DNA of 64,000 nucleotides from positions 1 through 64,000 of the forward strand of contig CABZIW010000002.1 of assembly GCA_902526005.1 (NCBI GenBank), in the 5' to 3' direction. Source of the stretch: an uncultured Pelagibacteraceae bacterium. Lineage in GTDB: Bacteria > Pseudomonadota > Alphaproteobacteria > Pelagibacterales > AG-422-B15. A model generated the notes under the pieces. It worked only from the letters and a program-made list of their open reading frames with translations. It had not been told where the DNA came from and did no database searches. The first letter of the stretch is position 1. Every line of letters begins with the position of its first letter. Shown one piece after another: positions 1 to 64,000 of this stretch. The translations under genes were made by a program, and so were the position numbers.

Positions 1-1121
1 ATAATGTAATACAAACACCTATGTTTCTTAATTCACGTGATGATTTTAAAAAATATCTGTCAAAACAAAAAAAGCCTTTCATGGCAACTTATTATAAAGA
101 AAGTAGATTAAAATTTGACTTACTAATTGAAAACGGAAAACCTGTTGGCGGCAAATGGAGCTTTGATAAAGATAATAGAAAAAAACTCCCACAAGACCTA
201 AAACTTCCAAAACAACCTAAATCAAGTGAAACCAAACACACAAAACATTTAAAAAACTTCATAGAAGAAAAATTTAAAAAACACCCTGGTAGTACAAATA
301 ACTTTTGGCTACCAACAACACATAAAGATGCTTCAGATTGGCTGGACGATTTCATTAAAAATAAACTGAATTTATTTGGAGACTACGAAGACGCAGTAAG
401 TCAAAGAGATAATATCCTGTTTCATAGCGCATTAAGCCCGCTTATTAATATAGGATTGATTACACCCCAAGAAATAATTAATAGATTAAAAAAATATAAA
501 GGAAAGATAAGTATAAATTCACTTGAGGGATACATTAGACAAGTTATTGGATGGCGAGAATTTATGAGAGGTATTTATCATAACTACTCGCCTAAAATGG
601 AATCATCTAATTTTTTTAATCATAAAAGAAAACTCAAAAATGATTGGTATACTGCTGAAACAGGTATACCTCCTTTAGATCATTCAATTAAGAATGCTCT
701 TAATTTTGGTTGGACGCATCATATTGAACGGCTAATGATACTGTCTAGTTTAATGAACTTGTGTGAAATACACCCAAAATATGTCTATAAATGGTTTATG
801 GAAATGTTTGCTGACTCCTCTGAATGGGTGATGGTGCCAAATGTCTATGGGATGGGACTATTTAGTGATGGAGGCATCTTCGCAACCAAACCATATATTT
901 GTGGTTCAAGCTATTATTTGAAAATGATGGACTTCAAAAAAGGAGAGTGGTGTGAGACTGTCGATGGTTTATATTGGAGATTTATAAATAAAAATAGAAA
1001 ATTCTTCAGTAGCAACCCAAGACTAAATATGATGGTAAATGTATTTGATAAAATGAAACAGGATCGAAAGAAAAGAATACTACAGAAGGCAGAAATATTT
1101 ATCAGAGAGCATACAAGCTAA
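1..1121 (+). CDS. Cryptochrome/photolyase-family protein, 3' part (5' end outside window)
   Basis: This is the C-terminal part of a DNA photolyase/cryptochrome-like flavoprotein of the PhrB/CryB (PF04244-type) group, which repairs UV photoproducts or senses light. The reading frame stays open from the window edge through the ORF-track ATG at 21, and the residues before it (TP-MF) fit the family, so the true start lies upstream. About 372 residues remain of an expected ~500. Seen are GWREFMRG, MVPNVYGMG with a following DGG, and DGLYWRFI, all typical of the FAD-binding helical domain. The CxxC pair that binds the FeS cluster in PhrB seems absent (the region reads MMDFKKGEWC). It converges on the next gene with only 10 bases between stops. 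Family call is firm; the exact repair specificity is not. Confidence 0.88.
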   Translation, partial: NVIQTPMFLNSRDDFKKYLSKQKKPFMATYYKESRLKFDLLIENGKPVGGKWSFDKDNRKKLPQDLKLPKQPKSSETKHTKHLKNFIEEKFKKHPGSTNNFWLPTTHKDASDWLDDFIKNKLNLFGDYEDAVSQRDNILFHSALSPLINIGLITPQEIINRLKKYKGKISINSLEGYIRQVIGWREFMRGIYHNYSPKMESSNFFNHKRKLKNDWYTAETGIPPLDHSIKNALNFGWTHHIERLMILSSLMNLCEIHPKYVYKWFMEMFADSSEWVMVPNVYGMGLFSDGGIFATKPYICGSSYYLKMMDFKKGEWCETVDGLYWRFINKNRKFFSSNPRLNMMVNVFDKMKQDRKKRILQKAEIFIREHTS

Positions 1122-1131
1122 GTAAATTTAT

Positions 1132-1314
1132 TTACTCAATCGCATTATCTATATTCATAAGTATAGGTCTTCCATCATGAGCTGTACTTAGGGGAATAAT
1201 TTTTCCATCATACTGCGCGCACAAGGTTGGAGCACTTCTTTTCTGATTACCTAGATTGACCTCAAGATCAACTATAATTAGCTTTGTATCTTCAAATGTT
1301 TTTAAAATTTTCAT
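1132..1314 (-). CDS. Small conserved-looking hypothetical protein, 60 aa
   Basis: I do not recognise this protein. It is 60 residues, soluble, with no signal peptide or membrane segment. A strong Shine-Dalgarno (AGGAGG, about 6 bases before the ATG) supports that it is translated. It begins 9 bases after the stop of the DUF4149-like membrane protein, so it is probably the last gene of the alternative oxidase group. The centre contains LCAQYDGKIIPLSTAHDGRPI, which looks like a short beta-rich domain. A link to oxidative or redox physiology is only suggested by position. Confidence 0.6.
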   Translation of the reverse strand: MKILKTFEDTKLIIVDLEVNLGNQKRSAPTLCAQYDGKIIPLSTAHDGRPILMNIDNAIE

Positions 1315-1323
1315 ATTGTCCTC

Positions 1324-1737
1324 CTAATAAAAATATACAAATACAATAAAGATAGATCCAAAAAGCTGTAAAATAAATAAAACTACTGAGAAAAAATGAA
1401 GCATTTTAAATTCTTTTTCAGCCTCAACGATACCACCTTTAAATTTATCTCTATAAATATTGATTCTAGGAGTTAGATAAATGAGATTGATTAAAAAGAA
1501 AGCAGCGGAAACCAACGATATAATTAGAAAATCAATTATACTAATGACAAAAAAAACAGCACACGAAAAAATAGTAATGATTAACCCATAAATGAACATT
1601 CTGGGGAAAATAACTCGTAATAACTTGCCTGCCTCATCTTCATTTAAAATTGAAAATACAGATGGGGTTACAACAGACATAAAAAAAATCATAAATCCAA
1701 TAATTAAAGAATGTAGAAAAATTCCAAATTCCAACAT
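1324..1737 (-). CDS. DUF4149/TMEM205-like membrane protein
   Basis: Integral membrane protein with about four hydrophobic segments. The pattern of a first helix followed by TPSVF, an IFPR segment, then TPRIN and a late conserved histidine (EFKMLHFFS) is what I associate with DUF4149/TMEM205-like proteins, whose role is unknown. The ORF track begins at 1815, inside the preceding oxidase gene. The internal ATG at 1737 (MLEFGIFLHS), 7 bases after the oxidase stop, is a better start and gives 137 residues with a helix at the N terminus. It is probably co-transcribed with the alternative oxidase. The start is inferred from spacing; the family call is moderate. Confidence 0.7.
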   Translation of the reverse strand: MLEFGIFLHSLIIGFMIFFMSVVTPSVFSILNEDEAGKLLRVIFPRMFIYGLIITIFSCAVFFVISIIDFLIISLVSAAFFLINLIYLTPRINIYRDKFKGGIVEAEKEFKMLHFFSVVLFILQLFGSIFIVFVYFY

Positions 1738-1744
1738 TATAAAC

Positions 1745-2413
1745 TTATTTAGTATTATCTTTTGAGAGTATTTCCCTTGAATCTGTATAAGTCTCTTTAT
1801 GGTCTTTTTGATCAATAAGTGTTACAAATTCATGGTTAACATCACGGTGGCCCATCTCATCGTTTCTAACAGCAATAATAACATCTTTTAATTTTGCAAA
1901 CTGTGATAAACCCCAATAATCAATTGCTATCTGAGGTGCTTTAACGTTTTCAATGTTACCATTTTCAATTTCATCTAAATATTCTGTGTAACTTATAATT
2001 GCTTGCTCCTCAAAATATCCCACAATCCTATGGCAGGTACGAGGTGAAACTAAATACATTACAAAATAAAGATTAAAAAATATCCCTTGCACTATGATCA
2101 CTAAAAATCTCTCAAAAACTGATGGCTTTGCAATATTAATAAAAGTCATTAAATGCATTCTTTCGTTCTCAGCTTCATCTAAAAGTGTTTTGATCCAGCC
2201 TCTATCTTGCTCCATATTTCTAAGGCTTTTTAAGTGATTAAGCATGCCGGCGACCATTCCAGGGACAGCTGCTACGGTCTCTAATATAACCGCTCTGTGC
2301 CCGTAACGTTTTTTAAAGAAAAGATCAGCGAAAAGACGGAGGGCTTTTGTAAATAATAGAGCTATGCGGTCACTATTGTTTACCGGTTTATAGTGCTTAA
2401 ACATTTCGTTCAT
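1745..2413 (-). CDS. aox: Alternative oxidase (ubiquinol oxidase, AOX)
   Basis: Di-iron membrane-associated ubiquinol oxidase that passes electrons from ubiquinol to oxygen without pumping protons, bypassing the bc1 complex and cytochrome oxidase. The iron ligands are all recognisable: Glu45 in LETVA, Glu84 and His87 in AENERMH, Glu135/136 in FEEQA and Glu186/His189 in DEMGH. At 222 residues it has the length of bacterial AOX without a transit peptide. It leads a small minus-strand group with the DUF4149-like protein and the 60-residue orphan. The upstream region holds an inverted repeat that could be an operator. AOX may help under cyanide, nitric oxide, iron or copper limitation, or with excess reductant, but this is inference. 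Confidence 0.95.
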
Positions 2414-2469
2414 ACTAAATAAATAATATTTATTTATAGAAATTAAATACTATAAAACGGATGTTTTAC

Positions 2470-2482
2470 TGACATTTTGTCA
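2470..2482. repeat. Inverted repeat upstream of alternative oxidase
   Basis: TGACA-TTT-TGTCA is a perfect 5-base inverted repeat with a 3-base spacer, about 57 bases before the AOX start and near where a -35 element would lie if TATAGT (2449-2454, minus strand) is the -10. This is compatible with a regulator binding site, but the palindrome is short and may be chance in AT-rich DNA. Confidence 0.35.
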
Positions 2483-2500
2483 CAGATAAGACCATAAAAA

Positions 2501-2576
2501 TGGCGGTCCCTACGGGATTCGAACCCGTGATCTTCTGGATGAAAACCAGATATCCTAACCGCTAGACGAAGGGACC
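2501..2576 (-). tRNA. tRNA-Glu (anticodon TTC)
   Basis: On the minus strand the sequence folds into a full cloverleaf: acceptor GGTCCC paired with GGGACC, anticodon stem TCTGG/CCAGA with loop TTTTCAT giving anticodon TTC, and T arm ACGGG-TTCGAAT-CCCGT. The 3' CCA is encoded (tgg at 2501-2503). It lies between recJ and the alternative oxidase gene. Confidence 0.96.
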
Positions 2577-2623
2577 TTATACCTTATTTATATATCTAAT
2601 AATCGGTCTAAATCAATAATTGA

Positions 2624-4405
2624 TTAACTATTTTGTGATGCGGAAATATCAATAATATGTATTTGAGGTATTTTTTTACCCCCCCACTCATTGATCTTTA
2701 TTTTGCCGAATAAGCAAACTGATGAACCCTTATTTTTTATTAATTCTTCTCCAAGCTGTGTTTTTGCACTTCTAAAAGCCATCGCTTCAATAAATTTTCC
2801 TCCATCAGATTTAATAAGACATTTAAAATGCTCCTCACCTATTTGATCAACGGTCGCGAGTATCACATTTTTAAAAATAAAAGATGGTTCAGGATTCTCT
2901 GATCCAAAAGGACCAATTTTTTCAATTTCCCTATGAACATCTAAATTGATTGCTGATGTACTTAAAATGTCATCAGCAAATAAAATTTTATTATCTTGAG
3001 TATTTATTACTTTATTGGTCAATTGTTTTTCAAAAAATTTTTCTAATTCTTCTATCTTTTCAGATTCTATTGTTAATCCAGCTGCCATTGAGTGTCCTCC
3101 ACCTTTTTTAAGCAAATTACTTTGAACAGCAGAAATAACTAACTGACCAAGATCAATACCTTTTATTGAGCGTCCAGAACCTTTAGCTTCGCCATTATTT
3201 ATTGAGAAAACAATGCTAGGCTTATTAAATTTATCTTTAAGTCGACTTGCAATGATACCAATTACCCCCTCATGCCATCCTTCACCAGATACGATCAGTA
3301 GTTTATTTTTTAGTTTTTTATCATCAACTTGGGCGATAGCTTGATCTAAAACATAACTTTCTATAGTACGTCTCTCAGAATTAAATTTATCTAAATCGTT
3401 TGAGATACTATCGATTTTACTTTTTTCACTTTCAGTTAATAAGTCTGTGCCAAAGTTTGAAAAACCTAATCTTCCACCAGCGTTAATTCTTGGACCAATC
3501 TTGAAACCAAGATCATGAACACTTACTTTTGATTTTATTTTTGATTTTTCAATCAATGAATTTAAACCTGGATTTAATCGTTTTTGTATTACGTCGATTC
3601 CCTTTGAAACTAGAATTCGATTTAATCCTTTTAGTGGAACAGCATCACAAACAGTTCCTAAAGCAACAAGATCTAACAAAGCAATAAGGTTTGGTTCTTT
3701 TAAGTCATTTTTTTTAAACCAATCTTCACGTCTTAATTTCCGGTTAAGCCCGATAATGAACATATAAGTTACACCAACTGCAGAAAGATAGTTTAATCCT
3801 GAATTATCGTCCATTCTGTTTGGATTTATAATTGCTGTTGCTTTTGGTAGTTTTATTTCTGGAATGTGATGATCTAAGACAATTACATCCATACCTTGCT
3901 CTCTCGCATATTCAATCTCAGAAAAGGCCATTGTTCCGCAATCGACGGTAAAAATAATTTTTACATCTCTTTTTTTAAAGTTTGAAAAAGTATCTACACT
4001 GGGTCCATATCCTTCACTAAATCTATCGGGTATATGAAATTTTAGATTCACTGAAATTTGTTTAAAATAATTAATTAAAGTCGAAGTCGAGGTTGAGCCA
4101 TCAACATCATAGTCACCAAATACTGCAATTCGTTCTTTATTAATTATTGCCTGATAAAGTCTCTCGCAGGCTTTTTCCATATCCGCTAAAACGTATGGAT
4201 CAGGTAAACTTTCTTTTAATGAGGGACTTATATAAGAAATAATGTCGTCTAAATTTACTTTTCTAATACTTAGTAATTTCGCAACTAGCGGGCTTACTTC
4301 GTAACTTTGCAAAATATATTCCGTATCTTTTTCGCTATATTCTTTTAAAGACCATTTTTTATTTGTTAGAGAAAAAAAATCTTCGTCGAAAGAATCTTTT
4401 CTCAT
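2624..4405 (-). CDS. recJ: Single-stranded-DNA-specific exonuclease RecJ
   Basis: 5'-3' single-strand DNA exonuclease of the DHH superfamily, acting in RecF-pathway recombination and mismatch or base-excision repair. Motif I is DYDVDG at residues 98-103, the DHH motif is at 178-180 (LDHHIP), GPRINAGGRLG follows in the middle, and the DHHA1 domain has GEGWHEGVIGI and GGGHSMAAG. The length, 593 residues, is usual. The ATG lies 3 bases after the glpX stop, so it is the last gene of the rplM-to-recJ operon, an order common in Alphaproteobacteria. Confidence 0.97.
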   Translation of the reverse strand: MRKDSFDEDFFSLTNKKWSLKEYSEKDTEYILQSYEVSPLVAKLLSIRKVNLDDIISYISPSLKESLPDPYVLADMEKACERLYQAIINKERIAVFGDYDVDGSTSTSTLINYFKQISVNLKFHIPDRFSEGYGPSVDTFSNFKKRDVKIIFTVDCGTMAFSEIEYAREQGMDVIVLDHHIPEIKLPKATAIINPNRMDDNSGLNYLSAVGVTYMFIIGLNRKLRREDWFKKNDLKEPNLIALLDLVALGTVCDAVPLKGLNRILVSKGIDVIQKRLNPGLNSLIEKSKIKSKVSVHDLGFKIGPRINAGGRLGFSNFGTDLLTESEKSKIDSISNDLDKFNSERRTIESYVLDQAIAQVDDKKLKNKLLIVSGEGWHEGVIGIIASRLKDKFNKPSIVFSINNGEAKGSGRSIKGIDLGQLVISAVQSNLLKKGGGHSMAAGLTIESEKIEELEKFFEKQLTNKVINTQDNKILFADDILSTSAINLDVHREIEKIGPFGSENPEPSFIFKNVILATVDQIGEEHFKCLIKSDGGKFIEAMAFRSAKTQLGEELIKNKGSSVCLFGKIKINEWGGKKIPQIHIIDISASQNS

Positions 4406-4408
4406 AGT

Positions 4409-5359
4409 TCAATCTTTTTTGTGATAAGTCTCGATATACTGAGATGAGGCTTCTCCAGTTCTTAGAACTAGTGAATGGGTTATGTAGTGACTGCTGTCAG
4501 ATCTTACTCCTCTAACCATAGTACCTTCTGTTACACCTGTAGCAGAAAAGATAATATCGCCGTGTGCAAGTTCATTAAGATTATATTTTTTTTCTAGGTC
4601 TTTAATACCAATCTTTTCAGCTCTGTTTTTTTCATCGTCATTGTTGATTACAAGTCTAGTTTGCATTTGACCGCCAATACATTGCAGTGCTGCAGCTGCT
4701 AAAACTCCTTCAGGAGCTCCGCCGATGCCAAGGTAAATATCAACTGGATTATGTTCTTGTGTTGTCATAATTACTCCTGCTACATCGCCGTCAGGGATAA
4801 GAACAATTTTTGAGCCGATTGTTCTTAAAGATTCAATTATATCATCGTGTCTGCGTCTTTCTAATACACAGGCAGTAACTTCACTAATTTTAACTTTTTT
4901 AGCTTCCGCGATACTTTTTATGTTATCTTCGACAGCTGCATCAAGATCTATTACATCTTTAGGAAGACTACTACCAACTGCAATCTTATTCATGTAAGTG
5001 TCTGGCGCATAAAGCAACCCTCCTTTTTGAGCTGCAGCTACTACAGATAATGAATTTGGCATGCCCTTAGCTGTGATAGTGGTTCCTTCTAAAGGATCTA
5101 ACGCAATATCAACTTCGTGATTTCTGCCTGTTCCGACTTCCTCGCCAATATAAAGCATTGGCGCTTCATCTCTCTCACCTTCACCAATAACAATTCTGCC
5201 ATCAAAATCAATTGCGTTTAAAGCCGTTCTCATTGCGTCTACAGCAACTTGATCTGCTGCTTTTTCGTCACCAAGACCTATTAATTTAGACGATGCAATT
5301 GCAGCCTTTTCAGTTGCAGCTACAATTCCTGATGCATATTGAGTTGATATTACGGTCAT
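4409..5359 (-). CDS. glpX: Class II fructose-1,6-bisphosphatase GlpX
   Basis: Cytosolic phosphatase converting fructose 1,6-bisphosphate to fructose 6-phosphate in gluconeogenesis; some class II enzymes also hydrolyse sedoheptulose 1,7-bisphosphate. Typical features are GEGERDEAPML and DPLEGTT near the N-terminal third (metal and substrate binding), DGDVAGVI, and GGAPEGVLAAAALQC. At 316 residues the length is normal. Its ATG overlaps the hom stop as ATGA, which suggests translational coupling. The neighbouring hom and recJ match the common alphaproteobacterial order. Confidence 0.96.
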   Translation of the reverse strand: MTVISTQYASGIVAATEKAAIASSKLIGLGDEKAADQVAVDAMRTALNAIDFDGRIVIGEGERDEAPMLYIGEEVGTGRNHEVDIALDPLEGTTITAKGMPNSLSVVAAAQKGGLLYAPDTYMNKIAVGSSLPKDVIDLDAAVEDNIKSIAEAKKVKISEVTACVLERRRHDDIIESLRTIGSKIVLIPDGDVAGVIMTTQEHNPVDIYLGIGGAPEGVLAAAALQCIGGQMQTRLVINNDDEKNRAEKIGIKDLEKKYNLNELAHGDIIFSATGVTEGTMVRGVRSDSSHYITHSLVLRTGEASSQYIETYHKKD

Positions 5360-6645
5360 AACGAATCTTCAATTCTGATAAATTTAACAGATGAGCTTAC
5401 TTCTGGTAATCTTTTTATCTGCTTAATAGATGATAAAAGCGAAGATTCTTTAACTGTGTGAGTTATCAAAATAATTTCAGCAAAATTTGACCTTTTCGAT
5501 GGCTTTTGAATTATACTTTCAATCGAAATTTTTCTTTTTGATAGAGCTTTTGAAATTTTTGCCATTACCCCGGCTTTATCTTTGGCTGTAATTCTCAAAT
5601 AATATGGAAATGACAAATCATCAATTTTCTGGATTTTTAACTTCTTTTTCTTTTTCATTGATACGCCCAATGGATAATTATAAGTACCTCTTATAATGTC
5701 CATAAGGTCTGACATAACAGAGGCTCCCGTTGGTCCAGCTCCAGCGCCAGGGCCCTCAAAAATATTTTTTCCAATTACTAAGTCATTTACAACAACAGCA
5801 TTAATCTCGTTACTCACTTTTGCAATATCTGATTTTAGTTTAACAAAACAAGGATGAACTCTTTGTTCAATCTTACTTAATTTTTTAGAAGCTACTGATA
5901 ACAATTTTATTGAGTATCCTAATTCTTTTGCAAAAACAAAATCATATTTATCAATCTTAGTAATACCTTCTATAAAAGTAGCTTTAAAATTTACAGGAAT
6001 GTCAAAAGCAATACTTGATAACAATGTAATCTTATGAGCTGCATCAATACCCTGAATATCAAACGTTGGATCTAATTCAGCAAAACCTTTTTTTTGAGCA
6101 TCATTTAATACATTTTTAAAATCTCCCGCATTATTTTCCATCTTTGTTAAAATGTAATTACAAGTACCATTCAAAATACCATAAATTTTGCTTATTTTAT
6201 TAAGTCGCAAATTTTCTCTTACAGCTTTTACAATTGGTATACCGCCAGCAATAGCTGCTTCATAATTGAGACAAACATTATTTTGTTCAGCAATTTTAGA
6301 TAACTCATTTCCATGTACTGCAAGCAAAGCTTTATTAGCGGTAATTACATGTTTTTTATTTTGGAGTGCTTTTTTAACAACGTTATATGCTATTCCCTTT
6401 GAGCCACCAATGAGCTCAATTAAAATATCTACATTGTCATTTGTTGCTAATGACATTGTATCAATTGTTAACGGTAGAGACTTAACAGATAAACTTCTTT
6501 TTTTTCTTAAGTTCTTAACAGCAATTTTAATTACATTGATATTTGCAGTTTTTTGAGAGGGCGATTTAAAATTTTTTAATTGTTTGAGAAACCCCGATCC
6601 AACTGTTCCAAGTCCTGCTATTCCGACACCATAAGTTTTACTCAT
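5356..6645 (-). CDS. hom: Homoserine dehydrogenase with ACT domain
   Basis: Reduces aspartate semialdehyde to homoserine with NAD(P)H, the branch to threonine and methionine. The N-terminal Rossmann motif is GIAGLGTVGSG, followed by VTANKALLA and the catalytic domain with NGTCNYILTKM and GIDAAHK. The last ~75 residues form an ACT domain (RITAKDKAGVMAKIS), which normally binds threonine as feedback inhibitor. The ORF track starts at a TTG (6654); the ATG at 6645 (MSKTYGVGIAG) places the dinucleotide fold correctly, so I chose it, giving 429 residues. It overlaps the end of the small lipoprotein gene by 8 bases. The homoserine can feed metY in the next operon. Confidence 0.95.
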   Translation of the reverse strand: MSKTYGVGIAGLGTVGSGFLKQLKNFKSPSQKTANINVIKIAVKNLRKKRSLSVKSLPLTIDTMSLATNDNVDILIELIGGSKGIAYNVVKKALQNKKHVITANKALLAVHGNELSKIAEQNNVCLNYEAAIAGGIPIVKAVRENLRLNKISKIYGILNGTCNYILTKMENNAGDFKNVLNDAQKKGFAELDPTFDIQGIDAAHKITLLSSIAFDIPVNFKATFIEGITKIDKYDFVFAKELGYSIKLLSVASKKLSKIEQRVHPCFVKLKSDIAKVSNEINAVVVNDLVIGKNIFEGPGAGAGPTGASVMSDLMDIIRGTYNYPLGVSMKKKKKLKIQKIDDLSFPYYLRITAKDKAGVMAKISKALSKRKISIESIIQKPSKRSNFAEIILITHTVKESSLLSSIKQIKRLPEVSSSVKFIRIEDSL

Positions 6646-6835
6646 CGATTTCAACCTTTTCTGGTACGCTCTCTAAATCTGGTTTCTGAGCATTTTCTTG
6701 ATCATCTAAAATTAATTCTGCAGCATTTGGGTTGATAAAAAACTCATAAAAAGAAAAATTTTTTGCTGATGAGCAGGCATTGAAAGTAAATAAAAATAAA
6801 AATAAATTAAAAATAATTATTATTTTTTTTCTCAT
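6638..6835 (-). CDS. Small predicted lipoprotein, 65 aa
   Basis: No family recognised. The N terminus is a lipoprotein signal peptide: basic MRKK, a hydrophobic core of I, F and L, then a lipobox ending FNAC at about residue 20, so the mature protein is only ~45 residues. The mature part is acidic (QENAQKPDLESVPEKVEIDE). It starts with ATGA overlap at the argC stop and overlaps the hom start, so it sits inside a tightly coupled operon. A periplasmic or outer-membrane anchored role is inferred from the signal only. Small alphaproteobacterial Bam lipoproteins or LptM come to mind, but no motif supports either. Confidence 0.65.
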   Translation of the reverse strand: MRKKIIIIFNLFLFLFTFNACSSAKNFSFYEFFINPNAAELILDDQENAQKPDLESVPEKVEIDE

Positions 6836-7842
6836 TCTAGTCCTAACCTCTCGTCATAATCATTCATAAGATTAAAATTTTGAACTGCTTGTCCAGCAGC
6901 ACCTTTTACCAAATTATCTAAAACACTAACAATGCATAATTTATTTTCTTTATATCCCTTTTTTAATCCTATGACTAAGTTATTGGTACCAACTACTTCC
7001 CTAGAGGAAGGAATTTCATTCATTGGTAGCAATTGTATAAAATGCTCATCATTAAATCTTTTTTTTAATATATCGTAAATATCATTTTGAGATACCTCAT
7101 TTGTGTCAATATATATGTTACTCAAAATACCTCTTTCAACAGGTAATATATTAGCCGCAAAGAAAACTTCAGTTTGAATATTTTTGATTTTACTTAGTTC
7201 TTGGTTTATTTCAGCTATGTGTTTGTGATCACCAATACCATAGGTTCTGATATTTTCATTTACTTCCTTAATTAACTCTTTTTTTCCCTTTGTTTTACCT
7301 GCACCTGAGTAACCTGATTTCGAGTCAATAACGATATCGTCGGTTTTAATTGCATTTTGTTTTATCAATTCAATTAGTGGGATTAAGATGCTAGTTGCAT
7401 AGCAGCCAGGGTTTGCAATATGCTTACATTTTTTTATCTTATTTCTATAAAACTCTGTTAACCCATATTGGAATTCATCGTTTACCTCAAAGTTGCCGTG
7501 TTTAAAGCCATACCAGTTCTCATAATCATTTTTATCATCAAGTCTAAAATCAACTGAAAGGTCAATTATACTGACATCTGATTTCAATAGATCACTTCTT
7601 TTGTGAAGATTTTCATTTGGCAAGCAATTAAATACATAATCAATGCTACTAAAATTTATCTCTTCATAGCTTTTGTATTTGAGCGGTATTTGTATACCAA
7701 CAGTGTCATGGATTTGAACTGTCTCACCTGCAGACTTGTTTGCAGATAAAGCAACAATCCTAACATGAGGGTGGTTGAGGCAAATTTTGATTATTTCCTG
7801 TCCTACAAAACCACTAGCACCTAATATAGCTACGTTTTTCAT
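6832..7842 (-). CDS. argC: N-acetyl-gamma-glutamyl-phosphate reductase ArgC
   Basis: Third step of arginine synthesis: NADPH-dependent reduction of N-acetylglutamyl phosphate to the semialdehyde. The N-terminal nucleotide fold is ILGASGFVGQEI, the catalytic cysteine is in NPGCYATS at about residue 147, and SGYSGAGK follows in the substrate domain. At 336 residues the length is normal. It follows rpsI after 38 bases. A short run TTAAAATTAAAAATTAATT lies before the ATG, without a strong Shine-Dalgarno. rpsI-argC adjacency is common in Alphaproteobacteria. Confidence 0.96.
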   Translation of the reverse strand: MKNVAILGASGFVGQEIIKICLNHPHVRIVALSANKSAGETVQIHDTVGIQIPLKYKSYEEINFSSIDYVFNCLPNENLHKRSDLLKSDVSIIDLSVDFRLDDKNDYENWYGFKHGNFEVNDEFQYGLTEFYRNKIKKCKHIANPGCYATSILIPLIELIKQNAIKTDDIVIDSKSGYSGAGKTKGKKELIKEVNENIRTYGIGDHKHIAEINQELSKIKNIQTEVFFAANILPVERGILSNIYIDTNEVSQNDIYDILKKRFNDEHFIQLLPMNEIPSSREVVGTNNLVIGLKKGYKENKLCIVSVLDNLVKGAAGQAVQNFNLMNDYDERLGLE

Positions 7843-7880
7843 AATTAATTTTTAATTTTAAAATAGAAGTTTGAAAAAAA

Positions 7881-8327
7881 TTATCTTTTTGAGAATTGGA
7901 AACGTCTACGCGCTTTACGTCTACCATATTTTTTTCTTTCAACAATTCGAGAGTCTCTAGTAAGTAAACCTTCAGTCTTAAGGATTGGTCTTAAGTTTGG
8001 ATCTAGTAAAGTTAGAGCTTTTGAAATTCCATGTCTGACAGCACCAGCCTGACCAGACATTCCACCACCGCTAACTGTAACTGTTGTGTCAACATTCATT
8101 TTTTTGTTCGTAAGTTCAAGTGGCTGATTAACTAACATGTTTAATACAGGTCTTAAAAAGTATTTATCTACATCCTTACCGTTTATAACAATTTTACCAG
8201 ATCCATCTTTTATCCATACTCTTGCTACAGCATTCTTTCTTTTGCCAGTTGCATAAGATCTGCCTAAATTATCTAATACAGGTTTAGCTAAATTTTCATC
8301 AGTATTGTTATTCATAGTTTCGTTCAT
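7881..8327 (-). CDS. rpsI: 30S ribosomal protein S9
   Basis: Small-subunit protein whose C-terminal tail reaches the P-site tRNA. Seen are [30 protein letters not shown] and the basic C terminus ending RRRFQFSKR, all diagnostic. It is 148 residues with a short N-terminal extension (about 20 residues before the core). Its ATG overlaps the rplM stop as ATGA, the usual rplM-rpsI pair. Confidence 0.98.
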
Positions 8328-8791
8328 TTAACTACATCCTGTATGTTATATGTTTTAGGATTTTGAGCCTCGTGTGGATGCTTATCTCCTACATATACTT
8401 TCATATTAGATAGCTGCTTTCTTCCTAGTGGCCCTTTAGGAATCATTCTCTTAACAGCTAATCTGACAAGCCGGTCTGGAAATTTTCCCTCTAATATCTT
8501 TCTGGCGTTGATACTCTTAATACCTCCAGGATATCCAGTGTGTCTATAATAAGTTTTGTCATCGAGTTTTTTGCCAGTTAGCTTAATTTTTTCAGCATTA
8601 ATTATAACAACGTTGTCACCACAATCCACATGTGGCGTATACGTTGGCTTATGCTTTCCTCTTAAAATATTTGAGACATTTGTAGCCAGTCTGCCCAAGA
8701 CTATGTCTTTTGCATCGATCAAGAGCCAATCTTTCTTAATGTCCTCTTTTCTTAGAGACGCTGTTTGCTTTAGTATCTTAGATGTAGTCAT
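8324..8791 (-). CDS. rplM: 50S ribosomal protein L13
   Basis: Early-assembly large-subunit protein. Diagnostic parts are [43 protein letters not shown] and [10 protein letters not shown]. At 155 residues it has the usual length. It is the first gene of the rplM-rpsI-argC-lipoprotein-hom-glpX-recJ operon. The leader is short and lacks a clear Shine-Dalgarno (TAAGCAACAAT before ATG). Confidence 0.98.
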
Positions 8792-8801
8792 ATTGTTGCT
8801 T

Positions 8802-8828
8802 ATTAGAGAATACAGTAAAATATGTCAA
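8802..8828 (-). promoter_or_regulatory. Putative promoter of the rplM operon
   Basis: On the minus strand TTGACA (8823-8828) is followed after 15 bases by TCTAAT (8802-8807). The -35 is a perfect match; the -10 is weak and the spacing is short. It lies directly before the first gene of a long operon, which raises the prior. Confidence 0.4.
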
Positions 8829-8898
8829 CAACATATATTTATATAATAAATTCATATATTTAATTAATGGTATTATAATACTTTTTGTATTATTACGC

Positions 8899-8927
8899 TT
8901 TACATAAGTCTTAGAGTGTTATTCAAT
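8899..8927 (+). promoter_or_regulatory. Putative promoter of the metY leader
   Basis: TTTACA (8899-8904), 17 bases, then TTCAAT (8922-8927). Transcription would start near 8934, just before the aptamer-like sequence, which makes the weak -10 more credible. Confidence 0.35.
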
Positions 8928-8930
8928 ATG

Positions 8931-8973
8931 TTGTCGAGTTTAATACAGCTTGCGGACTTATACAGCTAAGCCA
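8931..8973 (+). promoter_or_regulatory. Putative SAM-II/SAM-V class riboswitch aptamer before metY
   Basis: The RNA would contain GAGUUUAAUACAGCUUGC and later ACAGCUAAGCC. A short stem can form between GAGUUU (8936-8941) and GGACUU (8954-8959), with GCUU in the loop able to pair with the downstream AAGC, an H-type pseudoknot. The conserved words GCUUGC and AGCUAA resemble SAM-II/SAM-V aptamers, which are known in Alphaproteobacteria and marine bacteria before methionine genes. Placement before metY fits: SAM would repress homocysteine synthesis. No covariance search was possible. Confidence 0.6.
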
Positions 8974-8977
8974 TCAG

Positions 8978-9007
8978 CCGCACATAGTATTATGATGCGG
9001 TTTTTTT
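8978..9007 (+). terminator. Intrinsic terminator/attenuator in the metY leader
   Basis: CCGCACATA-GTAT-TATGATGCGG forms a hairpin (CCGCA/TGCGG outside, CATA/TATG inside, one bulged A) directly followed by seven T residues. It stands between the aptamer-like element and metY, so it must be read through for expression. The word TGCGG also occurs in the aptamer (8951-8955) and could pair with CCGCA instead, giving an antiterminator. Confidence 0.85.
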
Positions 9008-9050
9008 GTTTGCTGTGAAACTCGAAGAAAAAATAAATAGAGGTAAAAAA

Positions 9051-10364
9051 ATGGCAAAAAATAAATTTAATCCAGCAGATTCTGTAAACCCTGAAACAAT
9101 TGCATTACATGGAGGTGATTACAGAAGTGATCCTTCTACAACGTCAGTAGCTGTTCCAATTTATCAAACAACTTCATATCAGTTTCATAACACTGAACAT
9201 GCAGCTAACTTATTTGGAGCTAAAGATTTTGGTAATATTTATACAAGAATAATGAACCCTACAGTTGATGTTCTTGAAAAAAGAGTTGCAGCAATGGAAG
9301 GTGGTGTAGGAGCATTATGTGTAAGTTCTGGCCAATCAGCATCTATGTTAAGCATTCAAAATTTAGTCAAAGCTGGGGATAATATTGTTAGTTCAACAGA
9401 TTTATATGGTGGAACATGGAATTTATTTGCTAACACAATGAAAGATTTAGGAATTGAAGTTAGGTTTGCTGACCCTACAGATCCTGAAAGCTTTCGGAAA
9501 ATGACAGATGATAATACACGTGCGTATTACGCTGAAACCTTACCTAATCCAAAACTAAAAGTTTTTCCAATCAGAGAAGTTGCAGATATAGGAGACGAAT
9601 ACAATATACCTCTAATTGTAGATAATACTGCAGCGCCAGTTATATGTAAGCCAATTGAGCATGGTGCAACTATCGTTGTACATTCACTTACTAAATTCAT
9701 AGGCGGTCATGGCACTACTATTGGAGGAATAATTGTTGACAGTGGAAAATTTGATTGGGCTAAAGACCCCAAAAGACAACCTATGTTAAATAACCCTGAT
9801 CCAAGTTATCATGGTATGATATGGACAGAATTTGCAAAAGCAGTTGGTCCGATCGCTTACATTGTAAGAGCTAGGTTTGTAGGGTTGAGAGACTTAGGTC
9901 CAGCTTTACCACCACAAAGTGCATTTCAAATAATTCAAGGTTTAGAAACAGTATCTTTGAGAATGGAAAAGCATTGCTCTAATGCAGCAAAGGTGGCTGA
10001 ATATCTATCTAAACACAATAAAGTTTCACGAGTAATCTATGCTGGTCTTGATGAAGGTGAAGCTGGTGAAAGAGCAAACAAATACCTTAAGGGAGGTCAT
10101 GGTGCGCTCTGTGGTATTGAACTTAAAGGCGGTAAAGCGAGTGGTGAAAAGTTCATAAATAATTTAAATATGTTCTATCATGTTGCAAATATTGGTGATG
10201 CTCGCAGCTTAGCTATTCACCCAGCATCAACAACCCACTCTCAGCTATCAGATGATGATATGGAAGCAGCTGGAGTAAATCCTAGTTATGTGAGACTTTC
10301 GATTGGAATAGAACATATCGATGATATCATCGAAGACCTAAAGAATGCTTTAGACGCAGCATAA
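9051..10364 (+). CDS. metY: O-acetylhomoserine sulfhydrylase (aminocarboxypropyltransferase)
   Basis: PLP enzyme of the Cys/Met metabolism family making homocysteine (and acetate) from O-acetylhomoserine and sulfide. The PLP lysine lies in VHSLTKFIGGHGT; ETLPNPKLKV and VDNTAAPV are typical of the large MetY type, as is the length of 437 residues. The ORF track starts at a TTG inside the terminator T-run (9006), which is not credible. The ATG at 9051 (MAKNKFNP) has AGAGGT 7 bases upstream. Expression is likely controlled by the SAM-type leader. It is transcribed alone, and a terminator overlaps the end of the convergent ctaA. O-succinylhomoserine as substrate cannot be excluded. Confidence 0.93.
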   Translation: MAKNKFNPADSVNPETIALHGGDYRSDPSTTSVAVPIYQTTSYQFHNTEHAANLFGAKDFGNIYTRIMNPTVDVLEKRVAAMEGGVGALCVSSGQSASMLSIQNLVKAGDNIVSSTDLYGGTWNLFANTMKDLGIEVRFADPTDPESFRKMTDDNTRAYYAETLPNPKLKVFPIREVADIGDEYNIPLIVDNTAAPVICKPIEHGATIVVHSLTKFIGGHGTTIGGIIVDSGKFDWAKDPKRQPMLNNPDPSYHGMIWTEFAKAVGPIAYIVRARFVGLRDLGPALPPQSAFQIIQGLETVSLRMEKHCSNAAKVAEYLSKHNKVSRVIYAGLDEGEAGERANKYLKGGHGALCGIELKGGKASGEKFINNLNMFYHVANIGDARSLAIHPASTTHSQLSDDDMEAAGVNPSYVRLSIGIEHIDDIIEDLKNALDAA

Positions 10365-10365
10365 T

Positions 10366-11418
10366 CTAACTTAAAGTCTCTTCATTAAAATTTTTATGAA
10401 GAGACTTTTTACTCAACATCCACATTGTTAGTGAAATCAAAAATAGAATAATTGAATTCCCCTGATGAGCTAGTGCTAAATGCCAAGGAATGTTTTGAAA
10501 AGTCATCATAACTCCAAGCAGAATTTGCAATATAAAAGTAAAATTGAATGCCATTAATAAATAACTTTTACTAATAGCGCTATTTTTTTTATGTAAAGTA
10601 AAGTTTATATATACAACTAATAAGAGAATTAATAATGCTGATGTTCGATGAATAAAGATTATGTATTCTCTCGTCTCAAAAAAATTAACAAAACCACTCA
10701 AAAGATTGTTTTCAATTAAAGGAAAAATATTACCATCATACATTGGCCAAGTATTAAATAATAACCCTGAGTGAGTGCCTGAAACAAAAGCACCATAGGC
10801 AATTTGTAAAAATATAAATAAAAATAATAATAAAAATAAAAATGCATTTCCTGGTTCATAATAAAACTTTTTGTTACTGATATATTTCATATTAGAATCT
10901 AAGAGCGTTTGAAAAGTAATACCTAAAATAACAAAAGCCATAGTAAGATGCATTGCTAATCGATATTGACTAACATCTATTCTCCCAACTAAGCCACTTT
11001 TTACCATATACCAACCAATAACGGCTTGCACGCCCAAGAGAAATCCGATTAAGAATATTCTTAATTGATAACTTCTGTGAATTTTCTTTTTAATTAACAA
11101 ATAAATTAGAGGTATTAAATACAGAGCACCTATCAACCTTGCAAAAAATCTATGAAACCATTCCCAAAAATATATTACTTTGAATTCATTTAGTGTCATA
11201 GTGCTATTCACAAGCATGAATTCATCAATTTGTTGATATTTGCTGAATTCTACTTGCCATTGGAAATTGTTTAATGGATACATAATGCCTGTAATTGGTA
11301 GCCACTCTGTTATCGATAGACCTGAGTCAGATATTCTTGTATACCCACCAATAAGTATAATCGCGCAAATAGAAACTATAAGTGACAAGAGCCAAATTGA
11401 AAATATATTGATTTTCAT
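10366..11418 (-). CDS. ctaA: Heme A synthase (COX15/CtaA)
   Basis: Inner-membrane enzyme oxidising the C8 methyl group of heme O to give heme A for aa3-type cytochrome c oxidase. About eight membrane segments are visible. Conserved pieces are GGYTRISDSGLSITEW, the histidine in WEWFHRFFARLIG, MHLTMAF, FIHRTSALL and AHQGNS, which carry the heme-binding histidines. At 350 residues it matches the alphaproteobacterial/mitochondrial type. Its last codons contain the metY terminator hairpin. The gene ends one base from the metY stop. Confidence 0.95.
   Translation of the reverse strand: MKINIFSIWLLSLIVSICAIILIGGYTRISDSGLSITEWLPITGIMYPLNNFQWQVEFSKYQQIDEFMLVNSTMTLNEFKVIYFWEWFHRFFARLIGALYLIPLIYLLIKKKIHRSYQLRIFLIGFLLGVQAVIGWYMVKSGLVGRIDVSQYRLAMHLTMAFVILGITFQTLLDSNMKYISNKKFYYEPGNAFLFLLLFLFIFLQIAYGAFVSGTHSGLLFNTWPMYDGNIFPLIENNLLSGFVNFFETREYIIFIHRTSALLILLLVVYINFTLHKKNSAISKSYLLMAFNFTFILQILLGVMMTFQNIPWHLALAHQGNSIILFLISLTMWMLSKKSLHKNFNEETLS
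10373..10410 (+). terminator. Intrinsic terminator of metY inside the ctaA 3' end
   Basis: AAAGTCTCTTCAT (10373-10385) and ATGAAGAGACTTT (10396-10408) form a perfect 13-base stem with a 10-base loop and a following T-run. It starts 9 bases after the metY stop. The whole hairpin lies in the last codons of ctaA on the other strand. The reverse direction has only a weak T-run, so it mainly ends metY transcripts. Confidence 0.85.
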
Positions 11419-11442
11419 AATTTAAATTATTAAATATTTAAT

Positions 11443-11637
11443 ATGCAAAAAACAAAAAAACTACTTAGTATTATTATCTTTATACTTATGATGTTTTTAT
11501 ATTGTATAGTAGTTATGGCTTTTTTAATTAAAATCAACTTTAATCATTGGTTAATAGAATTTATTGTTTACTTTATATTAGGTATTATCTGGGTTTTCCC
11601 TTCAATGTATATTTTAAGACCATTTAAAAAAAAATGA
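11443..11637 (+). CDS. DUF2842-like small membrane protein
   Basis: 64 residues with two hydrophobic segments (about 8-28 and 37-56) and a basic C terminus ending PFKKK. The pattern of two helices with GIIWVFPSMYILRP agrees with DUF2842, a small alphaproteobacterial family of unknown function. It is divergent from ctaA (24 bases between starts) and overlaps the following chorismate mutase gene as ATGA. Confidence 0.7.
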   Translation: MQKTKKLLSIIIFILMMFLYCIVVMAFLIKINFNHWLIEFIVYFILGIIWVFPSMYILRPFKKK

Positions 11638-11927
11638 TAAGAAAAAAAAATAACTCTTCCAAGATGAAAGAGGTAAGAAAAAGCATCGATAAGATTGATT
11701 CTCAGATTTTACCATTGATGGTTAAAAGATCTCAATTGGTAAATAGAGCACTAAGTCTTAAAACAAGAAAATCTGAGATTATAGATTCAAAGAGGATAAA
11801 TGAAATAAAAAAGAAAGTTTCAAATCAAGCAAAAAAACTTGGTGCAAATCCAAAATTGATTACTGATATTTGGGTATCGATAATTAAAAACTTTATTAAT
11901 TTTGAGAAAAAAAATTTTAAAAAATAG
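11634..11927 (+). CDS. Chorismate mutase, AroQ type
   Basis: Small all-helical enzyme converting chorismate to prephenate for phenylalanine and tyrosine. The core runs MKEVRKSIDKIDSQILPLMVKR, then the second helix with a KTRKSEIIDSKR segment and a C-terminal helix, matching monofunctional AroQ domains. The length is 97 residues. The ATG at 11634 overlaps the upstream stop; an internal ATG at residue 11 is also possible. It ends exactly where the convergent rpmG gene ends. Confidence 0.85.
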   Translation: MIRKKNNSSKMKEVRKSIDKIDSQILPLMVKRSQLVNRALSLKTRKSEIIDSKRINEIKKKVSNQAKKLGANPKLITDIWVSIIKNFINFEKKNFKK

Positions 11928-12119
11928 CTATTTACTATGAGGTGGAAGTTTCTTTTCTACAAACCATTCATGTTTTTTGGTTGCCGGGTTATACTTCTTC
12001 ATCCTTAACTTGTCTTTTGCTTTTAAACCAGAAGTTGGCTTTTTTGCATAATAATAAAACTTGCTATCAGTTTTTTCCTCAGGAACTAGGCGTACCTTTA
12101 CAGTAGATTTTTTTGCCAT
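11928..12119 (-). CDS. rpmG: 50S ribosomal protein L33
   Basis: [25 protein letters not shown], then LRMKKYNPATKKHEWFVEKK are L33 features. There are no zinc cysteines, so it is of the C-minus type. At 63 residues it is slightly longer than the usual 51-56. Its ATG overlaps the upstream merR stop as TAATG, so it is in the ihfA-merR transcript. Confidence 0.93.
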   Translation of the reverse strand: MAKKSTVKVRLVPEEKTDSKFYYYAKKPTSGLKAKDKLRMKKYNPATKKHEWFVEKKLPPHSK

Positions 12120-12544
12120 TATTTATTATCAAGTTTTTTTCTTAGTTGAACCAAATCATCCAAAACATTCATTAATTTTTTTCTTTTTGAATCATTAATA
12201 GAATGCTGAGAGTAACTTTGTTGCTCATGATGATCATTATTATCTTTTTTTATTTCTGTAAAGATCTTATTTTCCGTCTGAATAGTTAATAATTTTTTTG
12301 TACCATTTTCCTTGATTACTTTTTGAACCCCTCTAATTGTATATCCATCGTTGTACAAAAGACTTTTAATACCCTTTAATAATTTTACATCTTCAGGTCT
12401 GTAATATCTGCGGCCACCACCTCTTTTGATTGGCTTTATTTGTGCAAACTTTGTTTCCCAAAATCTTAGTACATGTTGAGGTAACGACAAATCTTTTGAT
12501 ACTTCACTTATTGTTCTAAATGCTTCGGGTGACTTTGAACTCAT
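12119..12544 (-). CDS. MerR-family transcriptional regulator
   Basis: The N-terminal winged helix is clear: [42 protein letters not shown], then [12 protein letters not shown]. No cysteines for metal binding are seen, and the C-terminal ~60 residues are polar and probably form a coiled coil. It follows ihfA with ATGA overlap, an arrangement typical of Alphaproteobacteria. The effector and targets are unknown. Confidence 0.92.
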
Positions 12545-12861
12545 TTAATTACTGCCTCTGAATTCATTTTATTTCTCGTATTAACTTTTGACTTTAAAAC
12601 GTTAGAGGCGCGAAACGTTACAACACTTCTAGCTGTTATAGGAACTTCCTGGCCTGTCTTAGGATTTCGACCAATTCTCTCTTTTTTTTGCCTTACTACG
12701 AATGTACCAAACGATGAAATTTTTACATCATCTCCATTAATTAAACTTTTTAAAATTTCTCCAAAAACTGAATCAACGAGTGTGGCGGACTCATTTCTAG
12801 AAAGACCAACATTTTTGAAAACAGCCTCACTAAGTGTTGATCTAGTAGTTGTCTTATCCAT
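12541..12861 (-). CDS. ihfA: Integration host factor subunit alpha
   Basis: DNA-bending HU/IHF family protein, usually a heterodimer with IhfB, that shapes the nucleoid and promoters. The diagnostic stretch is [22 protein letters not shown] followed by [10 protein letters not shown]. The alpha assignment rests on the adjacent merR gene and on the usual place downstream of plsX-fabH in Alphaproteobacteria; here fabH is missing. It is 106 residues. Upstream of the ATG is a 59-base gap to plsX. Confidence 0.93.
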
Positions 12862-12920
12862 AAGAAAAATTATATTAAATTAATAACTTATAACAATATA
12901 TTAATTACTTTTTTTACTAA

Positions 12921-13955
12921 TTAAATAGCTATTTTATTTTGCATTTCATTCACATATTTCTTAATTTTTTCATTTACATCATTTTCAAGTAAAGAATATA
13001 TAATGTCCGCAGCATAAGAAACGCCCTTAAACTCTGATTGGCCATGACACTTTACGACCAGAGCATTAAGTCCCATAAATATACCACAATTATGTACTCT
13101 TGGATCTAATCTTTCGCGTACAGATCTTAGAGAAATTGACGATAATATATAGCCTAACTTTGATAAAATTGAGCTTTGATAAGCATTGTTCAGGTGACTT
13201 TGAAATAACTTTGCAGTTCCTTCTGCTGTCTTCAAAGCTATATTACCAGTAAAACCGTCAGTCACAACAACATTAGTTTTGCCTATAGAAATATCATTTC
13301 CTTCAATATATCCAGAGTAATTAATCAAGTCTGATTTTTTAAGTTCTTGTAATCTGTCAGAGGCATTCTTAATCTCTTCATTTCCCTTTATTTCCTCTTT
13401 GCCGACATTTAATATACCTACAGATGGTTTATTTATTTTGAATAGTATACTTGCCAGACTTGAGCCAAGAATTGCACTATCTACTAGGTACTTTGAACTT
13501 AATTTAGTATTTGCACCAAGGTCTAAAACTATGGACTCTCCTTTCATATTTGGCCATATTGATGCAATTGCGGGACGCTTTATTTCCGATAATGTTTTGA
13601 TATTCAATAATGACAAAGTCATTAATGCTCCAGTATTACCAAACGAGAGTACAGCGTCTGTTTCATTCTCTTGAGTAGATTTAATAGCCAAATACATACT
13701 TGAATGTTCTTTTGACTTTATAACTTCAGATGGTTTGTCGTCCATTGCAATGCTATCTGAACAATCAATTATTTCAGATGCTGACTGGAGTTTTTTAAAT
13801 TTATTTAAATATTTAAGTATCGACTCTTTATTTCCAAATAAATAAAATTTATAGTTAATGTTCCTTAATAAAGACTGTTCTAAACCTTTTAAAATTTCTT
13901 TTGTTTTGGTTTCACTTCCCAATATATCAACCGCTAATTTAAATATCTTTTTCAA
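12921..13955 (-). CDS. plsX: Phosphate acyltransferase PlsX
   Basis: Makes acyl-phosphate from acyl-ACP for PlsY, the first step of phospholipid synthesis. Features are KLAVDILGSETK at the start, VLSFGNTGALM, VLDLGANTKLS and VVVTDGFTGNIALKTAEG. At 344 residues it is normal. The start codon is TTG at 13955, 4 bases after the upstream stop; no in-frame ATG is available near it. Its partner plsY is also in this window (45.6 kb). fabH, usually downstream, is absent here. Confidence 0.94.
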   Translation of the reverse strand: MKKIFKLAVDILGSETKTKEILKGLEQSLLRNINYKFYLFGNKESILKYLNKFKKLQSASEIIDCSDSIAMDDKPSEVIKSKEHSSMYLAIKSTQENETDAVLSFGNTGALMTLSLLNIKTLSEIKRPAIASIWPNMKGESIVLDLGANTKLSSKYLVDSAILGSSLASILFKINKPSVGILNVGKEEIKGNEEIKNASDRLQELKKSDLINYSGYIEGNDISIGKTNVVVTDGFTGNIALKTAEGTAKLFQSHLNNAYQSSILSKLGYILSSISLRSVRERLDPRVHNCGIFMGLNALVVKCHGQSEFKGVSYAADIIYSLLENDVNEKIKKYVNEMQNKIAI

Positions 13956-13959
13956 AATA

Positions 13960-14490
13960 CTAACTAAATTTTATAAATTCAAAATTGCAATCGATATTTT
14001 CCTTTTCAGACATACTCTGAAATTTTTTTATATTGTTAATTATATATTTTGCAAACATACTAACATTCTTTTTATCAGAAGAATTTCCTTTAAATATATT
14101 ATTTAAGATTGTTTGCTCTAGCAATGATTTATCATCTTCTTTTTCTAAAAGATCCAAACTTTTACTATATTGTGACAACCTGCCATAAAAAGCCCTGATA
14201 AATAGTTTCATTTTTTTATTAACAGCAATATCTCCAAATCCCATTTCTCTAAGATTATTTTCAAAATCATTGAACATATAATCAAATAACATTTGTGATA
14301 AGGTTGAGTTGTTAATATTTTTACTTTTATAAAAATAAAAAATCATAAATGCGTGAAATATGATCAAATCAAACCTGGTTTCGAAGCTGTCATCTAGTTC
14401 AAAATCAATGTAAAAAAATTTTGATCTCGATATTTCAACGATATTCTGATAGATTTTTTCGATAGTGTATTCTGAACTCTTAAATAACAT
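13960..14490 (-). CDS. Ubiquinol-cytochrome c chaperone (CBP3-like)
   Basis: Member of the ubiquinol-cytochrome c chaperone family, related to mitochondrial Cbp3, which helps assemble cytochrome b of the bc1 complex. It is 176 residues. Typical parts are DLIIFHAFMIFYFY, LSQMLFDYMFNDFENNLREMGFGD and FIRAFYGRLSQY. In many Alphaproteobacteria this gene stands between bamE (divergent) and DUF177-plsX, as here except that DUF177 is missing. The start codon is only 4 bases from the divergent bamE start. Confidence 0.88.
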   Translation of the reverse strand: MLFKSSEYTIEKIYQNIVEISRSKFFYIDFELDDSFETRFDLIIFHAFMIFYFYKSKNINNSTLSQMLFDYMFNDFENNLREMGFGDIAVNKKMKLFIRAFYGRLSQYSKSLDLLEKEDDKSLLEQTILNNIFKGNSSDKKNVSMFAKYIINNIKKFQSMSEKENIDCNFEFIKFS

Positions 14491-14494
14491 AAAA

Positions 14495-14929
14495 ATGTTT
14501 AAATTTTATAATTTTATCTTACTATTATTTATCTTATATAGTTGCTCTCCCATTAATAAGCAACATGGTTATCTTTTGGACGATTTTCTTGTTTCTTCAG
14601 AAAAAATATCAAAATTTGAAGTAAAAAATACTACAAAAAATGATGTATTCAACGCTATGGGCTCACCATCAATAGAAATTCAAGATGTAGAGAATGTTTG
14701 GATTTATCTTTTGTCTCTCAAAGAAAGAAAGGTTTTTGATGAGGATGAATTACTTTTTCAGAATATTTATAGATTTGAATTTGATAATAGTGGAATATTA
14801 ATTGAACAAACTTTTTTAACTTCTGATAATTTTAATAAAATTGCTTTTTCTTCTGATGAAACTAGGGTAGAGAGAAACGCCTACGGAATTACTGACCAAC
14901 TCTATGACGCATTTACGAGAGGTCAGTAA
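14495..14929 (+). CDS. bamE: Outer membrane assembly lipoprotein BamE
   Basis: Small lipoprotein of the Bam complex (SmpA/OmlA family) that inserts beta-barrel proteins in the outer membrane. A signal peptide (MFKFYNFILLLFILYS) ends at a lipobox cysteine at residue 17. The fold core has TTKNDVFNAMGSPS and later YRFEFDNSGILIEQ, the usual BamE two-helix, three-strand pattern. The ORF track starts at a GTG (14465); the ATG at 14495 puts the basic residue and hydrophobic core correctly, giving 144 residues. Four bases separate it from the divergent chaperone start. Confidence 0.88.
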   Translation: MFKFYNFILLLFILYSCSPINKQHGYLLDDFLVSSEKISKFEVKNTTKNDVFNAMGSPSIEIQDVENVWIYLLSLKERKVFDEDELLFQNIYRFEFDNSGILIEQTFLTSDNFNKIAFSSDETRVERNAYGITDQLYDAFTRGQ

Positions 14930-14936
14930 ATAATTG

Positions 14937-17009
14937 TTATAGTGCGGCTAATAATAATAAAGCTACAATATTAGTAATTTTGATCATTGGATTAACAGCG
15001 GGTCCCGCAGTATCTTTATATGGGTCTCCAACAGTATCACCTGTTACTGCAGCTTTATGAGCCTCTGATCCTTTACCGCCAAAATTTCCATCTTCAACAT
15101 ATTTCTTCGCATTGTCCCATGCACCACCGCCAGCAGTCATTGAGATTGCAACAAATATACCTGTAACAATTACACCGAGCAACATCGCACCTACTGCAGA
15201 AACAGCTGCATTCTGATCAGCTACAATTGAAACAATAAAGAAAAGTATTATTGGTGACAATACAGGAAGCATAGATGGAATTATCATTTCTTTGATTGCT
15301 GAACGTGTAAGCATATCGACTGATCTGGAGTAATCAGGCTTTGAGTCACCTGTCATTATACCGGGATTATCAGCAAATTGTTTTCTAACTTCTTCAACTA
15401 CTGCACCACCTGCTCGGCCAACGGCCATCATTCCCATTGAAGCAAATAAATATGGAAGTAAACCACCAATTAATAAACCAACTACAACATAAGGATTTTC
15501 AAGACTAAAATTGGGTGTTAAGTTTTCAATTAATTTTAAATCTTCTACATACGCTGCAAATAAAACAAGCGCGCCTAAACCTGCTGAGCCAATTGCATAG
15601 CCCTTAGTAACTGCTTTTGTTGTATTTCCAACTGCATCAAGCGCATCAGTAGTTTTTCTTACATTTTCATCTAAATTTGACATTTCTGCAATACCGCCAG
15701 CATTATCTGTGACAGGACCGTATGCATCAAGCGCAACAACCATTCCAGCTAGTGCAAGCATTGCAGTTACTGCAATTGCAATTCCAAATAAGCCAGCCAA
15801 CTGAAAAGTCATTACAATACCGATTACAATTACTAATGCTGGGAGTGCTGTTGCTTCCATAGAAACTGCCAGTCCTTGGATTACATTTGTCCCGTGACCA
15901 GTTGTGGATGCCTTTGCAACACTTTGAACAGGTCTATAATTAGTTCCCGTATAATATTCAGTTATCCAAATAAGAAGTCCCGTAATCACAATTCCAATTA
16001 TTGAACACAAATAAAGCGAAGTTCCAGAAAATGTAGTTTCACCAAAAGTAAATTCTTTTGACATATCGCCTAATACTATTTGAGTCACTGGATAAATAAA
16101 AATCAATGAAAGTATTGCTGATGCTATAAAACCTTTATATAAAGCACCCATAATACTTTGAGAGGAACCTAGTCTTACAAAAAAAGTACCAATAATTGAA
16201 GCTACCAAGCAGCTACCTCCTATTGCCATGGGGTAAATAGTCATCATGTGGGCAATTTCACCAGAAAAGAATATAGTAGCTAGAACCATTGTCGCTACAA
16301 TTGTTACGGCATAAGTCTCAAATAAATCAGCCGCCATGCCTGCGCAGTCTCCCACATTATCCCCAACATTGTCAGCTATAACTGCAGGATTTCTAGGATC
16401 ATCTTCAGGAATACCTGCTTCAACTTTGCCAACTAAATCAGCTCCAACATCTGCTCCCTTAGTAAAAATTCCACCACCAAGTCTTGCAAATATTGAAATT
16501 AGTGAAGCTCCAAACCCTAAAGCGACAAGCGCATGCTTGAGTGTCTCCTCAGATACAGAATAAGAGTCTAAAATGGCATAGTATACTGATATAGATAACA
16601 AAGCCAAACCAGCAACAAGCATACCAGTAACAGCACCTGCTTTGAAAGCAACATTTAGACCTTTCCCTAAACTCTCACTAGCTGCCTGAGCTGTTCTAAC
16701 ATTAGCTCTTACAGAAATTATCATTCCAATGTAACCTGCCGCACCTGAAAGTATTGCGCCTATTAAATAGCCTCCAACAACCCAAAAATCTCTAAAAAAT
16801 AAATATAAAAGAACACAGATAACTGCACCTACAATAGCAATAGTTGTATATTGTCTATTTAGATATGCTTGAGCACCAATTTGAATTGCTGATGAAATTT
16901 CTTGCATTTTTTCACTACCAGGATTTGATTTTAAAACTGAATTTCCAGCCCAAAAACCATAAATAATTGATAGTATTCCTGAGAAAATAATTAGGTTTAA
17001 TATACTCAT
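14937..17009 (-). CDS. hppA: Membrane-bound proton-translocating pyrophosphatase
   Basis: Hydrolyses pyrophosphate and pumps H+ out across the inner membrane, saving energy from biosynthetic PPi. About 16 membrane helices are seen over 690 residues. The catalytic signature has [11 protein letters not shown] and [12 protein letters not shown], with a second acidic site in [18 protein letters not shown]. The lysine in [10 protein letters not shown] marks the K+-independent H+-pumping class (Ala in K+-dependent forms). It is monocistronic or follows nusB after 82 bases. It converges on bamE with 7 bases between stops. Confidence 0.97.
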
Positions 17010-17091
17010 ATCTTATGTCCTTAATTGTTTATTGCTGGTGGAGAAAATGCCAAAAATTACATAAATATGCAACTTTTATTTTATTCTAATT

Positions 17092-17514
17092 TTATCTAAG
17101 GTTATCAAGTACTCCGTTTAGAAGCGTAGCTTCTTTATTGCCAAAAAAATGATTAGATATCAATAAATACTCTGAAATAACAATTTTTTTTGAAATTTCT
17201 TTTTTTACTTCAATCTCATAAATTGCGCATCTGAAGATAGATAATAATAATTTATCAAATGATTGGACTTTACTTTTATCCTTAAGTGACCTTTTTAAGA
17301 TCAAATCTATTTTTTTAAGATTAAAATAAACACCTTTTAAAATTTCTTTAGTAAATAAAAGTTTGGAATTATTCATTTTGTTTTTAAAATCACTATTTTT
17401 AACAATGTGTAAAAGTAATTCATCAAAAGAATCATCGATACCTCTTTTATTAATAGTAAACTCATAAAGAGCCTGAACAGCTAAAAGCCTTTGATATGAT
17501 TTTATATCAGACAT
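17092..17514 (-). CDS. nusB: Transcription antitermination factor NusB
   Basis: All-helical protein that with NusE (S10) binds boxA in rRNA leaders for antitermination. The pattern YQRLLAVQALYEF at the N terminus and FDKLLLSIFRCAIYEI with ISEYLLISNHFFGNKEATLLNGVLD at the C terminus is diagnostic. It is 140 residues. It follows ribH by 6 bases, the ribH-nusB order common in Proteobacteria. Confidence 0.95.
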   Translation of the reverse strand: MSDIKSYQRLLAVQALYEFTINKRGIDDSFDELLLHIVKNSDFKNKMNNSKLLFTKEILKGVYFNLKKIDLILKRSLKDKSKVQSFDKLLLSIFRCAIYEIEVKKEISKKIVISEYLLISNHFFGNKEATLLNGVLDNLR

Positions 17515-17520
17515 TAATTT

Positions 17521-17934
17521 TTAATTTTTTAAAACTGATATAGCCGCTAAAACTGCTTCTTTTGCTCTATTGAGTTTTTTTGAAGATCGCTCAGTTGCTT
17601 GCTTAATGCTTGAACATGTAAGAACAGTGTTGGAAACTGGAATTCTATTTTTAACAGATATTGAAAGCAGTGAATTTGTAATAGCATCTGCAATAAACTC
17701 ATAATGATCTGTCTTACCTTTAATAATACAACCCACCGCAATAACTGCATCGTATTTTTTTCTTTTTAGAAGTATCGCAATTTGGACAGGGATTTCAAGT
17801 GATCCGTTTACCCTAAATACATCGTAATTTAATTTTAGTTTTTTTAACTCAGTAACTGCACCATTCAATAAGCCTTCTGTTATTTTGGGATAAAAAGTCG
17901 AGGCTACTATTAAGAATTTATATTTTTTTGTCAT
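17521..17934 (-). CDS. ribH: 6,7-Dimethyl-8-ribityllumazine synthase
   Basis: Condenses 5-amino-6-ribitylaminouracil with 3,4-dihydroxybutanone 4-phosphate, the penultimate step of riboflavin synthesis. Features are ASTFYPKITEGLL, GSLEIPVQI, VGCIIKGKTDHYEFI with the catalytic histidine, and QATERS. It is 137 residues, at the short end of the family. It overlaps the end of ribB by 17 bases. Confidence 0.95.
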   Translation of the reverse strand: MTKKYKFLIVASTFYPKITEGLLNGAVTELKKLKLNYDVFRVNGSLEIPVQIAILLKRKKYDAVIAVGCIIKGKTDHYEFIADAITNSLLSISVKNRIPVSNTVLTCSSIKQATERSSKKLNRAKEAVLAAISVLKN

Positions 17935-19048
17935 TTATAGTATTTAAAAATTTAGTCTCAATAATTTCAATGTCAAAAGCATCTAAACCAATAAATTTCC
18001 ATTCAGTATTCGTGAGAAGTATCATTTTTTTTACTCCAATTTCTGATAGGATTTGTGCTCCCATACCATAAATTCTAAGTTCGTCACTCGTATTTTGTAT
18101 TCGATTGTCTGAGTTTGATTGGTTTGTTATTAAATTATTAATTATAGATTTACCAGTATCTCTTATTAAGATAATGACTCCTCTATTTTCCATTTCAATG
18201 ATCTTAATAGCTTTGTGTAATGAAGCATCATCACTTCCGTAATTACCAAATAAATTATCAAAGTAGTCTGTAACATGTACTCTGACCATAATCGGATTTC
18301 CATCACTTACATTTCCTTTTGTTAGTACAATTTGCTCTGTACCATCGTAGAGTGACTCATATATTTTAATATTAAATTTACTACCTGAGTCTAAATTTAT
18401 TTCTGAGTCATAAGATTTTTTAATAAACTTATCTTTATTTCTTCTATGAGAAATTAAATCCACTATCCTTCCTATTTTAATGCTATGTTTTTTTGAAAAC
18501 TCAATAAGGTCAGGAATTCTTGCCATAGTGCCATCATCATTCATTATTTCGCAAATAACTCCCGCTGGCGTATACCCACTAAGCCTAGCTAAATCAACTG
18601 ATGCTTCAGTGTGACCAGCTCTCATTAATACGCCTCCGTCTCTCGCAACTAATGGAAATACATGTCCAGGGCTCATAATATCTTTTTTTGATTTGTTTTG
18701 ATCAATTGCAGTTTGAATTGTTACAGCTCGGTCTTGTGCAGAAATACCCGTTGTAACACCCTCTTTTGCCTCTATGGATATTGTAAATGCAGTAGTGTCG
18801 CGTGAGTCATTATTTTGTGACATCAAAGGTAAATCAAGTTCCTTTACTCTATTCTCTGTTAGCGATAAACAAATCAAACCTCTGCCATGTGTTGCCATAA
18901 AGTTTATTGCTTTATCGTCAACTTTCGCCGCAGGAATGATCAAATCTCCCTCATTTTCACGGTCTTCATCATCGACCATAATTACCATTTTACCAAGTTT
19001 TTGGTCTTCAATTATTTCTTCAATAGATGATATAAATTCATTATTCAT
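17918..19048 (-). CDS. ribB: 3,4-Dihydroxy-2-butanone 4-phosphate synthase with degenerate RibA-like domain
   Basis: The N-terminal ~205 residues are a full DHBP synthase: DDEDRENEGDL for metal binding, HTEASVDLARLSG and GVICEIMNDDGTMAR. The C-terminal ~165 residues are a GTP cyclohydrolase II-like fold (IYGMGAQILSEIGVKKMILLTN), but the zinc site that should read SEC...RCDCG is TDYFDNLFGNYGSDDAS, with no cysteines, so this half is unlikely to have GCHII activity. I name it ribB, not ribBA. The ORF track uses a TTG at 19054; ATG at 19048 is preferred. A real GTP cyclohydrolase II should exist elsewhere in the genome. Confidence 0.93.
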   Translation of the reverse strand: MNNEFISSIEEIIEDQKLGKMVIMVDDEDRENEGDLIIPAAKVDDKAINFMATHGRGLICLSLTENRVKELDLPLMSQNNDSRDTTAFTISIEAKEGVTTGISAQDRAVTIQTAIDQNKSKKDIMSPGHVFPLVARDGGVLMRAGHTEASVDLARLSGYTPAGVICEIMNDDGTMARIPDLIEFSKKHSIKIGRIVDLISHRRNKDKFIKKSYDSEINLDSGSKFNIKIYESLYDGTEQIVLTKGNVSDGNPIMVRVHVTDYFDNLFGNYGSDDASLHKAIKIIEMENRGVIILIRDTGKSIINNLITNQSNSDNRIQNTSDELRIYGMGAQILSEIGVKKMILLTNTEWKFIGLDAFDIEIIETKFLNTINDKKI

Positions 19049-19060
19049 AAGCAATATAGG

Positions 19061-19651
19061 TCAACGGTTTTGCGTAACATATCTTGCAAGCATATCTACT
19101 TCAAGATTTATTCTATCGCCTACTTTTAATTTATTAAGATTAGTTTTTTTCCATGTGTATGGAATTATATTAAGACAAATTTCACCTTTTTTGAAATTAT
19201 TGATAGTAAGTGAAATACCATTTATGGCAATAGACCCTTTTTTTGCGATAAACTTACTTAGTTTTTTAGAAATTTTGAATTTTAACTCATAAGAGCCATC
19301 AATTTTTATTGATGATACTAATGAAGCAGTATCATCTACATGTCCAAAAACGAAATGCCCACTAATTTCATCTCCAACTCTAAGAGATTTCTCAATATTT
19401 ACTAGATCGCCTATTTTTATATGATTAAAGTTTGTACAATTTACTGTCTCTTTTGAAACATCAAAGCTAAGTCTTGTTTTTTTAGATAATTTTTTTTTAG
19501 ATGTAACAGTTAAACATACTCCATTACAGCAAACTGAGCTTCCTTTTTTTACATCTTTAAAGTTAAGATCAGTATCAAGCACAAGTTGATAGTCTTTTCT
19601 TTTTTTATACTCTTTAACAGTTCCTATATTTTCTATTATTCCCGAAAACAT
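19061..19651 (-). CDS. ribE: Riboflavin synthase, alpha chain
   Basis: Dismutates two lumazines to riboflavin. It has the two lumazine-binding repeats: MFSGIIENIGTV with CNGVCLTV in the first, and GHFVFGHVDDTA with SIAINGISLTI in the second. It is 196 residues, as usual. It lies 3 bases after the ribD stop, in the rib operon. Confidence 0.95.
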   Translation of the reverse strand: MFSGIIENIGTVKEYKKRKDYQLVLDTDLNFKDVKKGSSVCCNGVCLTVTSKKKLSKKTRLSFDVSKETVNCTNFNHIKIGDLVNIEKSLRVGDEISGHFVFGHVDDTASLVSSIKIDGSYELKFKISKKLSKFIAKKGSIAINGISLTINNFKKGEICLNIIPYTWKKTNLNKLKVGDRINLEVDMLARYVTQNR

Positions 19652-19654
19652 AGA

Positions 19655-20740
19655 TTATTTTTTCCTGTAAATTGATAATTGGTCATTATCAATTGATTTA
19701 ACACTAATTAACTTAAATTTTTTTAAATTTTCAATACTATCAATATCTAAATTTGAAACAGCATTAATACCTTTATTTCCCATAATTTTGCTCGCCCTAA
19801 ACCAAGCTATTTCGTCAATTAGATTTTCATTCAACAGAGAAGCTGATAATTTTGAGCCTCCTTCAACCAACACTCTCATATACCCTAAATCAGATATTTT
19901 TCTTATGACAGTATTGATATCTAACACATTATTTACTTCTTTAATTTTTATATACTTTATATTCTTTGAATTTAAAATTTTTTTCTTCATTTTATCAGAA
20001 TGAAAAATATATATTTTACGGTTTTTATTGCTAAATATTTTTAAATTATGATTTAAATCTAGTCTTCTATCTAAAACAAATATATCAGGAGATCTTTCAC
20101 TTAATCCTTCAAGCCTACAATCTAATATAGGGTTATCTTTTCTTATTGTGCCAGTTCCTACAATCAAACATTCGTTCAACGATCTTAATTTATGGCCAAA
20201 CATTCGTGAAGTTGAATTAGTGATCCATTTACTTTCGTATAAATTTGTCGCAATCTTACCATCAGCTGTAGATGCAATTTTAAGCGTTATAAATGGCTTA
20301 CGATCTTTTATTGAATTAAAAAAAATATTATTTAATTCTTCAACTTTATCACCAAAATTTTTAATAATTACGTTAATACCAGCTGATCTTAATTTTTTTA
20401 CTGAATTATTATTAACTAGGGGATTTTTATCAACCTGAGAGATGATCACTTTTGCAAATTTGAGTTCTATAATTTTGTCAACACAAGGTGGGGTTTTACC
20501 TTCATGCGAACATGGTTCTAGAGTGCAATACAAATGAGCACCTTTAATATCTTTTTTATTTTTAATTTGGTTTATTGCATGAATTTCAGCGTGAGGTACA
20601 CCTTGAGGCTGTGTCCAACCTCTTGACAAAATCATACCGTTGTTAACAATTACTGCTCCTACCGGAGGGTTTGGATACGTTGTACCAATGGCCCTAAGTG
20701 CCATCCTTTCTGCAATTCTAAGATAATTTTTTTCACTCAA
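19655..20740 (-). CDS. ribD: Bifunctional riboflavin deaminase/reductase RibD
   Basis: The N-terminal deaminase (about 1-145) has the zinc site HAEIHAI and PCSHEGKTPPCVDKI; the C-terminal reductase has KIASTADGKIA and LVEGGSKLSASLL. It converts the pyrimidine intermediate in two steps toward 5-amino-6-ribitylaminouracil phosphate. 361 residues is normal. The start is a TTG at 20740; the next ATG would cut into the deaminase N terminus, so TTG is more likely. It begins 8 bases after nrdR. Confidence 0.95.
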   Translation of the reverse strand: MSEKNYLRIAERMALRAIGTTYPNPPVGAVIVNNGMILSRGWTQPQGVPHAEIHAINQIKNKKDIKGAHLYCTLEPCSHEGKTPPCVDKIIELKFAKVIISQVDKNPLVNNNSVKKLRSAGINVIIKNFGDKVEELNNIFFNSIKDRKPFITLKIASTADGKIATNLYESKWITNSTSRMFGHKLRSLNECLIVGTGTIRKDNPILDCRLEGLSERSPDIFVLDRRLDLNHNLKIFSNKNRKIYIFHSDKMKKKILNSKNIKYIKIKEVNNVLDINTVIRKISDLGYMRVLVEGGSKLSASLLNENLIDEIAWFRASKIMGNKGINAVSNLDIDSIENLKKFKLISVKSIDNDQLSIYRKK

Positions 20741-20748
20741 ATGCTAAC

Positions 20749-21207
20749 CTAATCTTCAGTGGAAGAAATTACACCTAAGAACTCTTCAAAATCTTTTGCC
20801 TCACGAAAATTTTTATAGACTGATGCAAAACGTACATATGCAACAGAGTCAATGCTTTGCAATCCTTCCATAACAATTTCACCTATCACATCTGATGAAA
20901 CTTCTGTTTCACCTAGACTCTCAACTCGTCTAACTATACCACTAATCATTCTATCAACTCTTTCATTGTCAACTGGTCTTTTTCTTAGAGCTATTTGTAC
21001 TGATCTTTCTAGTTTATCACGATCAAATGGGACTTTCTTTCCTGATTTTTTAAGAACAGTCAGTTCCCTTAATTGTATACGTTCAAATGTTGTGAAGCGT
21101 GCACCACATGCAGAGCAAAACCTTCTTCTTCTTATAGCAGAATTGTCCTCCGTAGCTCGAGAGTCCTTGACTTGGGTATCATTATTTCCACAAAATGGAC
21201 ACTTCAT
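20749..21207 (-). CDS. nrdR: Transcriptional repressor NrdR
   Basis: Represses ribonucleotide reductase genes when dATP is high. The zinc ribbon has CPFCG and CSACGARF (cysteines at 3, 6, 31, 34), and the ATP-cone follows ([20 protein letters not shown]). 152 residues is the usual length. The glyA-nrdR-ribD order is common in Alphaproteobacteria. It starts 8 bases after glyA. Confidence 0.97.
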
Positions 21208-21215
21208 ATCGTCAC

Positions 21216-22478
21216 CTAATTATAAATTGGAAATTGATTACAGAGATTTATCACTTTCTCTTTAACTATTTTTTCAACTTTACTGTTATCATTTGGGTTT
21301 TGCTTTAATCCTGATAACGTTTCAAGAATTAAATTTCCAACAGTTTCAAATTCCTTTTCTTTAAAACCTCTTGTTGTAGCGGCAGGAGTCCCCAATCTGA
21401 TTCCAGAAGTTATTTTTGGGGGTTTCGGGTCCTTTGGTATTCCATTTTTATTACATGTAATGTGAGCTTCCTCAAGACTTGTTGAAGCTGCATCGCCTGT
21501 CAGGTCCATTGGGGTTAAATCAACTAATATTAGATGCGTGTCTGTGCCTCCGGAAACAATTTTGAGACCACCATCTACTAGTGTTTGACTAAGAGTTTGA
21601 GCATTTTTAATAACTTGTTTTATATATTCTTTGAATTCTGGTTTTAGAGCTTCACCAAAGGCAACAGCTTTACCTGCTATTACATGCATTAAAGGTCCAC
21701 CTTGATACCCTGGGAATACAGCTGAATTAAATTTTTTGCCTAAGTCTTTATTATTAGAAAGTATCATGCCACCTCTAGCACCTCTTATAGTTTTGTGGGT
21801 TGTCGAAGTAACAACATCTGCAAATTCTATAGGATTAGGATACTCTTCAGCTGCAACTAATCCTGAAAAGTGAGCCATATCTACATGCAGATATGCTCCT
21901 ACCAAGTCACAAATTTCACGAAATCTTTTGAAGTCTATAATTCTCGAGTAAGCACTTCCTCCTGCAATTATTATTTTAGGTTTATGTTCTTTTGCGAGCG
22001 ACTCAACTTCATCATAATTTATCAACCCTTCATCATCCAATCCATACTGAACTGCATTGAACCATTTTCCTGACATAGATGGTGCTGACCCATGAGTTAA
22101 ATGTCCACCAGCATCCAAGCTCATACCTAAAATTGTATCTCCTGGTTTTATTAGAGCTAACATAACCGCGCCATTAGCCTGTGCTCCTGAATGAGGCTGC
22201 ACATTAGCATATTCGCATTTATAGAGTTTTTTTAGTCTCTGAATTGCAAGGTCCTCAGCAATATCAACAAATTCACAGCCTCCATAATAACGGGCAGCCG
22301 TATACCCTTCTGCATATTTATTTGTTAATACAGATCCTTGAGCTTCTAATACGGCTTTTGAAACAATATTTTCTGATGCAATTAACTCAATCTGATTTTG
22401 TTGTCTTGAAAGTTCTTTGTTTATTGCTTCATGAATTTCGTTATCGATATCTTGAAGTGGAGATGAAAAAAAAGTCAT
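21216..22478 (-). CDS. glyA: Serine hydroxymethyltransferase
   Basis: PLP enzyme interconverting serine and glycine with tetrahydrofolate, the main source of one-carbon units. The PLP lysine is in [35 protein letters not shown] and QPHSGAQAN are further family marks. 420 residues is normal. It begins 4 bases after rpiB. No glycine riboswitch is visible in front of it or rpiB. Confidence 0.98.
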
Positions 22479-22482
22479 ATAA

Positions 22483-22920
22483 TTATCCTATTTTATTTAT
22501 TCTAACAGCGTGTCGGCTGCCTTCAAAGTCCGTATTTAAGAATGTTTCAACTAGACTTAAGGCTGTAGCTTCATCTATAACACGGGCGCCTAAAGTCAAA
22601 ATATTTGCATCATTATGTTCCCTAGCTAATTTTGTAACCTCACTGCTATAACAAAGAGCAGCTCTAATCCCAGGTTTTTTATTTGCTGCCATTGCCATCC
22701 CTTGGCCAGTTCCACAAACTAATACGCCCTTATGAGCTTTTTCATTTAAAATATCATTTGTAACTTTTGATGCGTAGTCAGGATAATCTACTGGATCTTT
22801 TTTATCTGGTCCTCTATCAATAACATCAACTCCACAATCTAAAAGGCGTTTAATTATTTGATCTTTTAGATCAAAACCTGCGTGGTCTGAAGCAATAGAT
22901 ACTTTAGTTTGTTCACTCAT
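22483..22920 (-). CDS. rpiB: Ribose 5-phosphate isomerase B
   Basis: Interconverts ribulose and ribose 5-phosphate in the pentose phosphate pathway. Motifs are [11 protein letters not shown] at the N terminus, [16 protein letters not shown] with the catalytic cysteine, and LTLGARVI. 145 residues is normal. rpiB-glyA adjacency is frequent in Alphaproteobacteria. A 55-base gap separates it from the diesterase gene. Confidence 0.96.
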
Positions 22921-22975
22921 ATTGGATATTATTAAACTAATTATACTAAATCTTGTATATAAAAAAATACAATAA

Positions 22976-23725
22976 TTAATTCCAAAGAGACTTTTTTTGT
23001 AAGACTTTTTTTAAAGTTGTCGGTTTATCTGTCATTATACCGTCAACATTTATATTTATTAGATCAATCATCTGGTTTTCATCATTAATTGTCCAGACAT
23101 GTATTTTTTTTCCAAGACTATGAACATGCTCGACTAGATCGCTAGTAACAATTCTAAAGCCCATATATGTCATAGGTATTTGAAGACATGGAATACTATT
23201 ATCATAGATAGAAAATAATCTATTAAGAAAAAATAATATGGTCTCACTCTTAGTCATGGATGAACATAGATTATCTTTAAACTCATTTCTCAAAATATCT
23301 ATCTTGGTATTACTAAATGAACCAATACATAATCTGTCAATATTTTTCATAGATTTTAATTTATCTTTCAATAAGTATGCAGACTCTAAACTTTTCGGTT
23401 CAATATTAAAATTTATCTCAGGCCAAGAAGATAAGGCCTCGTCAAGTAATGGGATCGTATGTGTCTCAAAAATTTTTATATTTTTTAACTCTTCATAATT
23501 TAAATTTTCTATTTTTGCATCTAGACCAAGAATTCTTTTTAAATCTGGATCATGAAATATTATTAACTTATTATCTTTTGTATGCCTCACATCTGTCTCA
23601 ATGTGCCGATATCCTAAATTAATTGAATTATTGAATGCGTCTAAAGTATTTTCACAAAAATCATAGGAACCGCCACGATGTGCGAATGGAATAAAATTAT
23701 AATTGTCTAAAAATTTAAAAGACAT
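22976..23725 (-). CDS. Glycerophosphodiester phosphodiesterase (first copy)
   Basis: Hydrolyses glycerophosphodiesters from phospholipid turnover to glycerol 3-phosphate and an alcohol. The family motifs are FAHRGGSYDFCENT at residues 14-27, ETDVRHTKDN with HDPDL, and NIEPK, which carry the metal and catalytic residues. The C terminus has HVWTINDENQM and VDGIMTDKP. It is 249 residues without signal peptide, so cytosolic like UgpQ. Its start is 14 bases from the divergent DUF1295 gene. A second copy lies at 51.5 kb. Confidence 0.92.
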   Translation of the reverse strand: MSFKFLDNYNFIPFAHRGGSYDFCENTLDAFNNSINLGYRHIETDVRHTKDNKLIIFHDPDLKRILGLDAKIENLNYEELKNIKIFETHTIPLLDEALSSWPEINFNIEPKSLESAYLLKDKLKSMKNIDRLCIGSFSNTKIDILRNEFKDNLCSSMTKSETILFFLNRLFSIYDNSIPCLQIPMTYMGFRIVTSDLVEHVHSLGKKIHVWTINDENQMIDLININVDGIMTDKPTTLKKVLQKKSLWN

Positions 23726-23739
23726 ATATATACTGAGTT

Positions 23740-24507
23740 ATGTTACTTAATTTTATAACTATATTAGGCTTCAATTTTATCGTCATTACTATTTTGTGGA
23801 TATCATCCCTTAAAACTAGAAGAGCAGATTTTATTGATATTTACTGGGGTCCTAGTTTCTTTTTTTCATTTCTTTTGGCTCTGGTAATAAATAATTCATT
23901 TTCTGTTACTGAAATAATATGCTTATTTCTAATAACAATATGGGGTTTTAGACTTGGAATCTATCTTTTAATTAGAAATGTTAATAAGACTGAGGATATT
24001 AGATATGTTAAAATTAGAGAAGCTAGGGGAGATACTGGTCTTTATTTAACGGCTTACTTAATCCAAATAATTTTAATACCAATTATCTCATTGCCTCTGA
24101 TCAGCATTTTAGACACTAGTATTGATCTTAGTTTTGTCCATTGGGTAGGTATATTGATAGCACTTTCAGGAATTCTTATTGAAACAATAGCTGATATACA
24201 ATTATCCAAGTTTAAATTAGATCAAAATAATATTAATAAAGTTATGGATAAAGGGCTTTGGTATTATTCAAGACACCCTAATTATTTCGGGGATAGTCTA
24301 TTTTGGTGGGGTATTACAATTTACTGTTTTGCATTATCCAACAATTTATTAATTTTTATTGCTCCAATAATAATGACTTACTTATTACTTAGGGTTTCTG
24401 GTGTGACTATGTTAGAAAATAGATTATCAAAAAAGAAGGGTGGTTATACTGAGTATATAAACTCTACTAGCTCTTTTATAATATTGCCAAAGAAAAAATC
24501 TAAATGA
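23740..24507 (+). CDS. DUF1295 membrane protein (steroid 5-alpha-reductase-like)
   Basis: Integral membrane protein of 255 residues with about six helices. It belongs to the DUF1295 family, related to steroid reductases and isoprenylcysteine methyltransferases. The signature is GLWYYSRHPNYFGDSLFWWG near residue 170, with GFRLGIYL and RVSGVTMLE before the end. Substrate unknown; the fold binds NADPH or SAM in relatives. It overlaps hemB as ATGA, and this pairing gives no clear clue to function. Confidence 0.88.
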   Translation: MLLNFITILGFNFIVITILWISSLKTRRADFIDIYWGPSFFFSFLLALVINNSFSVTEIICLFLITIWGFRLGIYLLIRNVNKTEDIRYVKIREARGDTGLYLTAYLIQIILIPIISLPLISILDTSIDLSFVHWVGILIALSGILIETIADIQLSKFKLDQNNINKVMDKGLWYYSRHPNYFGDSLFWWGITIYCFALSNNLLIFIAPIIMTYLLLRVSGVTMLENRLSKKKGGYTEYINSTSSFIILPKKKSK

Positions 24508-25511
24508 GTGTATCAGAACTTAAATATCCAAAAAATAGGTTGCGACGAACTCGTCAAGCTAAATGGATTAGAAACCTTACTCAAGAAAGTATGCTTAGTA
24601 CAAACGATTTAGTATGGCCAGTTTTTGTATGTGAAGGAAACAATATCAAAGATGAAATTCAATCAATGCCTAATGTTTATAGGTATTCGATAGACAATTT
24701 AAATGAGGTCTATGATATTGCTAGTGAGCATAAAATAAATCTTATAGCTGTATTTCCGTTCACGCCTCAGGAGCTAAAAACAAAATATGGAGATGAAGCA
24801 CTAAATCCAAATAATTTAGTTTGTAAGTCTCTTGAAAAGCTTAAAAGTCATAAGTCTGACTTTGGTATTATGTGCGATGTTGCATTAGATCCATATACAG
24901 ATCATGGCCATGATGGATTATTAAGCGATGAAGGTAAGATTTTAAACGATGAAACTAATGGTGTTTTAGTTAAACAATCTATCCTGCTTGCTGAACATGG
25001 TGCAGATATAATTGCCCCCTCAGATATGATGGATGGTAGGATTGGCATGATTAGAGACGAGTTAGAAAAAAATAAATTTGTGGATACTCTCATTTTGTCT
25101 TATGCAGCAAAATATTCATCAAGCATGTATGCGCCATTTAGAGATGCTATTGGCTCTTCCAAGAATTTAAAGACAGATAAAAAAACTTACCAGATGAATA
25201 TATTGAATTCTGATGAAGCAATCAGGGAGGCATCAATGGACATAGCTGAAGGGGCCGATATGATAATGGTAAAGCCTGGAATTAGCTATTTGGACATCGT
25301 ATACAGAATTAAGAATGAACTTAAGTATCCCACATTTGCCTACCAAGTTTCAGGTGAGTACTCACTCATTAAATTCGGATCACAACAAGGTATAATTAAC
25401 GAAGAAACTATGGTTATAGAACAATTGTCTTCATTCAAAAGAGCAGGAGCAGATGCAATAATTACTTATTATGCACCTGAAGTTTCAAAATTTTTAAAAC
25501 TAATTGATTAA
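24504..25511 (+). CDS. hemB: Delta-aminolevulinic acid dehydratase (porphobilinogen synthase)
   Basis: Condenses two aminolevulinates to porphobilinogen in heme synthesis. The Schiff-base lysine is in MIMVKPGISYLD; MYAPFRDAIGS and YQMNILNSDEA are conserved. The metal-site loop reads DVALDPYTDHGHDG, with Asp in place of the zinc cysteines, so it is the Mg-type enzyme. 335 residues is normal. It converges on the next gene with a 12-base overlap. Confidence 0.97.
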   Translation: MSVSELKYPKNRLRRTRQAKWIRNLTQESMLSTNDLVWPVFVCEGNNIKDEIQSMPNVYRYSIDNLNEVYDIASEHKINLIAVFPFTPQELKTKYGDEALNPNNLVCKSLEKLKSHKSDFGIMCDVALDPYTDHGHDGLLSDEGKILNDETNGVLVKQSILLAEHGADIIAPSDMMDGRIGMIRDELEKNKFVDTLILSYAAKYSSSMYAPFRDAIGSSKNLKTDKKTYQMNILNSDEAIREASMDIAEGADMIMVKPGISYLDIVYRIKNELKYPTFAYQVSGEYSLIKFGSQQGIINEETMVIEQLSSFKRAGADAIITYYAPEVSKFLKLID

Positions 25512-26363
25512 ACGTTTTATTAAACTTGATGTATCAAGTTTATTTCCGCCTAAATCTTGTATATCGCTATAGAATTTATCGACAATTTTAGTCACCTCTA
25601 AATTAATACCATGTGTGTCTGCTTCTGCAAATGCAATTGAAAGATCTTTTCTCATTAAATCAACTGCAAAACCAAAGTCAAATTCTCCCGCTACCATTGA
25701 TTTAAAACGATTATCCATTTGCCATGATTGTGCTGCGCCTGATGAAATTACTTCCAATACATCATCAGGGTTTAAATCGGTCTGCTTCATAAAATAAATT
25801 GACTCTGATAAGCCTTGAACTAGTCCTGCAATACAAATTTGATTAATTATTTTTGTTAGCTGACCAGATCCTGAAGTGCCCATATATTTTATTTTTTTTC
25901 CATATGATCCTAATATTTCAATACTTCTTTCATATGCCTTCTCTGAACCTCCAATCATTATACTTAATTGGCCTTTTTCCGCTCCTGCTTGTCCACCTGA
26001 TATTGGGGCATCAAGAAAACTAACACCTAAATTTTCTAAGTTTTTTTCTACTTCTCTTACAATTCTTGGTGATACAGTTGAATGATCAATGAATATTGAC
26101 TTTTCGCTCAGAGAGTTCAGACACCCTTTATCTATTGAGGTTATTTCTTTTAAATCTTCATCGTTGCCTACACATGAAATAATAAAATCATATTTTTGAT
26201 TAGTTTCTGATAATTTATCAATAACTTTCCCTTTATAGTTTTTGATCCAGTTATCACATTTACTTTTTGTGCGATTATAAATAGAAACATTATGTTTTTT
26301 TGATAGGTAGCCAGCCATTGGAGAGCCCATTTTCCCAATCCCTATAAAAAGAATGTTATACAT
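25500..26363 (-). CDS. 3-Hydroxyisobutyrate dehydrogenase-family oxidoreductase
   Basis: NAD(P)-dependent beta-hydroxyacid dehydrogenase. Rossmann motif FIGIGKMGSPMAGYL at residues 4-18, then DAPISGGQAGAEKGQLSIMIGG, and the catalytic lysine in GQLTKIINQ. Members act on 3-hydroxyisobutyrate, tartronate semialdehyde or succinate semialdehyde; 287 residues does not decide. Its ATG overlaps the upstream amine oxidase-like gene by 8 bases, so the two may act in one degradation pathway. Confidence 0.9.
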   Translation of the reverse strand: MYNILFIGIGKMGSPMAGYLSKKHNVSIYNRTKSKCDNWIKNYKGKVIDKLSETNQKYDFIISCVGNDEDLKEITSIDKGCLNSLSEKSIFIDHSTVSPRIVREVEKNLENLGVSFLDAPISGGQAGAEKGQLSIMIGGSEKAYERSIEILGSYGKKIKYMGTSGSGQLTKIINQICIAGLVQGLSESIYFMKQTDLNPDDVLEVISSGAAQSWQMDNRFKSMVAGEFDFGFAVDLMRKDLSIAFAEADTHGINLEVTKIVDKFYSDIQDLGGNKLDTSSLIKRLIN

Positions 26364-27645
26364 TGAAAATATCCATCATTCTTTGCATAGAGCTTATGGT
26401 TACAAGCAAAGGCATCCTAAATAATCTTCCTCCAGGAAAATTTTTGTGTTTAATCTTTTCAAATGCCTCGAGCTCCTTTGTTTTTTCACTTACCATATTT
26501 TCTGCTACAATCTTTCCAGCAATTCCAGTTAATGCAACTCCATGTCCTGAGAAGCCTTGAGCATAATAAATTTTATCATTTACCATCCCAATGTCAGGCA
26601 CTCTATTCATTGTTAACGCTATTAATCCACCCCAGATATAGTCAATTTTTAATTCACTTAAATTTGGATACACTTTATTTAATTGCCTCTTGGTTCTTTT
26701 TTTTAGTCCCTCTACAATCTTTAGTGAATAGCCTACTGCACCACCAAATATCATTCTCTTGCTGTCAGATAATCTATAATAATTTAAATCAAAATTTGTA
26801 TCACTAACGCAATAATCGTTTGGCAGTATTTCTCTCTGTAGATTTTGACTTAATGGCTCAGTACAGACAATATAAGTAGCACATGGCATTATTCTATTTT
26901 CAATACCTAAATTTAGACCTTTTATATAGGCGTTGCAACATACTGCTATTTTTTTTGCTTTTACCATCCCTCTATCTGTAAGAACCTCAACCGCATGACT
27001 TGTTTGATTAATCTTAGTTACCACAGATCTTTCATAGAGTTTTACATTTAATTTTTCTGCCGCTTTTACCAAACCCAATGCATATTTAATCGGATGTAAA
27101 TGCCCCGCCCCTTTATCAAGAACACCCCCGTAGTAAAGTGATGAACCAATTTCCTTATCGACACTATTTTTGTCAAGGAGTTCCAATTTATTATAGTTGT
27201 ATGTTTTTATTTTATACTCTCTATTTTCTTCATACTCTCTAAGTTTGGCCGCGCTAGTAGCGGCACTAATTCCCCCATTTTTTTTATCACATTCAATGCC
27301 AAATTCCCTTATTCTGTCGTCAATTAAATCTACAGAAGCTTGAGATATATCCCAGATTTGCCTTGCAAGTTTAATTCCATATTTCTTCTCAATTACGTCT
27401 ATACCCCATGATACGTCATTCCAGATTTGGCCTCCATTTCTGCCCGAAGCGCCCCATCCAAATAAATTTTGCTCAATTACAATTACCTTTAGTCCTTTTT
27501 TTGCAGCCTCAATAGCTGTTGATAGTCCTGAAAAGCCTCCGCCGACTACACAGATGTCACACTCATGATTGTCAATTAGTTGATCATAAGGTTTCTTTAG
27601 GGTCTCTATATTTTGCGCATAGTAACTGTCTGGATAGTTTTCCAT
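26356..27645 (-). CDS. FAD-dependent amine oxidoreductase (DAO family, PuuB/OrdL-like)
   Basis: Flavoprotein with an N-terminal FAD fold, CVVGGGFSGLSTAIEAAKKG at about 31-50, then GASGRNGGQIW, which is typical of gamma-glutamylputrescine oxidase-like enzymes. The C terminus has YYAQGFSGHGVALTGIAG. 429 residues fits. Substrate is likely an amine or N-methyl amino acid, but not determined. It is 18 bases after parC and coupled to the hydroxyacid dehydrogenase. An aldehyde dehydrogenase of a PuuC-like kind at 48.9 kb could take its product. Confidence 0.88.
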   Translation of the reverse strand: MENYPDSYYAQNIETLKKPYDQLIDNHECDICVVGGGFSGLSTAIEAAKKGLKVIVIEQNLFGWGASGRNGGQIWNDVSWGIDVIEKKYGIKLARQIWDISQASVDLIDDRIREFGIECDKKNGGISAATSAAKLREYEENREYKIKTYNYNKLELLDKNSVDKEIGSSLYYGGVLDKGAGHLHPIKYALGLVKAAEKLNVKLYERSVVTKINQTSHAVEVLTDRGMVKAKKIAVCCNAYIKGLNLGIENRIMPCATYIVCTEPLSQNLQREILPNDYCVSDTNFDLNYYRLSDSKRMIFGGAVGYSLKIVEGLKKRTKRQLNKVYPNLSELKIDYIWGGLIALTMNRVPDIGMVNDKIYYAQGFSGHGVALTGIAGKIVAENMVSEKTKELEAFEKIKHKNFPGGRLFRMPLLVTISSMQRMMDIFNV

Positions 27646-27663
27646 ATAAAACTAAGATAGATA

Positions 27664-29868
27664 TTAAATTTTGGAATGTAAACTTTTAGGTTCAATTTTA
27701 CCAGCATGAGCTCTTTTACCCAGCCATTTTTTTATTTCATTGACCGCCAAAAGAGTTTTACCAGTATTCTTATTTAAAATACCTTCCTTAGAGTCAAAGC
27801 AAATACCGCTCAAAGTTTTTCCACTTTTGAATTTCTGTAATGTAACCCCTCTTCCTTTTTGCATTAAAGGTATTTCTGAATGATCAAAAATTAGAAGTTT
27901 AACCGCTTTCTTTTCACCACTAAAAACAGCTATTAAGTCTCCTTTTTTTTGAAAACAGGAGATGGCTTTTTCATTACCTTTTAAATTCATAACCCTTTTC
28001 CCCGATTTAGTAGACGCCATTAAATCTGAGGTATTTACGAAAAATCCCTTACCTGCACTACTGGTAATTAAATATTCCTTCTCTTGCTCATAAGTAGTTG
28101 CAAATAAAATTTCTTCATTATCATTTTTATCTATCAATAGACTGACAGGATCGCCAAAACCTCTTCCTGAGGATATTTTGTTACAATTAATTGTATAAAA
28201 TTTACCTAAAGTAGAAAAAAGCAGAAGTTTACTATTATTTTTTAATTTTATAATAAATTTCTCAGCATCTCCTTCTTTATACTTCACGTTTGTATAATCA
28301 TCCTGATGTCCTTTTATAGTTTTTATCCATCCATTTTTTGAGAGTATCACTGTTACGGGATCTTTGCTTTCAAATTCTTCAGTTGAGTAATCAACTTCTT
28401 TATATTCTGTATTAACACTAGTTTTTCTATTTGTTACATTTTCGTCTTTTGAAAATATTTCTAGACTTTTTGAGAATTCTAAATTTAATTCCTTTATTTG
28501 CTCTTTTTTTGATTTTAGTAGTTTGTTTAATTCTTTCTTGTATGTGTTCAAACCTTCATTTTCTTTTTTGATTTCATTTTCTTCTAATTTTTTTAATTGC
28601 CTTAGCCTCATTGCCAATATTGCTTCAGCTTGCCTCTTATTTATTCTAAATACACTAATCAACTTTTTCTCAGGATCTACTTCTGTTCTAATAATTTTAA
28701 TTACTTTGTTTAAATTTTTATAAACTATTAAAAAACCTTTGAGTATTTCAAGCCTATTCTCAGTTTGAATTAATCGATACTTTGTTCTTCTTTTTAAAAC
28801 ATTAAACCGATGATCAATAAATGATTTTAAGCTCTCTTTAAGTGAAAATAATTTTGGCTCAAGTTTGTGATTAATTGCATTAAAATTAATGGCGTATCTA
28901 ATTTCTAAATCTGAATTCTTGCATAAGTCCTCAAAAATTACTTCAGCTTTAAAACTTCTATTTTTTGGAATGAGAACTATTCTGATATCTTCTGCAGACT
29001 CATCTTGAATTGCCTCTAAGTAATTTGCTTTCTTATTTTCAATAAGATCAGATATTTTTTCAATAATTCTGGCTTTATTCACTTGATAGGGAATTTCATA
29101 GACGATAATTTGATATTGACCTCTTCCAAGATCTTCTTTTTTCCATCTTGCCCGAAGCCTTATTGTTCCCTTTCCTTTGACATAGGCATCTTTCAATGCA
29201 TCATCACTGTCAATGATTTCACCTCCTGTTGGAAAATCTGGTCCTGGAATAAGCTTTAGTAATTGTGAGTTAGTATAATTTGGATTTTTTAATAATTTTG
29301 ATAAAGCCTTAAATAATTCATTGATATTATGGGGAGGAATATTTGTCGCCATTCCAACTGCAATTCCTGAACTTCCATTAGCTAGCAAATTTGGAAACGC
29401 TGATGGAAGAACAATTGGCTCGTGATCGATGCCATCATATGTATTTATATAATCAATGGTATCCTCTGATATATCTTTTAGCATTAGCTCTGCTAACTCA
29501 GTCAATCTTGCCTCTGTATATCTCATTGCAGCTGCATTATCTCCATCAATGTTGCCAAAATTTCCTTGGCCATCAACTAACGGATACCTTGTTGAAAAAC
29601 TCTGAGCTAATCTCACGAGTGCTTCATAAACAGACTGATCTCCATGTGGGTGAAATTTACCAATTACATCGCCAACTATTCTTGCTGATTTCTTAAAACC
29701 AGAACTTGAGTTTAACCTTAATTGAAACATTGCAAACAATAGCCTTCTATGAACCGGCTTTAGCCCATCACGAATATCTGGTAGCGCTCGATGAGTAATT
29801 GTTGAAAGTGCATATGCTAGATACTTTTCTTCTAAGGCGTCAGTGAAGTTAATGTTTTTGATTTTCAT
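27664..29868 (-). CDS. parC: DNA topoisomerase IV subunit A
   Basis: Cleaves and rejoins DNA for decatenation of daughter chromosomes, with ParE. N-terminal [23 protein letters not shown], and the active tyrosine is in [11 protein letters not shown] around residue 120. A quinolone-region [17 protein letters not shown] follows the family pattern. The C-terminal part (~500-734) has beta-pinwheel repeats but fewer than GyrA and no GyrA box, consistent with ParC. It overlaps the recO stop. Confidence 0.95.
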
Positions 29869-30587
29869 TTTATAATTGAAATTTTTAGATGATTCCTGCT
29901 TTTTGGGAAATTAAGATTATTTGGCTCATAAAATCTCTTACGAAAAAAATGCTCTGTCAGACTAAGTGCGTTTTCTAAATCCTCATTATTATATTCAGAC
30001 GATCTGTTGATTAAAAAGTAGGGTAGTTTAAATAGTTTATCTTTGTAAGATCCTGCTCCTTCTATGGTTACAGCTCTTCCACTAATTGGCGAAACAAACT
30101 TTAAATTTTCTTTCTCAGATGTTACTGCGCATTCAGTTAAATCTAGGCCATAACCGATATCTGACAATAAATCAATTTCCCAAAAAATATAACTTTTGAT
30201 CCAATCCTCTTTATTTTTACATATATCTTTTATTAGGCTTAGTGACTTTTCATACATAAAGGAATTTTGCTGTTTCTCTGCCATAGTAGATATAATTATT
30301 GAACAAATAGAATTTATTCCATGCAAATTTACTTTACGATTCAGTATATAAGATGACCACAATTTAATAGGTTCTACAGTATAATTACCCAAGTGACTTT
30401 CTAAACGTCCAGACCAATTTAACATTACTTCATTTCCTGGCTCAATTACTGCACGTAAGTTTTTCGAATGTATTCCTCTAATTAATCCCTTATGCCTTCC
30501 ATGGTCTTCTGTAAACGCATCTAAAATATAAGATGACTCATTATATTTTTTAAATCCTAATACAAATCCTGTTCCAGACCACCTCAT
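29865..30587 (-). CDS. recO: DNA repair protein RecO
   Basis: With RecR and RecF loads RecA on SSB-coated gaps. N-terminal OB fold: [32 protein letters not shown]. The rest is helical. 240 residues is normal. No zinc-finger cysteine set is seen, as in several Proteobacteria. It overlaps era and parC by 4 bases each, in the conserved rnc-era-recO block. Confidence 0.93.
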
Positions 30588-31432
30588 ATTTTCTTTTCTT
30601 TAGTCAGCTTTACAAATAAAAATAGGTGAATCTTTTTGTTTTCAAATCTCGCAATTTCTTTTCTTGAAGCTTGACCAATTTCTTTCAACATTGAACCTTT
30701 CTTTCCAACAAGTATATTCTTATGTGATTGTCTTTTAACTACAATCGATTGGTATATTTTGATTTGACTTTGAACCTTATTAATCTTTTCAGTTACGACA
30801 TCACACTGATAAGGTATCTCTCTATGTATTTTATCTAGTATTTTTTCTCGTGTTACTTCTGAGTAAAATAGCTTCTTCTTAATCTGTATATTACTAGAAG
30901 GCTTGCTTTTTATTGAAGTTTTAATAGTAAATTTCTTTGAAAATTTTATGAGATTTGCAACTCCTTCACCTGTGAGACTTGAGATTGGAAATATTTCATT
31001 AAATATCTTTTCTTTAGAATAAAATTTAATTGCGCTAAGTACTTTATCGTTTTTAACTTTGTCTATTTTATTTAGTATTAGAAATACATGCTGTTTTTCA
31101 ATTTTATTTTCTAGAGAGTTAATAATTTTTTTATATTCATTATTAATTCTTAACGAAATATCTACGACAACGTAAATTAAATCTGAAGTCTCAATTTCCG
31201 CAAGGGGAGATGAAATGATATTATTATTAATTTTTTTTCTACTCGAAAAAAAGCCTGGAGTATCTTGGATAATAAATTCGTTTTCAGACAACTTCTTATA
31301 GACCTTTTGATTAAATGTAGTTGACTGTTTTTTCCTTGAAACAAGTGATACCCGCTGTCCCATTATTTTATTAACTAGAGATGACTTTCCAGAATTTGTT
31401 GGCCCAATTAATACAATATTTCCACTCTTCAT
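30584..31432 (-). CDS. era: GTPase Era
   Basis: Essential GTPase that binds the 3' end of 16S rRNA during 30S assembly. G1 is GPTNSGKSS at residues 10-18 (usual form GRPNVGKS), G3 DTPG, G4 NKID, G5 SSLTGEG. The C-terminal KH domain has VKRQSHKNILVGKKGSMLKEIG. 282 residues is slightly short. It overlaps rnc by 4 bases. Confidence 0.96.
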   Translation of the reverse strand: MKSGNIVLIGPTNSGKSSLVNKIMGQRVSLVSRKKQSTTFNQKVYKKLSENEFIIQDTPGFFSSRKKINNNIISSPLAEIETSDLIYVVVDISLRINNEYKKIINSLENKIEKQHVFLILNKIDKVKNDKVLSAIKFYSKEKIFNEIFPISSLTGEGVANLIKFSKKFTIKTSIKSKPSSNIQIKKKLFYSEVTREKILDKIHREIPYQCDVVTEKINKVQSQIKIYQSIVVKRQSHKNILVGKKGSMLKEIGQASRKEIARFENKKIHLFLFVKLTKEKKI

Positions 31433-32109
31433 TTGATAGAATTTATCTTATTTTTCTCTATGAATGCAAGTGCAGCTTTTTTTTCTGATTCTTTTATTGA
31501 TGAAGAAGTTCCTATAGCTTTTTTATAATTCATAAATTCAACTTGAATTTTAAATTCAGGATTATGGTCAGGACCAGTCTTACTAATTGTTTTATACTTA
31601 GGAAGAGTTTTATATTTTTTTAGAGTCCACTCTTGTAGCTTTGATTTTGCATCAATGAAATCTTCAGCAATATTATCAAACTTTGTTTTCCATAATGCTA
31701 TTATAACTTTTCTTACCTGAGTAAAACTAGAATCTAAATATATTGCTCCCAACAATGCTTCACACGTATCGGATAGAATACTTTTTTTATTATTGCCGAG
31801 TGATGATTTTTCAGTTTGTCCTAAAAGAATAAAATCTCCAAGGGATATTTTTTTTGCTATTTCATGGCAGGCATTTCTGTCTACCAGACTACTTAGCATT
31901 TTGTCGAGAGAGCCTTCGTGTTTACCAGGCTTATCTATTAAAAGTTTCTCTGAAATTACTAATCCTAACACCCTATCACCGAGAAATTCTAGATTTTCAT
32001 TACTTTCTATTTTTTTATAACTTTTATGTGTGACTGCCCGTTTTAATAGGGTTTTATCTTTAAATTTGTAGGAAATTTTTTTTTCTAAAATTGATAAATT
32101 TTTTGCCAT
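31429..32109 (-). CDS. rnc: Ribonuclease III
   Basis: Cleaves double-stranded RNA in rRNA precursors and mRNAs. The RNase III signature is NENLEFLGDRVLGLVIS around residues 37-53, the second acidic site is DTCEALLGAIYLD, and the dsRNA-binding domain is C-terminal (KSKLQEWTLKKYKTLPKY ... KKAALAFIEK). 226 residues is normal. It shares one base with lepB. Confidence 0.97.
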   Translation of the reverse strand: MAKNLSILEKKISYKFKDKTLLKRAVTHKSYKKIESNENLEFLGDRVLGLVISEKLLIDKPGKHEGSLDKMLSSLVDRNACHEIAKKISLGDFILLGQTEKSSLGNNKKSILSDTCEALLGAIYLDSSFTQVRKVIIALWKTKFDNIAEDFIDAKSKLQEWTLKKYKTLPKYKTISKTGPDHNPEFKIQVEFMNYKKAIGTSSSIKESEKKAALAFIEKNKINSIK

Positions 32110-32843
32110 TAACTTATTAGCTTAAACAACCTTTTAAATTGTATATCAAAAGGCCACTTCCAAATTTCATAAAATTTTGAACCACCTTCAGTTGAAAAAA
32201 ATATAATTTGTGCCTTACCTACTAATCTGTCAAATTTTACAGAGCCCCAAAATCGGCTATCATTTGAATTATCTCTATTATCACCTAGGAAAAAATAACT
32301 GTCGTTAGGAACAATTATTTCATTAGTATTATCGCCAGGAGATCCGTCTACATAGTTATAAATTTCATATGATTTTCCATTTGGCAAAGTTTCGATGAGA
32401 ACTCTTACTTTTACTACGCGTCCATTTTTTAAAATTTTCGTATCCTCTCTTAATTTTTTATATTTAGCGCTTTGCCCATTAATGATTAATTTACCATCCT
32501 CAACTTTAATGATATCACCCGGCATACCTACTAATCTTTTAATATAGTCCAAATTAGTATGAGGCGGTTTAAATATTATAACATCTCCTCTTTCCGGATT
32601 TGTTGATAAAACTCGATCTGATATTGGCCCAAAACTAAATGGAAATGAATGTTTACTGTAACCATAATCATACTTTGAAGCAAATAACCGATCACCAATA
32701 AGTAAGTTTGGCTCCATTGAGGAAGAGGGAATAAAAAATGGTTGGAATAAAAAAGTTCTGATCAATAAAGCTATTAACAATGCATAAATCAATGTTAACA
32801 AATTTGATTTAAACCACGATTTACTAAGAAATTTATCGGTCAT
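32109..32843 (-). CDS. lepB: Signal peptidase I
   Basis: Removes signal peptides at the outer face of the inner membrane. One N-terminal membrane segment (about 12-32), then the catalytic serine in IPSSSMEP (Ser42) and the lysine in DYIKRLVGMPGD near residue 103; box E is FFLGDNRDNSNDSRFWG. 244 residues is normal for Alphaproteobacteria. It follows acpS by 4 bases. Confidence 0.97.
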   Translation of the reverse strand: MTDKFLSKSWFKSNLLTLIYALLIALLIRTFLFQPFFIPSSSMEPNLLIGDRLFASKYDYGYSKHSFPFSFGPISDRVLSTNPERGDVIIFKPPHTNLDYIKRLVGMPGDIIKVEDGKLIINGQSAKYKKLREDTKILKNGRVVKVRVLIETLPNGKSYEIYNYVDGSPGDNTNEIIVPNDSYFFLGDNRDNSNDSRFWGSVKFDRLVGKAQIIFFSTEGGSKFYEIWKWPFDIQFKRLFKLIS

Positions 32844-32847
32844 TAAA

Positions 32848-33228
32848 TTAATTAATTGTTACAATTGCTTGAGCGTAAGGAAACTCATCAGTAATTGTTA
32901 AACTTATGTCTGGCTCCATATCGTTCACAATTTTTTTGAGTTGAAGTTGGGAATTTCCATGAAAAGTAATCGTAGGTTTTCCTGAGGGTAGATTGGTAAC
33001 TTCTAAATCTCTCCAAAATACTCCATTTCGAAAACCTGTACCAAGAGCCTTTGCCGCCGCTTCCTTAGCTGCAAACCTTTTAGCATAACAAGCTGCACTC
33101 TCTTTTCTTCTTTCACATTTTTTTATCTCATTTTCTGTAAAAATTCTTTTTTTAAACCTGTCTCCAAACTTTGAAAGAGTGTTTTCTATTCTGCGTATAT
33201 CAATTAAATCTGATCCTAGGCCTATCAC
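32848..33228 (-). CDS. acpS: Holo-ACP synthase
   Basis: Transfers phosphopantetheine from CoA to acyl carrier protein. Motifs GLGSDLIDIRRIE and YAKRFAAKEAAAKALGTGF carry the magnesium-binding residues. 126 residues is normal. GTG start at 33228, overlapping the pdxJ stop as GTGA. Confidence 0.96.
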   Translation of the reverse strand: MIGLGSDLIDIRRIENTLSKFGDRFKKRIFTENEIKKCERRKESAACYAKRFAAKEAAAKALGTGFRNGVFWRDLEVTNLPSGKPTITFHGNSQLQLKKIVNDMEPDISLTITDEFPYAQAIVTIN

Positions 33229-33965
33229 TTAATTTCCCTTCCTTTTTTAATCAGTTCTCTAAATTTACTTATTGATTTTTCTAGTCCAAGAAAAACTGAC
33301 TCAGAAATGATAAAATGTCCAATGTTAAACTCTTTTACTTCCTTTATCTTAGATAGTTCCCCTACAGAATCGAATGTTATTCCGTGACCAAAATGTAATT
33401 CAAGTCCAATGCTATTACTAAAATCTGCTGCTTCTTTAATTCGTTCAAGTTCTGACGAAGCATCTTCCTTATAGTTTATTTTACGGCAAAATTCTCCCGT
33501 ATGAAGCTCTACAATGTCAGCGCCAATCTCTTTCGCCATTTTGATTTGTTCCATTGAAGCGTCTATGAACAAAGAGACCCTTATGTTATTTTTTTTTATC
33601 TTTTCAATTTTTGGTACGAGTATATTATGATTACTTCTTACATCTATTCCGCCTTCAGTGGTTATTTCTTCCCTTTTTTCTGGAACAATACAACATGCAT
33701 TTGGGCCTGCATTTACTGCTATGTCAACCATTTCATCGGTTGGTGCCATTTCAAAATTTAATGGAATAGAAATGTTCTCGATAATTTCATTAATATCATC
33801 GTCTCTTATATGACGCCTATCTTCTCTTAGATGCGTAGTTATGCCATCTGCTCCATATTCTTGGCACAAAAGAGCAGCTCTTAATGGGCTTGGATAGTTT
33901 TCTCCTCTGGCATTTCTAAGAGTTGCTACGTGATCAATATTTACACCAAGACGAGGTATGGTCAT
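33225..33965 (-). CDS. pdxJ: Pyridoxine 5'-phosphate synthase
   Basis: Condenses 1-deoxyxylulose 5-phosphate with 3-amino-2-oxopropyl phosphate, last step of the DXP-dependent vitamin B6 route. Features: LGVNIDHVATLRNARG, DGITTHLREDRRHI, ELHTGEFC and GLELHFGHGI. 246 residues is normal. Its ATG is directly next to the pyrE stop. Confidence 0.97.
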   Translation of the reverse strand: MTIPRLGVNIDHVATLRNARGENYPSPLRAALLCQEYGADGITTHLREDRRHIRDDDINEIIENISIPLNFEMAPTDEMVDIAVNAGPNACCIVPEKREEITTEGGIDVRSNHNILVPKIEKIKKNNIRVSLFIDASMEQIKMAKEIGADIVELHTGEFCRKINYKEDASSELERIKEAADFSNSIGLELHFGHGITFDSVGELSKIKEVKEFNIGHFIISESVFLGLEKSISKFRELIKKGREIK

Positions 33966-34550
33966 TTATATTACTCTACTACCAGGTTTTATTGCAGGTA
34001 TTTTATTAAGATCGTCTGGAAGGTTGTTGGGATCATAAATTGGAATATCTAGTTTTAGGACTGATATTATATTGTGATCTTTAAATAATTTATGATTTGA
34101 ACGATCAACGATTGCTGCGATACCTAACAAATTAACATTTAGGGGTTTTAGTTTTTCTAAACATTCATTTGTTGATTTCCCTGTTGTAATTACATCCTCA
34201 ACGAATAAGACGTTTGTATTTTCCTTAATATTAAAGTCTCTCCTCAATTCAAATTCGTTATCAACTCTCTCATAGAATATAAATTTAGATCCTAAAGATC
34301 TTGCGAGCTCATACCCTACGAGAAGACCTCCTAAAGCAGGAGAAATCACATAATCAATCTCATCACCAATTTTTTCTTGCACCCTGTACTTTAACTCTTC
34401 GCAGACCACCTCTCCATTTCGAGGGTCTTCAAATAACTTTGAACACTGACAGTAAATTTTAGATCTTTTTCCCGATGAAAGTATAAAATGTCCATTCTGA
34501 ATAGCTTCTACTTTTTCAAAAAAATCTTTTATTTCTTTTTCAGTCTTCAT
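33966..34550 (-). CDS. pyrE: Orotate phosphoribosyltransferase
   Basis: Makes OMP from orotate and PRPP in UMP synthesis. The PRPP motif is NVLFVEDVITTGKSTNECL; FILSSGKRSKIYCQCSK and PALGGLLVGYELA come before it. 194 residues, closer to the PyrE type of many Alphaproteobacteria. Coupled to spoT by an ATGA overlap. Confidence 0.95.
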   Translation of the reverse strand: MKTEKEIKDFFEKVEAIQNGHFILSSGKRSKIYCQCSKLFEDPRNGEVVCEELKYRVQEKIGDEIDYVISPALGGLLVGYELARSLGSKFIFYERVDNEFELRRDFNIKENTNVLFVEDVITTGKSTNECLEKLKPLNVNLLGIAAIVDRSNHKLFKDHNIISVLKLDIPIYDPNNLPDDLNKIPAIKPGSRVI

Positions 34551-36676
34551 AAATTTATCAAAAGCCTACTTACAGAACTTACAATATCCACCTCTGAGAG
34601 AGTTTCTATAATCTTATCCAGATGATCAAGATTATGAACGTCAATAATAAAAATCATATCAAAATAATCATCGCCTTTTTCAGATATGTTAAGGTTAGTT
34701 ATATTACCGCCTGCACTTCCAACAATGGTTGCTAATTTACCTAAAGATCCGGGTTCATTTTTAACTGAAACTTTTATTCTTGACGAAAAATACTGCTTTG
34801 GATCTACATCTTTCCATGAGGCAGTGATCCAATCTTCTTTTTTTGTTTCTTTATCTAGCTCCTTACATAAACTAGAGTGAATGATTACACCTGAATCTTC
34901 TGATGTAAGACCCAAAATATTTTCATTGGGTAAAGGGAAACAACACTCTGCATAATGAATTGCAATTCCAGGTTGGAAGTTACTTATCTCTAAAGGCATC
35001 TTATCATTTGTGTCTCTTCTTCTGTATCGAGAAAAAAATGATAAAGTTGAACGGGGCTTAAGCTTTGTTAATTGATGTGGCTTTATACTTCCTTTACCAA
35101 TTGCAACAAGAAACTCCTCAGGACTTTTCCTATTAAAACTTTTTGCAAAATTACTAATTTCTGTGTTTGAAATATCTTCATTTCTACCAGTGACTTTGTG
35201 TAATATTTTAAACCCTAGACTTGTAAATTCATCTTTTTCTTGCTTTTTAAAAAATCTTTTTATTGATGACTGCGCCTTTGCAGTTGTAACAATATTTTCC
35301 CAAGTTTCGGATGGAGATGGTTTTTTTGATGTTAGTACTTCAATCTCATCTCCATTTTGAAGTTTTGTAAATAAGGGTCTAGGTTTTCCATTAATCTTAC
35401 ATCCAACACAACGATTTCCAATTTCAGAATGAAGGGCATAAGCAAAATCGATAGAGTTAGAATTTGCAGGCAAATGAATTAAGTCACCTTTCGGTGTAAA
35501 ACAAAACACCTGATCCTGAAACATTTCTAATTTTGTAGCTTCAAGTAAGTCCTCAGAGCTTCCACCGCTGTCCAATATTTCTACTAAATCTCTCAACCAA
35601 GTAACGTTAACTGGATCTGAAGAAGAGTTATCTACTAAATTATAATTCTCTTTATAGCTCCAGTGTGCCGCTATACCCTTATCTGCTATAGTGTTCATTT
35701 CATTCGTTCGAATTTGAAGTTCAACTCTCTGTCTTTCAGGGCCGACAATCGTTGTATGAATTGACTGATAATTATTAATTTTTGGTGTCGATACATAATC
35801 CTTAAATGAGCCAGGTACAGCTGACCACCGGTTATGAATGATGCCCAATATACTATAACAATCTTCAATGCTATTAGTGATAATCCTATAAGCAAAAATA
35901 TCCGACAATTGTCTAAAGGCAATTTGCTTGTTCTGCATTTTATTCCATACAGAGAAGATTTTTTTTTCACGTCCTATTATTTGACAATCAATTTCATTTT
36001 TTTCTAAAAGACTAAAGATCCTTGTCTTTATTTTATCAGTTAAATTAGATTTATCTTTCTTTAAATACTCAATTCTTGTCATCAATGAGGAATATGCAGA
36101 AGGATTTAAAATTTGAAATGATAAATCTTCCAACTCGTCTTTGAATTCATGCATCCCCAATCTTCCAGCAAGAGGGGCATAAATTTCTAATGTTTCCGAT
36201 GCAATACGTTGTCGTCTTTTTTCTTGTGGAATAAATTGAATCGTTCTCATATTGTGTAAACGGTCAGCTAACTTTACTAACAAAACTCTTATATCCTTCG
36301 ACATTGCTAAAATTAATTTTCTGAAATTTTCAGCTTGGAATTTATTTTCAGTATACGTTTCAATTTTTGACAGTTTTGTAACGCCGTTTACTAATTGAAG
36401 GACCTCTTTTCCAAATTTTTCTTCAATTTCATTTTCTGTAGCAAGAGTATCCTCAAGCGTATCATGTAAAAGGCCCGTTATAATTGTGGAAGTATCTAAC
36501 TTTAAGTTTAATAGAATATCTGCAACTGCAACTGGATGAGATATATAAGGATCACCTGAATGCCTTTTTTGTGACTTGTGACACTCGACTGCAAAAGAAT
36601 AAGCTTTTTCTATTAATTTAGAGTCAAGATTCTTATCAATTGGTTTTGCAGGTTTATAGACTGTTGATTGTGCCAT
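34547..36676 (-). CDS. spoT: Bifunctional (p)ppGpp synthetase/hydrolase (RelA/SpoT homologue)
   Basis: Makes and degrades the alarmone (p)ppGpp. Domains in order: HD hydrolase (SGDPYISHPVAVA with GLLHDTLED, about 40-75, intact), synthetase (FKDYVSTPKINNYQSIHTT near 290), TGS (VFCFTPKGDLIHLP, ~395), and a C-terminal ACT (RIKVSVKNEPGSLGKLATI). 709 residues is normal for the single RSH of Alphaproteobacteria. rpoZ, usually just upstream, is absent; 55 bases separate it from folK. Confidence 0.95.
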   Translation of the reverse strand: MAQSTVYKPAKPIDKNLDSKLIEKAYSFAVECHKSQKRHSGDPYISHPVAVADILLNLKLDTSTIITGLLHDTLEDTLATENEIEEKFGKEVLQLVNGVTKLSKIETYTENKFQAENFRKLILAMSKDIRVLLVKLADRLHNMRTIQFIPQEKRRQRIASETLEIYAPLAGRLGMHEFKDELEDLSFQILNPSAYSSLMTRIEYLKKDKSNLTDKIKTRIFSLLEKNEIDCQIIGREKKIFSVWNKMQNKQIAFRQLSDIFAYRIITNSIEDCYSILGIIHNRWSAVPGSFKDYVSTPKINNYQSIHTTIVGPERQRVELQIRTNEMNTIADKGIAAHWSYKENYNLVDNSSSDPVNVTWLRDLVEILDSGGSSEDLLEATKLEMFQDQVFCFTPKGDLIHLPANSNSIDFAYALHSEIGNRCVGCKINGKPRPLFTKLQNGDEIEVLTSKKPSPSETWENIVTTAKAQSSIKRFFKKQEKDEFTSLGFKILHKVTGRNEDISNTEISNFAKSFNRKSPEEFLVAIGKGSIKPHQLTKLKPRSTLSFFSRYRRRDTNDKMPLEISNFQPGIAIHYAECCFPLPNENILGLTSEDSGVIIHSSLCKELDKETKKEDWITASWKDVDPKQYFSSRIKVSVKNEPGSLGKLATIVGSAGGNITNLNISEKGDDYFDMIFIIDVHNLDHLDKIIETLSEVDIVSSVSRLLINL

Positions 36677-36731
36677 AATGCACTATTAATCATAGATTAT
36701 ATACTAAGTGAAGCCCAAAATAATTAACAAT

Positions 36732-37250
36732 TTATAAAGTATTCAAGACTTTGTATAATTTATCATCAATATGCAAGCTTTTATGAAGCCTCATAATTGA
36801 CGATTTTTTTTCAGAGTGTAGCCATCCAGGACAAATGTCTAATAAAGGCCTTAATACAAAATTTCTCTCATGAAGTCTTGGATGTGGAATTTCAATAGGA
36901 TTTTTTTTCTCATTTATCAGTATTTTACTCGACTTACTAAGCAAAAGAATATCCAGATCACATGTTCGAGAAGTATTTTTACGATAGGCGTATCTTCCAG
37001 TAATTCTTTCAATTTTTTTTAAAATTATTAGTAAATTTTTAGGTTTTAATTTTGTTTCAACAACTAAAGCAGCGTTTAAAAAGGTTTCGGCAGCAGTTTT
37101 AAAATTTTTAGGTGGCGATGAATATAATTTAGACTTTTTTATTACTTTGATATTGTTACGCTCCAACTCTTTTAAAACAAATTTAAGTGTATTTAATTTA
37201 TTACCAAATCTTGAGTTAGAATTTGACCCAATTCCTAAAGCGTAAATCAT
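36732..37250 (-). CDS. folK: 2-Amino-4-hydroxy-6-hydroxymethyldihydropteridine pyrophosphokinase
   Basis: Pyrophosphorylates hydroxymethyl-dihydropterin for folate synthesis. Motifs ALGIGSN, LKKIERITGR, TCDLDILLL and IPHPRLHERNFVLRPL. The track starts at 37277, inside smpB; the ATG at 37250 (MIYALGIGSN) makes ATGA with the smpB stop and is chosen, giving 172 residues. Confidence 0.94.
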   Translation of the reverse strand: MIYALGIGSNSNSRFGNKLNTLKFVLKELERNNIKVIKKSKLYSSPPKNFKTAAETFLNAALVVETKLKPKNLLIILKKIERITGRYAYRKNTSRTCDLDILLLSKSSKILINEKKNPIEIPHPRLHERNFVLRPLLDICPGWLHSEKKSSIMRLHKSLHIDDKLYKVLNTL

Positions 37251-37684
37251 CCGTACTTTTTTTTCTCCCTGACCCAATCTTTTCTTTTTTTAGCATCTCT
37301 TTTATCATGCAGTTTTTTTCCTTTAGCAAGAGCAATTTCCAGCTTTGCCTTACCTTTGTTATTGAAGTATATTTTTATCGGGATCAAAGTAAGTGACTCT
37401 TTATTTAATTTTCCAATGATTTTTCTGATTTCTTTTTTGTGTAAAAGTAACTTTCGTGGACGGTTTTCAACATGATTTAGATATGAAGCATTAGAATATT
37501 TCGAGAAATGTGAGTTTATTAAAAATATTTCACTATTATCTTCCCTTGCATATGACTCGGCTATCTCAACTCTTCCATTTCGAAGCGATTTTATCTCACT
37601 ACCTTGTAGTTCAATTCCTGCCTCAAATAATTCAACAAATGTATAATTATACTTTGCTTTTCTGTTTTGAACTGCTATTTGCAA
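37247..37684 (-). CDS. smpB: SsrA-binding protein SmpB
   Basis: Binds tmRNA and brings it to stalled ribosomes. Typical: NRKAKYNYTFVELFEAGIELQGSEIKSLR, then INSHFSKYSNAS and the basic tail KLHDKRDAKKRKDW. 145 residues is normal. The start is TTG (37684), 2 bases after the dapA stop; no ATG fits. dapA-smpB order is common in Alphaproteobacteria. Confidence 0.95.
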   Translation of the reverse strand: MQIAVQNRKAKYNYTFVELFEAGIELQGSEIKSLRNGRVEIAESYAREDNSEIFLINSHFSKYSNASYLNHVENRPRKLLLHKKEIRKIIGKLNKESLTLIPIKIYFNNKGKAKLEIALAKGKKLHDKRDAKKRKDWVREKKKYG

Positions 37685-37686
37685 GG

Positions 37687-38559
37687 CTATATTAATGATG
37701 CGTGCTTCATAGCTTTATCAACTAATTGCTTAGTTTCATCTGATATACTTGTGAGCGGCAGTCTTATGTCATCTTTGCATAAACCAAGCTTAGAAGCTGC
37801 ATATTTTACTGGAGCAGGACTGGACTCAACAAATAAAGCATGATGCAACGGCATCAATTTGTCATTTATCTCAGAAGCTTTAGCAAAATTTTGATCTAAA
37901 CAATGTTTCATAAATTCAGAACATAATTTTGGAGCGATATTAGACGTCACTGAGATAGATCCGTGACCACCATAAACCATAAAAGCTAACGTGGTTGCAT
38001 CATCTCCTGTTAATTGATTAAAATTTTCGCCTATTGTTGTTTTCGTTTCATAAACTCTTGGTATATCTGAAGTAGCATCCTTTACTCCAACAATGTTTTT
38101 AATTTTAAACAAATCCCTCATTGTTTTTGCATTCATATCAACAATTGATCTGCCAGGAATATTATAAATAATAATTGGAAGTGTAGTTGCCTTACTAATT
38201 GCCTCAAAATGTGAGTATAAACCATGTTGTGTAGGTTTATTATAATATGGTGTAACTACTAAAGCTCCATCGGCACCTGCTTTTTCAGCGTGCATGGTGA
38301 GATCGATTGCTTCATCGGTGTTGTTTGATCCTGTTCCTGCTATTACTGGTACACGTTTTGCTGTTTCTTCAACACATATTTCAACTGCCAACTTGTGTTC
38401 TTCGTGGCTTAAAGTTGGTGACTCGCCTGTTGTGCCTACAGGAACCAGTCCATGTATGCCTTCTGATATTTGAAAATCTATCAAAGACCTAAATGATTTT
38501 TCATCAATAGATTTACCGTCAAAAGGCGTAATTAATGCTGTATGAGATCCTTTAAACAT
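37687..38559 (-). CDS. dapA: 4-Hydroxy-tetrahydrodipicolinate synthase
   Basis: Condenses pyruvate with aspartate semialdehyde, first step to diaminopimelate and lysine. Features: GTTGESPTLSHEEH, GALVVTPYYNKPTQHGLY with the catalytic tyrosine, YNIPGRS, and the Schiff-base lysine in IVGVKDATSD. 290 residues is normal. It is the first gene of the long dapA-to-parC minus run and divergent from slt over 80 bases. Confidence 0.97.
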   Translation of the reverse strand: MFKGSHTALITPFDGKSIDEKSFRSLIDFQISEGIHGLVPVGTTGESPTLSHEEHKLAVEICVEETAKRVPVIAGTGSNNTDEAIDLTMHAEKAGADGALVVTPYYNKPTQHGLYSHFEAISKATTLPIIIYNIPGRSIVDMNAKTMRDLFKIKNIVGVKDATSDIPRVYETKTTIGENFNQLTGDDATTLAFMVYGGHGSISVTSNIAPKLCSEFMKHCLDQNFAKASEINDKLMPLHHALFVESSPAPVKYAASKLGLCKDDIRLPLTSISDETKQLVDKAMKHASLI

Positions 38560-38639
38560 TGTTTACAATAGCACTTTTAATTATTTAAAAAAACCTTAAT
38601 CATAAATATACTTGTGCAAATCAAACAAATAACTATTTC

Positions 38640-40754
38640 GTGAAAAAATTAATCATTTTTGTAGTAAGTCTATTTTTTATTTCAGGAATATCCTCTTTTG
38701 GAGAAATAATGCCTGTAAAGAGAAGTCTATACATTGAATTGCCGGGACCTGGGTTCTCGATCCCAATAAAAAAACCAGCGCAGCCTGCACTCTCTCAATT
38801 GTTGAGCAATAAAGACTATGAGTTATTTGAGTTAGCGCTCGACAAGGCAGATGAAAATAAATGGAATCGAGTGGTAGGAATAAGCGAAAATATTAATAAT
38901 GAAACAGCAAAAGAAACATTAAACTGGCTTAGATATTATAATGGTGCAAGTAACTTAACATTTTCTGATTACAAAAAATACATTGAGAAAAATTCAAATT
39001 GGCCTGAAATAGAAAAAATAAAACTTAAAGCTGAAACAAAAATCACATTTAGAGATAATTACAATGATTTAATAAATTATTTTCGCGATAATCCTCCAGA
39101 AACAGGCTGGGGTCGAATTTATCTAGGTAACGCACTTTTAAATAGCGGAAAATCTGAAGAAGGAAAGAGACTTATTATTGATGGTTATATTGATGGCAAT
39201 TTCACAAGAAAAGAACAATCTCAAATCATAAAAACTTATAAAAGTATTTTAAATAAAGATCATCATCTAAGAAGAATAAATAAATTACTGTGGGACGGAA
39301 AATATAGGACTGCAGCCAGATTGGTAAAATATGTTGATAAAGATTATCAAAAACTATTTGAAGCAAGGATAGGATTAATTTCATTTGCAGGTGGTGTAGA
39401 TAATTTAATAAAACTGGTTCCTGAAGAATTGAAAAGTGATCCTGGGCTTGTTTATGATAGAATCAATTGGCGAATTAAAAAAAGAAAGTATGATAGTGCG
39501 CTAGTATTGTTATTAGATATCAATAAATCAAATTCAAGTGAGTTAGTTCGCCCAGACAAATTTTGGGATAAAAAAAGTTTTCTAATTAGGCGTTTAATTG
39601 ACCGTCATGAATATGAAACTGCATACGCGCTTGCCATAAATCACGGTTTGAATGAAAGTAAAGATATTGCTGAGGCTGAGTGGTTAGCTGGTTGGATAGC
39701 TCTTACTTTTTTAGCTAATCCAGAATCAGCCTATCTTCATTTTCAAGAAATTTGGAATGTTTCATCAAGACCAATCTCAAAAGCAAGAGCCGCCTATTGG
39801 ATGGGAAATGCATTAGAGGAAGTTGGCAGTTCTACAGAGTCGCAAAGTTGGTATGAGAAGGCTTCTTTGTACAGTCTTACCTTTTATGGTCAGCTCGCGG
39901 CGAGCAAACTATCAGAAAAGAAATTATTTAGACCAATGTTAGTAGAGTATTCCGATGCTAACAACACTGATTATAAAGAAAATCGACCAGTTTATTTATC
40001 AATCTCTTTATTAAATGAATTTGATAAGCCTAAATTGGTTAAAAAATTTATTTGGGATCTTGCTGATCGTGACAACCTTAGTACTTCTGTAAATTCTGTC
40101 AAAACTGCAAATGATATAGAAAGATATGATTTTGCAGTTCAAGCAGGTAAAATTTTGTATTATAACCACACAATTCTTGACCCTCTAAGCTTTCCTCAAA
40201 TTGAAAGACCTGAATTTGGAAAAATTATTTTTCCAGAACAAAGTCTAATACATTCTGTAACAAGACAAGAGAGTCAGTTTGATCCTAAAGCTGGAAGTTA
40301 TGCAGGAGCTAAAGGATTAATGCAACTTATGCCATATACTGCAAAAAGAGTCTCAAAAGGGTTAAAGCTTGAATATACAAAGAGTAAATTAACTGAAGAT
40401 CCAAAATATAATGTAATTTTAGGAAGTGCTTATTTAGATAAATTACTCTCGAACTACAAAGGCTCATACATTTTGTCTCTTGCAGCTTATAATGCGGGTG
40501 AATCACGAGTTTCCAGATGGATAAAAAAATATGGGGACCCAAGAAAAGATGATATTACAAGTGAAAATTGGATAGAGTTGATACCTTTCAAAGAAACAAG
40601 AAACTATGTTCAAAGAGTAATGGAAAATATTCAAGTATATGAATTTATTGAGAATGGATTGAAACCAATTGAGTATTCTTTATCTCATAATCTCAATCGT
40701 GCTTATGTTGGAGGAAAAACCTTAATTAAACCAAGTAAGAAAAAAGAGTCATAA
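38640..40754 (+). CDS. slt: Soluble lytic murein transglycosylase Slt
   Basis: Periplasmic enzyme cleaving peptidoglycan glycan strands. GTG start; a signal peptide (KKLIIFVVSLFFISGISSFG) comes first. A long helical U-domain of superhelical repeats follows (about 70-510). The catalytic SLT domain is C-terminal: SVTRQESQFDPKAGSYAGAK with catalytic Glu, then GLMQLMPYTA, and LAAYNAGESRVSRW. 704 residues matches the Slt70 type. dapA is divergent. Confidence 0.93.
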   Translation: MKKLIIFVVSLFFISGISSFGEIMPVKRSLYIELPGPGFSIPIKKPAQPALSQLLSNKDYELFELALDKADENKWNRVVGISENINNETAKETLNWLRYYNGASNLTFSDYKKYIEKNSNWPEIEKIKLKAETKITFRDNYNDLINYFRDNPPETGWGRIYLGNALLNSGKSEEGKRLIIDGYIDGNFTRKEQSQIIKTYKSILNKDHHLRRINKLLWDGKYRTAARLVKYVDKDYQKLFEARIGLISFAGGVDNLIKLVPEELKSDPGLVYDRINWRIKKRKYDSALVLLLDINKSNSSELVRPDKFWDKKSFLIRRLIDRHEYETAYALAINHGLNESKDIAEAEWLAGWIALTFLANPESAYLHFQEIWNVSSRPISKARAAYWMGNALEEVGSSTESQSWYEKASLYSLTFYGQLAASKLSEKKLFRPMLVEYSDANNTDYKENRPVYLSISLLNEFDKPKLVKKFIWDLADRDNLSTSVNSVKTANDIERYDFAVQAGKILYYNHTILDPLSFPQIERPEFGKIIFPEQSLIHSVTRQESQFDPKAGSYAGAKGLMQLMPYTAKRVSKGLKLEYTKSKLTEDPKYNVILGSAYLDKLLSNYKGSYILSLAAYNAGESRVSRWIKKYGDPRKDDITSENWIELIPFKETRNYVQRVMENIQVYEFIENGLKPIEYSLSHNLNRAYVGGKTLIKPSKKKES

Positions 40755-40765
40755 TAATAGTAGTG

Positions 40766-40859
40766 TGGCGGAGAGAGAGGGATTCGAACCCTCGGTACGG
40801 GTATAAGCCCGCACAACTCCTTAGCAGGGAGCCGGTTTCAACCACTCACCCATCTCTCC
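40766..40859 (-). tRNA. tRNA-Ser (anticodon GCT)
   Basis: Minus strand, acceptor GGAGAGA paired with TCTCTCC, D arm with GGTTGAAA, anticodon loop CTGCTAA giving GCT (Ser codons AGC/AGU), a long class II variable arm (GCGGGCTTATACCCGT), T loop TTCGAAT and encoded CCA. 94 bases including CCA. Confidence 0.96.
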
Positions 40860-40907
40860 ACACATTGTTTTAATATATCAAATTTATATCGATTAAAAGA
40901 AATTACT

Positions 40908-42338
40908 TTATTGTGATAACTTTTTCTTGATAAGGTCATTAACTATTTTTGGATTAGCTTTACCTTTAGAAAGTTTCATGGCCTCACCAACAAAAAAACC
41001 AAAAAGTTTATCTTTTCCATTTTTATATTTTTTAACATTTTCTGGATTTGAATTTAATACATTATCAACTAGGCTTTCTATTTCATTTTCATCACTAATT
41101 TGAGACAAACCTTTTTCATCAATAATTTCTAACGCACCTTTGCCACTTTCACACATTTCCTCCAGCACTTCCTTTGCTTGACGGTTTGAAATCTTACCAT
41201 TTTCGATGCTATCAACCAGTTCACCAAGTTGTTTTGAAGTAATTGGACTATCCTCAATAATAAGATTTTTTTTATTAAGTATTGAAAATAATTCACCAGT
41301 AACCCATGTTGTTACAAGTTTTGGATTCCTATTCTTTACAACGTCTTCGAAATATTCACTTGTTGCTTTGTCTGAAACAATAATATTTGCGTCATAGGAA
41401 CTAAGAGAGTATTCATTAATAAATCTCTCTTTTATTTGATCTGGTAATTCTGGTATTGAATCTTGTAAACCTTTAATCCAGTCATCATCCAAAGTGAGTG
41501 GCAAAAGGTCTGGATCAGGAAAATATCGATAATCATGAGCATCTTCTTTTGACCTCATTGATCTCGTTTCACCAGACTGCGTATTAAATAATCTTGTTTC
41601 TTGATTAACACTATCGCCTTGCTCAATTAGTTTTATTTGTCTTTTTGCTTCATAAACGATAGCTGCATGAATAAATTTAAATGAGTTTAAGTTTTTGATT
41701 TCGCACCTTGTACCTAATTCATTTCCTGGCTTGTTTACAGAAACATTTACGTCGGCTCTTAGAGATCCTTGTTCCATATTTCCATCACATGTACCAAGAT
41801 ATCTTAAAATACTTCTAACTTTTCGAACATATTCAACAGCCTCCTCTGGTGAGTTCATATCTGGTTTAGATACAATTTCCATTAAAGCAATTCCTGAACG
41901 ATTCAAGTCAACAAAAGTGAAGTTTGGATCCTGATCGTGCAAACTTTTACCTGCATCTTGTTCTAAATGAAGTCTTTCAACTCCTATTTTCTTTTGACCG
42001 TTTTCAGTTTCTATTTCAACAAATCCTTCTCCCACTATTGGGTCCTTATACTGAGATATCTGGTAGCCTTGTGGTAGGTCTTGATAAAAATAATTCTTAC
42101 GATCAAAAATAGATTTCTTATTTATTTTTGCATTTAATCCAATCCCTGACTTAACGGCTTGCTCAATACAAAATTTATTTATTACAGGCAGCATACCTGG
42201 CATTGCTGCATCAATTAAACTAACTTGACTATTAGGTTTAGATCCAAAATCGGTTGGTGATGATGAAAATAATTTAGATTTTGAATTAACTTGAGCATGA
42301 ATCTCTATTCCAATAACTAAATTCCAACCCTCTATCAT
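40908..42338 (-). CDS. gatB: Asp-tRNA(Asn)/Glu-tRNA(Gln) amidotransferase subunit B
   Basis: With GatA and GatC converts misacylated Glu-tRNA(Gln) (and Asp-tRNA(Asn)) to the amide form. Motifs: [56 protein letters not shown], and a YqeY-like tail. The track starts at 42350; the ATG at 42338 ([10 protein letters not shown]) gives ATGA with the gatA stop and has GGTGG upstream, so I chose it (476 residues). Confidence 0.96.
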
Positions 42339-43810
42339 TTGAGCCACCATTTTTCTGGAGTTTCTGAATAGTTAATAGTTTCCTCTATATTTCTAGCAAC
42401 ATTGAGTAATTTTTGTTCTTCAAATGAATTTGTTATCAATTGTAAGCCAATTGGCAAATTATTTTCGTCATTTGCGAAGGGAATTGATATACCTGGTAAA
42501 CCCGCTAGATTTACAGGAACAGTAAAAATGTCATTTAGATAGTTTTGTACTGGATCGGAAGGCTCATTTGCAATTTCAAAAGCCGTAGAAGGTGTTGAAG
42601 GAGTGAGAATCGCATCAACTTTTTTAAATGCTTCAACGTAGTCACTTTTTATTAATGATCTAATCTTTTGCGCCTTAATGTAATAAGCATCGTAATACCC
42701 TGATGACAATACATATGTACCAATTAATATTCTTCTCTTTACTTCATCGCCAAATCCTTCTGATCTCGTTTTTTCGTACATATCAATGAGATCATTTCCT
42801 TTGACTCTTAGTCCATATCTTACTCCATCATAGCGAGCTAAATTTGATGAAGCTTCTGCAGGTGCGATAATATAGTAAGCAGGTAAAGCGCTCATTGTAT
42901 GAGGCAGGCTAATATCAACTATTTCTGCTCCATTATTTTTTAGTAAATTTGCACACTCGTCCCAGCTGTTTTGAGTACTTACTGGAAGCTTGTCGCTTCT
43001 AAATTCCTTTGGTATTCCAATCTTCATCCCTTTTATATCTGAATTTAAATTTTCATAATAATTTTCTTTTGGATTAACCGAAGAGGTTGAGTCCTTTTCA
43101 TCATGACCAGATATAATGTCTAATAAGATTGCAGCGTCTTCAACGGTTTTTGTAATTGGCCCTGCTTGATCTAACGAAGAGGCAAATGCAACTATTCCCC
43201 ATCTGGATACTCTTCCATATGAAGGTTTCAAACCAACAGTACCTGTAAAAGAAGCTGGCTGTCTAATTGAGCCTCCAGTATCCGTTCCAAGAGAGGCTAC
43301 ACAAAGATCACTTGAAACTGCTGCTGCTGACCCTCCAGATGAACCTCCTGGAACAAGCTCATTATCAGAGTTTACAGATTTCCATGGATTCTTAACCGAA
43401 CCAAAAAAACTAGTTTTGTTAGTTGAACCCATTGCAAATTCATCACAATTTAGTTTACCCAAACTAATTAAGCCTGCATCATCACAATTTTGCGTTACTG
43501 TAGACTCATAATTTGGAATAAAGTTTGATAAAATTTTACTTGATGCAGTAGTAGTCACGCCCTTAGTGCAAAATAAATCTTTTATTCCAATTGGAATTCC
43601 GTCGTACTTACTTCTGAGATTTTGACTTTTTCTTCTTTCGTCAGACTTTTCAGCATCAATAAGAGCTTTCTCTTGTGATATAGTGTTATAGCAATTTAAC
43701 TCTTTACCATTTTTAATATTTTTTAAATACTCTGAGGTTACCTCTTTCGAAGATATTTTATTATTTTCCAAAAGAACTGCCAGCGATTTTAATGTATAAC
43801 TATCTTTCAT
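42335..43810 (-). CDS. gatA: Asp-tRNA(Asn)/Glu-tRNA(Gln) amidotransferase subunit A
   Basis: Amidase that supplies ammonia from glutamine. Catalytic Ser-Ser-Lys: the lysine is in [10 protein letters not shown], the serines in [15 protein letters not shown] and [13 protein letters not shown]. 491 residues is normal. It starts in a TAATG overlap with gatC. Confidence 0.97.
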
Positions 43811-44097
43811 TATTCGATCACTTTTGGAACAACAAAAAAGTCCATTTCTTTTTCAGGTGCATTTTCTAATATATCTTCAGCACTATTCTTAGTATCTACT
43901 TTATCATCTCTAACTTCTAATTTTTGATTAAGAGAATTTGATGTCGGATCAACTTGATCAGTTTTAATATCTTTTAATTGATCAACAAATTCTAAGATTG
44001 AATTAAGATCCGTACTAAGATTATTGAGTTTATCGTCACTGATTGAAATTCTTGCTAACTTTCCAAGCTTTAAAAGACTTTTCTTATCAAATTCCAT
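43810..44097 (-). CDS. gatC: Asp-tRNA(Asn)/Glu-tRNA(Gln) amidotransferase subunit C
   Basis: Small stabilising subunit of GatCAB. Pattern: [34 protein letters not shown] near the N terminus and a C-terminal FFVVPKVIE. 95 residues is normal. It opens the gatCAB operon and is divergent from ruvX with 31 bases between starts. Confidence 0.95.
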
Positions 44098-44128
44098 ATT
44101 TATATGAGGTACTAACTTAAATTAATGT

Positions 44129-44638
44129 ATGATATACAGTCAAAAAATGACTAATGAAACAAAAAAAGAAGTGGATATCGCAGAATTTAAGTCATTAGTG
44201 GAAAGTAATCATAAAATTCTAGGATTGGATATTGGTAGTAAAAGAATTGGAGTTGCAATTTCTACATCGGATATGACGGGGGCTCTACCATTAAGAACTA
44301 TTAAATATTCAAATATGAAAGGCTTTCTAAAAGAATTAAATGAATTGATTAAACTTCACCAAGTTAAAGCCCTCATCATTGGACTGCCATTAAATATGGA
44401 TGGAAGTGAGGGAAAAAGTGCTCAATCAATCCGTGATAAATCAAGAGCTATAAATTTATCTTTAAATATTCCCTATTCTTTTTGGGATGAGAGACTTTCT
44501 ACTGTAGCTGTGGACAGGTTATATACAGATAATTCTAAAAGCAGAAAAAAAGCCCATAATGAAAAAAATGAGATTGATAGTCTCGCTTCAGCATTTATCT
44601 TGGAAGGCGCATTAAATTATATTAAAAGAATGAATTAA
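44129..44638 (+). CDS. ruvX: Holliday junction resolvase-like protein RuvX (YqgF)
   Basis: RNase H-fold nuclease implicated in 16S rRNA maturation and Holliday junctions. Motifs: ILGLDIGSKRIGVAIS with the catalytic Asp, ALIIGLPLNMDGSEG, WDERLST and EIDSLASAFIL. 169 residues, with about 30 residues before the core; an internal ATG at residue 7 is possible. It overlaps pyrB by one base (TAATG). Confidence 0.93.
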   Translation: MIYSQKMTNETKKEVDIAEFKSLVESNHKILGLDIGSKRIGVAISTSDMTGALPLRTIKYSNMKGFLKELNELIKLHQVKALIIGLPLNMDGSEGKSAQSIRDKSRAINLSLNIPYSFWDERLSTVAVDRLYTDNSKSRKKAHNEKNEIDSLASAFILEGALNYIKRMN

Positions 44639-45585
44639 TGCTTGAAAACATTAAAATCCCTAAAATCCCTAAAATCTCTCAAACCCATCTGCATGGCATA
44701 AAAGATCTTAGCATTGAGGATATAAATAATATTTTAGAACTCAGTAAAATTTTCAAAGAGCACAACAAAGAAAAGGATAAAAAAATACCGATTTTAAAAG
44801 GTAGAACAATTATAAATCTTTTTTTTGAACCCTCTACTAGAACACTAATCTCTTTTGAGATAGCTGCTAAAAGATTAGGCGCTGATGTAATTAATATGAA
44901 TATTGAAGGATCCTCATTAAGAAAAGGTGAAAGTTTATTTGATACCGCTCAAACTTTGGGAGCAATGAACCCTGATCTAGTAATTATCAGACATGGAGTA
45001 AATGATGCCTCAAAAGAAATTGCTAAAATATTAGAATGTCCTGTTATAAATGCTGGGGAAGGTGTTAATGAACACCCCACACAAGCATTGCTTGATGCTT
45101 ACACAATCATGAGTCACAATCGAAAGCTTAATGATATCACAGTATCAATATGTGGTGATCTTGAACATAGTCGAGTAGCAAGGTCAAACTACTATCTTCT
45201 AAATAAAATGAAATCAAAAGTTAGATTCGTATTTCCTGATTATTTTAAACCAAAAGATTTAGATAAATATGATGTAGAAACGTTCACTAATTTAGAAGAT
45301 GGTATAAAAGATGCTGATATTGTGATGATGCTTAGAATCCAAAATGAAAGAATAAAAGATTTAAATCTCCCATCAACAAACGATTATTTTAGAAGTTTTG
45401 GACTTACTTATGAAAAGTTAAAATCAGCAAAGCCTGAGGCACTAGTGCTTCACCCTGGTCCAATAAATCGAGGTGTAGAAATAGAAAATGAACTAGCTGA
45501 TGATGTAAATAAATCAGTGATAACTGAACAGGTTGAAAATGGAGTAGCTGTTCGTATGGCTTGTTTGTCAATTCTGGTGAAATGA
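44638..45585 (+). CDS. pyrB: Aspartate carbamoyltransferase catalytic subunit
   Basis: First committed step of pyrimidine synthesis. Carbamoyl phosphate site: NLFFEPSTRTLISFE; also IIRHGVNDAS, NAGEGVNEHPTQALLDAYTI and LVLHPGPINRGVE. 315 residues is normal. In many Alphaproteobacteria pyrC follows; here plsY follows directly with ATGA overlap. The N terminus has a small KIPKIPKI repeat. Confidence 0.97.
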   Translation: MLENIKIPKIPKISQTHLHGIKDLSIEDINNILELSKIFKEHNKEKDKKIPILKGRTIINLFFEPSTRTLISFEIAAKRLGADVINMNIEGSSLRKGESLFDTAQTLGAMNPDLVIIRHGVNDASKEIAKILECPVINAGEGVNEHPTQALLDAYTIMSHNRKLNDITVSICGDLEHSRVARSNYYLLNKMKSKVRFVFPDYFKPKDLDKYDVETFTNLEDGIKDADIVMMLRIQNERIKDLNLPSTNDYFRSFGLTYEKLKSAKPEALVLHPGPINRGVEIENELADDVNKSVITEQVENGVAVRMACLSILVK

Positions 45586-46163
45586 TTTTCGAGATAATTT
45601 TAATTATTTACTTTTCCTACCTTTTGGGTTCAATTCCAACTGGTATTTTGGTATCGAGGTTATTCAATTTAGGGAAGCTTAAAAGTATTGGCTCAGGAAA
45701 TATTGGGGCTACGAACGTATTAAGAACTGGAAGCTTCTCAGCTGCAGGAATTACATTATTTGTTGATTTTTTTAAGGCGTTAATACCAATAACCCTTACT
45801 CTGGCAATCAATGATAATTTACTTTTTATATCTGGAGCTTTTATTTTATTTGGTCATATATTTCCTATATGGCTTGATGATCTAAAAGGGGGTAAAGGAT
45901 ATGCTTCTTTTATGGGAATTATATTTGCAGTTAACTTTTTTTTATTTTTAGCTCTTGGAGTAAGTTGGATTATAATTTTTGTAATTTATAGATATTCGTC
46001 ACTTGCAAGTTTGCTTTCTGCAAATTTAATTTCGTTAATTTCATTATTTTATTTTGATTTCAATGTTTCTTTTATGTGTTTAATTATAAATCTAATTATG
46101 ATCTTTTCTCATCATGAAAATATAAAACGCTTGTTAAAGCATGAAGAGAAGAAATTGTATTAA
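45582..46163 (+). CDS. plsY: Acyl-phosphate:glycerol-3-phosphate acyltransferase PlsY
   Basis: Inner-membrane enzyme that uses the acyl-phosphate made by PlsX. About five helices; motifs SYLLGSIPTGIL, GSGNIGATNVLRTG, FGHIFPIWLDDLKGGKGYAS. The track starts at a TTG inside pyrB; ATG at 45582 (MIFEIILI) gives ATGA with the pyrB stop and 193 residues, so I chose it. Confidence 0.95.
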   Translation: MIFEIILIIYFSYLLGSIPTGILVSRLFNLGKLKSIGSGNIGATNVLRTGSFSAAGITLFVDFFKALIPITLTLAINDNLLFISGAFILFGHIFPIWLDDLKGGKGYASFMGIIFAVNFFLFLALGVSWIIIFVIYRYSSLASLLSANLISLISLFYFDFNVSFMCLIINLIMIFSHHENIKRLLKHEEKKLY

Positions 46164-46204
46164 GCCTTATATTCTGCCAATTATAAAATATTTTTTGTGA
46201 AAAT

Positions 46205-46231
46205 TTGACAAAGCTTACAAAAATATATTAA
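46205..46231 (+). promoter_or_regulatory. Putative promoter of topA
   Basis: TTGACA (46205-46210), 15 bases, then TATTAA (46226-46231); an alternative -10 TATATT is two bases earlier. It is the only good match in the 87-base gap before topA, which has AAGGAT just before its ATG. Confidence 0.4.
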
Positions 46232-46250
46232 AGAGCGCGTTTATAAGGAT

Positions 46251-48821
46251 ATGAATTTAGTAATAGTAGAAAGCCCGGCTAAGGCTAAAACAATAAATAA
46301 ATACTTAGGAAGTGAGTTTAATGTACTTGCAAGCTTTGGTCATGTTCGTGATTTGCCATCTAAAAATGGCTCGGTAGATCCAGAAAATAACTTTGCTTTT
46401 GAGTGGGAAGTCTCTTCAACTTCAAAAAAACATATGAAAGAGATTTATGATGCCAGCGCTGATGCATCTACTCTTTATCTTGCAACTGACCCAGATAGAG
46501 AAGGTGAAGCAATTGCATGGCACATTGTTGAGCTATTAAATAAGAAAAAATTATTAAAAGATAAAACTGTCAAGAGAGTCGTCTTTAGTGAGATCACAAA
46601 GAATGCAGTAAAAAATGGAATTGCCAATCCAAGAGATATTGACACTGATCTTGTGGACGCCTATTTAGCTCGAAGAGCACTGGATTATCTATTTGGCTTT
46701 AATTTATCGCCGGTATTATGGAGAAAGTTACCTGGAGCTAAATCAGCAGGAAGAGTTCAATCAGTTGCCTTAAGATTGATATGTGAACGTGAACTTGCCA
46801 TTGAATCTTTCGAACCTGATGAGTATTGGAAAATTAAAGGCAATGTAAAATTTAAGGATGGTTTTAATATAGAAGCTAATTTACTTTCGGTTGAAGGCAA
46901 AAAAGTAGAAAAATTTACCTTTAAGTCTGAAGATGATGCGAAAAAAATTGTAAATTTATTCTCGGATAATAAATTTGAAATAATAGATATTACAAAAAAA
47001 CCAGCATCGAGAAATCCGGAACCACCTTTTTCTACCTCAACACTTCAACAAACCGCATCAAGTATTTATGGTTTTGGCGCGTCTCGAACAATGCAAATTG
47101 CACAAAAATTATTTCAAGGTATTGAAATTAATGGTGAAACAGTTGGTTTAATAACTTACATGCGTACTGATAGTACTGATATATCTAAAGAAGCCATTGA
47201 AACATATAGAAACTATTTGAAAAAAAATTTTGAGAATGGATATTGTCCTAATGAAGTAAGAACTTACAAATCAAAAAAAGCTAAAAATGCTCAAGAAGCT
47301 CACGAGGGAATACGACCTACTGATATTGAATTAACACCTAATCAGGTTTCAAAATATCTAGATACAGATAGTTTAAAATTATACTCGTTAATATGGAAAA
47401 GGGCTCTTGCAAGTCAAATGAGTTCTGCCGTATTTGAAAGAACAGCTATTGATATCAGCTCTGAAAAGAATGAATTGAAACTGAGAGCGAACGGTTCTGT
47501 GGTAAAATTTGATGGGTTTTTGAATATTTATAGTGAGTTTAAAGTAAAAATTGATGAACAAATTAAAAAAGATGAAAATGACGAAGATGAAGATGATGTT
47601 ACATTACCCGCTATTTCGAAAGGAATGAAGATAGAGTCAGTTTTACCTACTGAAACACAGCATTTTACTCTTCCACCCCCTAGATACTCTGAGGCAAGTT
47701 TAGTAAAAAAATTAGAAGAATTGGGCATAGGAAGACCTTCAACCTACGCCAGTATAATATCTGTTTTAAAAACAAGAAATTATGTTGAACTTGATAAAAA
47801 TAGGTTTGTACCTGTTGATAGAGCAATATTGATAACAGCATTTCTTAAAGGATTTTTCTCAAAGTACATTGATTATGAGTTTACTGCTGGAATGGAAGAA
47901 TCTCTTGATGAAATTACTTCTGGAAAAATAAAATGGACTGAATTCTTAGAAAATTTTTGGAAAAATTTTTCTACAAATGTAGGTGATGTTACTGATTTGA
48001 GAATTACTAATATATTGGATAATTTAAATGAGATTCTTAAGTCCCATATATTTGAACAAAAAGAAGAGAGTAACGGAGAAAAGGCAATATCAAGAAGTTG
48101 TCCTTCTGAAAACTGTGAAGGCGAACTAAGTCTTAAAGTAAGTCGATTTGGAGCGTTCGTAGGCTGTTCCAACTATCCTGATTGTAAGTTTACCAGACCT
48201 ATCTCTCATAAAAAAATTAAAGAAGCATTTGAAGACACAATTCTTGGAAAAGATGCCGAGTCAGAACAGGATATTAAATTATTGAATGGAAGATTTGGAC
48301 CATACGTTCAGCTTGGTGAAGTAGTTGAAAAAGAAAAACCAAAGAGAGCTTCGGTGCCTAAGGGAATTTCCCCCTCTGCAATTGATTTAGAGAAAGCTCA
48401 GTATTTATTAAGTTTACCAAGAGAGATAGGTGGTCATCCTGAAACAGGTGAAATTATTACTGTGAATTATGGCCGCTATGGTGGTTACATCAATTGTGGT
48501 GATAAAAATGCTAGCCTTGAAGATAACTCTGAAATTTTTGATATTGGTATTAATAGAGCAGTTTCTCTGCTTGCTAACGCAAAGCCTGGTAGACTTAAAA
48601 GTTCATCTGAAATCAAAACTTTAGGAGAACATCCTGATGATAAAAAACCAATCAAAGTGATGAAAGGGAAGTTTGGACCATATATTAAATACAAAAGTAT
48701 TAATGCAACAATTCCCGATAATATTGACCCTGAGGAAATTCTAATGGAAGAAGCTATTGATTTGATTGAAAAAAAACTAGAAAAAACAGGTAAGAAAAAG
48801 AAAAAATCTTCTAAAAAATAA
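46251..48821 (+). CDS. topA: DNA topoisomerase I
   Basis: Relaxes negative supercoils. TOPRIM domain with VIVESPAKAKTI and ATDPDREGEAIAWH, the active tyrosine in GLITYMRTDSTD at about residue 303, then GIGRPSTYASI. One four-cysteine zinc finger (CPSENCEGEL ... GCSNYPDC) follows near 617-645, then C-terminal repeats with GRFGPYV, GRYGGYI and GKFGPYIKY, and a lysine-rich tail. 856 residues fits Alphaproteobacteria. dprA, often before topA, is absent. Confidence 0.97.
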   Translation: MNLVIVESPAKAKTINKYLGSEFNVLASFGHVRDLPSKNGSVDPENNFAFEWEVSSTSKKHMKEIYDASADASTLYLATDPDREGEAIAWHIVELLNKKKLLKDKTVKRVVFSEITKNAVKNGIANPRDIDTDLVDAYLARRALDYLFGFNLSPVLWRKLPGAKSAGRVQSVALRLICERELAIESFEPDEYWKIKGNVKFKDGFNIEANLLSVEGKKVEKFTFKSEDDAKKIVNLFSDNKFEIIDITKKPASRNPEPPFSTSTLQQTASSIYGFGASRTMQIAQKLFQGIEINGETVGLITYMRTDSTDISKEAIETYRNYLKKNFENGYCPNEVRTYKSKKAKNAQEAHEGIRPTDIELTPNQVSKYLDTDSLKLYSLIWKRALASQMSSAVFERTAIDISSEKNELKLRANGSVVKFDGFLNIYSEFKVKIDEQIKKDENDEDEDDVTLPAISKGMKIESVLPTETQHFTLPPPRYSEASLVKKLEELGIGRPSTYASIISVLKTRNYVELDKNRFVPVDRAILITAFLKGFFSKYIDYEFTAGMEESLDEITSGKIKWTEFLENFWKNFSTNVGDVTDLRITNILDNLNEILKSHIFEQKEESNGEKAISRSCPSENCEGELSLKVSRFGAFVGCSNYPDCKFTRPISHKKIKEAFEDTILGKDAESEQDIKLLNGRFGPYVQLGEVVEKEKPKRASVPKGISPSAIDLEKAQYLLSLPREIGGHPETGEIITVNYGRYGGYINCGDKNASLEDNSEIFDIGINRAVSLLANAKPGRLKSSSEIKTLGEHPDDKKPIKVMKGKFGPYIKYKSINATIPDNIDPEEILMEEAIDLIEKKLEKTGKKKKKSSKK

Positions 48822-48882
48822 AAAAACCTGTATCTTTATAATCTTTACAAAAATTAATTATTAACAAGTTGAAAGGTTAACT

Positions 48883-50373
48883 ATGGCTCTCGCTCTAAAT
48901 GATGTGATGGAAAAAAAATCATCTCTGGATTTTAAAAATCAGGCTTTTATTAATGGAAACTATATAAATTCAGTAACAGGCAAAACGTTTGAGAGCATTA
49001 GCCCTGTTGATGGATCAATAATAACTAGCGTTTCAGAATGTGATGTTGACGACATTAACATAGCTGTCAAAGCTGCGCGCGATGTATTTGAAAAAGGGTC
49101 ATGGTCGAGAATGGCTCCTTCAAAAAGAAAAAAAATTCTCTTTAATTTCGCTGACTTAATGAAAAAAAATATTTTAGAGCTTGGTTTACTAGAAACTTTA
49201 AACATGGGTAAGCCTATAACTAGAGCGACAGGCGATATAGCGGCATGTATTAATTGTACAAAATGGTATGCTGAGGCAATTGATAAACTTTATGATGATG
49301 TAGCTCCAACAAGTGATAATTTGATTGCCACTATCACAAAAGAACCTCTGGGTGTAGTTGGAGCGGTTACTCCATGGAACTTTCCCTTGTTAATGGCTTG
49401 TTGGAAATTTGCACCTGCGTTAGCAACTGGAAATAGTTTCATTTTAAAGCCTGCAGAACAATCACCGTTATCTGCATTAAGAGTTGCTGAACTAGCAATG
49501 GAGGCTGGTATTCCAGAAGGTGTCTTCAATGTAGTGCCAGGTTATGGTCCTACTGCAGGAAAAGCATTAGGAACTCACATGGATGTTGATAAACTTGGAT
49601 TTACTGGATCTACTGAAGTTGGAAGATATTTTTTATCTTACGCAGGTGAGTCTAACATGAAGAGGGTTTCACTTGAGTGTGGAGGAAAGTCTCCAAATAT
49701 AATATTTGCAGATGCACCTGATTTAGACCACGCTGCAAAAATGGCAGCTGATGGCATGTTTGGCAATAGTGGTCAGGTATGTGATGCACCCTCAAGGTTG
49801 CTACTTCAAAAATCGATAAAAGACGAATTTTTAGAAAAGGTCGTAAGCTACTCTCAACCATGGATGCCAGGTAACCCGTTTGATCCAAATACTTTAATGG
49901 GCTCAATTGTCGATAAAACCCAAACTGAAAGAATCATGAATTATATAGATAAAGGCAAATCTGAAGGTGCGAATGTTATAACTGGAGGTGATCAGGTGCT
50001 TCAAGACTCAGGTGGCTACTACGTCAGCCCAACGGTCTTTAAAGATGTTCAAAATTCAATGACCGTTGCTAAAGAGGAAATTTTTGGACCGGTATTATGT
50101 GCCATAGATTTTGAAAATGAAGATGAAGCTCTTCAAATAGCAAATGATACTCATTATGGACTTAATGCAATGATATGGTCTAATGACTTAAATAAAGTAC
50201 ATAAGCTTGCAAAAAGAATTAAAAGTGGGAAAGTTCTGATAAATAGTTTGAGCGATGGAGATATGTCTTTACCTCACGGTGGATACAAGCAGTCAGGTTC
50301 TGGGAGAGATAAATCTCTAGAAGCTCTTGGCCAATATACTCAAACAAAACTTACATTGATAGAAATTAAATAA
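48883..50373 (+). CDS. NAD(P)-dependent aldehyde dehydrogenase (PuuC-like)
   Basis: Oxidises an aldehyde to the acid. Motifs: VTPWNFPLLMACWKFAPALA, GFTGSTEVGR, catalytic Glu in LECGGKSPNII, catalytic Cys in GNSGQVCDAPSRLL (about residue 303), and EEIFGPVLC. 496 residues. The start has AAAGGT upstream of ATG. Gamma-glutamyl-aminobutyraldehyde, betaine aldehyde or related aldehydes are candidates; the substrate cannot be fixed from sequence. It heads a plus-strand cluster with a HAD protein, RidA and a diesterase. Confidence 0.92.
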   Translation: MALALNDVMEKKSSLDFKNQAFINGNYINSVTGKTFESISPVDGSIITSVSECDVDDINIAVKAARDVFEKGSWSRMAPSKRKKILFNFADLMKKNILELGLLETLNMGKPITRATGDIAACINCTKWYAEAIDKLYDDVAPTSDNLIATITKEPLGVVGAVTPWNFPLLMACWKFAPALATGNSFILKPAEQSPLSALRVAELAMEAGIPEGVFNVVPGYGPTAGKALGTHMDVDKLGFTGSTEVGRYFLSYAGESNMKRVSLECGGKSPNIIFADAPDLDHAAKMAADGMFGNSGQVCDAPSRLLLQKSIKDEFLEKVVSYSQPWMPGNPFDPNTLMGSIVDKTQTERIMNYIDKGKSEGANVITGGDQVLQDSGGYYVSPTVFKDVQNSMTVAKEEIFGPVLCAIDFENEDEALQIANDTHYGLNAMIWSNDLNKVHKLAKRIKSGKVLINSLSDGDMSLPHGGYKQSGSGRDKSLEALGQYTQTKLTLIEIK

Positions 50374-50376
50374 TTA

Positions 50377-51042
50377 GTGTCACATAAGCTATCTGATGGC
50401 CTTCAAAAGCAAATAGGCAAAGCTACTCTTTTAAAGCATAAACCACTGCTTATAACTGATGCTGATGAAGTTTTATTAAATTTCGTAAAATGCTTTGAAA
50501 TTTATTTAGAAAAAAAAGGATTTTGGTATGACCTAACTTCATACGCTCTTTTTGGAAATATAAAACAAAAAGGAACTGATGAAGTTCTATCTAATGAAGT
50601 TATACTTGAATATTTAGACGATTTTTTTCGAACAGAATCAAAAGATATAACTTTTGTTGAAGGATCAATACACTTTATCAATAAACTTCTGGAATCTAAT
50701 TTTCAGATTTTAGTGCTGACTAATATTCCATTCAAATATTTGGATGATAGAAAGTATTGTTTTCAAAAGAATGGTCTTAATCTTCAAATAATTGCTGGAA
50801 ACGGACCAAAAGGGTTGGTAATTAAAGAATTAATTAAAGACTTTAATGAAAAAGTTTTTTTTATTGATGATTTAGCTCCCCACATATCCTCCGTAAAAGA
50901 AGAAGTATCAAGATCTAAAACTATTCATTATATATCTGATGAACGATTATCTAAACTTGCAGTTTCGCCGAAAGAGGCAGATTTTCGTGCATATAGTTGG
51001 AAAGATATATATAATTTTCTTATTAATGAAGTTAGCGGATAA
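50377..51042 (+). CDS. HAD-superfamily hydrolase-like protein
   Basis: 221 residues, GTG start, 3 bases after the aldehyde dehydrogenase stop. The HAD motif I is TDADEVLLNF (nucleophile Asp and general acid Asp at about 27 and 29), motif II VLTNIP, and motif IV VFFIDDLAPH. No specific subfamily recognised; probably a small phosphatase. Its place between an aldehyde dehydrogenase and a RidA protein suggests metabolite repair or clean-up, which is inference. Confidence 0.75.
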   Translation: MSHKLSDGLQKQIGKATLLKHKPLLITDADEVLLNFVKCFEIYLEKKGFWYDLTSYALFGNIKQKGTDEVLSNEVILEYLDDFFRTESKDITFVEGSIHFINKLLESNFQILVLTNIPFKYLDDRKYCFQKNGLNLQIIAGNGPKGLVIKELIKDFNEKVFFIDDLAPHISSVKEEVSRSKTIHYISDERLSKLAVSPKEADFRAYSWKDIYNFLINEVSG

Positions 51043-51490
51043 AATACTCGAAGTAGAAAAAGATTATAAGCAATTTAAGCTTGTGACTCTTGGGAATTAT
51101 TTGCCTTTTAAAAAAATAGGTAACTTGGTTTATGTATCTGGGCAACTTCCTATAAAAGATGAAAAAATTATAACTGGCAAAGTTCCATCAGAAACTGATA
51201 TTAAGGAGGCAACATATGGATCACGAATATGTATGCTTAATACTTTGTCTATATTAGATCAACTAAACCCATCATGTGAACTAAATGATTTTAATTGTAT
51301 TCATGTTGCTGGTTACGTAAATGCTGATCATTCATTTTCTGACCATCCTCTAGTGATCAATGGTGCATCAGATGTTGTTTGCGATATTATGGGAGAAAAA
51401 GGAAGGCATTCAAGAATTGCGGTGGGAGCAAACTCTCTTCCAAAAAATGCTAGTGTTGAAGTTGCATCAATATTTGAAATTCTGAAATAA
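51026..51490 (+). CDS. RidA/YjgF-family protein
   Basis: Members hydrolyse reactive enamine/imine intermediates. Pattern: YLPFKKIGNLVYVSGQLP, ARx-like segment replaced by GSRICMLNTLSIL, VAGYVNADHSFSDHPLVINGASDVV, and HSRIAVGANSLPKNASVEV. This resembles the longer RidA subgroup of ~154 residues. The track starts inside the HAD gene; ATG at 51026 (MKLADKILE) is better and overlaps the HAD stop by 17 bases. It lies one base from the next gene. Confidence 0.88.
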   Translation: MKLADKILEVEKDYKQFKLVTLGNYLPFKKIGNLVYVSGQLPIKDEKIITGKVPSETDIKEATYGSRICMLNTLSILDQLNPSCELNDFNCIHVAGYVNADHSFSDHPLVINGASDVVCDIMGEKGRHSRIAVGANSLPKNASVEVASIFEILK

Positions 51491-52176
51491 TGAGTCCTTT
51501 TCTTGATCGTCCGATTGCCCATAGAGGGCTTCATGATAAAAAATTAATCATTGAAAATTCTTTGGAAGCATTTGAAAACGCAATGAAACACAACCTTGCA
51601 ATAGAATGTGATATTGTCTTATCTAAGGATAAAGAAATTATAGTATTTCATGATTACGATTTAAAAAGGATGTGTGGAATAAATTCTAATATTAATGATC
51701 TAAGTACAAACGAAATAAGAAAACTGAAGCTTTTAGACACAGATTGTAAAATACCTTCACTTGATGAGATGCTGCATTTAGTGGATGGCCAAACACCTAT
51801 ATTAATTGAAATAAAATCTGGTTTTAATCCTGAAATTGAAGAAAGATTAATCGAAATAATTAGAGCTTACAATGGAGAAATTGCTTTGCAGTCATTTGAT
51901 TATAAGATGTGTGAATGGTTTAAAATCAATGCGCCATTTTATAAAACAGGCCTAATAACCAGTAATGATAACATCGATTTTAAAGAGATTTCTCATCTCG
52001 GCATTAATTTTTTAGCGGTTGATGTAGAAAAAATAAGTATCAGAAATATTCAAAGTATCAGGAAGAAAAATATACCACTATTAACTTGGACAATTAATAG
52101 TATGGAAAAGTATAATTTGTCAAAGCAGTTTGCAGATAATATTATTTTTGAAGATATACATAATGAAATTAGTTAA
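51490..52176 (+). CDS. Glycerophosphodiester phosphodiesterase (second copy)
   Basis: Same family as 22976-23725: PIAHRGLHDKKLIIENSLEAFENA, ECDIVLSKDKEIIVFHDYDL, and ILIEIKS. C-terminal LLTWTINSMEKYN. 228 residues, cytosolic. The two copies are clearly diverged, so not a recent duplication. It overlaps ridA by one base and panC by 14. Confidence 0.9.
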   Translation: MSPFLDRPIAHRGLHDKKLIIENSLEAFENAMKHNLAIECDIVLSKDKEIIVFHDYDLKRMCGINSNINDLSTNEIRKLKLLDTDCKIPSLDEMLHLVDGQTPILIEIKSGFNPEIEERLIEIIRAYNGEIALQSFDYKMCEWFKINAPFYKTGLITSNDNIDFKEISHLGINFLAVDVEKISIRNIQSIRKKNIPLLTWTINSMEKYNLSKQFADNIIFEDIHNEIS

Positions 52177-52996
52177 AAGTATAAAATATCTCAATAGAAT
52201 CCTAGATCGATATAGAAGTGATGGTTTTAAAATTCACTTGACACCAACAATGGGAGCTTTGCATGCAGGACATTTAAAATTAGTTAAGGAGTCAAAAAAA
52301 CTAAAATCAATTGTTGTAGTTAGTATTTTTGTTAACCCTACACAATTTGGACCAAATGAAGATTATAAAAATTACCCAAGAACGCTAAAAAATGATCTTA
52401 AAGTTTTAAAAAAATACGGTGTTGATATTGTCTTCACTCCAATACAAAAACAAATTCTCTACCATAAAACAAAGTATAATTGTCCACAGTTTGCAATTGA
52501 AAAAAAATTATGTGGTAAATCAAGGCCAAAATACTTTCCAGGCGTTAAAAATATTGTACTTAAACTTTTTGATATAGTGCAACCAGACGTAGCATTTTTT
52601 GGTGAAAAAGATTATCAGCAATATTTAGTAATTAAAAAAATGACTGAGTCATTAAAATTAAATACAAGGATAATATGCGTTAAAACTGTCAGGGACAGAT
52701 ATGGGCTTCCACTTTCGTCAAGAAATAACTATTTAAGTGGCCAGGAATTTAAAATTGCTATTAAAATCAATAAATTACTTAAAAAATTACCTCCATTGAT
52801 TAGAACTAAGTTAAAGATTAATAAAATACTTAATCATGCAAAAAAAGTCCTGATAGATCATGGTGTTGATAAAATTGATTATCTGACTGTATTAAATGAT
52901 GATCTCTCTGTTCGAAAAAAAATAAGTGATAAATCAAGAATATTTATTGCGGCTAAAATAGGAAATACTAGATTAATTGACAATATAAAAATCTAA
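52163..52996 (+). CDS. panC: Pantothenate synthetase
   Basis: Joins pantoate and beta-alanine with ATP. Motifs: TPTMGALHAGHLKLV, SIFVNPTQFGPNEDYKNYPRT, FFGEKDYQQYLVIKKM, and LPLSSRNNYLS. The track starts at 52130 inside the diesterase; ATG at 52163 (MKLVKSIK) is more likely and gives 277 residues. panB is not adjacent. It overlaps the convergent mgtE stop by 4 bases. Confidence 0.95.
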   Translation: MKLVKSIKYLNRILDRYRSDGFKIHLTPTMGALHAGHLKLVKESKKLKSIVVVSIFVNPTQFGPNEDYKNYPRTLKNDLKVLKKYGVDIVFTPIQKQILYHKTKYNCPQFAIEKKLCGKSRPKYFPGVKNIVLKLFDIVQPDVAFFGEKDYQQYLVIKKMTESLKLNTRIICVKTVRDRYGLPLSSRNNYLSGQEFKIAIKINKLLKKLPPLIRTKLKINKILNHAKKVLIDHGVDKIDYLTVLNDDLSVRKKISDKSRIFIAAKIGNTRLIDNIKI

Positions 52997-54369
52997 AATA
53001 AATAAATTGAAGCAAGCCCTAGAAAAGATAAAAATCCAAATACATCAGTTATTGTTGTTACAAATACGCTTGATGCCAAAGCGGGATCAATCTTAACTTT
53101 ATTAAAAATATACGGAATTAGAAAGCCAAATAAACCCGCAGATAAAATATTTATTACCATTGCTGCTCCAACAATTATAGATAAACTAAGATCAGAAAAC
53201 CAAATCCAAGCAGCAAACCCCGTTATAATCGCAAATAATATTCCATTTAATACTGATATCGCAATTTCTTTGAAAAATACCTTTCTTCTATTGTTATCTA
53301 CTAGTTCTTTAGTTGCGATAGCTCTCACGGTTAGTGTTAACGTTTGTGTTCCTGCATTACCACCCATTGATGCAACAATTGGCATTAAAATCGCTAATGC
53401 TACCATTTTCTCAATACTGGCATCAAACAGACTTATTACATAAGATGCAAGAATTGCGGTTAATAAATTTAGAAATAACCATATAAATCGTCGCCTCGTT
53501 GATCTTCCAATGGATTGGTTCATCTCACTTTCTGAAACACCACCCAACCTCAAAATATCTTCTTCTGCTTCTTCTTGAACAACCCACACAATATCATCTG
53601 CTGTAATTCTTCCAATTAATCTATTGTGATCATCGACAACTCCAGCTGATACTAAAGAGTATTGCTCAAAGAAAAGTGCTACTTCTTCTTGATCCATAGA
53701 TGCCTTAACAAATTTTGGGTTTTCTTCTAAAATTTCATTTAATTTTGTATCTCTACGTGACTTCAGAACTTTAGAAACTGAAGCGCTCCCCAACGGTTTA
53801 TTGCTCGGGTCGACAATAAAAAGTTCATAGAATTCATCGGGTAAGTCAATTTGTTCTCTTAAATGATCAATTGCCTGCCCTACTGTCCAAAAGCCTGGCA
53901 TTGAAACAAATTCTTTTTGCATTCTTCTTCCAGCAGTATCTTCAGGGTAATTAAGACTTTCTTGTAAAATTTCTCTCTCTGTGGGGTTTACTTGGTCTAA
54001 AATTTTCTTTTGAGCTGCTGGCTCCAAAGACTCAATGAGGTTAATTGCGTCATCTGTCTCCATCTCACTAATGGAGCGAACTACTTTAGTATCCTCTAAT
54101 TCTTGAACTGTTTCATCAATAATAGTGTCATCTAGCTCAGCAAGAACATCTGTATAGCGGTCTTCACTAAGATTATTGAGAATGTAAGATCGTTGCTCTT
54201 TGCTAAGAAAAGTAAAGAGATCAGCCAAATCTGCTGGATGAAGAGGAGAAATAATGTTGACTAGTTTATCTTTTTCTTTGTTATTGCAAAAATTTATTAC
54301 ATCATTAATTAATTGATTATTAAATGTAATATTCTCATTTTGACGAGGTTCATTTACAATATTATTCAT
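52993..54369 (-). CDS. mgtE: Magnesium transporter MgtE
   Basis: Mg2+ channel with cytosolic gating domains. N domain (LHPADLADLF), two CBS domains (about 140-260), then five membrane helices with the selectivity motif MPIVASMGGNAGTQ and PALASSVFVTTITDVFGF. 458 residues is normal. Divergent from lipB, 43 bases apart. Confidence 0.96.
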   Translation of the reverse strand: MNNIVNEPRQNENITFNNQLINDVINFCNNKEKDKLVNIISPLHPADLADLFTFLSKEQRSYILNNLSEDRYTDVLAELDDTIIDETVQELEDTKVVRSISEMETDDAINLIESLEPAAQKKILDQVNPTEREILQESLNYPEDTAGRRMQKEFVSMPGFWTVGQAIDHLREQIDLPDEFYELFIVDPSNKPLGSASVSKVLKSRRDTKLNEILEENPKFVKASMDQEEVALFFEQYSLVSAGVVDDHNRLIGRITADDIVWVVQEEAEEDILRLGGVSESEMNQSIGRSTRRRFIWLFLNLLTAILASYVISLFDASIEKMVALAILMPIVASMGGNAGTQTLTLTVRAIATKELVDNNRRKVFFKEIAISVLNGILFAIITGFAAWIWFSDLSLSIIVGAAMVINILSAGLFGFLIPYIFNKVKIDPALASSVFVTTITDVFGFLSFLGLASIYLF

Positions 54370-54412
54370 AATAAAAACATGTACATCAATTTAGGTTATT
54401 ATCCAGAAAAAC

Positions 54413-55033
54413 ATGGAAATTAAGATAGATAATTCAGCTCAAGACTACTTAAAAAGTCTTAAATATATGGAAAATAGAGTGAATGAAATAATTAAAAACC
54501 AGAATGACGAACTTGCTTGGCTCTTAAGTCATCCAGCGATATATACATCAGGATCTACTGATCATAAAAGTGACCTTCTTAATAATAATAAAATACCTGT
54601 AATTAAGACTAATCGGGGAGGAAAATACACTTATCATGGCCCTGGACAAAGAGTTGTCTACCTTATGATCAATTTAAATAACAGAAAAAAAGACATTAAA
54701 TTTTTTGTAAACCAAATCGAAAAATTGATCATAGAAATTTTAAATAATTTTCACATTGTTGCTGAAGCAATACCTGATCATCACGGAGTATTCGTTAAAA
54801 AGGATAATGGCCAACTCTATAAAATTGCCAGTATTGGTCTAAAGGTAAAAAAATGGGTTACTTACCATGGTTTTTCAATAAATATAAATCCAGAATTAAG
54901 TCACTACGAAGGTATCAAGCCATGTGGAATGAGTAGCAAATTTGTCACTAGTTTTTCAGATTTAGGTTATAATATAAAGAGTAAGGAAATTGATAAAACA
55001 ATTGAAAAAACTCTAGTTAAATATTTTAATTAA
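54413..55033 (+). CDS. lipB: Octanoyltransferase LipB
   Basis: Moves octanoyl from ACP to lipoate-dependent enzymes. Motifs: RGGKYTYHGPGQRVVY, GVFV then the catalytic lysine in IASIGLKVKKWVTYHGFSINI, and the cysteine in IKPCGMSSK. 206 residues is normal. One base separates it from the dioxygenase gene. Confidence 0.95.
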   Translation: MEIKIDNSAQDYLKSLKYMENRVNEIIKNQNDELAWLLSHPAIYTSGSTDHKSDLLNNNKIPVIKTNRGGKYTYHGPGQRVVYLMINLNNRKKDIKFFVNQIEKLIIEILNNFHIVAEAIPDHHGVFVKKDNGQLYKIASIGLKVKKWVTYHGFSININPELSHYEGIKPCGMSSKFVTSFSDLGYNIKSKEIDKTIEKTLVKYFN

Positions 55034-55034
55034 A

Positions 55035-56120
55035 ATGAACTTTATTTCTGTAAAAAATAAAAAAAAAACTATAAATCTCAAAAATAAAAATAAGAATTAT
55101 GAAGTAAATGCTCAATGGCTTTATGAGCATAGTACGAATAGCGAGATTAGAGATAATTATACAAATCAACTTTTAATAGAGGCGGCGGAGATAGATGAAC
55201 ATTTGTATATTAAATCAGCCAAAATAAGCAAAAATGTTTTACAAATTCAATTTTCAGATAATTCAAAACATTCGTATCAATTTGGCTATCTCTACAATCA
55301 ACTAGAATCTAAAGAATTCAAGTCCAAAAAATATTTATGGAATAAGAAAAGTATTAAAATTCCAAAATATAACTTTCTGCTAATAAATGAAAAAATGTTA
55401 TCTGACATTTTATTATCTGTCGAGATATTTGGTTTTTGTTTAGTCAGGAATATTCCAAAAACTAAGAATGGTTTAAATGAACTTATGAAACTTATTGGGC
55501 CAGTTAAAAAAACAAATTGGGGTGGTATTGCTGACGTTAAAAGCATAAAAAAAGCCTATGACTTAACTATGACAACAAGAGCACTAGAGAACCATACTGA
55601 CAATCCATATCGCTTCCCTACACAAGGTTATATTTTTTTACACTGCATAGAAAACGCTTCAATAGGAGGAGAAAATACAATAGTTGACGGTTTTAATGTT
55701 GCAAAAATTTTACGAGATAGACATAAACAATTCTTTAATACGCTTACAACTTTCAATACATTTTTTAGATATAAAGATGATAATGCCTGGTTAGAAAATA
55801 AATGTAAGCTGATCGAGTTAGATGATATGAACAATGTAATACAAGTAAGGTACAACAATAGAACTGAATTAATTCCATTCGATAAAAATAAAAAAATAGA
55901 CAATTATATTAATGCAAGAAGAAAGTTATGGGATTTAATTAAGGATAAAAAAAATAATATTCGAATTAAACAACGACCAGGTGACATGTTAATTTTAGAT
56001 AATTATCGTGTATTGCATGGAAGGGGTGCATATAGAGATACTAAAAATCGTCGCTACTTTAGACAAGGCTACATGGATAGAGATATTTTTCAGAGCAAAT
56101 TAAAAACTTTGGCTATTTAG
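55035..56120 (+). CDS. Gamma-butyrobetaine dioxygenase-like Fe(II)/2-oxoglutarate oxygenase
   Basis: Resembles gamma-butyrobetaine or trimethyllysine hydroxylases, which make carnitine or its precursor. A GBBH-like N-terminal domain (about 1-95, with EVNAQWLYEHS) is followed by the TauD-like catalytic domain: the iron ligands are in HTDNPYR (His near 186) and LHGRGAYRD (distal His), with an Arg for 2-oxoglutarate. The N-domain lacks an obvious four-ligand zinc set. 361 residues fits. Substrate not proven. Overlaps pccA by 8 bases. Confidence 0.85.
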   Translation: MNFISVKNKKKTINLKNKNKNYEVNAQWLYEHSTNSEIRDNYTNQLLIEAAEIDEHLYIKSAKISKNVLQIQFSDNSKHSYQFGYLYNQLESKEFKSKKYLWNKKSIKIPKYNFLLINEKMLSDILLSVEIFGFCLVRNIPKTKNGLNELMKLIGPVKKTNWGGIADVKSIKKAYDLTMTTRALENHTDNPYRFPTQGYIFLHCIENASIGGENTIVDGFNVAKILRDRHKQFFNTLTTFNTFFRYKDDNAWLENKCKLIELDDMNNVIQVRYNNRTELIPFDKNKKIDNYINARRKLWDLIKDKKNNIRIKQRPGDMLILDNYRVLHGRGAYRDTKNRRYFRQGYMDRDIFQSKLKTLAI

Positions 56121-58104
56121 AAAATAGAATGAGTTCCTCATCAGCACCCACGCTATCACCTGGCTTTATTAGAACTTTATCAATTACGCAGTCTTTCTCA
56201 CTTTTTAAAATATTTTCCATTTTCATTGCTTCAATGATTAGTAATTGATCGCCACTTTTTACTTTTTGTCCTTCAGATACGTCTACTGATTTGATTAGGC
56301 CAGGCATTGGAGAAATTAACTTTTTTGATAAATCCTCTAATTTTATTTTTGGCATAAGCCTTATGTAAGTTTCATGTTGCTTACTTACAACTACGGTCTG
56401 ACATCTGCAGTCATAGTAACTGATATCCGAAGAGTTAAGGTTTACAAGTTTATTTAATTTAAAATACTCTATTTGCTGATTTATACTTACCCAAGATAAC
56501 CTCTCGTTTAGTTTTATAGATGTTTCAATCTCATACTCTTTCTTTTCTATTTTAAAGGTTCCATAAAATCTTTCTTTTTCAAACTTAGATTCTGTAACTT
56601 TCAAGTTAAGAAAATCTTCTCCTACCTTTATTACAAAATCATTTGAAGTTAGTATCTTGCTTTGTAATTGGCATATAAATAAAACCTGGGCAAAAATTGC
56701 AATTCTGTGTTTCTTATATTCACTTAAATTATGATTGGAATAGTAACCCTTAGGGAATTTTTCTTTGATAAAATTTGTGCTTATTTTGCCGTTTCTAAAT
56801 TTTTTGTCATCTAAAATTGAAATCAGAAATTCAATATTATTTTCAACTCCTGATAAGTAATAATTTTGTAGTGAATTGATCATTAAGTCTATTGCAGTTG
56901 CTCTATCCTTACTATGAACCGCTAGCTTTGATATCATAGGATCATAAAATAAAGAAACTTCAGATCCAGGATTTATTCCAGTATCGTTTCTAATAATTTG
57001 ATCTTTATCTTCGATTTTTGATGGCTCAATGTATTCAGTCACTCTACCAATTGAAGGTAAAAAATCTTTAGTTGGATCTTCGGCATAAATACGAGACTCA
57101 ACTGACCAGCCTCTAAGGTTTATATCTTTTTGTGATATATTTAACTTTTTATTATCTGCGCAATAAATCATTTGCTCAACCAGATCTACGCCTGTAACAA
57201 GCTCAGAAACGGGATGTTCAACTTGAAGTCTTGTGTTCATCTCGAGAAAATAAAAATTTTTGTTGGCATCTACTACAAATTCTACGGTCCCTGCTGAGTC
57301 GTATTTAACTTCCTTTGCAAGGGTTAAAGCTTGTGCAGCCATTTCATTTCTCATTTCTTCATCTACAAATGGCGATGGGCACTCCTCAATAACTTTTTGA
57401 TATCTCCTTTGAATTGAGCATTCTCTCTCACCTAAATGAACTTGATTTCCATGCTTGTCACAAAGAATTTGTATCTCAATATGTCTTGGTTGCTCTATAT
57501 ATTTTTCAATGAACACTCGATCATCTCCAAAGCTTTTCTTTGACTCACTCTTTGCAGCATTAAAATTTTCTTCTAATTCACCATTTTTTCTTACTATTCT
57601 CATTCCTTTACCACCACCTCCAGCTGATGCTTTTAGCAAGACTGGGTATCCAATTTTATTTGAGATTTTTAATGCTTCTTTTGAGTTTTTCACTGGGGCG
57701 GTATGACCAGGTATTACGTTTAGTTTAAGTTTTATTGCAAGATTTTTAGACTCAATTTTGTCTCCCATTTTTTTTATAGCATTTGGATTGGGTCCAATAA
57801 ATTTTATTTTCTCTTTAGCCAGTCTTTTAACAAAAGCTGCATTTTCAGATAAAAATCCATATCCTGGGTGAATTGCATCAGCCTTTGATTTTTTTGCAAT
57901 ATTAATGATTTTATTAATATCTAAATAAGACTCAGCTGGCTGAGAGCCTCCTATATTGTAAGACTCATCTGCCTGTTTCACAAAGAGAGAATCTTTATCA
58001 GCATCAGAATAGACAGCTACCGTATTGATATTCAACTTTCTTGCTGTGCGTATAACTCTGCATGCAATTTCTCCTCTATTCGCAATTAGAATTTTTTTAA
58101 TCAT
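56113..58104 (-). CDS. pccA: Propionyl-CoA carboxylase alpha subunit (biotin carboxylase/carrier)
   Basis: Carboxylates biotin with bicarbonate and ATP. Biotin carboxylase: IKKILIANRGEIACR, GYGFLSENA, KASAGGGGKGMRIV, EKYIEQPRHIEIQ and EMNTRLQVEHPVSE. A BT linker domain and C-terminal biotinyl domain with the lysine in IEAMKMENIL follow. 663 residues matches PccA. It is 3 bases after pccB. 3-Methylcrotonyl-CoA or acetyl-CoA specificity is less likely given the partner gene. Confidence 0.92.
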   Translation of the reverse strand: MIKKILIANRGEIACRVIRTARKLNINTVAVYSDADKDSLFVKQADESYNIGGSQPAESYLDINKIINIAKKSKADAIHPGYGFLSENAAFVKRLAKEKIKFIGPNPNAIKKMGDKIESKNLAIKLKLNVIPGHTAPVKNSKEALKISNKIGYPVLLKASAGGGGKGMRIVRKNGELEENFNAAKSESKKSFGDDRVFIEKYIEQPRHIEIQILCDKHGNQVHLGERECSIQRRYQKVIEECPSPFVDEEMRNEMAAQALTLAKEVKYDSAGTVEFVVDANKNFYFLEMNTRLQVEHPVSELVTGVDLVEQMIYCADNKKLNISQKDINLRGWSVESRIYAEDPTKDFLPSIGRVTEYIEPSKIEDKDQIIRNDTGINPGSEVSLFYDPMISKLAVHSKDRATAIDLMINSLQNYYLSGVENNIEFLISILDDKKFRNGKISTNFIKEKFPKGYYSNHNLSEYKKHRIAIFAQVLFICQLQSKILTSNDFVIKVGEDFLNLKVTESKFEKERFYGTFKIEKKEYEIETSIKLNERLSWVSINQQIEYFKLNKLVNLNSSDISYYDCRCQTVVVSKQHETYIRLMPKIKLEDLSKKLISPMPGLIKSVDVSEGQKVKSGDQLLIIEAMKMENILKSEKDCVIDKVLIKPGDSVGADEELILFSK

Positions 58105-58107
58105 TAA

Positions 58108-59640
58108 TTATAATGGTATATTATCGTGTTTTTTTATGGGAGAAGACAATTCTTTATCTTTAAGATTTTCAAGTGCTGTCGCTATACGACGACGTGTTGA
58201 ATGTGGTCTTATTACATCGTCAATAAATCCTCTCTTTGAAGCAATAAATGGATTTACAAACTGATCCGTATATTCTTGTGTTCTCTTATCAATTTTCTTT
58301 TTATCCTTGATTTCATCTCTGAACAAAATTTCAGTAGCTCCCTTTGCACCCATAACTGCAATTTCAGCACTTGGCCATGCATAATTAATATCACCCCGCA
58401 AATGCTTTGAAGCCATTACGACATATGCACCTCCGTAAGCCTTACGAGTTATTATTGTAATTTTAGGAACGGTTGCTTCAGCATAAGCGTATAAAAGCTT
58501 GGCGCCATTTTTAATGATACCGTTGTGTTCCTGAGATACCCCTGGCAAAAAACCGGGTACATCAACAAAAGTAACAATTGGTATATTAAAACAATCACAA
58601 AATCTTACAAATCTGCCTCCTTTTTTACCAGAATCTATGTCAAGACATCCTGCCAAAACTAATGGCTGGTTTGCAACAAATCCAACTGTTCTTCCCTCAA
58701 TTCTACCAAAACCAGTGATAATATTTTTTGCAAAGTCAGGCTGAATTTCAAAAAAGTAGTTATTATCAACTACTTTATTGATTAGTTCCTTCATATCATA
58801 TGGTTTATTTGCATTTTCAGGAACAAGGGTATCTAAAGAGTAATCTGGACTTAGGTCTTGAAAGCTATCTTTAATATTTTTAGATTTTTCCCGATTGCTG
58901 GAAGGCAGCAAGTCAACAAGACTTTTTACTTCCTGCAGTGTTTCAATGTCGTTGTTGAATGCTCCATCTGCCACTGAGGATTTTGAAGTATGTGTCTTAG
59001 CGCCCCCCAATTCCTCCTGTGTAACATTTTCTTGTGTTACGGTCTTTACAACATCTGGGCCAGTCACAAACATGAATGAGGTATTTTTGACCATAAATAT
59101 GAAATCTGTCATTGCAGGTGAATACACAGCTCCGCCAGCACATGGACCCATAATGACTGAAATTTGAGGAACAACACCTGATGCTAGAACATTTCTTTGA
59201 AAAACTTCTGCATAACCCGCTAAAGAAGCAACGCCTTCTTGAATACGTGCGCCACCAGAGTCATTTATTCCAATAATGGGAGCGCCAACTTTCATTGCCA
59301 TGTCCATAATCTTACATATTTTTTCTGCATGAGCTTCAGATAGTGAACCTCCAAAAACTGTGAAGTCTTGACTGAAAACGTATACTAATTTTCCATTTAT
59401 TTTTCCACTACCAGTGACCACTCCATCTCCCGCATACTTCTGATCGTCCATGCCGAAGTCATTCGTACGGTGTTCGACATACATATCGTACTCTTCAAAA
59501 GTATCTTGATCTAAAAGTACCTCTATTCGCTCACGTGCTGTCAATTTGCCTTTAGCGTGTTGAGAGTCAATCCGTTTTTTTCCTCCACCAAGTTTAGCTT
59601 CTTCACGCTTTTTTTCTAATAATTTGATGATATCACTCAT
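58108..59640 (-). CDS. pccB: Propionyl-CoA carboxylase beta subunit
   Basis: Carboxyltransferase that makes methylmalonyl-CoA from propionyl-CoA. Features: [71 protein letters not shown], and the C-terminal [17 protein letters not shown]. 510 residues is normal. A mutase and epimerase are not in the window. Confidence 0.95.
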
Positions 59641-59678
59641 GAAGTAACTATATTATATAATATTCCTGAATTATCAAT

Positions 59679-60548
59679 TTATAAGTATTTTCTAAAGTGA
59701 TTTGGGAGTTCAGTCTCTATTTTGACTTTTTTATTATTCATATCAATGAATTCTAAAGCACCAGCATGTAGAAATAAATTAGAAAATTTTATTTGATTGC
59801 GTTCAATATAATATTTTTTATCACCAAGGATTGGGAAACCATTCATAAAACAATGCTGCCTGATTTGATGTTTTCTACCTGATTGAGGATTTAGTCTTAA
59901 AAGAAAATATTTTCCAGGTAGTTTTTTTATTATTTGATATTTTGTTTCAGCAGAAACATTTTTTTTATTTTTGGGAAGCATATCTTTTAGTATTCCCTCT
60001 CTATTTTTTGGTTTTTTTTCAACTATTGCATAATAAGTTTTTTTTATTTTATGGTTAGACAGAATTTTATGAAAGTACCTTGCTGAATTAGAATTTTTTG
60101 CAATTATCAATAGGCCAGTTGTGTCTTTATCAAGTCGATGCACTAGCTTAGGATGACTATCTTTATTATTTAAAAATTGAAGTAAATCATCAATTGATAG
60201 ATTAATTTTTGATCCACGCTGACATGGTATTCCAGCCCATTTATTAATAATAATAAAGTCGTCAGATTGAAAAACTACTGAACTTTTAATTTTTCTCTTG
60301 AGTATGTTGGGTATTTTAATTGAAGGTTTATTTTTATGAATTAATTTGAATTCCTTGAAGATATCAATGATATCATCTTGTTTAACTCGATAACTTCCAA
60401 GTTTTTTTTTATTGTTTATTTTAATTGATTTTTTTCTGAGCTCTTTGTGGAGTAATGAAAAAGGAATATTTAATTTTTCTTTTAAAAACTTGTCTAATCT
60501 TACCCCGTTAGAAGCACTATCAACAATTATAGTTTTTTTGGATTTCAT
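59679..60548 (-). CDS. rluC: 23S rRNA pseudouridine synthase, RluC-like
   Basis: Isomerises uridines in 23S rRNA. S4 domain at the N terminus (VRLDKFLKEKLNIPFSLLHKEL), then the catalytic aspartate in LVHRLDKDTTGLLIIAKN, and LRLNPQSGRKHQIRQHC. The GIPCQRGSK context resembles RluC more than RluD. 289 residues. It follows rplQ by 45 bases. Confidence 0.88.
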   Translation of the reverse strand: MKSKKTIIVDSASNGVRLDKFLKEKLNIPFSLLHKELRKKSIKINNKKKLGSYRVKQDDIIDIFKEFKLIHKNKPSIKIPNILKRKIKSSVVFQSDDFIIINKWAGIPCQRGSKINLSIDDLLQFLNNKDSHPKLVHRLDKDTTGLLIIAKNSNSARYFHKILSNHKIKKTYYAIVEKKPKNREGILKDMLPKNKKNVSAETKYQIIKKLPGKYFLLRLNPQSGRKHQIRQHCFMNGFPILGDKKYYIERNQIKFSNLFLHAGALEFIDMNNKKVKIETELPNHFRKYL

Positions 60549-60593
60549 CTAAATTTATATGTTTAGATAAATCAACTTATTATTAATTAGATA

Positions 60594-60956
60594 TTATTTT
60601 TCTTGATCAAGAATTTGGATATAAGCCATAGGCGCATTATCACCTGATCGATAGCCGGCTTTTACAATTCTACAATAGCCGCCGCTTCTGTCTTTGAATC
60701 TTTCAGATAAATCTCCGAAAACTTTTGTTACTGCTTCTTTATCTCTAAGCGAGTTAAAAGCATTTGCTCTGGATGAACTTTTATTCTTTTTACCTAGAGT
60801 TATAATCTTTTCAACAAATGGTCTTAGTTCTTTTGCTTTTGGAAGTGTGGTTTTAATAGTCTCATTTTTAATTAGAGAAACAGCCATGTTCTCAAGCATC
60901 GCTATCCGATGCGATGATGTCCTATTTAACTTTCTTTTTGCAATTCCGTGTCTCAT
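60594..60956 (-). CDS. rplQ: 50S ribosomal protein L17
   Basis: [20 protein letters not shown] at the start, then [25 protein letters not shown] and a C terminus with [22 protein letters not shown]. 120 residues, the short type without the long C-terminal tail. It follows rpoA by 2 bases. Confidence 0.98.
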
Positions 60957-60958
60957 TT

Positions 60959-61981
60959 TTAGTTATATGGATCTTCAATCTTTCTTGCCATTTCTTCAAT
61001 ATTTTCAGGTGGCCAATTAGGTACTTCCATGCCTAGATATAGTGACATAGTGCCTAGTACTTCTTTTATTTCATTTAGAGACTTACGACCAAAATTGGGT
61101 GTACGCAACATTTCAATTTCACTTTTTTGAACAAGGTCTCCAATGTAAATAATATTATCATTTCTTAGACAATTCATTGATCTCACTGAAAGTTCAAGCT
61201 CCTCAACTTTTCTTAAAAGATTTTTATTGAATTGAGGTTCTAATGCATCAGGTTCTTCCTGAATCTCTTCAGGTTCTTCAAAATTAATAAATGATTGCAA
61301 TTGGTCTTGAATTATTCGTGCTGCAAAAGCAATAGCATCCTCGGGAGATACTGACCCATTTGTTTCAATTGACATTGTTAGCTTGTCATAGTCCAGGACT
61401 TTTCCTTCTCTAGTATTTTCGATACTGTATGAAACTTGTTTAACTGGGCTAAATATGGAGTCTATCGGAATCAAGCCTATTGCAGAATCTTCTGGCTTGT
61501 TATGTTCAGCAGCAACATAACCTTTACCTTTTGCAACGGTAAGCTCCATATTAAATTCAGTATTGTCATCAAGATTACAGATAACTAACTCTGGGTTAAT
61601 AATATCAATTTCAGACGGTGTATTTATCATTCCCGCAGTAATCTCACCTGGACCAGTTACATTGAGATTCATTTTTCTTACACCCTCAGAATGCATATTT
61701 AGAGACAAAGACTTAATATTTAACACTATATCTGTGACGTCTTCTCTTACTCCATCAATAGATGAAAATTCATGAAGAACGTTATCTATCTTGATTGCTG
61801 TCACTGCAGTACCTTGTAGTGACGACAACAGCACTCTTCTGAGAGCATTTCCAAGAGTTAATCCAAAACCTCTTTCAAGTGGTTCCGCAATTAATGTTGC
61901 TTTATATTGAGTGTCTTCATCGCTGATTAGCTTTAGTTTTGAAGGTTTTATTAATGCCTGCCAATTATTAATAATACTCAT
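60959..61981 (-). CDS. rpoA: RNA polymerase alpha subunit
   Basis: N-terminal dimerisation domain ([22 protein letters not shown]) and C-terminal domain ([16 protein letters not shown] ... [18 protein letters not shown]) that contacts UP elements and activators. 340 residues is normal. In the order rpsM-rpsK-rpoA-rplQ; rpsD is not in this block. Confidence 0.98.
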
Positions 61982-62003
61982 AGTTTTTTTCCTTTAATAA
62001 ATA

Positions 62004-62393
62004 TTAAACTCTTCTTTTCTTTGGTGGACGACAACCATTATGAGGAATTGGTGTAGTATCTTTTATAGAAGTTATATAAAACCCCACAGCTTGTAATGCT
62101 CGTAGTGCCGACTCTCGTCCTCCGCCTGGTCCTTTAACAAATACTTGTAAGTTTTTTAAACCAAATTCTTTAGCTTTTGTACCGGCATCCTCAGCTGCAA
62201 TTTGTGCTGCATAAGGTGTGGACTTTCTTGATCCTTTAAAACCTTTCACTCCCGCAGATGACCATGCAATGCTATTGCCTTGCTCATCGGTAATGGTAAT
62301 CATAGTATTATTAAATGTAGCATTAATATACGCTAGTCCAGAGATGATATTCTTTTTTTGTTTTTTCTTTTTTACAGTTTTAGCTTCAGCCAT
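62004..62393 (-). CDS. rpsK: 30S ribosomal protein S11
   Basis: Platform protein of the small subunit. [53 protein letters not shown] and the end [15 protein letters not shown]. 129 residues; two bases after rpsM. Confidence 0.99.
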
Positions 62394-62395
62394 AT

Positions 62396-62773
62396 TTATT
62401 TAGTAACCTTTTTCTTTCCAGCAATCGCAATAGCTTTTCCTTTTTTAGTTCTAGCGTTTGTATGAGTACGCTGACCTCTACATGGCAAATTTTTTCTGTG
62501 TCTTACACCTCTATACGTACCAAGATCTTTCAATCTTTTGATATTTCCAGAAACTTCACGTCTTAGATCACCTTCAACTAAAAATGATGATGAAATAACA
62601 TCACTAACATTTTTTATTTCTGCTTCAGATAAATCCTGAACTCTAATATTTGCATCTACATTTGCCTGAGAACATACATCTTTTGAAATCTTATTACCTA
62701 TTCCGTATACATAGGTCAAAGCAACTCCTAATTTCTTTTGGGTTGGAATGTTTACTCCAGCAATACGAGCCAT
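62396..62773 (-). CDS. rpsM: 30S ribosomal protein S13
   Basis: Head protein of the small subunit. [53 protein letters not shown]. 125 residues is normal. The 72-base gap to adk has a GC-poor sequence with no rpmJ. Confidence 0.98.
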
Positions 62774-62845
62774 TAATAAAGACCTAACATTTTTGGTTTG
62801 AGAGATTGCGGGATTATAGGATTATTAATTAATTGGTCAAGCATA

Positions 62846-63412
62846 TTAAAGATGATCTATAATTGAGTTAATTGATTGATTTATATACATAATTTCACCT
62901 ACGCCACTGACTTTTTTTAGCAGTTTTGCTTCATCATAATATTTTAATAAAGGCATAGTTTCATTAAAATATGTTTCCAGTCTTTTAAAAAGAGTTTCCT
63001 CATTGTCATCAGATCTTCCTTCTTCTTTACCTCTTAATAAAATTCTGTCTTTTAAATATTTTTCTTCAACATCTAACTGAATTACGCATGATATCTCATC
63101 TTTAAGTTCTAACATCAATTTATCTAGAAGCTTAGCCTGCTCTGTATTTCTTGGAAAGCCGTCAAGAAGATATCCATTTGAATTTTTATTATTATTAAAA
63201 AATGACTTAATAACATTAATTATAATATCATTAGAAACCAGTTTTCCCTCATCAATGATTTGTTTAGCCTTTACCCCTATCTCACTTTTATTGGCTATCT
63301 CCACCCTAAGTAAATCACCTGTAGATAAGTGGCTTAATTTATATTTTTCACAGATTAAATGCGCCTGAGTTCCTTTTCCAGCTCCTGGGGGTCCCAATAA
63401 AACTAAATTCAC
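62846..63412 (-). CDS. adk: Adenylate kinase
   Basis: ATP + AMP to 2 ADP. P-loop LLGPPGAGKGTQA, LSTGDLLR, LLDGFPRN with AMP binding and RGKEEGRSDDNEETLFKRL. 188 residues shows the short type with small lid and no zinc finger. GTG start overlapping the secY stop as GTGA. Confidence 0.97.
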   Translation of the reverse strand: MNLVLLGPPGAGKGTQAHLICEKYKLSHLSTGDLLRVEIANKSEIGVKAKQIIDEGKLVSNDIIINVIKSFFNNNKNSNGYLLDGFPRNTEQAKLLDKLMLELKDEISCVIQLDVEEKYLKDRILLRGKEEGRSDDNEETLFKRLETYFNETMPLLKYYDEAKLLKKVSGVGEIMYINQSINSIIDHL

Positions 63413-64000
63413 CTTCTTGTGCCTCTAAGGCGAGATTTTTTTATTAAAGCTTCATATTGATATGCAAACAAATGACTTTGAATTTGTCCAACGGTATCCA
63501 TGCCTACAACCACAACAATGAGTAGTGATGTACCTCCCAAATAAAATGGAATTGAGTATTGAGCAATTAAAATTTCGGGGAGTATGCATACAAATGCTAA
63601 ATATAATGCCCCAATGGTTGTTATTCTGGATAAGACAAAATCAATATACTCAGCAGTCTTTTCACCTGGCCTAATTCCTGGGATAAAACCGCCTTGTCTT
63701 TTTAAGTTATCAGCTGTTTCAACTGGATTAAATACAATTGAAGTATAAAAGAATGCAAAAAATATAATGGCAGCAGCATACATAAGCATGTATGCAGGTT
63801 GGCCCCTACCAAGTAGTGCCGCAATATCATTTAACAATCCTGGCTCTGCAGATACATTAAAATTTGCAATTGTAATTGGTAGCAATAGAATAGATGAAGC
63901 AAATATTGCTGGTATAACTCCTGCGGTATTGAGTTTAAGAGGTAAATGTGTGCTATCTCCAGCAAACATCTTATTACCCATCTGTCTTTTTGGATACTGG
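63409..64000 (-). CDS. secY: Preprotein translocase subunit SecY, C-terminal part
   Basis: Central channel of the Sec translocon. The frame is open to the window edge; the residues before the track ATG read YPKRQMGNKM, matching SecY (YPKRQ-GNK), so the gene is cut by the window and its start lies outside. Seen are LPLKLNTAGVIPAIFASS, VFNPVETADNLKRQGGFIPGIRPG and LLIVVVVGMDTVGQIQ. About 196 residues of ~440 are present, with the last ~5 helices. Confidence 0.96.
   Translation of the reverse strand, partial: QYPKRQMGNKMFAGDSTHLPLKLNTAGVIPAIFASSILLLPITIANFNVSAEPGLLNDIAALLGRGQPAYMLMYAAAIIFFAFFYTSIVFNPVETADNLKRQGGFIPGIRPGEKTAEYIDFVLSRITTIGALYLAFVCILPEILIAQYSIPFYLGGTSLLIVVVVGMDTVGQIQSHLFAYQYEALIKKSRLRGTRR

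Follow-up and report, generated by a model that had tools for sequence, protein, structure and literature searches.

Known SAM-type riboswitches and the metY locus

SAR11 bacteria, which rank with the most numerous cells of the ocean, need reduced organic sulfur, and their methionine synthesis is controlled largely by RNA switches. The described systems closest to the element reported here are the riboswitches SAM-II (RF00521, also named SAM_alpha or the metA motif) and SAM-V (RF01826). SAM-II elements often carry terminators and have been interpreted as OFF switches (PMC1273637). SAM-V acts on translation, overlapping the Shine-Dalgarno sequence, and has the P1/P2 sequence AUUGUAC/GUACUAAA. 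In Candidatus Pelagibacter ubique a SAM-V occupies the rplM/metY locus (PMC2704228), and expression of the metY gene under its control rises with sulfur limitation (PMC5069961). The crystal structure of SAM-V shows A50 holding SAM by its aminoacyl group and U47 by its adenine, with U20:A48.U9 around the sulfonium (PMC6061858); the SAM-II equivalents of these contact residues have been listed (PMC11508383).

The stretch of DNA analyzed here (the window, 64,000 nucleotides) comes from a 1.23-Mb SAR11 genome, in which rplM (minus strand), a leader, and metY (plus strand) follow one another in the order corresponding to that of Ca. P. ubique. The name metY was assigned because both the rplM-metY locus and the protein match that organism (PMC2704228). 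The metY leader is best read, with a probability of about 0.7, as a transcriptional OFF switch that acts in cis through a SAM-II-derived aptamer, its ligand most likely being SAM. The kind of element is ordinary, a SAM-type OFF switch, and the details are new; the original SAM-V description (Poiata 2009) may include such variants.

Features of the metY leader and the controlled gene, in window coordinates
Feature	Position	Strand	Sequence or pairing	Basis or remark
P1 5' strand	8933..8935	+	GUC, predicted to pair with 8955-8957	19/20 elements in alignment A3, flanks variable; exception L019
Putative third strand	8936..8941	+	GAGUUU; conserved UUU predicted to occupy the P2 major groove	UUU in all 20 aligned elements
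Antiterminator register (ii), candidate 5' side	8944..8950	+	UACAGCU, with AGCCGCA 8976-8982	forced-fold energies
P2 5' strand	8948..8953	+	GCUUGC	invariant, 20/20 aligned elements
Antiterminator register (i), candidate 5' side	8951..8955	+	UGCGG, with 8978-8982	MFE of nascent RNA at 53-66 nt
P1 3' strand	8955..8957	+	GAC	invariant in alignment A3
P2 3' strand	8965..8971	+	GCUAAGC; bulged U8967 (SAM-V U47), A8968 (A48), G8970 replacing A50	roles by analogy with PMC6061858
Intrinsic terminator	8976..9007	+	stem CCGCA-CAUA / UAUG-A-UGCGG, then U7 (9001-9007)	about -12 kcal/mol
Capture strand	9012..9024	+	GCUGUGAAACUCG, with 8935-8941 and 8945-8949 in read-through RNA	predicted duplex
Shine-Dalgarno sequence	9039..9043	+	AGAGG	mostly unpaired in predicted read-through RNA fold
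metY (O-acetylhomoserine sulfhydrylase family), controlled gene	9051..10364	+	ATG at 9051	ORF and relatives

The transcript probably starts just before 8933. This placement was derived from a TATAAT box found 6-8 nt upstream of the P1 5' strand in two relatives of genus g8 (L164/L165), together with the description of SAM-II (PMC1273637). The best plus-strand site of a promoter scan lies at 8851-8879 and does not fit a start at P1.

Conservation of the leader within SAR11

In order to survey conservation, 18 metY leaders (the window and 17 relatives, from single-cell and metagenome-derived SAR11 genomes) were aligned (alignment A1). A model of 44 positions built from ten distinct elements (R1) was searched against 397 genomes of the order, its matches below about 27 bits in SAR11 being mostly chance hits inside genes. 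A sequence-only model of 20 elements (R2), comprising metY leaders of the window's family f1 plus those of genera g2 and g8, was searched against 53 genomes from the family and 385 from the class. The 53 family genomes yielded 27 strong matches (20 in the window's genus g1, 5 in g5, and 2 in g7), every one of them upstream of metY. The core GCUUGCGGAC...CAGCUAAGC was present in all 27, with one exception noted, CGGC for CAGC in g7, and was conserved in g5 and g7 even though their metY DNA is just 73-81% identical to that of the window. A CCGC/GCGG hairpin followed by at least six U residues was found in 26 of the 27 elements; the remaining one (L137, whose leader is the same as that of L012) shares these arms, but its U-run is interrupted. 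About half of the g1 species in the set are without the element, some of the genomes being incomplete.

The element is about 44 nt long. The P2 core UUGC/GCUAA with its bulged U is invariant in all aligned elements, and the third strand of g5, g7, g8, and g2 reads GAUUU, identical to the SAM-II consensus. P1 comprises only 3 bp (GUC/GAC) and is broken in one species (L019/G020); its variation in the alignment is not of a kind that tests pairing. Pair counts in the genus alignment gave invariance only and no covariation, which is uninformative since the core does not vary. The first-pass annotation had proposed aligning metY leaders to look for covariation; conserved complementarity was found, covariation was not. 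Competition between the pairings thus rests on kept complementarity and not on compensatory change.

In leaders of sister g1 species (L024-L029, L032, L035) an apparent decayed aptamer lies about 60-100 nt upstream of metY with no terminator, the best-kept examples reading GUC...UUUGCAGAC...ACAGC. The 5' segment of these leaders forms a hairpin with a segment 30-40 nt downstream, and the two arms vary together.

Relationship to SAM-II

A search of positions 8700-9200 with Rfam models returned no SAM family at the gathering threshold, nor at E<=10, so that the check with SAM-II and SAM-V models suggested in the first-pass annotation came out negative there. The window's genome does hold a bona fide RF00521 copy upstream of metX (44.7 bits), the sole one there at the cut-off. 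Sequence comparison nevertheless connects the metY leader with SAM-II. Leaders of metY in g2 and g8, which belong to families related at the order level, have the same core, mostly with GCUAAAG, and no terminator. Model R2 recovers metX SAM-II elements in g5 and g6 (E about 0.005-0.009) that overlap RF00521 matches, and it matches SAM-II-like elements upstream of metX and metY in other alphaproteobacterial orders (E 1e-4 to 1e-3). Because R2 recovers SAM-II-type elements at both genes elsewhere in the alphaproteobacteria, the aptamer is, as judged from these comparisons, SAM-II-derived and not SAM-V. The resemblance to both classes suggested by the first-pass annotation therefore survives in its SAM-II half only.

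The order of parts (P1 5' strand, UUU third strand, CUUGC, P1 3' strand, and GCUAA with its bulged U) is that of the SAM-II consensus; a SAM-II descendant whose P1 has shrunk to GUC/GAC is therefore the best reading of the element. As in SAM-II, a terminator stands ahead of a methionine gene. The element differs from SAM-II in that P1 has 3 bp instead of about 6, the long P2 extension is absent, and a G able to pair with C replaces the A after GCUAA; it also lies below Rfam detection. The missing model match, the short P1, and the replaced A keep it from being classed with SAM-II, yet it most likely works like SAM-II.

Terminator and predicted competing pairings

Two short words drew attention to this leader. 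TGCGG occurs twice within 8930-9050 (8951-8955 and 8996-9000) and its complement CCGCA once (8978-8982), as first annotated, and the aptamer-like words GCUUGC (8948-8953) and AGCUAA (8964-8969) are likewise present. TGCGG occurs in 1.8% of dinucleotide-shuffled 48-nt upstream stretches and in 0.9% of real 48-nt windows; given the shuffled frequency, the duplication by itself is only mildly surprising. The complementarity is kept in all 27 family members: CCGC stands in the 5' arm, and GCGG occurs once in the aptamer and once in the 3' arm. Relatives lacking a terminator also have an invariant GCGG in the aptamer, which must therefore need this word for its own sake, so that free choice was limited to the arms of the terminator.

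The strong terminator ahead of metY is also confirmed: its stem (8978-9000) has 9 bp and one bulged A, which is probably why a simple terminator scan of the leader did not detect it. Between g1, g5, and g7 the inner stem and loop differ while the outer arms are constant. Antiterminator and terminator are mutually exclusive in the sequence and in folding, as both use the same CCGCA. In nascent-chain folding, TGCGG:CCGCA (register i) has the minimum free energy at transcript lengths of 53-66 nt, and from 70 nt onward the terminator does. As the fully made terminator wins thermodynamically, read-through must be kinetic.

The pairing proposed as antiterminator in the first-pass annotation is accordingly the best predicted fold over part of the growth of the transcript, but it is not the sole register and in relatives often not the best one. 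Its pair probability is 0.77 in the window and about 0 in the relatives tested. A second, overlapping register (ii) has the 5' side UGCAGCU or UGCGGCU in relatives. Its forced-fold energy in the window is -6.2; g1 relatives with UGCAGC or AGCAGC reach -11 to -12, and g7 reaches -13.5 and -16.8, with a perfect helix of seven pairs. GCAGCU:AGCCGC is about equal to register (i) in the window and stronger in many relatives (those with UGCAGC or UGCGGC). Both registers are weak in g5, whose ACCGCC members keep register (i) alone, weakly.

The metX SAM-II element of the window's genome was considered as proof of the GCGG/CCGC design and set aside, for the metX terminators of relatives use other arms (CCACC in L227, GCUGCC in L208).

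A predicted pairing downstream of the terminator

One pairing escaped the first-pass annotation altogether and is located after the terminator. The capture strand forms a predicted duplex with the aptamer 5' strand of -17.8 kcal/mol, matched by none of 500 shuffles, and in all 18 g1 leaders the pairing stands out from shuffles (p 0.000-0.032). It is moderate or weaker in g5 and does not exceed chance in g7; as a general feature of the element it was therefore rejected, being strong in g1 only. One of its pairs has a two-sided change. The pairing dominates the predicted fold of the full read-through leader, in which the Shine-Dalgarno region stays mostly open (unpaired probability 0.68-0.98 at 9039-9044). 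Lying beyond the U-tract, the capture strand should not affect termination itself. We suggest that it takes the aptamer apart and leaves the surviving mRNA with a base-paired 5' end. In the sister g1 species without the terminator the homologous 5' segment is still paired, within a hairpin.

Proposed mechanism

According to the preferred reading, RNA polymerase would start just before P1. With ligand bound, most likely SAM, P1 and P2 would form an H-type pseudoknot with UUU (8939-8941) as third strand. The pseudoknot would occupy the P2 5' strand, CCGCA would then pair with the UGCGG of the 3' arm, and transcription would stop at U7. With no ligand, the strand UACAGCUUGCGG (8944-8955) would hold AGCCGCA, in either of the overlapping registers, until the polymerase has passed. 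In the read-through RNA of g1 the capture strand would then bind the aptamer 5' strand, leaving the aptamer dismantled and the Shine-Dalgarno sequence open. Each register draws on the P2 5' strand or on the nucleotides right beside it, so that a ligand-stabilized P2 would free CCGCA and stop transcription. This OFF direction is the one expected for a methionine gene. The sequences themselves establish the conserved anatomy, its linkage to metY, its continuity with SAM-II, the terminator, and the complementarities; the fold, the competition, the OFF direction, the ligand, and the part played by the capture pairing are inferred from sequence and folding. Comparison across three genera supports the pseudoknot aptamer, intrinsic terminator, competition for CCGCA, and OFF switch at metY outlined in the first-pass annotation; of repression by SAM, the repression is supported and the identity of the ligand is not to be taken for granted.

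Ligand and alternative explanations

SAM is the likeliest ligand. The equivalents of U47 and of U20:A48.U9 are kept, and with them the contacts to adenine and sulfonium, as is the UUU third strand. The residue after GCUAA is the point of departure. All 81 SAM-II-type elements that were parsed have A there (five of them R2 matches outside the order; five further loci were left unparsed). The 27 family members all have G instead, as do two of the eight g2/g8 elements, which makes 29 GCUAAG elements. Within g8 the A-to-G difference is a clean one-base deletion (GCUAAAGCGG to GCUAAGCGG), so the adenine was probably lost more than once. The missing residue corresponds to the aminoacyl contact, and inosine at A50 of SAM-V severely weakens SAM binding (PMC6061858); SAM binding is therefore plausible and should not be assumed. 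The same switch might accordingly have changed its ligand, to a relative of SAM whose aminoacyl end is changed or absent, or to another methionine-cycle metabolite. Spermidine-sensing variants of SAM-I (PMC10853860) offer a precedent for ligand change in rare SAM-aptamer variants, although their fold is unrelated and nothing here points to a polyamine. Against such a change, metY is a typical SAM-repressed gene, the other contacts are retained, and the C:G pair formed by the new residue could still give the aminoacyl group major-groove contacts; we consider it unlikely. An elaboration of the idea is about as doubtful: that adenine deletion, probably repeated in SAR11, produced a prebuilt P2 helix with a different ligand or specificity, coupled to the terminator and to a post-terminator capture strand that dismantles the aptamer.

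That P2 may be prebuilt follows from its pairing potential. G8970 can pair with C8949 and C8971 with G8948, which would give P2 six pairs and a bulged U; the hairpin of P2 alone is predicted at -3.8 kcal/mol, against +0.2 to +1.7 kcal/mol in A-containing relatives and the metX SAM-II. A ligand might then not be needed at all, and the leader could be an attenuator whose partial terminator or 5' hairpin is fixed and keeps metY expression constant, with P2 a plain helix in a relic aptamer; the decayed aptamers of sister g1 species would suit such a history. A relic would not be expected to preserve its third strand with UUU, its bulged U, and its P2 core without change over three genera with divergent metY, and this explanation is judged quite improbable. 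Most remote is a SAM-V riboswitch acting on translation, as at the metY of Ca. P. ubique. The locus and gene are the same there, and pseudoknot topology and ligand-site logic are similar. RF01826 finds the metY copy in a genome (G017) taken as Ca. P. ubique HTCC1062, its coordinates agreeing with the table in PMC2704228, but gives no match of meaningful E-value in genus g1, and the SAM-V P1/P2 sequence is unmatched in the leader. Moreover, the P2 3' strand ends about 70 nt upstream of the Shine-Dalgarno sequence and does not enter it, the U7 terminator lies between the two, and the Shine-Dalgarno sequence is predicted to be open. Membership in SAM-V was rejected on these grounds.

Under the preferred reading, SAR11 lineages differ in the SAM-type aptamer at their metY locus: one has SAM-V, which works on translation, and another has a SAM-II-derived aptamer that probably works on transcription. 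The latter is a SAM-II descendant invisible to Rfam and lacking a ligand-contact residue thought essential, and whether or not it binds SAM bears on how far a minimal pocket can change.

Related elements at other loci

Several related elements were observed during the searches. In the window's family, a genus g5 genome has a SAM-V upstream of a gene for a BhmT-like protein (L132, G022:C7:91400-92100, around 200-420); a SAM-II-like GCUAAA and a U-tract terminator precede it, giving a SAM-II/SAM-V tandem as at the bhmT of Ca. P. ubique. In other alphaproteobacterial orders, SAM-II-like elements with a short P1 and GCUAAAGCG lie upstream of metX (L262, L263, L264, L266). Those of G547 and G425 are absent from the RF00521 matches at E<=0.001, and Rfam therefore probably undercounts short SAM-II elements. 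The metY leaders of g8 (L163/L165, L195, L196) have no U-tract terminator and a conserved GGAACUUCC...GUUCUUAA(A/G)GUCGA ahead of the Shine-Dalgarno sequence; they are possibly a translational version of the switch. Finally, a 5.5-Mb alphaproteobacterial genome (G676, L265) contains a SAM-II-like element and terminator directly upstream of metY, a link between SAM-II and metY outside SAR11.
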